40,617 nucleotides of DNA, from positions 1 through 40,617 of the IMG/VR virus record IMGVR_UViG_3300045973_000618; one strand, written 5' to 3'. Below, piece after piece: positions 1-40,617 of this stretch. The number at the start of each line of letters is the position of its first letter. The stretch's first letter is position 1. The DNA comes from a virus. The notes under the pieces are model-generated. The model saw only the letters and a program-made list of their open reading frames with translations, did not search any database and was not told where the DNA came from. The position numbers and the translations under genes were made by a program.

Positions 1-127
1 ACGGCTTCTCGGATACTAACGTTCGCTAACAGCCTTGAGCCCTGCTCGTTGGCCGTGTGAGCGCTGTATCCCGCTCGCTCTGCGGCCTTGGTCGCATTCC
101 GATCGACCATGTATTCCACGACAAACT
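1..127. repeat. Terminal direct repeat, left copy (circular contig overlap)
   Basis: These 127 bases are identical to 40491-40617. The repeat lies inside the small terminase gene and the reading frame continues through it, so it marks an assembly overlap of a circular (or circularly permuted) molecule, not a biological terminal repeat. 127 is also a common largest k-mer in short-read assemblers, which fits. Unique genome length is then 40490 bp. Confidence 0.95.
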
Positions 128-155
128 TGCGTTGCTTATCGTTGAGTTCTGCCAT
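1..155 (-). CDS. terS: Terminase small subunit, N-terminal part (continues at 40617)
   Basis: This is the beginning of the small terminase gene; the rest lies at 40103-40490 once the circle is closed. Joined, the gene is 543 nt and gives 180 residues. The start ATG is at 155-153 and overlaps the TGA stop of the zinc-ribbon gene upstream (TGATG), which indicates translational coupling. The N-terminus reads MAELNDKQRKFVVEYMVD, followed by the helix-turn-helix segment with KAAERAGYS that is typical of Terminase_2-type small subunits. The small subunit binds the packaging site on phage DNA and regulates the large subunit. Starts further inside are not needed because this one is coupled and conserved in style. 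Confidence 0.88.
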   Translation of the reverse strand, partial: MAELNDKQRKFVVEYMVDRNATKAAERAGYSAHTANEQGSRLLANVSIREA

Positions 156-406
156 CAGGCGACTCCCTGCATTTCCATCGGCTGACTCCGCTGCACCTCT
201 CGTTGACGCGCTCTGGCTTCTGCCTGGACCCGTTCCTGCGGAGTGAAGGGTTCCTGCCCTCGGTTGATTCGATACTGACACTTCCAGCAGGTGCGGATCC
301 CCGGGCGATGTGGAGTGTGTTCAAAGCCGCAGTGCCGGCATGTATTTTTGCGGTGCCTTGCACACACCCCACTGATCGCCATCTCACAACACGAGCATTT
401 TTCCAT
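155..406 (-). CDS. Small cysteine-rich zinc-ribbon protein
   Basis: An 83-residue protein with cysteine pairs CSCC near the N-terminus, CRHC in the middle and CWKC after it, plus several histidines; this spacing suggests one or two zinc-binding ribbons. The C-terminal third is charged and helical. The gene is the first of the minus-strand packaging and head operon and its stop overlaps the small terminase start. Such zinc-ribbon proteins ahead of terminase genes may bind DNA or act as HNH-like or regulatory accessories, but no HNH motif is visible and I do not assign a function. The ribosome site upstream is weak (G-run). Confidence 0.7.
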   Translation of the reverse strand: MEKCSCCEMAISGVCARHRKNTCRHCGFEHTPHRPGIRTCWKCQYRINRGQEPFTPQERVQAEARARQREVQRSQPMEMQGVA

Positions 407-442
407 GTTCGACCCCCCCGGATCGAACTCAGATTAACACAA

Positions 443-512
443 TTTGATATCAAAAATGATAGCTATTTTGATATCACAATATAACGCATAGCGGTATAAT
501 TAAATTGATATC
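443..512. promoter_or_regulatory. Three GATATC-centred operator sites with a -10 box
   Basis: GATATC occurs at 446-451, 470-475 and 507-512. The first is the core of a perfect 12-bp palindrome (TTTGATATCAAA, 443-454), the second of an 8-bp palindrome (469-476). A perfect TATAAT lies at 495-500, with no good -35 box at normal spacing, between the second and third sites. The region separates the minus-strand packaging operon from the plus-strand ribbon-helix-helix gene that starts at 540. Short palindromes in series are typical targets of ribbon-helix-helix dimers, so autoregulation, and perhaps control of the packaging operon, is inferred. Confidence 0.6.
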
Positions 513-539
513 TCCCGGGATTCCCGGTAAGGTGCCGAC

Positions 540-734
540 GTGGCAAAGAAGGATACAATCAGCATCGAGTGGACCATGCCGGAACCCAAGATCACGAAGA
601 CGGTCTTGGTTCGGGTCGACTCAAAGCTTCACGAGAAGGCGGACGAGATCCGGAAGGCCCACAAGCACAAGTGGACCGAGATCATGGAGTCTGCGCTGGA
701 CGCCTACATCCGGGCTTACTCGAATAAAAAATAG
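540..734 (+). CDS. Ribbon-helix-helix (Arc/MetJ-type) regulator
   Basis: A 64-residue protein starting at GTG 540. A short beta-strand segment (TKTVLVRVDSKLHEKADEI) is followed by two helices, with the strand-then-helices order of ribbon-helix-helix DNA-binding proteins of the Arc/MetJ/CopG type. Such proteins act as dimers that insert a paired beta-ribbon in the major groove, usually as repressors. Its gene follows three GATATC-centred palindromes, which are its likely operators. An alternative start at ATG 576 would remove only the N-terminal tail. It converges with the lipoprotein gene that ends one base downstream. Confidence 0.65.
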   Translation: MAKKDTISIEWTMPEPKITKTVLVRVDSKLHEKADEIRKAHKHKWTEIMESALDAYIRAYSNKK

Positions 735-735
735 T

Positions 736-1119
736 TCACTTTGAGCTTCCGCCTGAACCGAGCACCAGGATCAACACGAACACTGCAGCACCAATGAGCA
801 CACCTATGCCCATTCCATTCTGCTTGGCTTGCACGTTTTGTTCGTCCTGTTCCATGGCGGACTTCTTCTTCGCTTCGATCCACTCGGCTTCTTCCCGGTC
901 CTTTGGAACTGAGCACCTGACTCCGGAATAGTTTGCCTCTGCGGTGGTGTACCCGGTGTTGTAATTATACGCTCCAATGGTTTCACTTCCCATGTTCACG
1001 CCGTCGCACTTCATGGATTGAAGCGCACAATGATCGTCACAGGACAGCGGTCTCACCTGCATGGAACCACACCCAGCCAGCATTGAGAGAACCAGCAGGA
1101 TTGAAATGGTCTTAGTCAT
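736..1119 (-). CDS. Lipoprotein with C-terminal membrane segment
   Basis: A 127-residue protein with a clear type II signal sequence (MTKTISILLVLSMLAGC), the cysteine at residue 17 being the lipidation site. A cysteine-containing domain follows, then a charged helix, and near the C-terminus a second hydrophobic stretch (GIGVLIGAAVFVLILVLG) ending in GSGGSSK. It is downstream of a small HTH gene on the same strand, next to the repressor region, so it may be expressed in lysogens. Phage lipoproteins in such positions can block superinfection at the cell surface, for example T5 Llp; this role here is inference only. Confidence 0.7.
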   Translation of the reverse strand: MTKTISILLVLSMLAGCGSMQVRPLSCDDHCALQSMKCDGVNMGSETIGAYNYNTGYTTAEANYSGVRCSVPKDREEAEWIEAKKKSAMEQDEQNVQAKQNGMGIGVLIGAAVFVLILVLGSGGSSK

Positions 1120-1143
1120 GTAGAATTGTCGGCAAACGGCGGG

Positions 1144-1335
1144 CTACTCTTTAATCAATGACTTTACTTTAACCCCGAGCGCTGCGGCGCACTCGTTCAT
1201 GAAACTCAATTTCGCGTCATAGTTTGGCCGGAACACTCTGAAGAAGTTGTCGTATCTCACTCCCAGCATTCGGGCGAAACGGCGCTTTGAAATCTTCCGC
1301 TTCTTGAGAGCTGCTTCGAGAATGAAGGTCGCCAT
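1144..1335 (-). CDS. Small helix-turn-helix (XRE/Cro-like) protein
   Basis: A 63-residue protein made almost entirely of one helix-turn-helix domain: KRRFARMLGVRYDNFFRVF holds the turn, followed by a helix ending ALGVKVKSLIKE. The size and layout match Cro-like DNA-binding proteins. A perfect inverted repeat (CCTGTCA, four bases, TGACAGG) lies 37-54 bases upstream of its start and is a candidate operator. It is followed on the same strand by the lipoprotein gene. Whether it is a second repressor or an immunity regulator of that small operon is not determined. Confidence 0.7.
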   Translation of the reverse strand: MATFILEAALKKRKISKRRFARMLGVRYDNFFRVFRPNYDAKLSFMNECAAALGVKVKSLIKE

Positions 1336-1371
1336 TCACCGAGAATATGGACCCCCGTCAAAATCTGATAG

Positions 1372-1389
1372 CCTGTCAAAACTGACAGG
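1372..1389. promoter_or_regulatory. Perfect inverted repeat, candidate operator
   Basis: CCTGTCA (1372-1378) and TGACAGG (1383-1389) are separated by AAAC. A related half site (CGTCAAAATCTGA) lies about 20 bases away at 1355. The position just upstream of the 63-residue HTH gene suggests autoregulation. Confidence 0.5.
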
Positions 1390-1475
1390 GGTTTTGAGTT
1401 TGTCTTGAGGTGTGGATTTTTGGCCGAGTTTGGCCGGATCGGGAAACTCTTGACCAACCATTCATAATCTCATTG

Positions 1476-1503
1476 TTGATTATTTAACGCAATGCGTTAA
1501 TAT
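1476..1503 (+). promoter_or_regulatory. Promoter with operator between -35 and -10
   Basis: TTGATT (1476-1481) and TAATAT (1498-1503) are 16 bases apart. Between and overlapping them is a perfect 8-bp inverted repeat around one base, TTAACGCA-A-TGCGTTAA (1484-1500). A repressor bound there would block RNA polymerase. It would drive the short gene at 1532. Which of the nearby HTH proteins binds it cannot be told from sequence. Confidence 0.5.
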
Positions 1504-1531
1504 ATTTTTATTGGGCTTAAAGGGGGAACGT

Positions 1532-1687
1532 ATGCAGCAGCAATGTCCGAACTGTCCTATGAGACACGAAAAACTCATCGGTGTATTGATCTGGGCCCTG
1601 GATGGGTTCCTGAGAATCTTGAAGCGGGCCAGACGCAGACGGCGCGGACACCTCTCGGTGGTATGCGATGTCCAAAAACTATCCTGA
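1532..1687 (+). CDS. Short CxxC protein with arginine-rich tail
   Basis: A 51-codon frame preceded by a strong ribosome site (AAAGGGGGAA, six bases before ATG) and by the promoter/operator at 1476-1503. The product begins MQQQCPNCPMRHEK, has a hydrophobic helix (LIGVLIWALDGFLRIL) and then a basic run rich in arginine. Its last codons overlap the end of the convergent repressor gene. Too small to match to a family; it may be a membrane-associated or nucleic-acid-binding peptide. The good promoter and ribosome site are the main reason to call it. Confidence 0.55.
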   Translation: MQQQCPNCPMRHEKLIGVLIWALDGFLRILKRARRRRRGHLSVVCDVQKLS

Positions 1688-2173
1688 CTCTTCTTCCTCT
1701 TCGGCGCTGTCGTCGACCTCGAAACTGTCGAGCTCTTCGTCGGTCGCGAGAATCCTGCGGATGCGGGCGATCTCGTCGGGATCGGCAGACTTCAGACGTT
1801 CGAGAATATCGTCGGGAATACCCGGGTGGGGAAGTGCTGCGGGCTTTTTTCCGGTGAGTGCGTGAATCTTCGACTCCAACTCGCGGATCCGGACTTCCTG
1901 CTGTTCGATGACTTTGGTAAGGGCTTCGACGGTGGGTGGTAGTGGCAGCGGAACCGGTGGGGGTACTGTCGAAAAAAAATAGGCTGCTGGCTGATGCAGG
2001 TTATCAACAAGCCGCTCCAAAACAGACCAGCGCACGGCTTGTTCGCCCCTCTCAATCCTGGCGATAGTGTTGGACGCGACTCTCATGCTCTTGGCGAGAT
2101 CGTTTTGCGTATAGCCCAACGACTCTCTTGCTCTTCTAATTTGTTGCCCGAAGGCCTTATTTAAGTCCGTCAC
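1679..2173 (-). CDS. XRE-family repressor (CI-like) with coiled-coil C-terminus
   Basis: A 164-residue protein. Residues 5-60 form a classical XRE helix-turn-helix (QIRRARESLGYTQNDLAKSM, then RVASNTIARIERGEQ). A proline-rich linker (VPPPVPLPLPP) leads to a predicted coiled coil (TKVIEQQEVRIRELESKIH) and an acidic tail ending EEEEESG. There is no S24/LexA-type peptidase domain, so induction by RecA-driven self-cleavage is not expected. It is transcribed away from the Cro-like gene at 2256, the usual layout of a lysogeny switch, so it is the likely prophage repressor. Confidence 0.78.
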   Translation of the reverse strand: MTDLNKAFGQQIRRARESLGYTQNDLAKSMRVASNTIARIERGEQAVRWSVLERLVDNLHQPAAYFFSTVPPPVPLPLPPTVEALTKVIEQQEVRIRELESKIHALTGKKPAALPHPGIPDDILERLKSADPDEIARIRRILATDEELDSFEVDDSAEEEEESG

Positions 2174-2181
2174 CTAGTATA

Positions 2182-2202
2182 ATCCTATGTAATTATAAGG
2201 AT
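2182..2202. promoter_or_regulatory. Imperfect palindrome in the repressor/Cro intergenic region
   Basis: ATCCT (2182-2186) and AGGAT (2198-2202) flank an AT-rich centre, lying just upstream of the repressor start in the 82-bp divergent region. Several TATAAT-like boxes occur on both strands around it. It is a candidate operator for the repressor or the Cro-like protein. No single promoter can be fixed with confidence. Confidence 0.4.
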
Positions 2203-2255
2203 AAAAACATTATACATTTGACGACCACTTTAGTGTTGATTCTGCAGTCCGTTAT

Positions 2256-2522
2256 ATGTATAGTCTTACCAAGATGACGTTCGACACGGAGATTCTAAAC
2301 ATAGTGGTGGTAGGAACGGCCCTTCAAAAGAAGGGTCTCAAGCTTGTTTGGGTAGCGCGGCAGCTCGGTCTCAATCGCTCTGCTGGCTACATGATGTTCC
2401 GCCATGGAATCCTTCCTTTGGACCTTAGCAAAAGAGCCAAGGTCGTTGGGAAGTTGTCCGAGATTGTGGGCCTGCCAGTATCGCAAATACTGGTCAGGCT
2501 CCCGGAAGCCAAGACGGCTTAA
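2256..2522 (+). CDS. Cro-like DNA-binding protein
   Basis: An 88-residue protein, divergent from the repressor. The segment KGLKLVWVARQLGLNRSAGYM has a helix-turn-helix rhythm, and the C-terminus (KLSEIVGLPVSQILVRL) resembles the end of XRE domains. Position opposite the repressor suggests the Cro role, switching to lytic growth. No good ribosome site precedes ATG 2256 or the alternative ATG 2274 (MTFDTEIL), so translation may be leaderless or weak. Confidence 0.6.
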   Translation: MYSLTKMTFDTEILNIVVVGTALQKKGLKLVWVARQLGLNRSAGYMMFRHGILPLDLSKRAKVVGKLSEIVGLPVSQILVRLPEAKTA

Positions 2523-2541
2523 CCGTCAAGAGAGTTATAAT
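2513..2541 (+). promoter_or_regulatory. Small hairpin and -10 box before the early genes
   Basis: GACGG (2513-2517) and CCGTC (2523-2527) form a five-pair hairpin over the end of the Cro-like gene, and a perfect TATAAT follows at 2536-2541. No convincing -35 box is seen. It may start transcription of the gene at 2599. Confidence 0.35.
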
Positions 2542-2598
2542 AGATAACGCAGTAAGTCAAGACTTAATGGAGACGTGTATCTCGGGAGGATTTGCGCC

Positions 2599-2886
2599 AT
2601 GAAAACCGTAAACGACATTTTCAAAGAGATGACCAGCGAAGAAGGCAAGAAGGCGGTTAACCTTTTTGAACTCGGACATATCCATCAGAAGACCGTCCGA
2701 GCATACCGGGCATCTGTGGACTCCCTGAATCAGGTTCGGATTGCAGAGCGCAATGCGTGGAATGCAAAGTGCGAACTTTACGCTGCTCTGACAGATATCG
2801 AAGCCCAGCTTCGAGCAATTGAATCAACGTACGGAAGCAACACCACCGAGTACATCACCGGCAATGACGAAGAGGCTGCTTCATGA
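2599..2886 (+). CDS. Hypothetical early protein, helical
   Basis: A 95-residue protein. I choose ATG 2599 over the upstream GTG 2575 because a GGGAGG ribosome site lies eleven bases before it. The sequence (MKTVNDIFKEMTSEEGKKAV) is mainly helical and the middle part (QVRIAERNAWNAKCELYAAL) could form a coiled coil. No family is recognised. It is the first gene of the rightward early block and overlaps the next start by four bases (ATGA), so it is co-translated with it, ahead of the recombination genes. Confidence 0.65.
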   Translation: MKTVNDIFKEMTSEEGKKAVNLFELGHIHQKTVRAYRASVDSLNQVRIAERNAWNAKCELYAALTDIEAQLRAIESTYGSNTTEYITGNDEEAAS

Positions 2887-3101
2887 ACACCCTCGAACAA
2901 TCCATCATGGCCGGCCTCACTCGCATGAATGGCTCCGACCGTCACACCATTGCAGACATCTGCGGACTCGTGAAGCCACAGGTCGAAGCCTACATCAAAG
3001 AAACCATTCATGCCTACATGCGGGAGCGGGAACTACTGATCCGTCTCGTGGCTCAAGATTTGATTTGTAAACTCACCAATAAAGAAATCGAAGGGATGTA
3101 A
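2883..3101 (+). CDS. Hypothetical small early protein
   Basis: A 72-residue helical protein beginning MNTLEQSIMAGLTRMNGSD. It starts inside the stop of the previous gene (ATGA) and ends two bases before the exonuclease start, so it belongs to the same operon. No motif, signal or membrane segment is visible. Its place just before the RecE-like nuclease suggests a role in recombination or its regulation, but that is positional inference only. Confidence 0.6.
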   Translation: MNTLEQSIMAGLTRMNGSDRHTIADICGLVKPQVEAYIKETIHAYMRERELLIRLVAQDLICKLTNKEIEGM

Positions 3102-3102
3102 C

Positions 3103-3972
3103 GTGAAATCGAACCTTACTGGACTCATCAAAGGACTTGCCAATCGCGATTATCATGCGACTGCGCCGGTATCTGCAAGCAACGTGATCGACATGGGAAC
3201 CAGCTTCAAATACTTCCATTGGAAAAAGAATCAGGCCGAGCGTGAAGAGACGGCCTCAATGACTTTGGGAACCGCAGCCCACACTGCGGTTCTCGAACCT
3301 AATCTGTTTGACTCCCAGTACACCGTGATCCCGGAGTCAGCACCACGGCGCCCGACATCGGTCCAGCTCGGAGCGAAGAAGCCTTCTCCCGAGACGATCG
3401 CGGCGATCCAATACTGGGAACAGCTCGAGCGCATGAATGCAGGGAAGACCATTCTCAGCGCATCCGACTACGATCGCGTCATGGGAATGCGGGATGCGGT
3501 GTTCGCGCACAAAGATGCGAAGGCCTTCCTGTCCGGTGGCGAAGCGGAAGTCTCCTGCTTTTCAAAGTACCCGGGGATCGCCGTCGATGTGAAGTGCCGA
3601 CCAGACTATCTCCGAATGGATGACGGCCTCTCGATCAACTTCAAGACCTCCCACAATTCTTCATTTAACGGATTCATGGGATCGGTGAAGGATTGGTCCT
3701 ATGACTGGCAATCGGCCTTTTACTGCGACATTCTGAGCCACATGTTCAATCGTCACTTCGACGAGCTCCACATCGTGGTCGAGAGTCAGCCGCCGCATCA
3801 CGTTGCGCTATACACCTTCGAAGAAGATTCCCTTGAGTTCGCCCGGTCTCAGTTTCGACCGCTTCTCGAAAAGTACCTGCTCTGTCTCGAAACAGACATC
3901 TGGCCCGGTCTCCCGGAAATAGTTCAAACGGTCTCGGTCCCTGCGTGGGCCAGAAAGGTAGTGATGCTGTGA
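3103..3972 (+). CDS. RecE-like 5'-3' exonuclease (PD-(D/E)XK)
   Basis: A 289-residue protein starting at GTG 3103. It follows the pattern of the RecE/exonuclease VIII-like family found in phages: GTAAH at 56-60, an acidic residue near 147-149, RPDYL at 167-171, then SINFKTSHNSS (177-187) and WQSAFYCDIL (202-211), where family members carry the metal-binding acid, the xK pair and the Q-x-x-x-Y motif. Such enzymes resect double-stranded ends and hand the strand to a partner annealing protein. That partner, a Bet-type protein, lies at 4420. An HNH gene sits between the two. Notable oddity: the usual acid two residues before the lysine (DxK) appears here as asparagine (NFK, 179-181). Confidence 0.8.
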   Translation: MKSNLTGLIKGLANRDYHATAPVSASNVIDMGTSFKYFHWKKNQAEREETASMTLGTAAHTAVLEPNLFDSQYTVIPESAPRRPTSVQLGAKKPSPETIAAIQYWEQLERMNAGKTILSASDYDRVMGMRDAVFAHKDAKAFLSGGEAEVSCFSKYPGIAVDVKCRPDYLRMDDGLSINFKTSHNSSFNGFMGSVKDWSYDWQSAFYCDILSHMFNRHFDELHIVVESQPPHHVALYTFEEDSLEFARSQFRPLLEKYLLCLETDIWPGLPEIVQTVSVPAWARKVVML

Positions 3973-4427
3973 ACGAAATTTTCCGCATCACCGACCGCTT
4001 CATGGCCAAGGTGAAAAAAATAGAAGCCGGATGCTGGGAGTGGTCCTCTTCTATTGATCCGAGCGGATACGGGAAAATCACGTTTGATGGGAAACAATTG
4101 CTCGCGCATCGAGTGTCTTACGCGATTTACCAAGGACAGATCCCAGACGGAATGATGGTACTGCATCGTTGCGATAATCGTAGCTGCGTAAATCCTGATC
4201 ATCTTTTCTTGGGAACCGGCAAGGACAACATGGTCGACTGCGCAGCAAAGGGAAGAGCGGTTCGGGCCAACGCTATGAAGACCCACTGCCCAAAGGGTCA
4301 CGAACTTTCAGGAGAGAATCTTTACTTCGACCCGCACGGTGTTGGGAGCAGAAGGTGCCGAACGTGCATGAAGGCGCGTTGCAGACGATATTATGAACGT
4401 ACAAAAAAGGGAGCAAAAAATGGATAA
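3969..4427 (+). CDS. HNH homing-type endonuclease
   Basis: A 152-residue protein from GTG 3969, overlapping the exonuclease stop (GTGA). It has the HNH_3 layout: an N-terminal [17 protein letters not shown] strand pair, then [37 protein letters not shown] (about 92-110) and the trailing [10 protein letters not shown]. The C-terminal part holds a small zinc-binding region ([14 protein letters not shown]) typical of these phage endonucleases. Such enzymes are usually free-standing homing endonucleases that invade phage genes. Its position between an exonuclease and its annealing partner suggests insertion into a recombination operon. Confidence 0.85.
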
Positions 4428-5298
4428 TCAGAATGTACAAGTGATGCCTCAGGTAACCCAATCCATCCAAGCCGCAGGAATGATGACAGCGGAACAGGTC
4501 GATTTGATCAAACGCACGATCTGCAAGGGAGCCACCGACGACGAACTTCAGCTCTTTGTTCAGGTATCAAAGAACACCGGACTCAATCCATTCGCGAAAC
4601 AGATCTTCGCAGTGAAGCGCTGGGACGCCAAAGAGAAACGCGAGGTCATGAGCATTCAAATCTCGATCGATGGACTTCGCTTGATCGCATCCAGAACCAA
4701 TGATTATCAGGGCCAGATTGGACCGTTCTGGTGTGGTTCCGACGGGAAGTGGGTCGACGTATGGTTGGCGGACGGATACCCGGTAGCCGCAAAGGTTGGG
4801 GTGATTCGGGCAGGATTCAAAGAACCTCTTTGGGGTGTCGCAAAATGGGGTTCATATGCGCAGAAGACCGGTGACGGAAAACTCTTTTCGATGTGGGCAA
4901 AGATGCCAGATGTGATGATCGCGAAATGCGCCGAGAGTCTGGCACTTCGCAAGGCGTTCCCGGCAGAACTCAGCGGACTCTATTCAGAAGAAGAGTTGCC
5001 ACAGAACAACGGGTCAGGGGATGAAAAGAAGAGTCGCCTTGCATCGATCATCAAAGAAGAAAAAGAGGTTAAAGCCGAGGTGTCTGCTCCGATCAAACAG
5101 GAAGACCTTGAGGCTTTTGTCGTCAAGGTCGGCCAGACGCACAAAGGCAAGACCTTCGCCCAGGTGGGAAGAGAAGAACTTGATGCGTTCGCGAAAAAAG
5201 CGAAGGCCATGTTCAAAGGCGAAGAAGCCCAGATGTCAGCCGACTGGCAGGAGTTCTTTGATCGCGCCGAGCAGTATTGTTTCGCAGCAGTAAGCTGA
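4420..5298 (+). CDS. bet: Bet/RecT-family single-strand annealing protein
   Basis: A 292-residue protein from ATG 4420, preceded by GGGAG at a good distance; the upstream ATG 4393 lies within the HNH gene and lacks a ribosome site. The core [20 protein letters not shown], followed by [25 protein letters not shown] and [16 protein letters not shown], is the signature of phage recombination protein Bet (lambda Red beta type). The protein coats single strands and anneals complementary DNA during replication-coupled recombination. The C-terminal 80 residues are lysine- and glutamate-rich. It works with the RecE-like exonuclease encoded just upstream. Confidence 0.9.
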
Positions 5299-5378
5299 AA
5301 AGGTTCCGCATGTCGCGGAAGGTGGGGGAACCCACGAGTTCAGTGTTGTCGCTGTGGTCCCGAGGCGTAAATCGGGAC
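5295..5378 (+). ncRNA. Structured RNA leader before the excisionase gene
   Basis: Three clean hairpins follow each other: TTCCGC/GCGGAA (5304-5320, loop 5 nt), GTGGG/CCCAC with a GGAA tetraloop (5322-5335), and GTCCCGA/TCGGGAC (5357-5378). An outer pair CTGAA (5295-5299) with TTCAG (5339-5343) can enclose the first two. The element overlaps the Bet stop codon and ends before a G-rich ribosome site for the excisionase. It could act as an attenuator or translational control element of xis-int. No known riboswitch class is recognised. Confidence 0.45.
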
Positions 5379-5396
5379 GGTTAAAAGGGGTGGGGG

Positions 5397-5606
5397 ATGA
5401 AAAAGGACAAGGTAGTCAAGATCAACACATCGGATGATTTCATGAGGAAGAAGGATGCCTCTGAATTTCTCAAGGTTTCGATCGCTTCAATTGATCGTAT
5501 GATCAACCGAAGAAGCATTCCGTTCTACAAGATGGGTCGTGTCATACTGTTTCGGAAGTCCGATCTCGTGACCTTCCTTGAAGGATACAGGACTGAGAGC
5601 GCATGA
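5397..5606 (+). CDS. xis: Excisionase-like HTH protein
   Basis: A 69-residue protein with a winged-helix fold of the excisionase/HTH_17 type: MRKKDASEFLKVSIASIDRM followed by NRRSIPFYKMGRVILFRKSD and a final helix. It overlaps the integrase start by four bases (ATGA), the usual arrangement for a recombination directionality factor. It probably bends attachment-site DNA and steers the integrase toward excision. It is preceded by the hairpin-rich leader at 5295-5378 and a very G-rich ribosome-binding region. Confidence 0.75.
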   Translation: MKKDKVVKINTSDDFMRKKDASEFLKVSIASIDRMINRRSIPFYKMGRVILFRKSDLVTFLEGYRTESA

Positions 5607-6766
5607 AACTGGAACGGGTCGACAAAGCACCGGAATATCTGCGGAAGGACCCGGTCAGCGGATACTTCTGGTTTGATATTTACCGCCACAATCTGAACCC
5701 AAAACGCCTTTGCCGATCGACCGGCGAGAAGGTCAGCAAGGCGCGGGCTGTCGAAATCGCAGAGCGAGCGATCGCCAAGTGGATGGGAACCACGTTCTCC
5801 GGCAAGACCCGGACCGCATCCTATAAAGAGATCGCGAACGAGTTCATGGATCAGTACCGATCCAAACTGACCACGAAGAAGATCCGGGTTGGAACCCTTC
5901 GCAACGCAGAGATTTATGTTCCCGAGAACGTCAAGTCCTTCGGGCATCTGATATTCAATCCAGACGATGAGGACGATTGGACCAAGTTCCTGTCGGCATG
6001 GAAGCGGTTCGTCGCGGAGCGCCAGAAGAATCACCCTGGGATGACGATCATCAACTTCTGGAAGCATCACAGTCTGGTCATGACCCATGCTTTTCACACC
6101 GGGATGCTCAAGAGGCCGTGGGATGTTGAGAACCCGGATCCGAAGAAGAAGGTAGGTCGAGTCCTGACTGAAGCCGAGAAGGCGGCGATCATGTCCGTAG
6201 CCCTTCCCAATCTGCGGGACCAGCTCCTGTTCGCCATGACCATGGGGATGCGACTCAGGGAGCACCTGTACCTGACTTGGGATCGGGTCGACTTCGAGAA
6301 CCGGACGATCATCCTCCGGGAAGAGAACGTCAAGACCGGCAAGGCCAGGACGATCAAGATGAGCCCGCAGGTCCACGAGATGCTGCTCCGGCGCAAAGAG
6401 GGATATCACTCCCACGGTCGCGGGGTCAGCGAGATCTATGTCTTCCCGGCCCGCGGCGACCTGAGCAAGCCGGCCCACCAGAACAAGTCAGCCTGGAACA
6501 CTGCCAAGGCCAACGCCCACATCGAGGGCCGTTGCCGATACCACGACCTTCGTCACACATTCTTGACTGAGTGCGCCAAGCTGGTCAGAGAAGGGCGTGT
6601 CAGTGTCGTGTTGGTCTGCGCGTATGCCGGTCTATCTATCAAGACATTTGAGAACGTGTATCTACACCTCAATCACCACGACACCGCTGCGGTGTCTGAA
6701 CTTGTCGCGGTGCGGCTACCTTTGATTGCGGTGAAATTGCGGGAAAATGAGAAACCCAATGTGTAA
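5603..6766 (+). CDS. int: Tyrosine-type integrase
   Basis: A 387-residue tyrosine recombinase. An N-terminal arm-binding part (residues 1-65) precedes a SAM-like core-binding region, and the catalytic domain starts near 185. Visible catalytic residues are Arg217 (MGMRLREHLYLTW), a lysine near 244-247 (VKTGKART), His314 and Arg317 (YHDLRHTF) and Tyr353 (FENVYLH). The usual second His of the LGH motif seems to be replaced (YAGLSIKT, 341-348). It recombines attP, located directly downstream in 6724-7019, with a host tRNA-Val gene. Its own 3' end carries one of the arm-type repeats. Confidence 0.92.
   Translation: MKLERVDKAPEYLRKDPVSGYFWFDIYRHNLNPKRLCRSTGEKVSKARAVEIAERAIAKWMGTTFSGKTRTASYKEIANEFMDQYRSKLTTKKIRVGTLRNAEIYVPENVKSFGHLIFNPDDEDDWTKFLSAWKRFVAERQKNHPGMTIINFWKHHSLVMTHAFHTGMLKRPWDVENPDPKKKVGRVLTEAEKAAIMSVALPNLRDQLLFAMTMGMRLREHLYLTWDRVDFENRTIILREENVKTGKARTIKMSPQVHEMLLRRKEGYHSHGRGVSEIYVFPARGDLSKPAHQNKSAWNTAKANAHIEGRCRYHDLRHTFLTECAKLVREGRVSVVLVCAYAGLSIKTFENVYLHLNHHDTAAVSELVAVRLPLIAVKLRENEKPNV
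6724..6747 (+). repeat. Arm-type repeat, left copy (inside int 3' end)
   Basis: A 24-bp sequence matching 6996-7019 at 21 of 24 positions, same orientation. Each copy holds two ATTGCGG units ten bases apart. The copies flank the tRNA-derived core, as integrase arm-binding sites do. Confidence 0.6.
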
Positions 6767-6807
6767 CTATCTTAATATTTTTGATGAATTTACCAACGTC
6801 AGCAATC

Positions 6808-6852
6808 TTGACACGGTAGGGGTCGTTGGTTCAACCCCAATCGCCCGAACCA
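6808..6852 (+). other. attP: attP core: 3' half of a tRNA-Val(GAC) gene
   Basis: These 45 bases read as a tRNA from anticodon loop to CCA: loop TTGACAC (6808-6814, U33 present, anticodon GAC), stem GGTAG, variable GGGTC, T-stem GTTGG/CCAAT around TTCAACC (6825-6841), acceptor strand CGCCCGA, discriminator A, CCA (6850-6852). Sequence upstream does not complete a tRNA (the 5' anticodon strand mismatches and no D-arm is present). Directly after an integrase gene this is the identity block that rebuilds a host tRNA-Val gene on integration. The true overlap may start a few bases away from 6808. Confidence 0.85.
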
Positions 6853-6995
6853 TTTTAAAATCAAAACCCTTCAGAAACCCCTGTAAAACAAGCACTTTTC
6901 GTGCAGTTTCTGATTTCATTCAATCACATCACAACACCTCATATAACCCTACAAAACGTCATAATACGTCAAAATGCAGCGCAACATGTCCTGAT

Positions 6996-7019
6996 GATTG
7001 CGGTAAAATTGCGGTAGAA
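6996..7019 (+). repeat. Arm-type repeat, right copy
   Basis: The second copy of the repeat seen at 6724-6747, on the other side of the attP core. Between core and this copy are TACGTCA-like repeats (6956-6961 and 6966-6971, again near 7091). The rest of 6767-7212 has no convincing gene; one open frame there crosses attP and lacks coding character. Confidence 0.6.
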
Positions 7020-7212
7020 CAATTTTTGTCACTTCTCTTCAGTTTGTTTGGATTGGTCGAGCGCAGATCTGCAGCTCCCAGAAACCATACTACGTCATTG
7101 GTGTTTGTCCATCCCATAACTTTCGGTTGTGGCGGTGGTGCGTCGTAGCTTCTGACTCTGCTTTACCTCGGAGTCAAGACGACACCGAGGCGCTCATCAC
7201 GGACGAATCAAC

Positions 7213-7797
7213 ATGAATGCAGGGTCGGGGGATTCTGCTCAACGGTTCGGGGGATTCGTGGCGAAGTACTACAGCGAAAAACAGCTTTGTGACATGATTT
7301 GGGATCAGAGGAAGCACCTGCTTCAGATCGGGTGGATTCTATCAAGTCCCGAATTACATATTGAAGAGTCGTTTCGAGAGCACACGATCGGGTACGGTCT
7401 GAGACCCGACTTCATGACGATCCAAAAACCCAAGTCTAAAAAGCCAGAAGATTTCACAATGTGCGTTTCTGTATATGAAGTGAAACGGCACGCCGATGCT
7501 GGGTCAGTGGCACAGCTCGCCAATTACATGCAAGTGGTGCGGAAGCACCTCTCTGATGCCTTCGCCCACACCTACCACCCGCCACTTCCATTTGATCAAT
7601 GGCCTACCGTGGATGGGCACCTCCTTGCTCTTGGATTTGACCAGCCGGTCTACTCGCTGGCGAAGCAATCCAACATCACGCTCACTCGATTAACCGTCAG
7701 TGGCGATGAACTTCAGACCTCAAGAGAGGCGCATCCGTACGAAAAGATGCCTCTGGACTCCATGTCTTCGTCGTTTTTTTCAAAATATTGGGTGTAA
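7213..7797 (+). CDS. PD-(D/E)XK-like protein of unknown function
   Basis: A 194-residue protein beside attP. Residues around GYGLRPDFMTI, then VSVYEVKRHADAGSVAQLANYM, give the order D ... ExK ... QxxNY of PD-(D/E)XK nucleases: Asp in RPDF, Glu and Lys in YEVK, Gln in AQLANY. That fold includes restriction, repair and defence nucleases; the exact family is not recognised. It has no signal or membrane segment. The start at ATG 7213 lacks a strong ribosome site, so a later start is possible. Position between attP and the replication genes means it lies at one prophage end, where accessory genes often sit. Confidence 0.55.
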   Translation: MNAGSGDSAQRFGGFVAKYYSEKQLCDMIWDQRKHLLQIGWILSSPELHIEESFREHTIGYGLRPDFMTIQKPKSKKPEDFTMCVSVYEVKRHADAGSVAQLANYMQVVRKHLSDAFAHTYHPPLPFDQWPTVDGHLLALGFDQPVYSLAKQSNITLTRLTVSGDELQTSREAHPYEKMPLDSMSSSFFSKYWV

Positions 7798-7801
7798 TCT
7801 C

Positions 7802-8659
7802 ATGAAAAACTACGACGGTTTGACGATTGAGATATTGAAGTGGGAAGACTTCAATCCAAGAAAAGATATTACAAGCCCGACTTGGTTCAGAGTGAATCAT
7901 GGAATATTCGAAGAACCCAAGTTCTATTCGCTCGTCGGAACGGATTGGACCGTTCTCCTTTACTTCATGTGTCAGGTTTCAAAGACCAATAATAACCGCA
8001 AGTTCGTTCTGAATTGTGACCACGCCAAACGAGTAGCACAAATCAAGCCGTCTCAAATCGCAGCGGTAATTGAAAAGCTGAAGGCGTCCCAGTTCATAGC
8101 CGCCCACGTCACGCCGCCGTACGCAGACGTAACGCCCACGAACGTGGACGGTACGTTCGTGGCCCTTACGGACGTACGGACGAACGAACGTAACGATACA
8201 GTACAGACTCCGGAATCTCCCGTCGTCAAGATTGAAGATGTGGAACGCTGTAAAGCCACCTGGCTTGGCACCCTTAAACACTTCGGAGTGGACCGCACCA
8301 TTTTGGAATCTGAAGAACTCGAAATCTTCAGAGCCATCAAGGGTCAAAAGGGGAATGCCAAGATCGTTGAATTGGCCCTATTCGGCGCGGCCTTCGAACC
8401 TGCACACGAGGGATTCAATCCAAAGGACTACGTCAAGATCAGCCGAATCTTCAGGCCCAGCAAGAACGGGGATTCAAAGCTGCCCGACTTCGTAAACTGG
8501 GGCGCCAAGAAGCGGGCTGAAATCAAGGCCGACGAATACCGTAAGGCCAAAGACGAGAAGATCGAAGAAGAAGTTGAGCGCTGCGATCCGGCAACGGTCC
8601 GCGCCATTCTTGAGAAGACATTCCCAACCAGCAGACGAATGGCTCAGGAGGGAGCGTGA
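7802..8659 (+). CDS. Phage replication initiator (O-like, winged helix)
   Basis: A 285-residue protein from ATG 7802. Its N-terminal part (TWFRVNHGIFEEPKFYSL, then a winged-helix stretch with QIKPSQIAAVIEKLKASQF) resembles phage replisome-organiser proteins. A threonine/asparagine-rich linker at about residues 103-135 is encoded by a strongly repetitive ACG-rich sequence, a likely origin. The C-terminal half is helical and charged and may contact the host helicase or its loader. The gene ends inside the methyltransferase start (GTGA overlap). No helicase or polymerase gene is present, so the phage probably recruits host replication proteins. Confidence 0.6.
   Translation: MKNYDGLTIEILKWEDFNPRKDITSPTWFRVNHGIFEEPKFYSLVGTDWTVLLYFMCQVSKTNNNRKFVLNCDHAKRVAQIKPSQIAAVIEKLKASQFIAAHVTPPYADVTPTNVDGTFVALTDVRTNERNDTVQTPESPVVKIEDVERCKATWLGTLKHFGVDRTILESEELEIFRAIKGQKGNAKIVELALFGAAFEPAHEGFNPKDYVKISRIFRPSKNGDSKLPDFVNWGAKKRAEIKADEYRKAKDEKIEEEVERCDPATVRAILEKTFPTSRRMAQEGA
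8100..8200. other. Candidate replication origin inside the initiator gene
   Basis: A dense run of ACG-containing units (CGTACGCAGACGTAACG, GGACGTACGGACGAACGAAC) surrounds a perfect 10-bp inverted repeat, CCACGAACGT (8136-8145) and ACGTTCGTGG (8153-8162). The encoded protein segment is a low-complexity linker, so the DNA pattern is not explained by protein needs. Lambdoid phages keep origin iterons inside the O gene in the same way. Confidence 0.5.
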
Positions 8660-9660
8660 TCAATGGCTTGGACTTATTTAGCGGAATCGGTGGAATCACA
8701 CTTGCCCTATCACCATGGGTCAACCCCGTCGCCTACTGTGAGAACGACAGATACGCTCAATCCGTTATTCTTTCCCGAATGGCGAACGGCGAACTTCCTG
8801 TCGCACCGATATGGGACGACATCAGGACTCTCACGGGAACCCGGGTTCCTGCGATCGATATGGTCTACGGAGGTTTTCCCTGCCAAGACATCAGTGTTGC
8901 GGGCGCTGGCAAAGGTCTGGACGGTGACAGATCGGGACTTTTCTTTGAAATCGTCCGGATCGTCGAAGAAACAAAGCCCGCATTTGTCTTCCTTGAAAAC
9001 GTCGCTGCGATCCGAACAAGAGGACTTAGTCGCGTTGTGCGCGAGCTGGCCCGCCTCGGGTTCGATCTCCGGTGGACGACTATCTCAGCCGCAGAGGTTG
9101 GAGCCCCGCACCTCAGAAAAAGATGGTTCCTCCTTGCTGCCCACCCCGACGGCCTCGGAGTACGGGAGCTGCGTCGGTGGAGCAGCCGGGCGCTCCGGAA
9201 AAGTTCGGCCAAGTTTATCGAGCATGGCCCGCGCGGACCTCTGGCCGACACCGACTGTTCACGGGAATCACAATGTTCCAAAGAATGGGACCTCGAGCGG
9301 GACGGGACTGTCGACTGCGGTGAAGTTGTGGCCGACGCCTCGAGCGTCGGACGGAGCCCACGGAGGACCCAACCAGAGGGGATCTCGGGGAGGACTGGGT
9401 CTTCCTGCTGCTGTGGTTCAATGGAGAACTCCGTGCGCTCGGGACGGGATGCCGCGCGGGCCGAGCGATCCGCAGAAACGAATCGAACAGGGACATGCAG
9501 TCTCTTTGCACGATCAGATTGGTGGACAACTGAGCCCGCTCTGGACCGAGTGGTTAATGGGCTACCCAATCGGATGGACCGAATTAAGTGTCTGGGCAAC
9601 AGCGTGGTTCCGCTCCAAGCCCGTACAGCCTTCGAAAGATTGATGGGGATTGAAACATGA
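8656..9660 (+). CDS. DNA cytosine-C5 methyltransferase
   Basis: A 334-residue enzyme from GTG 8656, with AGGAGG at 8646-8651. Motif I is LDLFSGIGG (5-13), motif IV GGFPCQDIS (72-80, catalytic Cys76), motif VI ENV (114-116), motif VIII PHLRKRW (151-157), and motif X GNSVVP (314-319). It transfers a methyl group from S-adenosylmethionine to cytosine, probably to shield phage DNA from host restriction. The region between motifs VIII and X, the target-recognition part, is low-complexity and rich in R, S and C, because a second frame with its own conserved motifs runs through it (8663-9643). No partner restriction gene is nearby. Confidence 0.9.
   Translation: MINGLDLFSGIGGITLALSPWVNPVAYCENDRYAQSVILSRMANGELPVAPIWDDIRTLTGTRVPAIDMVYGGFPCQDISVAGAGKGLDGDRSGLFFEIVRIVEETKPAFVFLENVAAIRTRGLSRVVRELARLGFDLRWTTISAAEVGAPHLRKRWFLLAAHPDGLGVRELRRWSSRALRKSSAKFIEHGPRGPLADTDCSRESQCSKEWDLERDGTVDCGEVVADASSVGRSPRRTQPEGISGRTGSSCCCGSMENSVRSGRDAARAERSAETNRTGTCSLFARSDWWTTEPALDRVVNGLPNRMDRIKCLGNSVVPLQARTAFERLMGIET
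8663..9643 (+). CDS. Overprinted frame in the methyltransferase gene (PTP-repeat protein)
   Basis: A 326-codon frame, +1 relative to the methyltransferase, with ATG 8663 eleven bases after the same AGGAGG. Its second half carries repeated motifs: LLPTPTASEYGS (158-169), LWPTPTVHGNHN (193-204), LWPTPRASDG (222-231), WRTPCARDG (254-262) and SPLWTEWLMGYPIGWTEL (291-308). I recognise this pattern from phage proteins annotated as methyltransferase parts or as hypothetical neighbours of them. The first half partly mirrors the methyltransferase frame (FPAKTS is the shifted reading of the PCQ motif). It may be a separate protein, or an alternative C-terminal half reached by frameshift near motif VIII. 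Expression is not proven. Confidence 0.45.
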   Translation: MAWTYLAESVESHLPYHHGSTPSPTVRTTDTLNPLFFPEWRTANFLSHRYGTTSGLSREPGFLRSIWSTEVFPAKTSVLRALAKVWTVTDRDFSLKSSGSSKKQSPHLSSLKTSLRSEQEDLVALCASWPASGSISGGRLSQPQRLEPRTSEKDGSSLLPTPTASEYGSCVGGAAGRSGKVRPSLSSMARADLWPTPTVHGNHNVPKNGTSSGTGLSTAVKLWPTPRASDGAHGGPNQRGSRGGLGLPAAVVQWRTPCARDGMPRGPSDPQKRIEQGHAVSLHDQIGGQLSPLWTEWLMGYPIGWTELSVWATAWFRSKPVQPSKD

Positions 9661-9851
9661 TACGCAGATCAGAAATTGCCAACTGGCCAGTTTACGATAC
9701 CGAAGTCGAATACCAGTATGAGCTTCAGACTCAGATTAACGAGAATGAAGCACTGAGACTGAAGATCGCCCGCCTTGAGAATCACATCATTTCGGCGGAC
9801 AAGGAAGTCGAATTCCTGAAGCGGGAACTTGGGAAGCCGGTCGCATCATGA
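9657..9851 (+). CDS. Small coiled-coil protein
   Basis: A 64-residue protein starting inside the methyltransferase stop (ATGA). Residues 20-58 (QTQINENEALRLKIARLENH and onward) show a leucine/isoleucine heptad rhythm of a coiled coil. Its own stop overlaps the next start (ATGA). Function unknown; small coiled-coil proteins in such overlapped early operons are common. Confidence 0.65.
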   Translation: MIRRSEIANWPVYDTEVEYQYELQTQINENEALRLKIARLENHIISADKEVEFLKRELGKPVAS

Positions 9852-10273
9852 CCTTCTCAAAGTACGCTTCCAGATTCAGACCAAAGCGCAGCGGCCAGAA
9901 CGACAAGATGGGAAATAAACCCACGGTCTGCGCACTCGGTCACTCGCACCGATCCATGCTCGAAGGTTCAGTCTGCCAGATTCTGCAGCTCCGAGAGCGT
10001 GCCGGCGAACTCAAACTGATCCAAGTCGAAGACCACGTCCTGATCAGTGGCTGGTACCGGTACGTTCCCGACTTCAAATGTCAGGACACTACGACCGGTG
10101 AATTCTTCTGGGTCGAGGCCAAAGGCTTCGCGAACGATCGCTGGCCGTCAACCCGCCGCGGATGGATTCACGCCGGCCCCGGCAAACTCGAAGTCTGGAA
10201 GGGTACCCATCGGAACCCGAAACTGGACGAGGTCATCATTCCAAAAACCAAGAAGGAGTCGATCGATGAATAA
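9848..10273 (+). CDS. DUF1064-type nuclease / resolvase-like protein
   Basis: A 141-residue protein. It shows the pattern of DUF1064 phage proteins: HRSMLEGSVCQIL (Glu), then QVEDHVLISGWYRYVPDFKC with the PDF aspartate, and EFFWVEAKGFAND with the ExK pair. This is a compact PD-(D/E)XK fold; family members are thought to act as Holliday-junction or branched-DNA endonucleases. It would serve recombination or DNA processing before packaging. It overlaps both neighbours. Confidence 0.75.
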   Translation: MTFSKYASRFRPKRSGQNDKMGNKPTVCALGHSHRSMLEGSVCQILQLRERAGELKLIQVEDHVLISGWYRYVPDFKCQDTTTGEFFWVEAKGFANDRWPSTRRGWIHAGPGKLEVWKGTHRNPKLDEVIIPKTKKESIDE

Positions 10274-10532
10274 CATCGGATCAATGGAAGCAAACGAATC
10301 ACGGCCCGACCGGATAGCCCTTATCCGCAAGTACCGGCAGCACGTTAAGTGCCTGCATCCAACTTGTGACAACTGGGGGATCTATTCGAGTGGCAAGTGC
10401 GCCGAGCACAGACGCACCAAATGCACGAAGTTTGGATGCAGGGAAACCGTCGAAAAGCCCGGTTATTGTCGCAAACATAACCATGAAAACAGGAAGATTG
10501 GAGAGGACCGTGGAGCAATTTGCAATGCCTGA
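10266..10532 (+). CDS. Cys/His-rich zinc-binding protein
   Basis: An 88-residue protein from ATG 10266, overlapping the previous stop by eight bases. Three similar Cys/His units follow one another (CLHPTCDNWG ... CAEH, CTKFGCRETVEKPGYCRKH), suggesting small zinc knuckles. A longer reading upstream in the same frame lies inside the nuclease gene and is not needed. Function unknown; zinc knuckles of this type usually bind nucleic acid or protein partners. Confidence 0.6.
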   Translation: MNNIGSMEANESRPDRIALIRKYRQHVKCLHPTCDNWGIYSSGKCAEHRRTKCTKFGCRETVEKPGYCRKHNHENRKIGEDRGAICNA

Positions 10533-10662
10533 ATACCTTTTTGAGATCGTGCGCTGGACTGTGCTGATGGGAGTTGTCTGCCTCTCCTTTGGGGTGGTGG
10601 ACGGGCTCAATAATTACTGGAACCGAAAAATGGAAGACAAACTTGGAAGGAGATTCAAATGA
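10510..10662 (+). CDS. Small single-span membrane protein
   Basis: A 50-residue protein. I choose GTG 10510 because GGAGAGG lies a few bases before it; ATG 10525 and ATG 10483 in the same frame are alternatives. The product has one hydrophobic helix (WTVLMGVVCLSFGVVDGL) and a basic C-terminus (NRKMEDKLGRRFK). It overlaps the previous gene's end and the next start (ATGA). Function unknown. Confidence 0.5.
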   Translation: MEQFAMPEYLFEIVRWTVLMGVVCLSFGVVDGLNNYWNRKMEDKLGRRFK

Positions 10663-10958
10663 AAGTATCGACGACCGTGAAGTGTCCGGGCTGCAAGGAC
10701 GAGATGAGACTGACGTACAAGAAACCGGGACTGTTCTCTTCGGTGGTGCTGTCCACCGGGTGCAATTCCTGCGAGAGCGATTTGATGTTCAAGATCATCA
10801 AGCCGCAGATCCGGGAGCGGAAGAACCCGGACTCTGTGCGAGTCGAGAGCCGAGTCATGCGTCACAGCCCGAAGCTGCTCCAACTTCTGAAGGAAGAAGC
10901 GGAGTGGAACAAGCTGTCGGCAGCGGAGCAGGACCAGAAGGTTGAGGCGACGGCATGA
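10659..10958 (+). CDS. Zinc-ribbon protein
   Basis: A 99-residue protein with two knuckles, CPGC (residues 9-12) and CNSCES (35-40), making a classic zinc ribbon in the first half. The second half is helical and charged. It overlaps both neighbours by ATGA. Likely nucleic-acid or protein binding; no specific family recognised. Confidence 0.65.
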   Translation: MKVSTTVKCPGCKDEMRLTYKKPGLFSSVVLSTGCNSCESDLMFKIIKPQIRERKNPDSVRVESRVMRHSPKLLQLLKEEAEWNKLSAAEQDQKVEATA

Positions 10959-11344
10959 GCAAGCAATTCAAACCCGGCGACCGGGTATCGTACCGCGGGA
11001 CCTATCAGGGGAAGGCGCATGATGGATTCGAAATTGTGCAGGGAGATGATGGGTTCCTGAAGGCGTGGCATTCGAATCACATGCACCTGGTCACGAAGCG
11101 CAAAAAATGCGCATGTGCCGAGAACCGCTTGATGCTGGAACTTGCCCACAAAGCCGTGAATCCACCGTATCAGATCTTGGAGTCCGGAGAGGTTCGCCGG
11201 ATGAACTTGATCCACCCGCTCGACTTGAAGCCGCTCTTCGATGCATGGGATTTCACCGATTGCTATAGACCGTGGGTAGTTCCACCTCTGAAAAGATTTT
11301 CTGATGAGATGGAACGACTTCGCAAAAAGTGGGGTGGAAAATGA
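10955..11344 (+). CDS. Hypothetical early protein
   Basis: A 129-residue protein beginning MSKQFKPGDRVSYRGTYQGK, a beta-rich start like small KOW- or SH3-like domains, with a later CAC pair. Ends with the basic helix MERLRKKWGGK. It overlaps the preceding and following genes by ATGA, so it is translated as part of the operon. Function unknown. Confidence 0.6.
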   Translation: MSKQFKPGDRVSYRGTYQGKAHDGFEIVQGDDGFLKAWHSNHMHLVTKRKKCACAENRLMLELAHKAVNPPYQILESGEVRRMNLIHPLDLKPLFDAWDFTDCYRPWVVPPLKRFSDEMERLRKKWGGK

Positions 11345-11496
11345 TTTACGCGATTGCGTTCTATTGGCTGATCACCGGGCACGCCACCTATAACCAGATA
11401 AACGATGGGAAAGACAGATTTCTCACGGCATTGGCAGGTTTTGGGATTGGGTGGCTAGTGGTTCCCTCCAGACTTTTGCAAAAGGTGATTCAGTAA
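11341..11496 (+). CDS. Small membrane protein
   Basis: A 51-residue frame starting within the previous stop (ATGA). Two hydrophobic segments, MIYAIAFYWLITGHATYN and FLTALAGFGIGWLVVPSRLL, flank a polar loop. It fits the tight gene overlap of this operon. Function unknown; such small two-span proteins may alter membrane properties or act as inhibitors. Confidence 0.5.
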   Translation: MIYAIAFYWLITGHATYNQINDGKDRFLTALAGFGIGWLVVPSRLLQKVIQ

Positions 11497-11521
11497 CCGC
11501 CCGATGGGCAGAGGAGAGAAG

Positions 11522-11713
11522 ATGAATACAGATACGGGCCAAATAAAAGGATGGGATTCACTGACCGAAGAGGAAAAGAAATCAGGAAAATGGTTTCCAA
11601 TCAGCCCAGACACTACAGGAAGGGAGATTCGAGAGCTGTCTAAAAGCGAAATCAAGAGGCGACAATACATGGATCGTGTTGCCGAGAAAACCAAGAACGG
11701 CGAAAATTTTTAA
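11522..11713 (+). CDS. Hypothetical small protein
   Basis: A 63-residue, highly charged protein. ATG 11522 follows GAGGAGAG closely and is preferred over ATG 11504. The sequence (MNTDTGQIKGWDSLTEEEKK) has no recognisable domain and lacks membrane segments. Position just before the Tad1-like gene is the only clue. Confidence 0.55.
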   Translation: MNTDTGQIKGWDSLTEEEKKSGKWFPISPDTTGREIRELSKSEIKRRQYMDRVAEKTKNGENF

Positions 11714-11745
11714 CAAATCAAATCTGGTTAAATTAAGGAGATAGT

Positions 11746-12153
11746 ATGGCATTGGAAACTTTCAAAAATGTGGCGCACCTCGGTGGATTCCAGGTGGTTG
11801 TGATGGACGATCTGCGAACTCGGTACCCCGAGCGATTCACCGAAACCGGCGCGATGGATCATAAGTGGTTTGAAGAGACCATTCGTCCCAACGCATTCGT
11901 GTACGTCCGCAACGACAAAAACAGCCTTTCATTCACCATTCAGAATGGACCGATCAAAGAGGTCGGAGTCAACGGGTGCCAGATCGACACGATCATCGAA
12001 GCAGCGAAGGTCATGCTCGAAGGGTTGAACAAACAGTTCCCCTGCCGCGAGAACAGCTCAGCGATCACGAAGCTGGACGAAGCCCTGCACTGGCTTGAGC
12101 ACCGGAAGAGAGACCGGGAGCGTAGAGCGGTGGAAGGAACGAGTCAGGCTTAA
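11746..12153 (+). CDS. Tad1/Acb2 hairpin-type protein (anti-defence candidate)
   Basis: A 135-residue protein with a strong ribosome site (AAGGAGATAGT). The N-terminal two thirds are beta-rich. The C-terminal part, with PCRENSSAITKLDEALHWL followed by RKRDRERRAVEGTSQ, matches the helical hairpin I associate with Tad1 and Acb2 proteins (R/C-E-N ... AITKLEEAL.WL, then R..DR..R.VEGT). Those phage proteins bind and sequester cyclic nucleotide signals of Thoeris or CBASS immunity. Length and order (beta part, then hairpin) suit Tad1 better than Acb2. Ligand choice cannot be told from sequence. A structured RNA lies directly downstream. Confidence 0.6.
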   Translation: MALETFKNVAHLGGFQVVVMDDLRTRYPERFTETGAMDHKWFEETIRPNAFVYVRNDKNSLSFTIQNGPIKEVGVNGCQIDTIIEAAKVMLEGLNKQFPCRENSSAITKLDEALHWLEHRKRDRERRAVEGTSQA

Positions 12154-12157
12154 AGGT

Positions 12158-12212
12158 TTCCCGCAAGGGAATGGCGATGGTGCCCCGATCCGCAAGGATG
12201 AAACATCAGGGG
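12158..12212 (+). ncRNA. Tandem GCAA-tetraloop RNA element
   Basis: Directly after the Tad1-like stop, TTCCC/GGGAA closes a GCAA loop (12158-12171), and ATCC/GGAT closes another GCAA loop (12188-12199), with CCCC (12183-12186) and GGGG (12209-12212) able to form an outer stem. An alternative pairing GATG/CATC (12197-12207) competes with the second hairpin. Twin GNRA loops suggest a folded RNA that may have tertiary contacts. It sits before the ribosome site of the next gene. Confidence 0.5.
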
Positions 12213-12262
12213 ATTAAATGGGGAAGATGACCCGGCCAGCGCATTTTGTAAGGAGAACTGAA

Positions 12263-12493
12263 ATGGCGTGCCTGAGCTGCGAAGGAAAAGGATGGGTCGA
12301 AGAGTACCGCGGGGAATCCGCAAGGTTCACGCCGATCCTGAAGCAGTGCCCGCAACGATGCAACATCACCGGATACAGCGACGAGGTTCAGCGGAGACTG
12401 GCGCCCGGAAACGTCACCGAGAGCGAGATCTTGATCCCGCGCCCAGTCTTCCGGACTGCGAAGGTTTACGAATTTAAGAGGGAAGACAAATGA
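12263..12493 (+). CDS. Small zinc-finger-like protein
   Basis: A 76-residue protein from ATG 12263, seven bases after AAGGAG; the upstream ATG 12218 is possible but less supported. It opens with CLSCEGKGW and has CPQRC further on, resembling one repeat of a DnaJ-type CxxCxGxG finger. It overlaps the next start (ATGA). Function unknown. Confidence 0.6.
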   Translation: MACLSCEGKGWVEEYRGESARFTPILKQCPQRCNITGYSDEVQRRLAPGNVTESEILIPRPVFRTAKVYEFKREDK

Positions 12494-12735
12494 AGCACGA
12501 AATCAAAATCTGGCCGGTTCACTTTGAACGGGTTCTCGATGGGACAAAGACGTTCGAGATCCGGAACAACGACAGAGCGTACCAGATGGGCGATACCGTG
12601 GTGTTGAAAGAGTGGATTGAGTCAGACAGATTGGGGATGCCCCCGGCCTACAGTGGGAGAGAAAAGCATTTTAAGATCGGCGTGGTCTATCCGCTCGACG
12701 AGAACATGGTCGTCTTCGCGTTGGTTAATCCATGA
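12490..12735 (+). CDS. DUF3850 (ASCH/PUA-like) protein
   Basis: An 81-residue protein beginning MKHEIKIWPVHFERVLDG, then KTFEIRNNDRAYQMGDTVVL. This pattern is typical of DUF3850, a small ASCH/PUA-like beta barrel common in phages and thought to bind RNA or modified nucleotides. It overlaps both neighbours. No biochemical role is established for this subgroup, so function is left open. Confidence 0.75.
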   Translation: MKHEIKIWPVHFERVLDGTKTFEIRNNDRAYQMGDTVVLKEWIESDRLGMPPAYSGREKHFKIGVVYPLDENMVVFALVNP

Positions 12736-12974
12736 GCATCTACAAGGTCACGGCAAAGGCCAGACCGAACTGGCGCCAGATCCGATGGAAGGTGTCGAAC
12801 GCATTGCTCGATCTGGCCCGGTGGATCTATCCTGAGAACCCTGAAGTGAAGGCGTTCTTCATGCAAATGGTGATGGACCAGATGATCGCGGGCAAAGCGG
12901 TGATGCGGGTGGATCCGCACAGGTTTGACGGCAAAGAAGGCCCCGGTCTGGAACCACTCAGCGACATCAAATAG
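12732..12974 (+). CDS. Hypothetical protein, end of early operon
   Basis: An 80-residue helical protein starting in the previous stop (ATGA). It has an amphipathic tryptophan-containing stretch (WKVSNALLDLARWIYP) and a methionine-rich helix (FFMQMVMDQMIAGKAVM). No family recognised. It is the last gene of the rightward operon, followed by hairpins and a terminator. Confidence 0.55.
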   Translation: MSIYKVTAKARPNWRQIRWKVSNALLDLARWIYPENPEVKAFFMQMVMDQMIAGKAVMRVDPHRFDGKEGPGLEPLSDIK

Positions 12975-13010
12975 AGAAGGGGTGTAGGCTTTCACCCACA
13001 CCCCCAACCT

Positions 13011-13031
13011 ACACTTGAATGGTTCAAGTGT
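13011..13031. terminator. Perfect 9-bp inverted repeat, possible terminator or processing hairpin
   Basis: ACACTTGAA, loop TGG, TTCAAGTGT. No T-run follows on either strand, so it is not a classical intrinsic terminator; it overlaps a competing upstream pairing and may act as a 3' end stabiliser. Confidence 0.35.
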
Positions 13032-13108
13032 TAACTCATCTGAATAATTTGAGTATTTCGTAAATAATTAACCGTGCCGCAAGAAGGTGCTGGATAACCA
13101 GAGCCATC

Positions 13109-13136
13109 TTGACTAATATCAGTATCAGCATAAAGA
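13109..13136 (+). promoter_or_regulatory. Candidate promoter for a short transcript
   Basis: TTGACT (13109-13114) and TAAAGA (13131-13136) are separated by 16 bases. A transcript from here would end at the terminator at 13164-13200, giving a small RNA of about 55 bases. The -10 box is a weak match. Confidence 0.3.
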
Positions 13137-13163
13137 CCTGTCTCTTTCTTTGGAGATTGGTGC

Positions 13164-13200
13164 AAGGCCGCTGATGTTCCACCATCAGAGGCCTTTTTCT
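13164..13200 (+). terminator. Strong intrinsic terminator of the early operon
   Basis: AAGGCC (13164-13169) pairs with GGCCTT (13190-13195) and CTGATG (13171-13176) with CATCAG (13183-13188), with one G-A mismatch between and a six-base loop. Five Ts follow (13194-13198). It lies 190 bases past the last early gene and would stop rightward transcription before the late genes. Confidence 0.75.
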
Positions 13201-13241
13201 TGATAAGGTTCCAAGTTCCTGATCAAGCCGGCAAAGGCAAC

Positions 13242-13277
13242 AAACCTTTACCCCCTGAAAACACCATAAAAAGGTTT
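13242..13277. repeat. Inverted repeat AAACCTTT/AAAGGTTT
   Basis: An 8-bp perfect inverted repeat with a 20-base spacer in the AT-rich segment. It might end leftward transcription past the tRNA-like gene, though GC content of the stem is low. Confidence 0.3.
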
Positions 13278-13413
13278 ACAAGTCAAAAAAGTGGCCAATG
13301 TTTATTTTCACTAAAAAATATTGAGGGGGTGGATTTATTCACTGTTTTGTGGGGGTGCGACAAAATTGGTTAATCGTGGCCATTCGTGGATATTTGTGGC
13401 CATTTTCAAGAGG

Positions 13414-13496
13414 CAGTCGGGGCAGGAATCGAACCTGCGACCTCCGCAGCCAGGTATCCCCAGCCATGGCGCTCTGAGCCACTGAGCTACCCGACC
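13414..13496 (-). tRNA. tRNA-like gene with an abnormal anticodon arm (possibly Pro, GGG)
   Basis: On the minus strand: acceptor GGTCGGG pairs with CCCGACT, TA at 8-9, D-arm GCTC/GAGC with a GG-containing loop, and a perfect T-arm GCAGG/CCTGC around TTCGATT. The part between D-stem and T-stem is 32 bases, about nine more than normal. The best anticodon arm is GCCA(T)GG/CCTGGC with a nine-base loop CTGGGGATA; U33-GGG would suggest proline. The extra sequence looks like an imperfect 14-base duplication (TGGCTGGGGATACC, TGGCTGCGGAGGTC). CCA is not encoded (CCT). It may be a degenerate tRNA or an unusual functional one. It follows the lysozyme gene by three bases. Confidence 0.65.
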
Positions 13497-13499
13497 ACT

Positions 13500-13910
13500 T
13501 TAAACCCCAGACCTCATCTTCTCCGCGAGCTCGACGGCACGCTTGCCGACCTGACCCGCCCACTTCGAACTCAGCATCTGCTTCGCGGCATCTTCCCAGT
13601 CCTGCCGCTTGATCGCTTCGATCATCTGGGTGAACCCCTTGATGCCGGCGACCCCCATGTTGAAGGCCATGTTCGCGACCACGATCTGCCGCTTCTCACC
13701 GATCCGTTGGTACCAGGCGAACTCCTTCTTCAGTGCTGTGTCGACTCTTGAGATGTCGTTATTGAGAAGCATGAAGGCTTCGAGATCCGAGATTCCGACA
13801 TCGTCGAGGTTCCTGCCGCATCCGATCGTGAGCTTCCCGACTGAATCGCGGTACGGTTTCAATTTCACTCCTTCATGCCTGATCAGCATGTCCCGGAGTT
13901 CAGAGATCAC
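13500..13910 (-). CDS. Endolysin, T4-type lysozyme (GH24)
   Basis: A 136-residue muramidase. The family triad is visible near the N-terminus: Glu13 in RHEGVKLKPYRDSVG, Asp22 (YRD) and Thr28 in LTIGCGRNL. It cleaves the N-acetylmuramic acid to N-acetylglucosamine bond in peptidoglycan for lysis. No signal sequence, so it depends on the holin-like proteins upstream in the same operon for release. Its start overlaps the end of the single-span protein gene by four bases. Confidence 0.92.
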   Translation of the reverse strand: MISELRDMLIRHEGVKLKPYRDSVGKLTIGCGRNLDDVGISDLEAFMLLNNDISRVDTALKKEFAWYQRIGEKRQIVVANMAFNMGVAGIKGFTQMIEAIKRQDWEDAAKQMLSSKWAGQVGKRAVELAEKMRSGV

Positions 13911-14188
13911 GGCGCCCCCGGTTCCGGCTGATCCACCTCATCCTGATTCTTCTTCGCCTGGTCCTGCTCGTACTGCTGTTTGGCGCGTTGTCGCTCAAGC
14001 GCCACAATTGACCGCAGAGCGAAGAACAGACACGCAAGCAGTATGATCTTCACCCCGGCCACGATCGAGGCGAAGGTGCCAGTCCCGGCTGTCGTGATGA
14101 CCTTCCAGAGATCATTGAGCTGCGCCGATGTGACAGGCGAGTCCGGGACCTTGGGATAAACGAATCTCGGATCTTCAAGCGGGCTCAT
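13907..14188 (-). CDS. Single-span membrane protein of the lysis cassette
   Basis: A 93-residue protein. One hydrophobic helix ([17 protein letters not shown], about 47-63) is followed by a charged, glutamine-rich helix ([20 protein letters not shown]) and an acidic proline tail. An N-out or N-in orientation cannot be settled. Directly before the lysozyme gene, it may be a holin partner or an inner-membrane spanin; neither has a decisive motif here. It overlaps both neighbours. Confidence 0.6.
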
Positions 14189-14435
14189 AAGACTTCTCGA
14201 AAATGTCGGGCTTGCAGGGATAGAATTCCCCGTTCACACCCTTGATGATCCAATCCCCGACGCTCGCGGACATTTGACCCTCAAGTGTGTCGATAATCAG
14301 CACATCGTCGTCAGTACCCGGCCCGGGTCCATAGATGAATGAGCGCCACTTCCCACCCCAGACACACAGGTCGGAATAGTTCCGGCCCGTCCACTGGACG
14401 GCTTCGATCACTACCGGCTTCTTCCTGAATTTCAT
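14175..14435 (-). CDS. Conserved phage protein of unknown function
   Basis: An 86-residue protein. ATG 14435 is chosen because GGAGG lies eight bases ahead; ATG 14450 is too close to it. The sequence [17 protein letters not shown], then [18 protein letters not shown] and [16 protein letters not shown], belongs to a widespread phage family whose role is unknown. Its end overlaps the next gene by 14 bases. Confidence 0.75.
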
Positions 14436-14450
14436 AATGGTATCCTCCAT

Positions 14451-15113
14451 TTAAAAACCCACCGAATTGAAACGCATGTTGTGACTCTCGCTGAATGCTT
14501 GAACCTTTGTCGGATCGCCCTTGATTTCGACCGCGGTCTTCTTCTTATATTCCTTCCACTCTCCCTGATCGAACACCATGGAGGTCTCGGCATGTTCTCC
14601 GAGTATCAGGAAGGTCCGCTTCTTTTTGGTCATGAAGTAGGCGGTCTCCCGCTGGACGTAGGCCTGATCGACCACCTTGATCCGGGTTTCCCACTTGGCA
14701 GAGACCGGGAAGTCGCGGTCACCCGGCAGGACTTCGCCGATGCAGATGAATGATCGGAGCGTTGAGAATTTGTCTGGGGTGATGACGAACGAGAACTCTT
14801 GACCCTTCTCGACTGAGAACGATTGAGAGACCCCGAGGTCCTTCGTGCAAGCGAGCTGCAGGGTGTACGAGTAGGGACGCGGATCCATCCGGAAGGTGAC
14901 AGGCTCGTCGGACTTCACTCGTTTGGAGCAGAGGCCCGGGATGCCGTCGGTGTCCTTGCAGATCTTCCCGTTGATGAACACCGGAAACTCTGGACTGTCA
15001 GCCTGGGCCGATACCAGGAACCCGGAGTCATCCGAGTAGGGGATTGTCGTGCAGGCCAAAAATATAGCCACAAAGGCTATAATGCCGAGGGGCCACCGTC
15101 TCTCTTTTTCCAT
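14451..15113 (-). CDS. Exported protein, possible lipoprotein, of the lysis region
   Basis: A 220-residue protein from ATG 15113 (MEKERRWPLGIIAFVAIFLAC). The N-terminus is a membrane signal; the LAC at its end is a possible but imperfect lipobox. Two or three cysteines and mostly beta-strand sequence follow (FPVFINGKICKD, SYTLQLACTKDLG). It overlaps the holin-like gene by 37 bases. Outer-membrane spanin or a surface protein are possible, without a clear family. Confidence 0.6.
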   Translation of the reverse strand: MEKERRWPLGIIAFVAIFLACTTIPYSDDSGFLVSAQADSPEFPVFINGKICKDTDGIPGLCSKRVKSDEPVTFRMDPRPYSYTLQLACTKDLGVSQSFSVEKGQEFSFVITPDKFSTLRSFICIGEVLPGDRDFPVSAKWETRIKVVDQAYVQRETAYFMTKKKRTFLILGEHAETSMVFDQGEWKEYKKKTAVEIKGDPTKVQAFSESHNMRFNSVGF

Positions 15114-15298
15114 GTGATTTGAATCCTGTTTGTGGTTACGAACCGGAGACCAACGAAAACAGCCGCAATCAGCGGCAGCAGCTCTTCGATGTGGTCTCTG
15201 ATCCAAGGTTTGGAAGATGGGAAGGCGATCTGAACCGCAGCGATCAACACCGCGGCCCAGATCGTTTTCGAATATGCGGGGTTCTTCCCCTCTCCCAT
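15077..15298 (-). CDS. Holin-like two-span membrane protein
   Basis: A 73-residue protein with two hydrophobic stretches, TIWAAVLIAAVQIAF and LLPLIAAVFVGLRFV, an intervening basic turn and a charged C-terminus (ITWKKRDGG). Size and layout suit class II holins, which form lesions in the inner membrane and release the lysozyme. It begins one base inside the previous gene's stop. Confidence 0.7.
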   Translation of the reverse strand: MGEGKNPAYSKTIWAAVLIAAVQIAFPSSKPWIRDHIEELLPLIAAVFVGLRFVTTNRIQITWKKRDGGPSAL

Positions 15299-15567
15299 CA
15301 GGCCTGGGGGATTGCGGGTTCCATCAGAGCGGCGATGCCGTCCGACAGAGGGTTCATGACGGCCTTCATGAATGCGGCCTTGTCTTCCTTCATTTCGGCA
15401 GGAAGCTGCTCGATGCCGTCGATTGCTTTGGCGAGAGCGGGCAGCTCTTCCGCGGCGATCTGAACGATCGGCTTCTTGGCTTTGATGGCCTTCAAGAGGT
15501 CGGACACGAGTGTGCCAACTTCATGGGTTTCTTTGGACACTTCAACGGAAATCGTAATTTTTGACAT
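15298..15567 (-). CDS. Hypothetical helical phage protein
   Basis: An 89-residue protein with a strong ribosome site (AGGAG). It begins MSKITISVEVSKETHEVG and is otherwise helical (VSDLLKAIKAKKPIVQIA, LPALAKAIDGIEQLP). Similar proteins occur near phage lysis genes but their role is unknown. An AAACTAAC motif lies 31 bases upstream of its start. Confidence 0.6.
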   Translation of the reverse strand: MSKITISVEVSKETHEVGTLVSDLLKAIKAKKPIVQIAAEELPALAKAIDGIEQLPAEMKEDKAAFMKAVMNPLSDGIAALMEPAIPQA

Positions 15568-15598
15568 GGTAGTCTCCTATGATCGAAGACTATGGTCG

Positions 15599-15610
15599 GG
15601 CTGTTAGTTT
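15599..15610 (-). promoter_or_regulatory. Late leader motif AAACTAACAGCC, copy 1
   Basis: Minus-strand AAACTAACAGCC, 31 bases before the start at 15567, in a 64-base gap. The same core occurs at 20517-20527 and 38641-38652 at similar distances from starts. Confidence 0.4.
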
Positions 15611-15631
15611 ACGACTCAAACCGATCGGACC

Positions 15632-15925
15632 CTATTCTCCGATCTTCACGATCTTATATTTCATCCCCATTGCCCCGATCATCTGGGCGACGTTGACCTT
15701 GATCTCTCCGACATCTTTTCTGGATTGTGACTGCTCTGCTTTCAGTGCATTCAATTCCTTGTCGAAGGATGCCCACTCCCGCTCATCGGCGCTCACATGG
15801 TTCTCGATCTTCGCGACCCACCCACCCACGGCGAGGATGACCAGAATGAGGACGGCGACCACGGAATAGATCAGACGCATTATACGCTGGAACGATTTCG
15901 TGATGATGATCTGATCCTCTGACAT
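15632..15925 (-). CDS. Single-span protein with periplasmic-type coiled coil
   Basis: A 97-residue protein. A hydrophobic helix (LIYSVVAVLILVILAVGGW) is followed by a coiled-coil region (WASFDKELNALKAEQSQSRK). This layout fits an inner-membrane spanin or an XhlA-like lysis accessory. The outer-membrane partner could be the tiny lipoprotein at 16402, but that is a guess from position. ATG has GGAG just upstream. Confidence 0.6.
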   Translation of the reverse strand: MSEDQIIITKSFQRIMRLIYSVVAVLILVILAVGGWVAKIENHVSADEREWASFDKELNALKAEQSQSRKDVGEIKVNVAQMIGAMGMKYKIVKIGE

Positions 15926-16405
15926 TTAAAACTCCTTCAGCCTGAAAAATAGTCCGACCATGTCACGGCCTTGATTTGGCAATTTCAGCCCACCATTGCT
16001 GAAATGGACCCATTTCACGCCCACCGTTGAGAACCCTCCCTGCAGCCCACACCCAAACTCTGGATTGAATTCCCAATTGCTCGACAGCTCTGTATCAGTG
16101 TTTGAGATCCACGCCGGACCCACGCCGAGAAAACAATACGCGCCAGTGTTCGGGATCCACACCTCAACACCCATCGGGACTGAAAGGTAATACGAAGGGA
16201 CGCCAGCGCCGCCGATCCAACCACCTACCTGCGGCTTCGCGTACATCGTATCTCCACCGTGGAAGGTGTATCCAAGGCTTGCAGTGCGCTCAAACGGCTG
16301 ATGCTGAAAGGTTCCCTTGCCGATCCCGACGAACCCGGAGAATTCTGCGTAAGCCGGTTCGCAGGAGCAGAGAAGCAACAGAATCAGAGCGAGTAGAGTC
16401 TTCAT
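15926..16405 (-). CDS. PagL-like lipid A 3-O-deacylase (outer-membrane barrel)
   Basis: A 159-residue protein with a signal peptide ending AYA-EFSG (around residue 20). The rest alternates aromatic beta-strands and ends in FFRLKEF, a typical barrel C-terminus. The key stretch WVHFSNGGLKLPNQGRD carries the PagL signature: His, Ser two residues on, and an acid (Asp) fourteen residues after His, where PagL has Glu. PagL removes an acyl chain from lipid A. On a phage it may remodel LPS, blocking superinfection or aiding release. It sits in a cluster of exported proteins. Confidence 0.65.
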   Translation of the reverse strand: MKTLLALILLLLCSCEPAYAEFSGFVGIGKGTFQHQPFERTASLGYTFHGGDTMYAKPQVGGWIGGAGVPSYYLSVPMGVEVWIPNTGAYCFLGVGPAWISNTDTELSSNWEFNPEFGCGLQGGFSTVGVKWVHFSNGGLKLPNQGRDMVGLFFRLKEF

Positions 16406-16518
16406 GGCTTCTCACATTCATAGTAGTTTTGAGCCTTCTCCACGCAGTTCTTCATCATGAACTTCGAGGTGGAGCAGCCCACCAAACCGAACAGACAGAG
16501 AATGATTACCAGTTTCAT
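16402..16518 (-). CDS. Tiny lipoprotein (38 residues)
   Basis: A frame too small for usual gene calls: MKLVIILCLFGLVGC with lipobox LVGC, then STSKFMMKNCVEKAQNYYEC. It has GGGGGAT before ATG 16518 and its stop overlaps the PagL-like start (ATGA). The mature peptide would be about 24 residues with two more cysteines. It could be an outer-membrane spanin-like lipoprotein or a helper of the PagL-like protein; function is unproven. Confidence 0.6.
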   Translation of the reverse strand: MKLVIILCLFGLVGCSTSKFMMKNCVEKAQNYYECEKP

Positions 16519-16538
16519 AAATCCCCCTTGAATTGACA

Positions 16539-19172
16539 TCATCGTGGCCCCACACAAATGACCTTGAACGCCACGTCAGCAACCGCAACAGATGTGTTGT
16601 ATGTTGAAATTCTCACAGCCGTTGACGACTCGGTGTTGATTGCAATCCAACGCAAGGCATTACCGTTTGGCGTGAACGTGCATGAAGGTGTCGCGCTGAA
16701 TATTCCTGTTGCGATGTTCAGAGTATAATCGCCAGTTCCGGTATGGGTGATTGCAGAACCAGTCAGCCACGTTCCGGTCTGGGCATTGATTGTCCCATCG
16801 CTTGCAATGCTCGCCCTCTCCACCCTCTCAAGCCCCGAAGAGTTTGAAGTCACCGACCCGACGAGAAGCGGAGCCGGAGTGTTCTGTGAGATATTGACGA
16901 CAGACCACTCAAGATTTCCATATACCGTTGTGGCGTTGGCATTATTCGAGGTCCTGATTCTTATGGTGGTAGCCGCCGTAGAGGTTGAGGTGTAGACCCC
17001 GCACATTTTGAAAGATGTTTCATATCCACCCGTCCCGGTTATCCGAGGAATGGCGTCGATCACAACCGGAGCGGTGTCGCTCAAATCCATCGTAATGGTG
17101 TTGCCCGTATTTGAGTTAGCCGCCGATCCACCCGCGCAAACGAGGTATTTGTTCCCGACTTTTGAAGGGGTGAAGATTATTCCGGGTAATTTATCGCTTC
17201 CTGAAACGTAGCTAGTCACAGTACCAAAATTGGAATTTGTTCTCTCGGTGAATGCGCATGTGGCGTCAGCGGTGGGGTCTCCAAGTGCGGCATTTGTCCT
17301 AGCCCACGAACAAGTGTTGTCATGATACCCGCTCCAACTTTGTGCGGTTTGATCGGGACGCACCGCTGTCTGTGTGTCGTAAAATTCATAAATAATAATC
17401 AAGCCAGAACCGCCAGCGCCACCCGCCGCGCCAGAAGTTCCCGCAGTTCCGGCGCCTCCTCCGGTTCCCACCGCATAAGAATAAGTCGCCGAGGGGTTTT
17501 CGATTATTGCATCAACATACCCGCCCGAACCGCCACCACCTCCGCCGAACCCGACCACTCCATTCCCAGTTCCGCCGCCACCACCACCACCACCCGTATT
17601 CGTTTGACCCGCACCACCGGCGTCGGGTCCGTTGCCCCTGCCTCCGTATCCCGCGCCACCCAAAGCGGATGACCCACCTATGCCCCCCGAGGGTGCGATT
17701 TGTGCGCCGTTGCTGTACGTTGTTTGGCTTCCGGATCCTCCTGGCAACGCCAGTCCTAGCGGCCCGGTGCCAAGCGATGATGTACCCCCGAGCCCATTGG
17801 CCCCGTTCGCAGTCCCGGCTGCGCCGCCGCCCGCGGATAGAAGCGATGAACCTAATGTTGTGGCACCACCGCCCGAACCTGCGCCCATGGACGAAGTCGC
17901 ACCACCTCCCGAACCGCCTCCGCCTCCTCCCACCATGCGAACCCGTATGAATTTAACACCGCTCGGAGTGGTGTAAGTTCCAGATCCGGATGTGAATTTC
18001 TGTATGGTCGGAGTCTTTGATCCGGTGGTTAAATCCGTGGAAGACCCCCACCGAACCACTCCGAAGTTGATGGCAGCACCGTTCCCGGCCGCAGCGATGC
18101 GGACTTTGTACACACCCGCACCACCACAGGGGTAATTGAAGAGATATTTTTTGTATGCGCTCGCGCTGTTTATCCCGGTCAGACTTTGTAAAACCGTCGA
18201 ACCGCTCATCAGGTTCAGTGTGTAAAGCGTTGCGTCACCGTAGATGGAGGCAGACACTTCACAGTTCCCGGTGATTTCGTTCTTCAGTGTCAGCGCAGCG
18301 GTTTCAACATAGTCAGCCGAACTTGCGGCGTTGAAAGCGAATGAAGCCACACCATTGATCTGGGTTCCTGCGGTAGTGTCTCGCGTAAATGTAGCGGTTC
18401 CAGATCCATTGGTCAGGGTCCATCCGCTTGCATCCGATGCGGCGCTTGGGTTCGCTACAGCATTATCCAGTCCAGAGCTTGCGGGAGTCCAGGACAGTCC
18501 GGTAGCCGAAGCCGAGTCTGATACGAGAACGTTTCCGTTTGAACCCGCCGCAATATTGCCATAAGCATTGGTGCCAGTCGCCGCGATCAACCCACCCTTT
18601 GCCGTTGCCGGCGCTAGCGCATTGAATCCGTTAGCTGCGGAGGTCTGCCCCGTTCCCCCGTTCCCAATCGCCACGGTCCCTGTGACATTGGAAGCGGTTC
18701 CGGTCGTGTTCTGGTTCAGTGTCGGAACATCTGTGGCTTGAATTGCGGACATGACCACATTGGTTCCGTTGCCTCTGAGATATTGAGTGGAGGTCACGGC
18801 GCCGGCGAGAGCGTTGATCGCAGTCTGTGCCGAGGTCGCTCCGGTCCCGCCGTTCCCGATCGCCACGGTCCCGGTCACGTTCGCTGCTGTTCCCGATGCG
18901 TTGCCGGTGAGATTGCCAGAGAAGGTTCCGGTCACGGTCCCGGTGAAGGTCGGAGAGGCGAGAGGTGCCAGACCCAGCCAGCTTGAACCGTTGTAATATT
19001 TCGGAGTTGAGTTCCCGGTGTTGAAGTATAGTCTTCCGATTGTCCCGGTCGGATCGGATGCCAGATTTTCCAGCCTCGCCCCCCCAAGTTGACCGTTGAT
19101 CGCGACCCCGTAGGCGGTCGTCGAAGCGAGGACCAGTCCCAACATGAACAATACGAATTTGTTTTTCATCAC
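16539..19172 (-). CDS. Secreted fibre-like protein with glycine-rich domain
   Basis: An 877-residue protein. It begins with a Sec signal peptide (FVLFMLGLVLASTTAYG), unusual for a tail protein. Next come two near copies of NVTGTVAIGNGGTG (about 100 and 165), as in many tail fibres, a beta-rich part, and a glycine-rich domain (about 415-600: VRMVGGGGGGSGGG and further G-runs) like the polyglycine sandwich of phage adhesins. The end has a repeat-poor beta region (TGDYTLNIATGIFSATPSC). It follows the tail fibre gene directly. It may be a receptor-binding tip, or a secreted surface adhesin. Confidence 0.65.
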   Translation of the reverse strand: MMKNKFVLFMLGLVLASTTAYGVAINGQLGGARLENLASDPTGTIGRLYFNTGNSTPKYYNGSSWLGLAPLASPTFTGTVTGTFSGNLTGNASGTAANVTGTVAIGNGGTGATSAQTAINALAGAVTSTQYLRGNGTNVVMSAIQATDVPTLNQNTTGTASNVTGTVAIGNGGTGQTSAANGFNALAPATAKGGLIAATGTNAYGNIAAGSNGNVLVSDSASATGLSWTPASSGLDNAVANPSAASDASGWTLTNGSGTATFTRDTTAGTQINGVASFAFNAASSADYVETAALTLKNEITGNCEVSASIYGDATLYTLNLMSGSTVLQSLTGINSASAYKKYLFNYPCGGAGVYKVRIAAAGNGAAINFGVVRWGSSTDLTTGSKTPTIQKFTSGSGTYTTPSGVKFIRVRMVGGGGGGSGGGATSSMGAGSGGGATTLGSSLLSAGGGAAGTANGANGLGGTSSLGTGPLGLALPGGSGSQTTYSNGAQIAPSGGIGGSSALGGAGYGGRGNGPDAGGAGQTNTGGGGGGGGTGNGVVGFGGGGGGSGGYVDAIIENPSATYSYAVGTGGGAGTAGTSGAAGGAGGSGLIIIYEFYDTQTAVRPDQTAQSWSGYHDNTCSWARTNAALGDPTADATCAFTERTNSNFGTVTSYVSGSDKLPGIIFTPSKVGNKYLVCAGGSAANSNTGNTITMDLSDTAPVVIDAIPRITGTGGYETSFKMCGVYTSTSTAATTIRIRTSNNANATTVYGNLEWSVVNISQNTPAPLLVGSVTSNSSGLERVERASIASDGTINAQTGTWLTGSAITHTGTGDYTLNIATGIFSATPSCTFTPNGNALRWIAINTESSTAVRISTYNTSVAVADVAFKVICVGPR

Positions 19173-20479
19173 ATTACCCCTATAAGTCGATACGACCCTG
19201 CCGTTAGAGGAAGGTCGGAAGTTATGCGAACGACCGATGCGCTGATCGATTTGATCGAGAGCAGCATTCTTTCGAAGTCGTTCGAGTTGTCACAAAAATC
19301 CCAGCAGGCGAGTCTTGCGTCAGGCAGAGACCCAGAAACATTGATATCCTTTGTCGTTTCGATGCCATCCCAGGCGCTGTCTTCTGAAAATTTGTACCGG
19401 AAGCTGACGGGAGCGATCAGCCGGTACGCGCCGGCAGGCAAGGGATTGTCGGAGGTGATTCGGACGACTGAAATTGAAATGGGCTTGATCGACAGGTACA
19501 TGCGTTCGTAGTCGTTCGCGATGTCACACACCTGCCAAGTCGAGAGTCTTGCGTCCGATCCGAATGACGCGACATCCACGTCTTTGACTGTTTCGACGCC
19601 GTCCCATGTGGTGTCCACGCCGAAGAACACGAACCCGGTAGCCGCCGCCGCCGTAGCCGCAGATGCTGCTGCTGCCGATTGAGACGCGGCCGCTGCGTTT
19701 TTGGATGCCAAAGCGCTGGCCTCTGAGATCCCGGCATTCGTTTCGCTGGTCGCCGCGTTGTCTTCGGATGTCGAAGCCGCTGCCGCCGAAGCCGCTGCCG
19801 CTGCCGCGTCTCCTGTGATGCTTGCCGCAGATCCCGCCGCTGCGATTTCGGAAGCCGCTGCATTGATTTCTGAGATCGCTGCCGCAGCCTCTGAGTCTGC
19901 CGCCGCATTCTTTGAGACCAGAGCCGCCGCCGCTGCCGCCGTCGCATTGTCCTCTGAGATAGCTGCCGCTGCAGCCGCAGCCACCGCAGCAGCTTCAGAT
20001 GCGTCTACTGTAGCAGCCGCTGCTACAGCCTCGGCACTCGCCGTCGTAATCGTATTGAGGAAGTCTTCGGTCTCTTCCGCTGTCGGGTTCGATCCGATCG
20101 GGAATTTGACCGAGCGCTTCAAATCGTCGTCCATCTGCTGAACGATCATGGTCAGCTTGTCGTAAGCCGCTTCGAGCGCTTCCGCAGGGAATCCACCGGT
20201 ATTGTAGAGGTCCATGAGCTGGTCGAGCGTGAGAACCCGCTTGATCGTGATCTTCGCTCCCACCGGAAGCGGAGACAGAACTGGTTCCTGACCCTCAAGA
20301 TTTTGTGGGTAAGTCACATTCGAGGTGCCGGTATCGATCCCGAATCGAGAGGTGATCTCTAGATCATTTATGAAGACCTTGATATTGTCGGAGGATAGGA
20401 CAAGGAAGGTGTATGGCCATTCAGTTGTGATCCCGTTCCCATCGTACACATGCTTGCAAAGAGTCGACTGAACGGTCAT
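19169..20479 (-). CDS. T7-type tail fibre protein
   Basis: A 436-residue protein. Residues 1-150 match the T7 gp17 N-terminal domain that anchors the fibre to the tail (CKHVYDGNGITTEWPYTF, then RVLTLDQLMDLYNTGGFP). Residues 150-275 are an alanine-rich shaft with repeated 'AAA-S-E/K' units, probably a trimeric coiled coil. The C-terminal 145 residues consist of two tandem copies of one domain (WDGVETVKDVDV ... GAYRLI and WDGIETTKDINV ... GSYRLI). This end likely contacts the receptor or a further fibre. An AAACTAAC motif lies 37 bases before the start. Confidence 0.88.
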   Translation of the reverse strand: MTVQSTLCKHVYDGNGITTEWPYTFLVLSSDNIKVFINDLEITSRFGIDTGTSNVTYPQNLEGQEPVLSPLPVGAKITIKRVLTLDQLMDLYNTGGFPAEALEAAYDKLTMIVQQMDDDLKRSVKFPIGSNPTAEETEDFLNTITTASAEAVAAAATVDASEAAAVAAAAAAAISEDNATAAAAAALVSKNAAADSEAAAAISEINAAASEIAAAGSAASITGDAAAAAASAAAASTSEDNAATSETNAGISEASALASKNAAAASQSAAAASAATAAAATGFVFFGVDTTWDGVETVKDVDVASFGSDARLSTWQVCDIANDYERMYLSIKPISISVVRITSDNPLPAGAYRLIAPVSFRYKFSEDSAWDGIETTKDINVSGSLPDARLACWDFCDNSNDFERMLLSIKSISASVVRITSDLPLTAGSYRLIGVM

Positions 20480-20516
20480 TCATTGCCCCCGAATTTCATT
20501 TCCAAGATAAGATCGT

Positions 20517-20527
20517 GCCGTTAGTTT
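20517..20527 (-). promoter_or_regulatory. Late leader motif AAACTAACGGC, copy 2
   Basis: Minus-strand AAACTAACGGC between the giant ejection gene and the tail fibre gene. Here it lies in a small hairpin (TGCCGT/ACGGCA), next to a second hairpin (CGGCATT/AATGCCG, 20530-20545) over the stop of the upstream gene. Confidence 0.4.
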
Positions 20528-20536
20528 GCACGGCAT

Positions 20537-23500
20537 TTAATGCCGATCCTTCTTGGGACGACGTTTATAGAAGTCCTGCACTTCAGGACTCATCCCGTTT
20601 GAGGTCATGTCGTACACATTCCAGAACCACTGATTAAGCTGATCTGGGTAGGGAAGCAGGTAGGACATCGCCTTCGTCGTGGACTCTGCGACCTCCTGAG
20701 TTCCTGCCTTGCCTTGAGTCGCCTTGATCGCGGTCTGTCCCACCCGGAGGCCCGCTTCGATGCCTGAGATCGCAGGGGAAGGACGATACCCGAAGGACTT
20801 GAGTCCGAGCGTCTGGTCGAGTCCGATGCTGGCCAGATCCCGGACGCTAGGGAGAAACCCGAGCGGAAACATTGCCGTCTCTTTCAGCCACCATGCCCAT
20901 GGATCGTCTTTGTCTCCAGGGCCCTTACCGGCCAGCAGTGCCGACAGAGGGACGAAGACCAGCATTCTCTGAGCCACGAAGCCCAGGAATCGGGGGTAAT
21001 TCTTGATCGACTCCTTCCGAAGTCCATTCTCAGACATCCACCGATTGGCCTCGACGTTCATGAAACTGTAGAACATTGCGACACTTTTCGTAATTTCGTC
21101 AGCCCGCTGGTATCCTGCCTGATCGTACTTACGACTGGACCCGGTGACTCGCTCGACCAGAGTGTCAGCGTACCGAACGGCCTTGTCTTCTTTGCCGTGC
21201 TCGTCCATCTGTTTGTGGAAGGCCTCAAGCCACATCGGGACGTTTGACATCTCGTCGGTCGCAGCCATCAGACCATGACCGAACGCGGCGAGTGAAGAGT
21301 CCTTGCCGAACATCGTATTTTTCTGTTCGTGGAAGCTGAAGTCCGGAGTCTCGTGCTTGTCTCTCATGAAGGACGACTTCTCGTAAATGAATGCCCGGGT
21401 TTCTGCCGCAGCCTTCCAGTTGAAGAGAACCTTCGGGAAGTAATCCATGAGACCGCGAACGAAGAACCCGCGGGCAGCTTCTCGCTTGCCGAATCCTTCG
21501 ATCGCACCGTCGAACAGGAACGGGTTCGCAAAGTTCTGAATAATGACAGACGGCTTGAATCCGAGGACTGCGGTCGTGGTGTTCGATCGCAGAGACCTTA
21601 CGACTCGCTCCATCGTGGTAAGCATGGTCCGATTCTGGACGTTGCCGGTAGCGACGGAAGCGACCCATTCCTTCACGGCCTCGAACCCTTCCGGACCTAC
21701 GTTCCGCTTCATGGAGTCCTGGAGGAAGCGGTTATTCATGAGCCTGCGCAGATCGGTGATCACCTTCCGGAAGGCTATGTCGTGGATCACGTCTCTCATG
21801 TGGCGATTGATCAGGGTGATGTCCAGAGCAACGGCATAGGTAGCCTTCTCGACGCGGCCCTTCGTGTGGCCGGTCTTTGTCGCCATGATCCAACCCGGAT
21901 TCTTTTCGGAATAGAGCGGTGCTTCGAGCTTTTCGCGGACGTTGGCCTTCTCGCTCGATCGGTGATCTTCCTTCAGTGGATAGTACCCGCCGCGCATCGC
22001 GACTTCGCCGTCCTTCGCCTGAGCCAAGAATGGAAGGTGCTCGACCTTGCCCGGGGTGAACCCGGTCATGTCTTTGTGAAGCGCTGCGATCTCGGGCCAG
22101 AGAGTCCCGATCATGTCCCAAGCGTTCTGAACGAACTCCCAGTCCTTCACGGTCAGGTTCTTCTTCAGCATCGCCTTCGCGACATTGAGATCCCAGTATT
22201 TTGATTGATCAGCCCAGACCGGTGGAGTCGAGAACAGACGGTCACGGTTCCCTTGGTTACCCATGTTCAGAGCCATGGCGATCAGGCGCATCTTTGTGGC
22301 TGAGGTCCCGAGCTCTTCCAGGTGGATCAGCTTGGAACCCATCTCGTTGAGTTCCTTCTTCGAATAGGCGGACCAGAGTTTTTCGAGCATCCCTTCGGCC
22401 TTCTTCAGCATGTCGGATTCCACGTTCGCAGCCTGGTACACCGGATCGGTGAACACCTGCTGCCAGATTCCGAAGTCCTTCCATCCGTCCTGTTTCCGGA
22501 GGATTGTGGAAATCTTCTTCAGACTGGTTTTATAGCTGGCCCACATCTTCGCGATTGCGTCGAGCTTCCCGGGCTCTGCGCTGTGCTTCGTCTTCTCACT
22601 CTCCTTCGTGTTCAAATTGGACTCATCCGTGAGTCTATCGACGATCTGGTCGATATCCGCACCATCCATGATGGATAAAAAGCGCTTCTCGACATTTGCA
22701 GCCGTCTGAATATTCTTAATTGAATCGACCACGTCATGGAGCTGATCGATCGACAGGTCGGCGATCTTCGTCCGAACGGTCTCGTCCATGATCCACTCCG
22801 GAAGCACGGCATTGCCGACCCCGGACTCTTCGTCGTTCATGCGGATGACCCAGTCCTTCAGGGTCTCGCGTCGGAGTTCTTTGTTGAAGTCGTAGCGCGG
22901 CATCCCGAAGCGCTCCAAGATCATCGCCACCTGGGTGAAGTGCTCTTCGGCTTTAAAGAGCGAAGCCTTCTTCTTCTGGATCGCCTTCAGAAAGTCGATC
23001 TCTTTGTCGACCATTTTTTTGACCTTGAGCGATTCCATGGCCAGAGCGTGATTCAGCATCTGCTTCTGCTTGTGGTCGGCTGCGGTCTTATAATCCTTCT
23101 TCACTAGAGCACGAGCGACCTGAACCGCTTCGTTTCGTTCGGCGGTGAAGTAGGGCTTGAATGCCACCGCATCCCCAACCCGACTGGAACCGATGATCTT
23201 CGCGGCCAGAGCCTTCGCCGCGTCGTACTCGACCTTGGCTTGAATCGCACGTCGCTTCTTTGCGGCCTCTGCGTCCGGAAGGTTCTCCACCATGCCGTCG
23301 AGCACCGCCTTCTCCATGGCCATGACTTCGACCTGTTTGTCGCTGTGGATCGCTTCGAGAGCTGCCTCTTTGATCCGGGATGAGTCCTTCAGATCTTCGA
23401 ACTCGATCATGCCCATCTCAACCCGATCGGCGATGTAGGATTCAACCTTCTGAGCCTTGAGAATGGTCTTCGCCATCTCGTCGCCCGAGGTGTATCCGTT

Positions 23501-26500
23501 GGCTTCCGCGATCATGTCGAAGCGGATCCCGTTCTCTTCGGTGAGCTTCCCGTCGATATACTTCTGAGCGGACTCCTTCGGATCGGCCTTCAAGTTGTCC
23601 TGAATCTCGTTCTGAGACTTGTAAACTGGCACTGACTTGACATTCTCGGTGGCCCGCCTTGTCAGGTCTTCCTTCGCCTTCGTAATCTTCGCGAGATTGT
23701 CCTTCGAGATCTCATCCATCTGCCTGGTCAGGAGAGTGGAGACGGCTTCTTCGTGAGCCTGTTCCCGAAGGTCTGACAGCTTCTTCGCAGCTTCTGCCGG
23801 CATACCCTCGATCTGGGTGTTGTCCATGCCGCCCGACACCTTCTCGGCCTGGTTGATCTCGGATTCAGCGGACAGCATTCGATCCATGACCCCTCGTACC
23901 GGATCGGACAGCTCGACGTTGAGACCCTTCACGGTCGAATAGATCTTGGTCAGCCAGCGCTTGAAGTTCGCGAACACCTTCCGGAGCTCGGAGGTGGGAG
24001 CCTTGCCTTCCATGACGTAGGCTTCAAAGCCGCGGGCGAAGGTCTCCTGCTGTTCTGTGGTGAGCTTTTCCTGACCGTCTTTGATCGCGAGCCAGTCAGA
24101 CAGGACCTTCCAGTCGGCCAGGTACTGAGCGTCGGCCTTGCCTGATTTGATGTGATCGTTCAGGTCCTTCAGCCACATGTGTGCAGATTCATGCACGAAC
24201 GTGGAAGCGTCGGCATTCCTGAACATGCTGATAATTGTTGAGTCTTTTCCGAAGTTAACGCTACCTCTGGGGGTTTCGCCATCTTGGAAGAGGGTCTGCC
24301 CTTCAAAGAGAACCGCATCACGCATTTGAGGCGTGACATCGATGGAGTGGACGGTCTGTTTAAACTGCGCTGGATCGACTTCCCCTCCATTGCGTCGGCG
24401 TTGACTTTCCGCATACGAGAGAGTGGTCTCTGGCTTTACGAAACTAGTTTCCCCAACCCTGCCGCCCCATTTTTTCGTGTACTTGCTTAGGAAGTCAGGG
24501 ATGATCTTGTCGTAGAATCCCTTCATGCCATCGCCGCCGATTTTTAGGTCATTGCCCTCAAGCTGTGCGGATACGTTGGTTCCTTTGTCTGCCTGTTCCT
24601 TGAGCTTCTGATAAACCTCTTTACCGAACAGGTCCGGGACCTTTGATTCTGGAACTATCGAATTTGAATCAAGTACGTCATTGCCGTCCTTTGTGGCGCG
24701 AACGGCTACTTGCCCATTCTCTTTTCCGTCGGTGACAAGTCGCTGCATCGAAACGCGGTCGACCTGTTTGCTTAGGTCATACCGTGCAGCCTGCTGATCT
24801 CCCGTTGTCCATGCGACTCGGTCGTAACCATTTTCTGCAGCCATGCGCAGAATCTTCTTCAGTGCGAATTCGTGCCACGTCTTTTTGAATGGGGCATCCG
24901 GAACCCCCAGACTTCTCTTTTTGTTGAACAGTCGAATTGATTCGGACTCAGTAGATGCTCTGGAATCCAAGTCCTTGAACCCATCGTTTTGAACCACATA
25001 GTTGCCATCAGAAGCCAACACGACCGATGCGTTTGGAGGAAGACTCGAAGACTCGCTCTGTCCCTTGTATCCCTTCTTTCTACCGTCCTGGTGCCAGTCG
25101 CTTTGGATCTCTTCCACAAAAAGGACGTGCTTCCCGTCGGAGTCCACGCGGTCGTCGAGTCGAACGTGGGCGAGGACGTTCTTCTCTTCCCAGTGCCCCG
25201 ATCGATAAACCGGACTGGATCCATGTTTCGAGTAGAAGTCGGCAATCGCTTCCGCCTGAGTCTTGCCGTGGCCATAGCGCTGATCGACACCGTTGACCGA
25301 CGTAGGCCCTTCGACCACCCACTGACTGCCGTATTTCTTTGCAGTCTCGGTGGCAGGATTCTGTTTTACGACATACCCATCAGGGAGTTCGGCAATCGTG
25401 ACCGGTGGCAATGTGAACAGAATTTCGCGGTAATTTTCTCCACCCGGGAGAGTGTATTGGGTGAATTTCGCATCCGCCGCAGACGTTCTCATTCCAGTTC
25501 CGCCCGCAGCCTTCCACTTATCCATGGATGCCTTCGGATCGATCTTCTTCACTTCCTCAACCTGAATCTGATTCTCTTTCAGGAAGTCCAGCAGCTCCTG
25601 CTTAGATACCTTTTCTTTGCCCTGCAAAAACTCGTTGATCCCGGAATACTGCATCTCTTCGGGCTTCACCTCCCGGAGGGTGGCGATGATCTGAGCAGGG
25701 GTGGCATTGTTCGAGACCTTGTCCTGAACGGTCTTCTCAAGTTTTGAATAGAACTCGGGAGCAGGCTGCTTTGAAACCGGAGACTGCAGGAATGGCTCTT
25801 CCTTCGTCACCGCCGCCTGGTCGTATCCGCTGGACTGGTACAGATCGTCGAGAATGGTCTGCTGCTTCTCGGTCAGCTTCGCGCCGCCCATTGTCTTGTC
25901 CAGAATGTTCAGAACTTCGGCCTTCGTGTGGCCCTTGTTCTGCATGTACTTTGGATAGGTGGAGTAGGACGGAATTGATTTGTTCGTCGCTTCGCCTGCC
26001 TGCAGAGTTTCCTGATTCGCCTGGGGAACGAACCCTCCCGACTCGTGATACCCGGCTTCGACTTCGGACTTGATGCGATCAAGCACTTCCGACTTGTACT
26101 GAGACTTGTTGATCGAGATCACCGGAGCGATCGGACCGTCGCCTTTGACGATCTGTGGCTTGTTGGCGCCGGAGAAGTATTCTTCGACCGAGATCCCGCG
26201 GCGAACTGACTGAGCCACCGCGTGGGCTGCGGACAATCTTGCATTGGATTCGACCAGAGTCGTCCATTGCTTCTGGTTCATGGCGGCAGGTTTGCCGGCC
26301 TGTTCCTGAGCCTGCTTCACATATTCATAAACTGAGTCATATCCGGCCCGGACCTTCGCGTCCTTTTCGGTCTCGACCTTTGCCTTCGCGACCTCGGACT
26401 GCATCAGGGTGTCGAGGTGGGAATTGACCTGCTTCTCCTGGTTCGGAGTGAACTCTTCGGCTGAGAACTTCACGTCATCGGCGAGCGCATTGTAATGCTC

Positions 26501-27982
26501 GGTGTCTGCCATCTGGCTGACCCACTTCGAGAATGGGATCACGATGTCGCCACCGCGGGCCTTCGCGTCCTGGTACTGCTTCTCGACTCCGAGATCTTGA
26601 ACGACCTTCTCGATCGGGATGTTCTTGGATTGGAAGTAAGTCTCTGCGGCATCGACCGGCAGGTACACGTTCTCGACCGGGGTGCCTTCCGCAATGGTGC
26701 CGACAAGGCTCGCGTGAGCTTCCGGGAGTCTGCCCCTGAGTTTGGATTCCTTCACTGTCTGGCCTACGGTGTTGTAGACCTCTTTCAGCTTCTCGATCCG
26801 GCGTGTGGCGAGAGCTTTGTGAGATCCGGAGGCGATTGCCCCAGGGCCCGTCATCGCCGCACCGGACATGCCGCCGACTATGCCGGCGTCGATCGCACGA
26901 GTGAGCATTCCATCCAAAGCGTCTGGCTTGACTCCGGTGATGTGGTCGCTGAAGTCCTGGGCGATGCTGGTCAAAAACTCTTCGTTACCTTCACCGGCAG
27001 CGGAGTGAACCAAGGTCTTCGCGACTTCCTTCATGACTTCCCGAGAGCTCTGCTTCCCGACACTCTGGGCGATCGCATGTTCCCACGACTTCAGGAGCCC
27101 GAAGGTCCCGAGGCTTTCGAAGCCGGATTCGATCGTTCCCTTGGTCAGTGAGTTCAGGGTGTTCATGGCCGGATCTGCGCCGGAGTCTTTGCCCTGCCTC
27201 TGAGAGTCTGCGGCAGTAGTCAGACCTGCGCCGACCAGTCCCGCGGTGCCGAACCCAGTCAAGGCGGAAACGATCAGAGCCGCCTGATTTGGAGCGTTCT
27301 GAGCGAATTGAAGAGCAAGCGACTTGCCAGCATCCGCATAATTCCCAGCCTTGATGGAATCGAATATGCCCTTGTCGATCGCGTCGACATGGTAGGACTT
27401 CGCGCCTTCATCGTAATATTTCGTGACCGGGTTCTCGGTCAGCCAGTCGGGTGACTTGACCTGAAGTTCGGGCTTGCCGATCGCCTTCATGAGAAGGTTC
27501 TGCGGAATGGCCGCGGTATCGTAGGCCAGTCCCGGGATCCGGGCGATGTTCGCATTCAGTGATCCGAGTCCGGACATCGAAGCCCGGTACATGCTGTGCC
27601 AGAACCCTGCGTCTTTGACGGCCTTTTCTGTGGCGCCGATGTTCTCGAAATCGTCCTGGGCTGCGACCACATGATCCGGATTGTTGACAAAGTGTCTCGA
27701 CGCAGCAGGATGATTCTTTTCGAAATCTGCCCAGTACTGGGAATCGTGAGCTGCCGCGACCTTTTCGGCCATGACTGGGTTCTTGTCCACTTCCGACGGA
27801 GATTGCCCGAGCATTCCTGAATACCTGATCACCTTCGCAGCGTGGTCGGGATCGACCTGAAGACCGGCCCGGTACGCTGCTTCAATCTTGCTCGGCTTGT
27901 CCGGGAACATCTCCGGGCTCATGATCACGGTGCCGGTGGTAGGTTGATCCGGGAAGAGTGACGGGTCCAGTTGTTCGGTCAT
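20537..27982 (-). CDS. Giant ejection / polyvalent protein (2481 residues)
   Basis: The largest gene. Its place after two ejection-type genes and before the tail fibre is that of T7 gp16 and BPP-1-type large internal virion proteins, which enter the host with DNA. Around residues 990-1215 a segment with FVEEIQSDWHQDGRKKGYKG and WTTGDQQAARYDL is typical of polyvalent phage proteins. Near 1260 TFVHESAHMWL gives an HExxH zinc-metallopeptidase motif. Long helical regions (1300-2000) and hydrophobic segments near the C-terminus (FVPLSALLAG, AMFPLGFLP) follow. No lytic transglycosylase motif is seen. It may be cut into parts after ejection; that is inference. Confidence 0.8.
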   Translation of the reverse strand: MTEQLDPSLFPDQPTTGTVIMSPEMFPDKPSKIEAAYRAGLQVDPDHAAKVIRYSGMLGQSPSEVDKNPVMAEKVAAAHDSQYWADFEKNHPAASRHFVNNPDHVVAAQDDFENIGATEKAVKDAGFWHSMYRASMSGLGSLNANIARIPGLAYDTAAIPQNLLMKAIGKPELQVKSPDWLTENPVTKYYDEGAKSYHVDAIDKGIFDSIKAGNYADAGKSLALQFAQNAPNQAALIVSALTGFGTAGLVGAGLTTAADSQRQGKDSGADPAMNTLNSLTKGTIESGFESLGTFGLLKSWEHAIAQSVGKQSSREVMKEVAKTLVHSAAGEGNEEFLTSIAQDFSDHITGVKPDALDGMLTRAIDAGIVGGMSGAAMTGPGAIASGSHKALATRRIEKLKEVYNTVGQTVKESKLRGRLPEAHASLVGTIAEGTPVENVYLPVDAAETYFQSKNIPIEKVVQDLGVEKQYQDAKARGGDIVIPFSKWVSQMADTEHYNALADDVKFSAEEFTPNQEKQVNSHLDTLMQSEVAKAKVETEKDAKVRAGYDSVYEYVKQAQEQAGKPAAMNQKQWTTLVESNARLSAAHAVAQSVRRGISVEEYFSGANKPQIVKGDGPIAPVISINKSQYKSEVLDRIKSEVEAGYHESGGFVPQANQETLQAGEATNKSIPSYSTYPKYMQNKGHTKAEVLNILDKTMGGAKLTEKQQTILDDLYQSSGYDQAAVTKEEPFLQSPVSKQPAPEFYSKLEKTVQDKVSNNATPAQIIATLREVKPEEMQYSGINEFLQGKEKVSKQELLDFLKENQIQVEEVKKIDPKASMDKWKAAGGTGMRTSAADAKFTQYTLPGGENYREILFTLPPVTIAELPDGYVVKQNPATETAKKYGSQWVVEGPTSVNGVDQRYGHGKTQAEAIADFYSKHGSSPVYRSGHWEEKNVLAHVRLDDRVDSDGKHVLFVEEIQSDWHQDGRKKGYKGQSESSSLPPNASVVLASDGNYVVQNDGFKDLDSRASTESESIRLFNKKRSLGVPDAPFKKTWHEFALKKILRMAAENGYDRVAWTTGDQQAARYDLSKQVDRVSMQRLVTDGKENGQVAVRATKDGNDVLDSNSIVPESKVPDLFGKEVYQKLKEQADKGTNVSAQLEGNDLKIGGDGMKGFYDKIIPDFLSKYTKKWGGRVGETSFVKPETTLSYAESQRRRNGGEVDPAQFKQTVHSIDVTPQMRDAVLFEGQTLFQDGETPRGSVNFGKDSTIISMFRNADASTFVHESAHMWLKDLNDHIKSGKADAQYLADWKVLSDWLAIKDGQEKLTTEQQETFARGFEAYVMEGKAPTSELRKVFANFKRWLTKIYSTVKGLNVELSDPVRGVMDRMLSAESEINQAEKVSGGMDNTQIEGMPAEAAKKLSDLREQAHEEAVSTLLTRQMDEISKDNLAKITKAKEDLTRRATENVKSVPVYKSQNEIQDNLKADPKESAQKYIDGKLTEENGIRFDMIAEANGYTSGDEMAKTILKAQKVESYIADRVEMGMIEFEDLKDSSRIKEAALEAIHSDKQVEVMAMEKAVLDGMVENLPDAEAAKKRRAIQAKVEYDAAKALAAKIIGSSRVGDAVAFKPYFTAERNEAVQVARALVKKDYKTAADHKQKQMLNHALAMESLKVKKMVDKEIDFLKAIQKKKASLFKAEEHFTQVAMILERFGMPRYDFNKELRRETLKDWVIRMNDEESGVGNAVLPEWIMDETVRTKIADLSIDQLHDVVDSIKNIQTAANVEKRFLSIMDGADIDQIVDRLTDESNLNTKESEKTKHSAEPGKLDAIAKMWASYKTSLKKISTILRKQDGWKDFGIWQQVFTDPVYQAANVESDMLKKAEGMLEKLWSAYSKKELNEMGSKLIHLEELGTSATKMRLIAMALNMGNQGNRDRLFSTPPVWADQSKYWDLNVAKAMLKKNLTVKDWEFVQNAWDMIGTLWPEIAALHKDMTGFTPGKVEHLPFLAQAKDGEVAMRGGYYPLKEDHRSSEKANVREKLEAPLYSEKNPGWIMATKTGHTKGRVEKATYAVALDITLINRHMRDVIHDIAFRKVITDLRRLMNNRFLQDSMKRNVGPEGFEAVKEWVASVATGNVQNRTMLTTMERVVRSLRSNTTTAVLGFKPSVIIQNFANPFLFDGAIEGFGKREAARGFFVRGLMDYFPKVLFNWKAAAETRAFIYEKSSFMRDKHETPDFSFHEQKNTMFGKDSSLAAFGHGLMAATDEMSNVPMWLEAFHKQMDEHGKEDKAVRYADTLVERVTGSSRKYDQAGYQRADEITKSVAMFYSFMNVEANRWMSENGLRKESIKNYPRFLGFVAQRMLVFVPLSALLAGKGPGDKDDPWAWWLKETAMFPLGFLPSVRDLASIGLDQTLGLKSFGYRPSPAISGIEAGLRVGQTAIKATQGKAGTQEVAESTTKAMSYLLPYPDQLNQWFWNVYDMTSNGMSPEVQDFYKRRPKKDRH

Positions 27983-29796
27983 TTTTTGGCTACCCCTTTG
28001 GAAGTCGCTGTCAATTCAAGGTACTTTTTAATATTGGAGAACGTCGCGTCGAGACCCTGCGAATTCAGGTATTTGATCGCATCGTTTGCGCGTCCGCCCG
28101 GTTTCATGGCGTCGTCACCGAACTCTTGGAAGTACGGCTTGATGTCTTCGGGCATGAACTTCGACTGACCCTTGAGTGTGGTTCTCTCGATCGACTTGAC
28201 CACGTCTGAGCCGAGGTCTTGCTTGACCTGACCCATTGCGAGCAGGTCTTCACCAGACTTCGAGAACTCGGTCTGGTAGTTCTTCTTCACGCCGATGAAT
28301 CCGAGCCAGCCGGTGTTCGGGTCTTTGTCCATCAGGGTCTGAGCCTTCTTATACAGCTCGTCGCTTGTGATCCCGGGATTCGTGCGCTTGGCTTCTTCGA
28401 CGGAGTAGATGAACCGAGCCCGGTCGATCGGGTCCGCGTACTTCTCTTTGGCTTGGATCTCGATCATATCCATGGTGGACTTGAGATTTCCTTCGCCCTT
28501 GAACGCCAGCTTCGAGAGTTCCATGAAGTCAGATCCGGAGATCCGACCCTTCGTGAATACCTGATACAGGTCTTTGGCTTGGAGCTGACCATTGCGCACA
28601 CCTTCCCACATTGCCATGTAGGTGACCGGATCGGTCTTGATGTCCGTGGTGTAAAGCTTCGTGACGATCGCTTCCTTCTGACCCACATCCCAGGCGCCGT
28701 CTCCGACCTTGTTCGCGTACTGAATCGCCTGATCCCGGGACATGGTGCCCTTCGCCTTGCCGGCATAGATCTGATTCATGAAGTCGTAATCTTTGGCGGT
28801 GTCCTGCTGCTTTTTCTGCTGAGACATTTCACCGGCCCGAGCTTTGGAATAGTCCCAGAGCTTTTCTTTTTCGGCGGTCGGGGTGTCCTTCATGCTGAGA
28901 ATTGTCGACTCCATCTTCGCGAAGTCCGGAGTACCGTCTTCCAGTTTGAACCCTGAAACCGTATTGAAGACGGCGACCTGCTTGTCCGCGAACTCTTTGC
29001 CCTTGACGGTTTTTTCGAGATCGACCGCCTGGTGTTCTGACATCACGGTCTTTGTGTTCTCGAGAAGACTGCGAGCGGCCTTCGGGTTCTGCTCGATCAC
29101 AGCCAAGACCGCAGCCTTCGCCATTTCGCCAGCGACTTCTTTGGAACTCTGAGCGATCTCGTCCGGAGTGAGCCCATTCCGCTGAAGAGCCAGCGCTTGA
29201 TATTCCTGAGTGTGGGCGATCGCGGCCTTCAGGATGGATGGATCGGTAATTCCTGCCGACAGATCGACGGAGGTCTTGACGAAAGTGGCGGCTGATTTGT
29301 TGAAGGCTTCGTTCGTCTGAGTGACTTCGTGCTTGATGATCTGGTCTCTGGTAGCTGTGAACCGGGTGTCCATCTCGCGTTGAAGCATGGTCTTCTGAGC
29401 GTCGGAGGTCACGGTGTCGAGGTACTTCTGCTTCAGATCCTGATGATAAAACTGGTCGAACTCAGGCGTGGAGTCTTTGGTCTGATCGAGCTGTCGGAGC
29501 ATGAAGCCTTTGGGCTTGCCCTTGTCGTCTCGGGTCTGATCGTAAAGTCGGTCCTGCATCTCCTGGTTGAACTTTACCGCAGTGTCGAACACTTGCCGCT
29601 CGTCGTCCTTCGCCTGCCGTTCGATCATGTGAGAGGCCAGCTTTTCACCGAGAGACGAAACCGTGCCAGCCATTCTGGCATTCGCCGCGGCCACGTCCTG
29701 CCCGAACGCAGCTTCGACCGGTGCCGGCATCCGAGGTGCTTCGCTTGCTACTGGCTTCGCTGAGACCTGCTGTTCGTACACTGGAACTTTAGGCAC
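27979..29796 (-). CDS. Internal virion (ejection) protein
   Basis: A 605-residue, almost wholly helical protein without membrane segments, starting MPKVPVYEQQVSAKPVASEA. Position between the gp14-like protein and the giant protein, and size, agree with T7 gp15 / BPP-1-type internal protein C, which forms part of the tube for DNA transfer through the periplasm. Its stop overlaps the start of the giant gene by four bases (ATGA), so their amounts are coupled. Confidence 0.75.
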   Translation of the reverse strand: MPKVPVYEQQVSAKPVASEAPRMPAPVEAAFGQDVAAANARMAGTVSSLGEKLASHMIERQAKDDERQVFDTAVKFNQEMQDRLYDQTRDDKGKPKGFMLRQLDQTKDSTPEFDQFYHQDLKQKYLDTVTSDAQKTMLQREMDTRFTATRDQIIKHEVTQTNEAFNKSAATFVKTSVDLSAGITDPSILKAAIAHTQEYQALALQRNGLTPDEIAQSSKEVAGEMAKAAVLAVIEQNPKAARSLLENTKTVMSEHQAVDLEKTVKGKEFADKQVAVFNTVSGFKLEDGTPDFAKMESTILSMKDTPTAEKEKLWDYSKARAGEMSQQKKQQDTAKDYDFMNQIYAGKAKGTMSRDQAIQYANKVGDGAWDVGQKEAIVTKLYTTDIKTDPVTYMAMWEGVRNGQLQAKDLYQVFTKGRISGSDFMELSKLAFKGEGNLKSTMDMIEIQAKEKYADPIDRARFIYSVEEAKRTNPGITSDELYKKAQTLMDKDPNTGWLGFIGVKKNYQTEFSKSGEDLLAMGQVKQDLGSDVVKSIERTTLKGQSKFMPEDIKPYFQEFGDDAMKPGGRANDAIKYLNSQGLDATFSNIKKYLELTATSKGVAKK

Positions 29797-29798
29797 AA

Positions 29799-30434
29799 TT
29801 ATCTCCCTCCGGGGTAAGTTCTGAGAGGCAATCCGTTGAATGTTTTACTGCCACCGCCGAAGAGCTTCTGCCCGCCGCTGGTCTGGCTGAAGTTGTAGGC
29901 GCCGCCTGCCACCGATCCAGCAGTGCCGAGAAGGGTAGCGCTCGCGTTCGTGTCGCCCGCCTGTCTGGCGTTGGCTCCACCGATCCGATACTGGCGAGCC
30001 TGTTCTTTAAGGCCCCAAGCCTGAGCCTTGGAGTTGTAGACCGCTTCCTGAGTCCGAGCGTCCGCATTGTACCGGATCGCCATCTCGTCCATCTTCGCCT
30101 TGTCGAACGTATCGCCGACGATATCTTCGGCAGTTCCAGACCCTGCGCCGATCCCGGCCGCAGCCATCGCAGCCTTCTGAGTCCCTTCAAACTGTTTGAC
30201 CTGATTCTTCAGGCCCGCCGTCTCGCGAGCTCCGGCGTCTTGGAATGCTGTGGCCTGACTCTCTCCGACCTTAATGGCGATGTCCGCCTGCTTCTCGTTG
30301 GTGTCGGCGAGTGAATTGTAATATCGCTCGTTGGCCTTGCCCTGTTCGCGCTGAGCATCTGCGGCCTCAACCCCGCCGATTGCTTGAAGTCCCATACCCA
30401 ATAGCGCAATTCCTGCGGTGACCGGTTCACACAT
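29799..30434 (-). CDS. Internal virion protein, gp14-like
   Basis: A 211-residue protein starting MCEPVTAGIALLGMGLQAIG; the ATG at 30434 lies seven bases after AGGAGG, better than ATG 30440. The hydrophobic N-terminus followed by a long alanine/glutamine-rich helix (EADAQREQGKANERYYNS-type) and a glycine-rich end resembles T7 gp14, which enters the outer membrane during ejection. It overlaps the end of the GNAT-like gene by eight bases. Confidence 0.75.
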   Translation of the reverse strand: MCEPVTAGIALLGMGLQAIGGVEAADAQREQGKANERYYNSLADTNEKQADIAIKVGESQATAFQDAGARETAGLKNQVKQFEGTQKAAMAAAGIGAGSGTAEDIVGDTFDKAKMDEMAIRYNADARTQEAVYNSKAQAWGLKEQARQYRIGGANARQAGDTNASATLLGTAGSVAGGAYNFSQTSGGQKLFGGGSKTFNGLPLRTYPGGR

Positions 30435-30915
30435 CGGCATTCCTCCTGATCGTGAATAGACTGAAGAACTTATTCTCAACCCCGTACACCTCTGGAACCA
30501 TGAACTGGGCACCGCACCACTTCAGCCAGTCGATTGATTTCGTGTTCCTGATATCCACATAGTTGAAAAGGACAGGGTACAGATCGAGCATCTGCTTGAT
30601 GAAAACGCCGCTCATTTTGAGGAACGTCTTCTTGATCTTATGAATCTCGTCAGAGGCAAGAAGCCAGATACACCCCAGCGTCTTATCTCCTTCGGTCGGA
30701 GCCACCCCGAACATGGCCACCGGACGGCCCTTGAAGGTCACTGTGAACGCATGGGATGAAACTTTGAGAGAATGGAGCAGGGCCTCTTCCGGATTGTGGC
30801 CGTGACTTGCCTTGATCTCTTCGCGGTCAGACTCTCTCAGTGTGTCTTTTAGGCAACACACATCATCGATTTCTGCGGTTCTGACAGAGCTATTTCTGTT
30901 TTCGAAATAGATCAC
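30427..30915 (-). CDS. GNAT-like internal protein (DUF2833 type)
   Basis: A 162-residue protein from GTG 30915, right after the stop of the tail tube gene. The order SHAFTVTFKGRPVAMFGVAP, GCIWLLASDEIHK and NTKSIDWLKWCGAQF is that of the GNAT-fold DUF2833 proteins, found at the gp13 position of T7-like phages. Whether it acetylates anything is unknown; T7 gp13 is needed for particle formation. The upstream in-frame ATG 30999 lies inside the neighbouring gene. Confidence 0.7.
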   Translation of the reverse strand: MIYFENRNSSVRTAEIDDVCCLKDTLRESDREEIKASHGHNPEEALLHSLKVSSHAFTVTFKGRPVAMFGVAPTEGDKTLGCIWLLASDEIHKIKKTFLKMSGVFIKQMLDLYPVLFNYVDIRNTKSIDWLKWCGAQFMVPEVYGVENKFFSLFTIRRNADV

Positions 30916-30916
30916 G

Positions 30917-33319
30917 TCATCCCCCCACCGTGACGGTCGGCATGATCGCCAGAATCGTGACTGGGAGCGGATCGACCTGCCGGTACAGAACTCGGCCACC
31001 CTGGAACTCGTAACCGGAAGTGATCGTCTCTTTGAAGTCGCCAGTGAACAGAGGCTCAGGAGTCCCGAGCGGTACCCCGGTGTTCTGAATAATCTCGGTC
31101 AGGTTGTCGGCATCCGGACCCACCCAACCAGCGCGAGCATTGAGGAATCGGAAGGTGACCATTGAGATCTTGACGGTGCGGCCCTGCATGGTGCCGTCCT
31201 GAGTCTGGACTTCGATGTTCAAGGTCTCGAGATCTGAAACATAGGGAAGGCCCACATGAACGATCGATGCAGCCGTCGGGATTGTGACCTGTCCACCGGA
31301 TACGGTCAGACCGTTGACCACGTTCCCGTCTGCGAGAATGGCGACCTGCTTGTTATTCAGGTGTTCAAGGCCTGTGATTACGGTCGCGGGAGATCCGCGG
31401 TAAGTCAGTCCACAGTCAATGAAGAACTGTTCGGCGGGTTCTGTCGAGTACATGCGGCGATCGAAGCGCTCAATGAACCTGTCCGATCCACGCTTCACGA
31501 CCACCCAAGTCTCGTTATATCCGGAGCCCGGAATGCTGGCCACCGACTCAAACAGGCCTGCGGTATCGTGCCAAGTCCAGGCGAGGACTTCGTGTTCCCG
31601 CTGATAAGTCATGGACAACATGACGCCGTCGTCGCGGACGCACCACACGATGCTGTCGGGTTCCTGCTGGTAGGCCATCTCGACGATTGCCTTACCCTCG
31701 AACAGATGACTGGCCAGAATGCTGAGGTCGTTCCCGGTGAACCCGTCGGATGAATAATCGAATCCCAGATCCCGGAGGATTGCTCCCATCGGCTGCACAA
31801 AGATCGCTCGGTTCCCGATCACCACCGGAGCGATGTTCGAGCTGCCCCGGTAGCCGTGACATTTCGTCTCGATCGATGTCGGAGAGAACACTCCACCGTT
31901 ACCGGCGCCGATGCTCCATTCGGTGGATGCGGTCAGAGCCAAGATCTCAGCCAGTCCGACCATGTTCCGGATCCCGTTCATCTTCTGACTGGGGAGGTTG
32001 ATCGAGATCGAGTCCGAGTCCACAAGCGGGCTGCTTCGACCGAAGTCGTAGTAATTCCCGGTCTTACTCGGCCATGCGGTTTGTGGTTCCGATGCGGAAG
32101 CGGCAAGGGTCAATCGATCTTGAAAAAACACGATGCAGGAAGGGAAGCCGCGGTAAGTGGACCATGAACCCTCGGCCCAGTCTGCGGATGCGGACGTATC
32201 TCCGACCGTGGTCTCGACGATCCCGCCCACCGAGGTCGGACCAGAGTGGGATGTGATCCGGACAATGCCGGTCGTCGTGAACGGATCGGATGTCAGATCG
32301 ATAAAGACCGGAGCGGTATTGATCTCGCAGTAAACCCGGATCAGACTGTAATTCGCTTTGCTGTCCGGGTAGTCGAGAGACCCGTAGGTATTGACGTTAA
32401 AGTCTCCCTGTGAAGAGAACGATCGGACATTGTGCCAAACCGTTCCACCGTCGAGGGACTGCTGAACCGTGATCTTGCCCTGCCACGATCCACCGGTACG
32501 AAGTCGCCAGACCTCGCCGCACTTGATCGAAGTGAACGAGGTGTCTGAAGTCGCCACCTGTCCAGAATAGACCTGAGAAGGAATGTAGTGCTTGATCCGG
32601 AACAATGCCCCGATGTGATTCACGTCGAAGATGTCGGCGGTCGAAGTAAGAGTCACCGCTCCCGAAACTGCGGAAGCGGTGATCGTGTCGGCTGTGGTTG
32701 TGTTTGAGAGCATGAACGGCCCTCCAACATAGGGAAGGTCATCTAGCCGCCAACCCGCATGGGACTCTCTGGCCAGCATCCGAGGCGGATGATTCGGGTG
32801 AGTGATGAACAGTACGTCAGCGCTCTGGACGAACTTGATGTCTTTGATCTCCGACTCTGTGTAGGTCGTCACGATCTCGTAACAGATCTGCGGCGCCCAG
32901 TAAGTTGGACTTGAGGCGGGAGTGTGGTTCGATCCGAAATCGATCGCGTAGTAAACTATCCCGGAGTGGGTGACGAAATCCCCGGGTGCGTAAACGGTTA
33001 CGCTGCTCCAGGTGGGTTTCGATGTGGCTGCGATCTGTCCACCGTTCATGAAGAAGCGGCAATAGAGGTGCCCGAGTTCGATCATGTAGGCCTGAGTCGA
33101 AGAGAACTCAAACGGAATCAGTCGACACTTCTTGTCGGCGAACTTCGGCTTCGCGATGTAGTGCAGGCCCGGGCGATTGCTCGCACCGCCATGGGGATGA
33201 ATGATGAAGTTCTTCGCCTTCTTCAGTCCAGTGCTGTACTTCTGCCAGTCCACTCGGGAGAAGAGGCTGGGGTTAAACTCTCCACCTGAAAAAGTTGGCT
33301 GAATTTGAAACGACGGCAC
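30917..33319 (-). CDS. Tail tubular protein B / nozzle-like protein
   Basis: An 800-residue, beta-rich protein beginning MPSFQIQPTFSGGEFNPSLF, with HPHGGASNRPGLHYI. This start is typical of the large tail-tube (stabilisation or nozzle) proteins of podoviruses related to T7 gp12. It would form the distal end of the short tail below the gp11-like ring. Gene order with the gp11-like gene upstream and ejection proteins downstream agrees. Confidence 0.85.
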   Translation of the reverse strand: MPSFQIQPTFSGGEFNPSLFSRVDWQKYSTGLKKAKNFIIHPHGGASNRPGLHYIAKPKFADKKCRLIPFEFSSTQAYMIELGHLYCRFFMNGGQIAATSKPTWSSVTVYAPGDFVTHSGIVYYAIDFGSNHTPASSPTYWAPQICYEIVTTYTESEIKDIKFVQSADVLFITHPNHPPRMLARESHAGWRLDDLPYVGGPFMLSNTTTADTITASAVSGAVTLTSTADIFDVNHIGALFRIKHYIPSQVYSGQVATSDTSFTSIKCGEVWRLRTGGSWQGKITVQQSLDGGTVWHNVRSFSSQGDFNVNTYGSLDYPDSKANYSLIRVYCEINTAPVFIDLTSDPFTTTGIVRITSHSGPTSVGGIVETTVGDTSASADWAEGSWSTYRGFPSCIVFFQDRLTLAASASEPQTAWPSKTGNYYDFGRSSPLVDSDSISINLPSQKMNGIRNMVGLAEILALTASTEWSIGAGNGGVFSPTSIETKCHGYRGSSNIAPVVIGNRAIFVQPMGAILRDLGFDYSSDGFTGNDLSILASHLFEGKAIVEMAYQQEPDSIVWCVRDDGVMLSMTYQREHEVLAWTWHDTAGLFESVASIPGSGYNETWVVVKRGSDRFIERFDRRMYSTEPAEQFFIDCGLTYRGSPATVITGLEHLNNKQVAILADGNVVNGLTVSGGQVTIPTAASIVHVGLPYVSDLETLNIEVQTQDGTMQGRTVKISMVTFRFLNARAGWVGPDADNLTEIIQNTGVPLGTPEPLFTGDFKETITSGYEFQGGRVLYRQVDPLPVTILAIMPTVTVGG

Positions 33320-33322
33320 TGA

Positions 33323-33919
33323 TCACCTCGCGTCAATGTAAGACGATGTTGAGACCGGCTTGACGTTCCCTTCGGAAGCGTTGGTCCGACCGGCATCGTC
33401 GATCACTTGTTTGAAGATTCCGAGCATCGTAACCCCAAGATCTTTATTCCCGGTCAATGGCTGGGCCAGCATCGAAGCCAGCTTGTAGGACAGGGCCTCA
33501 ATGAATCCGGTGTCGTACAGAGAAACGTCCACGACCTGCATGGTGTACTCGATATAGGCGCCGGAGATCTGGGCAGCGATCGCGTTCACGTTCGTGGTCG
33601 GTGAGAGTAATTCTTTGTGCTCTTCGGCGGTGGGATTTGATCCACCACCTGCGGCAAAAATCTTTCGGACCAGCAGACACTTCGATGGACGCTGGTACAG
33701 GTAGTTCCATCCCGGGATTGACTCGCCGCTGATCGTCGCCAGCGGTTCGATCTTGGTCGCGAAGTTCCAGCTCCGGGTTCTGAGCACCGCATCCCGAGCG
33801 TTGTCGTACAGGAGTCTGGCCTTCTTTGCCTGCTCTTCGGTTCCGCTTTCAACCGAGGTAATAATCTTTTGGCCAATGTGGCTCAAGGCCATGTTGACGA
33901 TATCGGTTTTTGTGCTCAT
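33323..33919 (-). CDS. Tail tubular protein A (gp11-like adaptor)
   Basis: A 198-residue helical protein (MSTKTDIVNMALSHIGQKI, then RDAVLRTRSWNFATKIEPL and GWNYLYQRPSKCLLVRKIF). These are hallmarks of the T7 gp11 family, the ring that joins portal and tail. It lies three bases before the tail tube B gene. Confidence 0.88.
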   Translation of the reverse strand: MSTKTDIVNMALSHIGQKIITSVESGTEEQAKKARLLYDNARDAVLRTRSWNFATKIEPLATISGESIPGWNYLYQRPSKCLLVRKIFAAGGGSNPTAEEHKELLSPTTNVNAIAAQISGAYIEYTMQVVDVSLYDTGFIEALSYKLASMLAQPLTGNKDLGVTMLGIFKQVIDDAGRTNASEGNVKPVSTSSYIDAR

Positions 33920-33982
33920 CTGCGGATCTCCGTTTTAAGTTGGGAGGGAGCACGAAGACAGTTGCCCCCTCCCACATCCCTG

Positions 33983-34180
33983 TTACTGCGATCGTTTCGA
34001 ACGTCTGGGCTGTTCCTGGGCAATAGGAGCGTCCGCCTGATTTTCAATCTTCTTTTCCTCTTCAAGAGGTTTGAAGTGTATTGGCGGTGCATCGCTATCG
34101 GACAGAGTCACTTCTGACCCCTTTTCCCAATATCGGCCCTGGTATCCGTAACAGTCGCAAGTGACCAAGAACTTTGGCAT
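33983..34180 (-). CDS. Small hypothetical protein of the head-tail region
   Basis: A 65-residue protein: MPKFLVTCDCYGYQGRYWEK then a proline- and charge-rich tail. The first half is like the small beta proteins often found between capsid and tail genes of phages; the function is unknown. Not membrane-associated. Confidence 0.6.
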   Translation of the reverse strand: MPKFLVTCDCYGYQGRYWEKGSEVTLSDSDAPPIHFKPLEEEKKIENQADAPIAQEQPRRSKRSQ

Positions 34181-34183
34181 GAC

Positions 34184-34576
34184 TTATCCGATCTTCACGT
34201 CGCTCACGAGGAACATGTCGAACTTGCCCGCGGTGAGCGGACCGGTTGCAACAGTGTAGTACCCGCGAATGAACTGCTTGACTCCGATCGGGAGACGCAC
34301 TTTCACGGGTTCGCTGTTCAGGGTGAGCGCTGCTTTGCCGATCGCGCCGGAATCAAACAACACGATGGGAGAAGTGAAGGCTTCATCCACCGAGGTCTGA
34401 ATCACGAAGTTCACCGTTGCAGAACCGGAAGCGGTCGCTGCTTCACGAACCTGAACCATGGCGAACAGCGCACAATGAGCATCGCCAGGAGCTCCCTGAT
34501 CAATCACGTTGGTCGAGGCGGCGGATGCCGTCACGGCCTGAGCTGCAGACAGGCTGAGTTGTTTGTCGAGTATCAT
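34184..34576 (-). CDS. Capsid cement protein, Bbp16-like
   Basis: A 130-residue protein starting MILDKQLSLSAAQAVTASAA and containing STNVIDQG. This is the pattern of Bbp16, the jellyroll cement protein that stabilises the BPP-1 capsid. Position just after the major capsid gene supports it. The 78-base gap upstream of it holds only a ribosome site and AT-rich sequence. Confidence 0.82.
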   Translation of the reverse strand: MILDKQLSLSAAQAVTASAASTNVIDQGAPGDAHCALFAMVQVREAATASGSATVNFVIQTSVDEAFTSPIVLFDSGAIGKAALTLNSEPVKVRLPIGVKQFIRGYYTVATGPLTAGKFDMFLVSDVKIG

Positions 34577-34654
34577 TTGAATTTCTCCTTATTTTGAGTT
34601 TGTTTTTGTTCGAAGACGGGCAGGCCCGAGAGCCCACCCGTCAATCGAAAATAT

Positions 34655-35656
34655 TTAGGAAACCGTGGCTTCCGTGTTCAAGAGCTGGTCAACACGACGG
34701 ACGGGAACTTCTCCGAGCGTGACAACCTTTTTGCCTGCGACCGAGTCCATCGACAACGTGCTGGACGCCACCTTGCTGACAACCTGACGGCGCAGGAAGC
34801 TGCGGATCGTCCGATTGCAATAGAATGCGGCGCGGCCTGCTGCCAGGTTCGGGATTTTTTCCAGAGCCTGAGTCATCAGATCCACGATGTCGTCGCCGGT
34901 AGCGGCGTTCTTGGTGAGAGCAGCCACGTCGACGTTCGCGATGCGAACCACATAGCGCCAGTCACGAACGGTCAAACCGCAATCCCACTTGTAATGGGTG
35001 CGATAGCCTTCGAACCGACCGCCCGCTGCGTCGAGAATGGTCTGCTGACCTTTGTCTTCGTGCTGGAACCCGGCCTTCGAACCTTTCGGAACGATTCCGT
35101 GAACCGTGTTGTCGCCCCAGACCACGAGCCAGATCGACGTGTTGGTCGAACCTGAGCCGCCGCCCTTGATGACGTTGAAGCCGCTCGCGAGCGGATCCAC
35201 GCCGGAAGCGAGGAATCGGGGTGCGAGACCCATGAAGCGCTCCGGATTCACGGCAGTGTTGCCGTAGAACAGGGTCTTCGCCATTTCCTGATTCATGCCT
35301 TCCAAGAACGCCTTGTCTTCAGACAAGCGGAACTCGGAGCTGTTTCCATTCAGGTCGGCCAGGGCCTTGTCGACTTCCGCGTATGCTTCCAGCATTCCGC
35401 AGGTGTCAGTCACCTGAGCGGTCGAGCTCTTGGTGGGTTGAACGCCGTAGTTCAACTGGCGCCACGTTGCTCCCGGCAAGCCGGTGCGAACCGTGGTTTT
35501 GTGCCCGGTCGGAAGATTTCCTTCCATCCAGAGCATGTCGTCCAGAATTTCGTTCTGAAGACTGATGATTTCGACGATCTTGTCGACCTTGCCATCGCAG
35601 TCCACGCGCTTGGCGAAGTCCTGAAGGGTTACTGCAGTTTGTCCGATTGTTGACAT
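34655..35656 (-). CDS. Major capsid protein
   Basis: A 333-residue protein (HK97 fold expected) with recognisable stretches LPTGHKTTVRTGLPGATWR, FYGNTAVNPERFMGLAPRF and WLVVWGDNTVHGIVPKGSK. It is very similar in style to major capsid proteins of BPP-1-like podoviruses. It is preceded by the scaffold gene and followed by the cement protein gene, the expected order. Confidence 0.9.
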   Translation of the reverse strand: MSTIGQTAVTLQDFAKRVDCDGKVDKIVEIISLQNEILDDMLWMEGNLPTGHKTTVRTGLPGATWRQLNYGVQPTKSSTAQVTDTCGMLEAYAEVDKALADLNGNSSEFRLSEDKAFLEGMNQEMAKTLFYGNTAVNPERFMGLAPRFLASGVDPLASGFNVIKGGGSGSTNTSIWLVVWGDNTVHGIVPKGSKAGFQHEDKGQQTILDAAGGRFEGYRTHYKWDCGLTVRDWRYVVRIANVDVAALTKNAATGDDIVDLMTQALEKIPNLAAGRAAFYCNRTIRSFLRRQVVSKVASSTLSMDSVAGKKVVTLGEVPVRRVDQLLNTEATVS

Positions 35657-35677
35657 GATTCACTTCTCCTTATTGGT

Positions 35678-36352
35678 TTATTGTTTTTCACTTGGATAAA
35701 GAACAGCGGCCGCACTCCTCGATCCGCTGACTCTATTCCCCTCAACGAAACTGTCTTCACTGATCGCCTTGCCCACCTTCATGAACATCTGAACCAGCTC
35801 CTTGTGGTTCCCGAGTCCAGTCTCGTTGAGCAATGTTCTCAGCTCCGGTGTACCGAATCGTTCAATGGCCTTAGCTGCGATTCCGAGCTGCTTTTCATAG
35901 TCAGCGCCGAGAACCTTGATCGTTTCCGATTTCAGTTCTTGGACGGTCTGTTTGAATTGAGCTTGCTGGGCTTCGACCTGTGCCTTGACGAACTTCGATT
36001 GCACATCCACCAATTTCTGGGCTGCTTCCTGAGATAGGTTCAATTCCTTCGCGGTCGCGGAGAACTCCGAGGCCATTTCGGGATTGAGAGCCACACCTTC
36101 GGGCAGTTTGAAATCGGTGTACTTTTCCGGAGCACCTACGGGCTTTTTGTCCGCAGGCGTGTCGGCTTTCGCTTGAACACTTGGATCTGCCGGCTTATCG
36201 GCTGGGGTTTCCCCCGGCTTCGAAGCAGGTTGATCGGTCGTGTTCCCAGAGCCTGCTGAACCCAGCAGACTCCCACCCTCTGTAGCTGCCGGTGTTGGTT
36301 GTGGGGCAGCATCCAAGAGACTTGTTGAAACTGAATTAACTTCGGTACTCAT
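35678..36352 (-). CDS. Scaffold protein
   Basis: A 224-residue protein. The N-terminal half is proline-, alanine- and lysine-rich and disordered; the second half is a long helix region with YTDFKLPEGVALNPEMASEF and QEAAQKLVDVQSKFVKAQ. This is the normal design of scaffolds that guide capsid assembly and are then lost or cleaved. Position between portal-side genes and the major capsid supports the call. Confidence 0.82.
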   Translation of the reverse strand: MSTEVNSVSTSLLDAAPQPTPAATEGGSLLGSAGSGNTTDQPASKPGETPADKPADPSVQAKADTPADKKPVGAPEKYTDFKLPEGVALNPEMASEFSATAKELNLSQEAAQKLVDVQSKFVKAQVEAQQAQFKQTVQELKSETIKVLGADYEKQLGIAAKAIERFGTPELRTLLNETGLGNHKELVQMFMKVGKAISEDSFVEGNRVSGSRSAAAVLYPSEKQ

Positions 36353-36684
36353 GATTCGGAATCCTCATCGCCCTTCTGGGCATCGGCCTTTGCTTCCGAG
36401 ATGTGCTCGCGCTGCATCTGAATGAAGGCTTCGGGTTTGACTTCCATGATGTCTTTCAAAAGAAAGAGGCCCACTTCCCTGCGGCCCTCGTTGAAAGCTG
36501 TCGTCCGATCGTTCTGAGAGAATGAGAGGCGAGTCGGTCCTGCAAACTCCATGATCCGCCACATGAAGCGGCGACCTTCCGGAAGAGCCAAAATCTTGCG
36601 GATGTCTCCGATCTCCCGGTCACGGTATCGCTTGCGGCGCTCTTCGATCTTAGTGTTCTCGGTGTTGTCGAATGGGTCGCTCAT
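36349..36684 (-). CDS. Bbp19-like phage protein
   Basis: A 111-residue protein. REVGLFLLKDIMEVKPEAF followed by IQMQREH is the conserved core of the Bbp19 family found next to portal genes of BPP-1-like phages. Role in the particle is not established. It overlaps both neighbours by four bases. Confidence 0.75.
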   Translation of the reverse strand: MSDPFDNTENTKIEERRKRYRDREIGDIRKILALPEGRRFMWRIMEFAGPTRLSFSQNDRTTAFNEGRREVGLFLLKDIMEVKPEAFIQMQREHISEAKADAQKGDEDSES

Positions 36685-38354
36685 TGCGGAATACCTGCCC
36701 CGGTCTGGTTACCGGTGATCCCGGCCAGCGCTGCGTCGAGAGCTGAGTTCTGACCGAGCGGAGTGTCTGCCATGGTCTTCGCACCCTGAGCCATTGCCTG
36801 AGCGTTCTGAGCCTGCTGCTGCTGGGCCAAAGCCGCCTGCTTCTGCTTGCGGATCGTGGCGACGGTCTCCTTGCCGCGGATGATCTTGGGAGAGATCCCG
36901 AGCATCTGGCCGTAAGAGGTCGCGTTCTCGTCGAAGTCAACCAGGTCGACGATGTCGGGATTGAGCGTGTAAATGGTGCCGATGTAATTGTTGAACTGTT
37001 CGAGAGCCGTGGTCCCGACCATCTTCTGGGCCTGAGCCAACATCGAAATGTAATCGACATGGATGTCCATTCCCTGCAGCTCTTTGGGAGGTGGTGGCAC
37101 GAGATTTGATCTCATCATGATGTTGAACGTGCGATCGATGATCGGGTCGAGAAGTTCGGACTCAAGGCGCTCGAGCACCGGCCCGAGCATGAGCAGCTTC
37201 TCTTCGTGACGCTCGACCACTTCGCGGGCAGTCATCTGCCTGCGATCGCTCTGGGCCATCATGAGGAACAGGTCGGAATAGAAATTTTTCTGAATGGATT
37301 CCTGAGTTCTCATGATCGAGTTCTCAAGAGCTCCGAGGTCCGGATTGATCTGGTAGGATGGACGAACCCCGGCGTTCGGAGTTGTGGCGCTCGAGATCGT
37401 TACGCCACCGGGCAGGGTATTGACTTCACCCTGAACGCTTGCGTCCTTCTGGACCGGAGGATTGACGATCTTGTCGAGAGCGATCAGCTTCTCGCGCTGC
37501 ATCTTCTGCAGCATCTTCACGTCGCCGATGGACTCCCAACCCGGACCCTTGCCGTAAACGTCTGCCGAGGTGGTGACATCCCAGCGGGGTGCGAGAACAG
37601 GAAAGTCTTCGAACCCTGTCTGTCGAAGCATATCCAATCCCGATCCTTCTTCCCAGTAGGTGGATCGGAAGGACATGTTTTTGTTATCTTTCATGCCCGG
37701 GATTCTGCTGGCATTGGGTTCGATCAGGTGATTCACCTTCACCCATTTGTCGATATCGTTGTTGTTAAATAGGCTTTTGACTTGATCGCTGACTTTGTCG
37801 ATTCCAAACTCTTTGACGAGCTGCCCGACAGTCAGCCAATACTCACGGCCAAAGGTGTTGACTCGGCAGTCCGGACCGGTCCCGAGATAGTATTCTCCGG
37901 CAGTGAATGCGCGGCCTCTGATCATGTCGTGGAAGTCGTCGAGAATGATGGAGGCAGATGTTCCGAAGAGTCCGATCTCTTCGTACATCGAATGCAGAAC
38001 GCCGTAGATGTTCGACTTGGAATAGACTCCCATCATCCGGGTCTGCACGTCTTCGAGCCAGATCTTGACCGGATCGAATTCCATGAGGTCGGTGTCAGTC
38101 AATCCCAGCTTGAACCATGGACGGGACGGAGAGGTCAGGCCCGAGGTCATCCCGGCCGCGAGAATGCGAGCAGATCTTCCCGGGAGACTGTCGAGAATTG
38201 TTTTCGTGTCGATCGTGCGACCTTGGTTTGGGAGTTCTCCGAAGAAGCCACGCGTCGGCTTGATGTATTTCGAAATGTCCTTCCAGGCAGACACCCAAGT
38301 GTTCGCTTCCTGTTTGATCGCAAGAAATCGTTTTTTATAAAGTTGACCGTCCAT
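36681..38354 (-). CDS. Portal protein (head-tail connector)
   Basis: A 557-residue protein. MDGQLYKKRFLAIKQEANTW and WKDISKYIKPTRGFF at the start, then RILAAGMTSGLTSPSRPWF, are typical of podoviral portal (head-tail connector) proteins, as is the glutamine/alanine-rich C-terminus that forms the crown. It forms the dodecameric ring through which DNA is packed and ejected. Its C-terminal codons overlap the Bbp19-like gene. Confidence 0.9.
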   Translation of the reverse strand: MDGQLYKKRFLAIKQEANTWVSAWKDISKYIKPTRGFFGELPNQGRTIDTKTILDSLPGRSARILAAGMTSGLTSPSRPWFKLGLTDTDLMEFDPVKIWLEDVQTRMMGVYSKSNIYGVLHSMYEEIGLFGTSASIILDDFHDMIRGRAFTAGEYYLGTGPDCRVNTFGREYWLTVGQLVKEFGIDKVSDQVKSLFNNNDIDKWVKVNHLIEPNASRIPGMKDNKNMSFRSTYWEEGSGLDMLRQTGFEDFPVLAPRWDVTTSADVYGKGPGWESIGDVKMLQKMQREKLIALDKIVNPPVQKDASVQGEVNTLPGGVTISSATTPNAGVRPSYQINPDLGALENSIMRTQESIQKNFYSDLFLMMAQSDRRQMTAREVVERHEEKLLMLGPVLERLESELLDPIIDRTFNIMMRSNLVPPPPKELQGMDIHVDYISMLAQAQKMVGTTALEQFNNYIGTIYTLNPDIVDLVDFDENATSYGQMLGISPKIIRGKETVATIRKQKQAALAQQQQAQNAQAMAQGAKTMADTPLGQNSALDAALAGITGNQTGAGIPQ

Positions 38355-38356
38355 CG

Positions 38357-38608
38357 TTATGCGCCCAGCTTTGCTTTGAGCGCGGTCGCCACGGGAGAGA
38401 ACACCGGAGCAGATGCGGGATTGATTCCCGTCGGTGAAGTCTTAATCGTGCTCAACATTCCCATGCGAAGACTGTCGAGCTTCTTGCGTCTCAGATCTTC
38501 GGTGTCGGATGGGTTTGGATCGACGAAGGTAGCGGCAGCGGGAGGGGTGGGTGCTGCTGCGGGTTTTGGTGTTGCTGGTTCACCTCGATATGCAGCGCCT
38601 GAGCACAT
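38357..38608 (-). CDS. Small proline-rich protein upstream of portal
   Basis: An 83-residue protein: MCSGAAYRGEPATPKP, a proline/alanine run, and a charged helix (TEDLRRKKLDSLRMGM). A ribosome site GGGGGGTT is just upstream, and an AAACTAAC motif lies 32 bases before the start. Similar small genes between terminase and portal exist in related phages; function unknown. Confidence 0.6.
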   Translation of the reverse strand: MCSGAAYRGEPATPKPAAAPTPPAAATFVDPNPSDTEDLRRKKLDSLRMGMLSTIKTSPTGINPASAPVFSPVATALKAKLGA

Positions 38609-38640
38609 AATAACCCCCCTATGCGCTCAATCTGAATGTT

Positions 38641-38652
38641 GCCTGTTAGTTT
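38641..38652 (-). promoter_or_regulatory. Late leader motif AAACTAACAGGC, copy 3
   Basis: Minus-strand AAACTAACAGGC in the 56-base gap between the large terminase and the portal-side genes, 32 bases before the start at 38608. Confidence 0.4.
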
Positions 38653-38664
38653 CCTATTTATTAT

Positions 38665-40125
38665 TTAGGCGAGTGGGTCGTAATCCTTCTTTGCAAACTC
38701 CGGCTTGTTGAAGATGTTCTTCTTCTGAACGGGGAAGGCGAAGGTCAGAGCCAGCGCATCGGCGCGGTTCGGGGATGCGACTCCGCGTTCTTTCATGTCG
38801 TCCTTCGATTCAAGTTGGATCTGCCCCTTGAGATTGACCCAGCCCTCTGGACCCTTGAGCTCGTCGCAGATCGTGGGATCGTTCGGGATACAACCACCGG
38901 CCTTCAACCAGTCCTTCATGTCGCCCCACATCTCAGCCCGCTTGTTGAGGTACCCCGGCTTCATGGAAGACGATCCAAAGGCTACGAGCTGCCACTGCCT
39001 GCCCATGGCCTTCGCTGCTGATACGATCCCAGTACCGTAACCCATGTCGACGAAGACCGCATCGGCCTGGTGTTCGTCCTGCCACTGGGCGATGTAGCCC
39101 GCGGCCTTGAAGTCATCTTCCAGTTTGTGGAAGGTCCCGAGAAGTTGAGCGGCCAGACCCTGCCGGAGGTACACCGCGAACTCGTCTTCCCCGCTGTAAG
39201 CCGGATCCACCCCGATGATCTTCGGCGCGAAGTTGTAAGAGCCTGCGTGGATCTGCTTGCCCATGGCTGCGTCGACGATATCGGTCGAGATGAACTGGGA
39301 GCTGGACGTGCTCGGGAACAGCCCGCGGACGCGAACCTTGAAGAAATCGGAGTCGGCGCCGTACTTCTCTTCCCACTTCGCAATCTGCTTTTTATTCGTG
39401 ATCTTGACCGTGCGGCTGTCGATCTGCCGATTGATCCAAAGGTGCTTATCTTTGTGGAAGCAATCGTAAAACCGGCCAGAGTTACGGGTCGGGTTCCCGA
39501 AGCAGCACCAGATGATCTCGGTATTGTCGTCGGTGAGCGCTCCTTCGGACACTTCCCAGATCAGGTTTGAAATGGCCGAGGCCTCGTCGAAGATGACAAG
39601 GATGCGCTTGCCCTCGTTGTGCATACCGGCGAACGCTTCGGTGTTCTTCTCGCTCCACGGCACCATGTCGATGCGCCACTGCTTCTGTCGATCGATGTCC
39701 GGATCTTTGATGTGGACGGCGGTCGCCGTGAACTCGAACAGCTCCTTGCCGATGAACCGCGAGAACCACTTCCCGAGCTCTGTCCAGGTCTTGGTCTTGA
39801 GCTGATTCTCGGTGTTCGCAGTAACGACTCCCTTCGTATTCTCGAAGGTGGACATGGACCACAGGATGATCCAGGCGACGATCGCGGACTTGCCGATCCC
39901 ATGACCCGAGGCGATCGCGACCTGAATCGCTTCGCCCGGAGTCAGGAGACCCTTGCCGAGAGCGTCCAGAATGTCGATCTGCCATGGGTCTGGCTCTTTG
40001 TCTTTGAGTTCTCCGGTACCCCAGTCGAATGCGTAATAGAGCCAGCCGACAGGGTCATGAACGAATGACGCGAGGTCTTCGATGAGCTGGTCCTGCTCCG
40101 ATCTATTTCCCTTTTTTGGCTGCAA
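38665..40125 (-). CDS. terL: Terminase large subunit
   Basis: A 486-residue packaging motor. ATPase part: Walker A SGHGIGKS (73-80), Walker B ILVIFDEA (175-182), coupling region near 205-215 (WCCFGNPTRNSG). Nuclease part: IGVDPAYSGED with Asp307, VFVDMGYGTGI, and NRADALALTFA with the last acid. It cuts concatemers and drives DNA into the prohead through the portal. The start overlaps the small subunit's end by 23 bases. The Walker B and GNPT motifs are intact, so it should be functional. Confidence 0.95.
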   Translation of the reverse strand: MQPKKGNRSEQDQLIEDLASFVHDPVGWLYYAFDWGTGELKDKEPDPWQIDILDALGKGLLTPGEAIQVAIASGHGIGKSAIVAWIILWSMSTFENTKGVVTANTENQLKTKTWTELGKWFSRFIGKELFEFTATAVHIKDPDIDRQKQWRIDMVPWSEKNTEAFAGMHNEGKRILVIFDEASAISNLIWEVSEGALTDDNTEIIWCCFGNPTRNSGRFYDCFHKDKHLWINRQIDSRTVKITNKKQIAKWEEKYGADSDFFKVRVRGLFPSTSSSQFISTDIVDAAMGKQIHAGSYNFAPKIIGVDPAYSGEDEFAVYLRQGLAAQLLGTFHKLEDDFKAAGYIAQWQDEHQADAVFVDMGYGTGIVSAAKAMGRQWQLVAFGSSSMKPGYLNKRAEMWGDMKDWLKAGGCIPNDPTICDELKGPEGWVNLKGQIQLESKDDMKERGVASPNRADALALTFAFPVQKKNIFNKPEFAKKDYDPLA

Positions 40126-40617
40126 GAGCCCGCTCCCTGGCGATCTGCATTCGGTCGGACATTGGGGTGGTGTCTTCGATCTGAATCTTGTCGGTGAACA
40201 GCTTGAGATGTTTGCCCAGCAGCTCGAGTGCTTTGAGCTTGTCGAAAAGTTTCAGCTTCTTTGTGTGGCCGATGAGCTGCCGATCTTGTCCGAACCCGTC
40301 GAAGATCTCGTCTACATCGATCCCGGCAATTGCCTTCCTGACGCTCTTCGGAATTTCATGAATGGGAAGGAGCTGCCCGTCTTCTCTGTAGGCTCTGCCG
40401 AGGTCAACCATTGCGATCTTCTTCAGTTCGAGAATCACTTCGTCGGCAGTGATCAGGGTTCGCTTCTCCTGTGCCTGAATCTGCTCGTCCACGGCTTCTC
40501 GGATACTAACGTTCGCTAACAGCCTTGAGCCCTGCTCGTTGGCCGTGTGAGCGCTGTATCCCGCTCGCTCTGCGGCCTTGGTCGCATTCCGATCGACCAT
40601 GTATTCCACGACAAACT
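40103..40617 (-). CDS. terS: Terminase small subunit, C-terminal part (starts at 155 across the join)
   Basis: The remaining part of the small terminase, read from the window end (which repeats 1-127). After the helix-turn-helix (ATKAAERAGYSAHTANEQGS) and RLLANVSIREAV, the protein has a helix pair (EKRTLITADEVILELKKIA), and a C-terminal basic region ending ERALAAKKGK. Its ATG lies at 155 in window coordinates. This order (DNA-binding domain, oligomerisation, tail that binds the large subunit) is typical of Terminase_2-type proteins. Confidence 0.88.
   Translation of the reverse strand, partial: FVVEYMVDRNATKAAERAGYSAHTANEQGSRLLANVSIREAVDEQIQAQEKRTLITADEVILELKKIAMVDLGRAYREDGQLLPIHEIPKSVRKAIAGIDVDEIFDGFGQDRQLIGHTKKLKLFDKLKALELLGKHLKLFTDKIQIEDTTPMSDRMQIARERALAAKKGK
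40491..40617. repeat. Terminal direct repeat, right copy
   Basis: Identical to bases 1-127. Features in this stretch are the same as at the window start. Confidence 0.95.

Follow-up and report, generated by a model that had tools for sequence, protein, structure and literature searches.

Lee, Kam and Shaw reportedly showed in 1995 that the beta polypeptide of the methyltransferase M.EcoHK31I (YGGCCR) is encoded within its alpha gene, in another reading frame. In this enzyme, motifs I to VIII and motif X lie in the large subunit, which also holds the predicted target-recognition domain (TRD), and motif IX lies in the small subunit (PMC3404938). M.AquI is likewise made of two polypeptides, the smaller of which carries motifs IX and X (PMC3404938). 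At the level of translation, some E. coli start sites with adjacent start-codon pairs give both of the overlapping frames (PMC9841429). Here, we compare with these systems a phage locus at which, judging from its sequence and its relatives, positions 8656-9660 very probably encode both subunits (alpha and beta) of a heterodimeric C5-cytosine methyltransferase of the M.EcoHK31I kind, both of them translated.

The stretch analysed (the window) comprises the 40,617 bases of an IMG/VR virus record and comes from a phage with integrase and RecT genes. As shown in Table 1, two long frames lie side by side in it, as an earlier sequence-only reading had described. The frame-0 ORF (alpha) runs from GTG 8656 to the stop codon at 9658-9660 and encodes 334 amino acids. 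It matches the Pfam family DNA_methylase (PF00145) at 1.9e-38, confined to residues 3-165. Its match to M.HhaI (3.2e-20) spans residues 5-163, only the part with motifs I to VIII. The catalytic and AdoMet motifs I, IV (PCQ), VI and VIII that mark a C5 methyltransferase are all present in frame 0, and so is motif X; motif IX is absent from frame 0 over 8656-9660 and occurs in the +1 frame only. Two other ORFs of the window were recorded. The one upstream, at 7213-7797, encodes 194 amino acids and has no Pfam match; as a guess, it might be a partner nuclease. On the minus strand, a 2481-amino-acid ORF at 20537-27982 has a polyvalent-protein domain, LPD22 (PF18834, 2.2e-08).

The +1 ORF (beta) runs from ATG 8663 to the stop codon at 9641-9643 and encodes 326 amino acids. 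Its ATG is indeed near the same ribosome site, since the AGGAGG that stands 4 nt before the GTG of alpha stands 11 nt before the ATG of beta. When the 326-residue frame was searched by itself, as the sequence-only reading had proposed, it matched PHROG 1008 (phrog_1008) at 1.5e-29 but had no match in Pfam or NCBIfam. A search of solved structures returned chance matches only with the beta sequence and none with the beta profile. Of the four PTP-type repeats previously described, three read PTP and the fourth reads RTP. Among relatives, the number of such repeats ranges from about 1 to 5 (window 9134-9448, compared with loci L100-L107), and this variation would be consistent with the gain and loss of modules in a recognition part. 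Beneath motif IV, the +1 frame gives FPAKTS at 8876-8893. The block with the core LMGYPIGWTEL, under which frame 0 reads RVVNGLPNRMDR over 9547-9582, contains a Met-Gly that is the sole invariant pair among 38 beta sequences. This LMGYP.GW block looks like the motif IX known from C5 methyltransferases. Both its identification as motif IX and the absence of that motif from frame 0 go beyond the sequence-only reading.

Table 1. Features of the predicted alpha and beta frames in the window.
Feature	Frame	Position	Strand	Basis
Shared ribosome site AGGAGG		8646..8651	+	read from sequence
Alpha, predicted C5-cytosine methyltransferase	0	8656..9660	+	PF00145, M.HhaI match, motif positions
Beta, predicted, with PTP repeats and motif IX	+1	8663..9643	+	phrog_1008; openness, codon-position and start-codon tests
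Motif I, DLFSGIGG	0	8671..8694	+	
Motif IV, FPCQDIS, with catalytic Cys	0	8875..8895	+	
Motif VI, FLENV	0	8989..9003	+	
Motif VIII region, RKRWF	0	9115..9129	+	
Alpha linker VIII-X, low complexity	0	9130..9546	+	codon-position and reverse tests
Repeat 1, LLPTPTASEYG	+1	9134..9166	+	
Repeat 2, LWPTPTVHG	+1	9239..9265	+	
Repeat 3, LWPTPRASDG	+1	9326..9355	+	
Repeat 4, QWRTPCARDG (RTP instead of PTP)	+1	9419..9448	+	
Block with the form of motif IX, SPLWTEWLMGYPIGWTEL	+1	9533..9586	+	invariant Met-Gly; hhalign to single-chain enzymes
Motif X, CLGNSVVP	0	9589..9612	+	

Coding in the second frame was tested by keeping the frame-0 protein fixed, shuffling synonymous codons and comparing the length of the open +1 stretch. 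For the window alone, a +1 stretch this long arose in the shuffles with P=0.002. Across 58 dereplicated loci, P was at most 0.002 in all and below 0.001 in 54; over these loci the +1 frame had 294 stops against 592 expected, and the +2 frame had 1162 against 1216 expected. When the test was calibrated on 133 other ORFs, six scored P<0.002, and four of these seem to be pieces of these same methyltransferases that had escaped the filter. Homologues with a +1 frame full of stops were looked for among 20 relatives chosen by frame 0 alone, regardless of the +1 frame, and all 20 keep it open.

The identity at codon positions 1, 2 and 3 (counted in frame 0) changes along the gene. Over motifs IV to VIII, the values are.64,.74 and.44, typical of a gene read in frame 0. 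From VIII to IX they are.35,.45 and.38, and around IX they are.50,.62 and.58, where the variable position is the wobble position of the +1 frame. Marine relatives have.50,.71 and.66 from VIII to IX; the IX-X columns of this clade, misaligned by an insertion, were left out. In the PTP region, the first codon position of frame 0 varies most. In the reverse test, with beta fixed, frame 0 was strongly constrained over IV-VIII, and in the PTP region it was mainly just stop-free with little further constraint. This agrees with the earlier description of frame 0 between VIII and X as low in complexity, as if constrained by the other frame: frame 0 there is little more than kept open.

The starts of the +1 frame were also compared. 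In the window's clade, 21 of 22 relatives have AAT or TAT as the frame-0 codon that gives the +1 ATG, where 44% is expected from the 155 of 350 Asn plus Tyr codons elsewhere in these genes (binomial P 5e-7, with the relatives treated as independent). Of 54 loci from relatives with a nested beta, 41 have a Shine-Dalgarno sequence (at least 5 nt) ahead of a +1 start, and the shuffles expect 9.3; an example of such an internal ribosome site is TTAAGGAGATAGCAAATG. Taken together, the comparative evidence agrees on four lines and supports two predicted coding frames at 8656-9660.

Several phage C5 methyltransferases taken as controls proved to be overprinted themselves. Four of them (L213, L214, L216 and L218, from Sulfitobacter phiGT1, Paenibacillus Harrison, Stenotrophomonas SBP2phi2 and Porphyromonas phage022a) look overprinted, with motif IX in the +1 frame only and the second frame unannotated. 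The Javan3 family (L215:986-2239, L221-L299) consists of single-chain enzymes with motif IX in frame 0. Most members nevertheless have a different +1 frame that is open beyond chance over IV-VIII (about residues 17-199), and third-position identity is.58-.66 over residues 60-180 compared to.35-.46 elsewhere. This +1 frame is more similar among members than the +2 frame, matches PHROG 16143 and has a conserved C-terminal KYYLS..K...LL motif. The T4-like enzymes L300, L301 and L305 showed no such +1 signal (P 0.3-0.57). Since the Javan3 enzymes also score, openness over IV-VIII by itself does not prove a subunit with motif IX; in the window's family, too, some of the +1 signal in this region may have another cause. 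The argument for beta is built on the VIII-IX stretch, on motif IX and on the starts.

Relatives of the window present the same parts in other arrangements. In single-chain enzymes of mycobacteriophages (L109-L138), motifs I to VIII, the PTP part, IX (WMMGWPAGW) and X (IGNGV) follow one another in one frame, and the beta profile aligns with their PTP-IX part (hhalign 97.8%, E 1.1e-12). A model of one such enzyme matches M.HhaI end to end (Foldseek E 1.9e-14; Z 21.6); its I-VIII part and its IX-X end are modelled with good confidence, whereas the PTP region has a confidence below 50. Beta modelled alone was poor (mean pLDDT 56.6) and was left out of the fold search. In mycobacteriophages (L001:1071-2645 and L109-L138), the series of PTP repeats starts in the +1 frame and goes on in frame 0 of a single gene, which looks like a switch of frame between repeats. 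In loci L127-L129, the PTP repeats are still in +1 even though motif IX is read in frame 0. Mycobacteriophages also have these parts divided between two overlapping annotated genes. Phage Hoot has gp84 (I-VIII) and gp83 (PTP, IX and X) as overlapping genes, both annotated as DNA methylase. In the Paenibacillus larvae phages Shelly (gp55/gp56) and Bloom (56/57), a nested pair in the +1 relation has both frames annotated, and the note on Shelly gp56 reads 'g55 internal gene'. The second protein suggested by the sequence-only reading thus gains from +1 openness, the switch in codon position, the kept ATG, internal ribosome sites and annotated pairs elsewhere, all of which point to a predicted beta.

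Compared to the known systems, the window resembles M.EcoHK31I in having I-VIII and X without IX in alpha and IX in a second, predicted polypeptide; this likeness is one of described motif layout. Because M.EcoHK31I already splits IX from I-VIII and X, the window would belong to a known kind. It is unlike M.EcoHK31I in that its two frames share one ribosome site and overlap almost completely. A further difference may be that beta holds the conserved VIII-IX part, whereas the TRD of M.EcoHK31I is predicted in the large subunit (PMC3404938). The window is also like M.AquI (CYCGRG) as a putative C5 methyltransferase of two polypeptides, but its motif X is in alpha and not with IX in the small subunit; the gp84/gp83 split of phage Hoot is the one that resembles M.AquI. 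The single-chain mycobacteriophage enzymes and M.HhaI have the same motifs in the same order as the window and share a fold over I-VIII and IX-X, but are one chain read in one frame. The Shelly and Bloom pairs are in +1 like the window, but their beta has 234 amino acids and a separate start site within alpha.

In the proposed enzyme, one ribosome site would serve both GTG 8656 and ATG 8663. Alpha would bind AdoMet and carry motif X along with the catalytic cysteine. Motif IX, and probably target recognition through the PTP repeats, would come from beta, and the two would associate into an enzyme that resembles M.HhaI in outline. We infer the translation of beta, its association with alpha, methylation by the pair, the reading of DNA by the PTP part and a target site; the PTP part as the DNA-recognition element is a guess from its position. 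The small constraint on frame 0 between VIII and X speaks for a target-recognition domain in beta, the PTP part of which has no confident model. By analogy with other phage methylases, it is plausible that this one would shield the phage's own DNA from host restriction; it may also be an orphan methylase.

The +1 frame might instead be a mere shadow, open and conserved owing to frame 0, with the second protein never made. Some +1 blocks do exactly shadow frame-0 motifs (FPAKTS under FPCQDIS, WPTP under VADA/LADT), and the window by itself reaches P=0.002 only. However, with the frame-0 protein fixed, the +1 frame is still open in 58 of 58 loci and +2 is without effect, and the first-position variability of the PTP region is the opposite of a shadow pattern. 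Preservation of the ATG and the internal ribosome sites of nested relatives also go against a shadow, under which the enzyme would moreover have no motif IX. We regard this explanation as very improbable. We give even less credence to a +1 protein that is real but, instead of being a methyltransferase subunit, acts for instance as a regulator or an anti-restriction factor. Such a role would be in keeping with the Javan3 enzymes, which carry their conserved +1 frame although a single chain needs no second subunit, but in the window's family motif IX is present in beta only, and beta can be aligned to the PTP-IX stretch of the single-chain enzymes.

The sequence-only reading had also raised a frameshift product, which would follow frame 0 to motif VIII and then +1 across the PTP repeats and motif IX as a single chain. 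The single-chain relatives show that these parts work, or at least are kept, in one chain. Motif X, however, is back in frame 0, and therefore a frameshift product needs a second shift; in addition, the +1 frame has its own start, as seen from the ribosome site in nested relatives and the preserved ATG in the window's clade. These features do not support this proposal, to which we give the least credence of all.

The layout that alpha and beta would share as subunits of one enzyme is found well beyond the window. Across 80 plus 20 viral loci, frame 0 carries motifs IV and X, and motif IX, where recognised in the overprinted loci, is always in +1. When the beta profile was run against bacterial genomes, it found 49 loci in many phyla. 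Of the 46 that could be classified, about 42 place IX in the +1 frame relative to IV and X; this share is not a frequency, since these loci were picked by the beta pattern. In most overprinted bacterial loci, IX and X are 50 nt apart. In a Pseudomonadota sample, PHROG 1008 was matched in 18 of 398 genomes; the 15 loci that could be classified there are without exception overprinted and show the same 50-nt spacing. A distant-mode search of E. coli genomes for a related gene gave no match, and plasmids gave few matches. In a tree of the alpha core, single-chain forms appear in about four places, with rows labelled 'both', from a loose pattern that matches RLMGL at the end of alpha, read as overprinted. 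No account of wide conservation of the overprinted layout was found in the papers searched. Tentatively, and at somewhat below an even chance, +1 overprinting of C5 methyltransferases may be old and general, with the beta type (PTP and IX) in many phyla with frozen geometry and the Javan3 type over IV-VIII.

Long same-strand overlaps that code for parts of one enzyme have rarely been established in bacteria or phages, and standard annotation keeps one of two such genes and drops the other. The dropped frame carries a piece that the enzyme should need, and therefore many annotated 'cytosine methyltransferases' would fail as single cloned proteins. The wide conservation would allow the sharing of constraint between two frames to be studied over long times, in comparison with fused and separated relatives.
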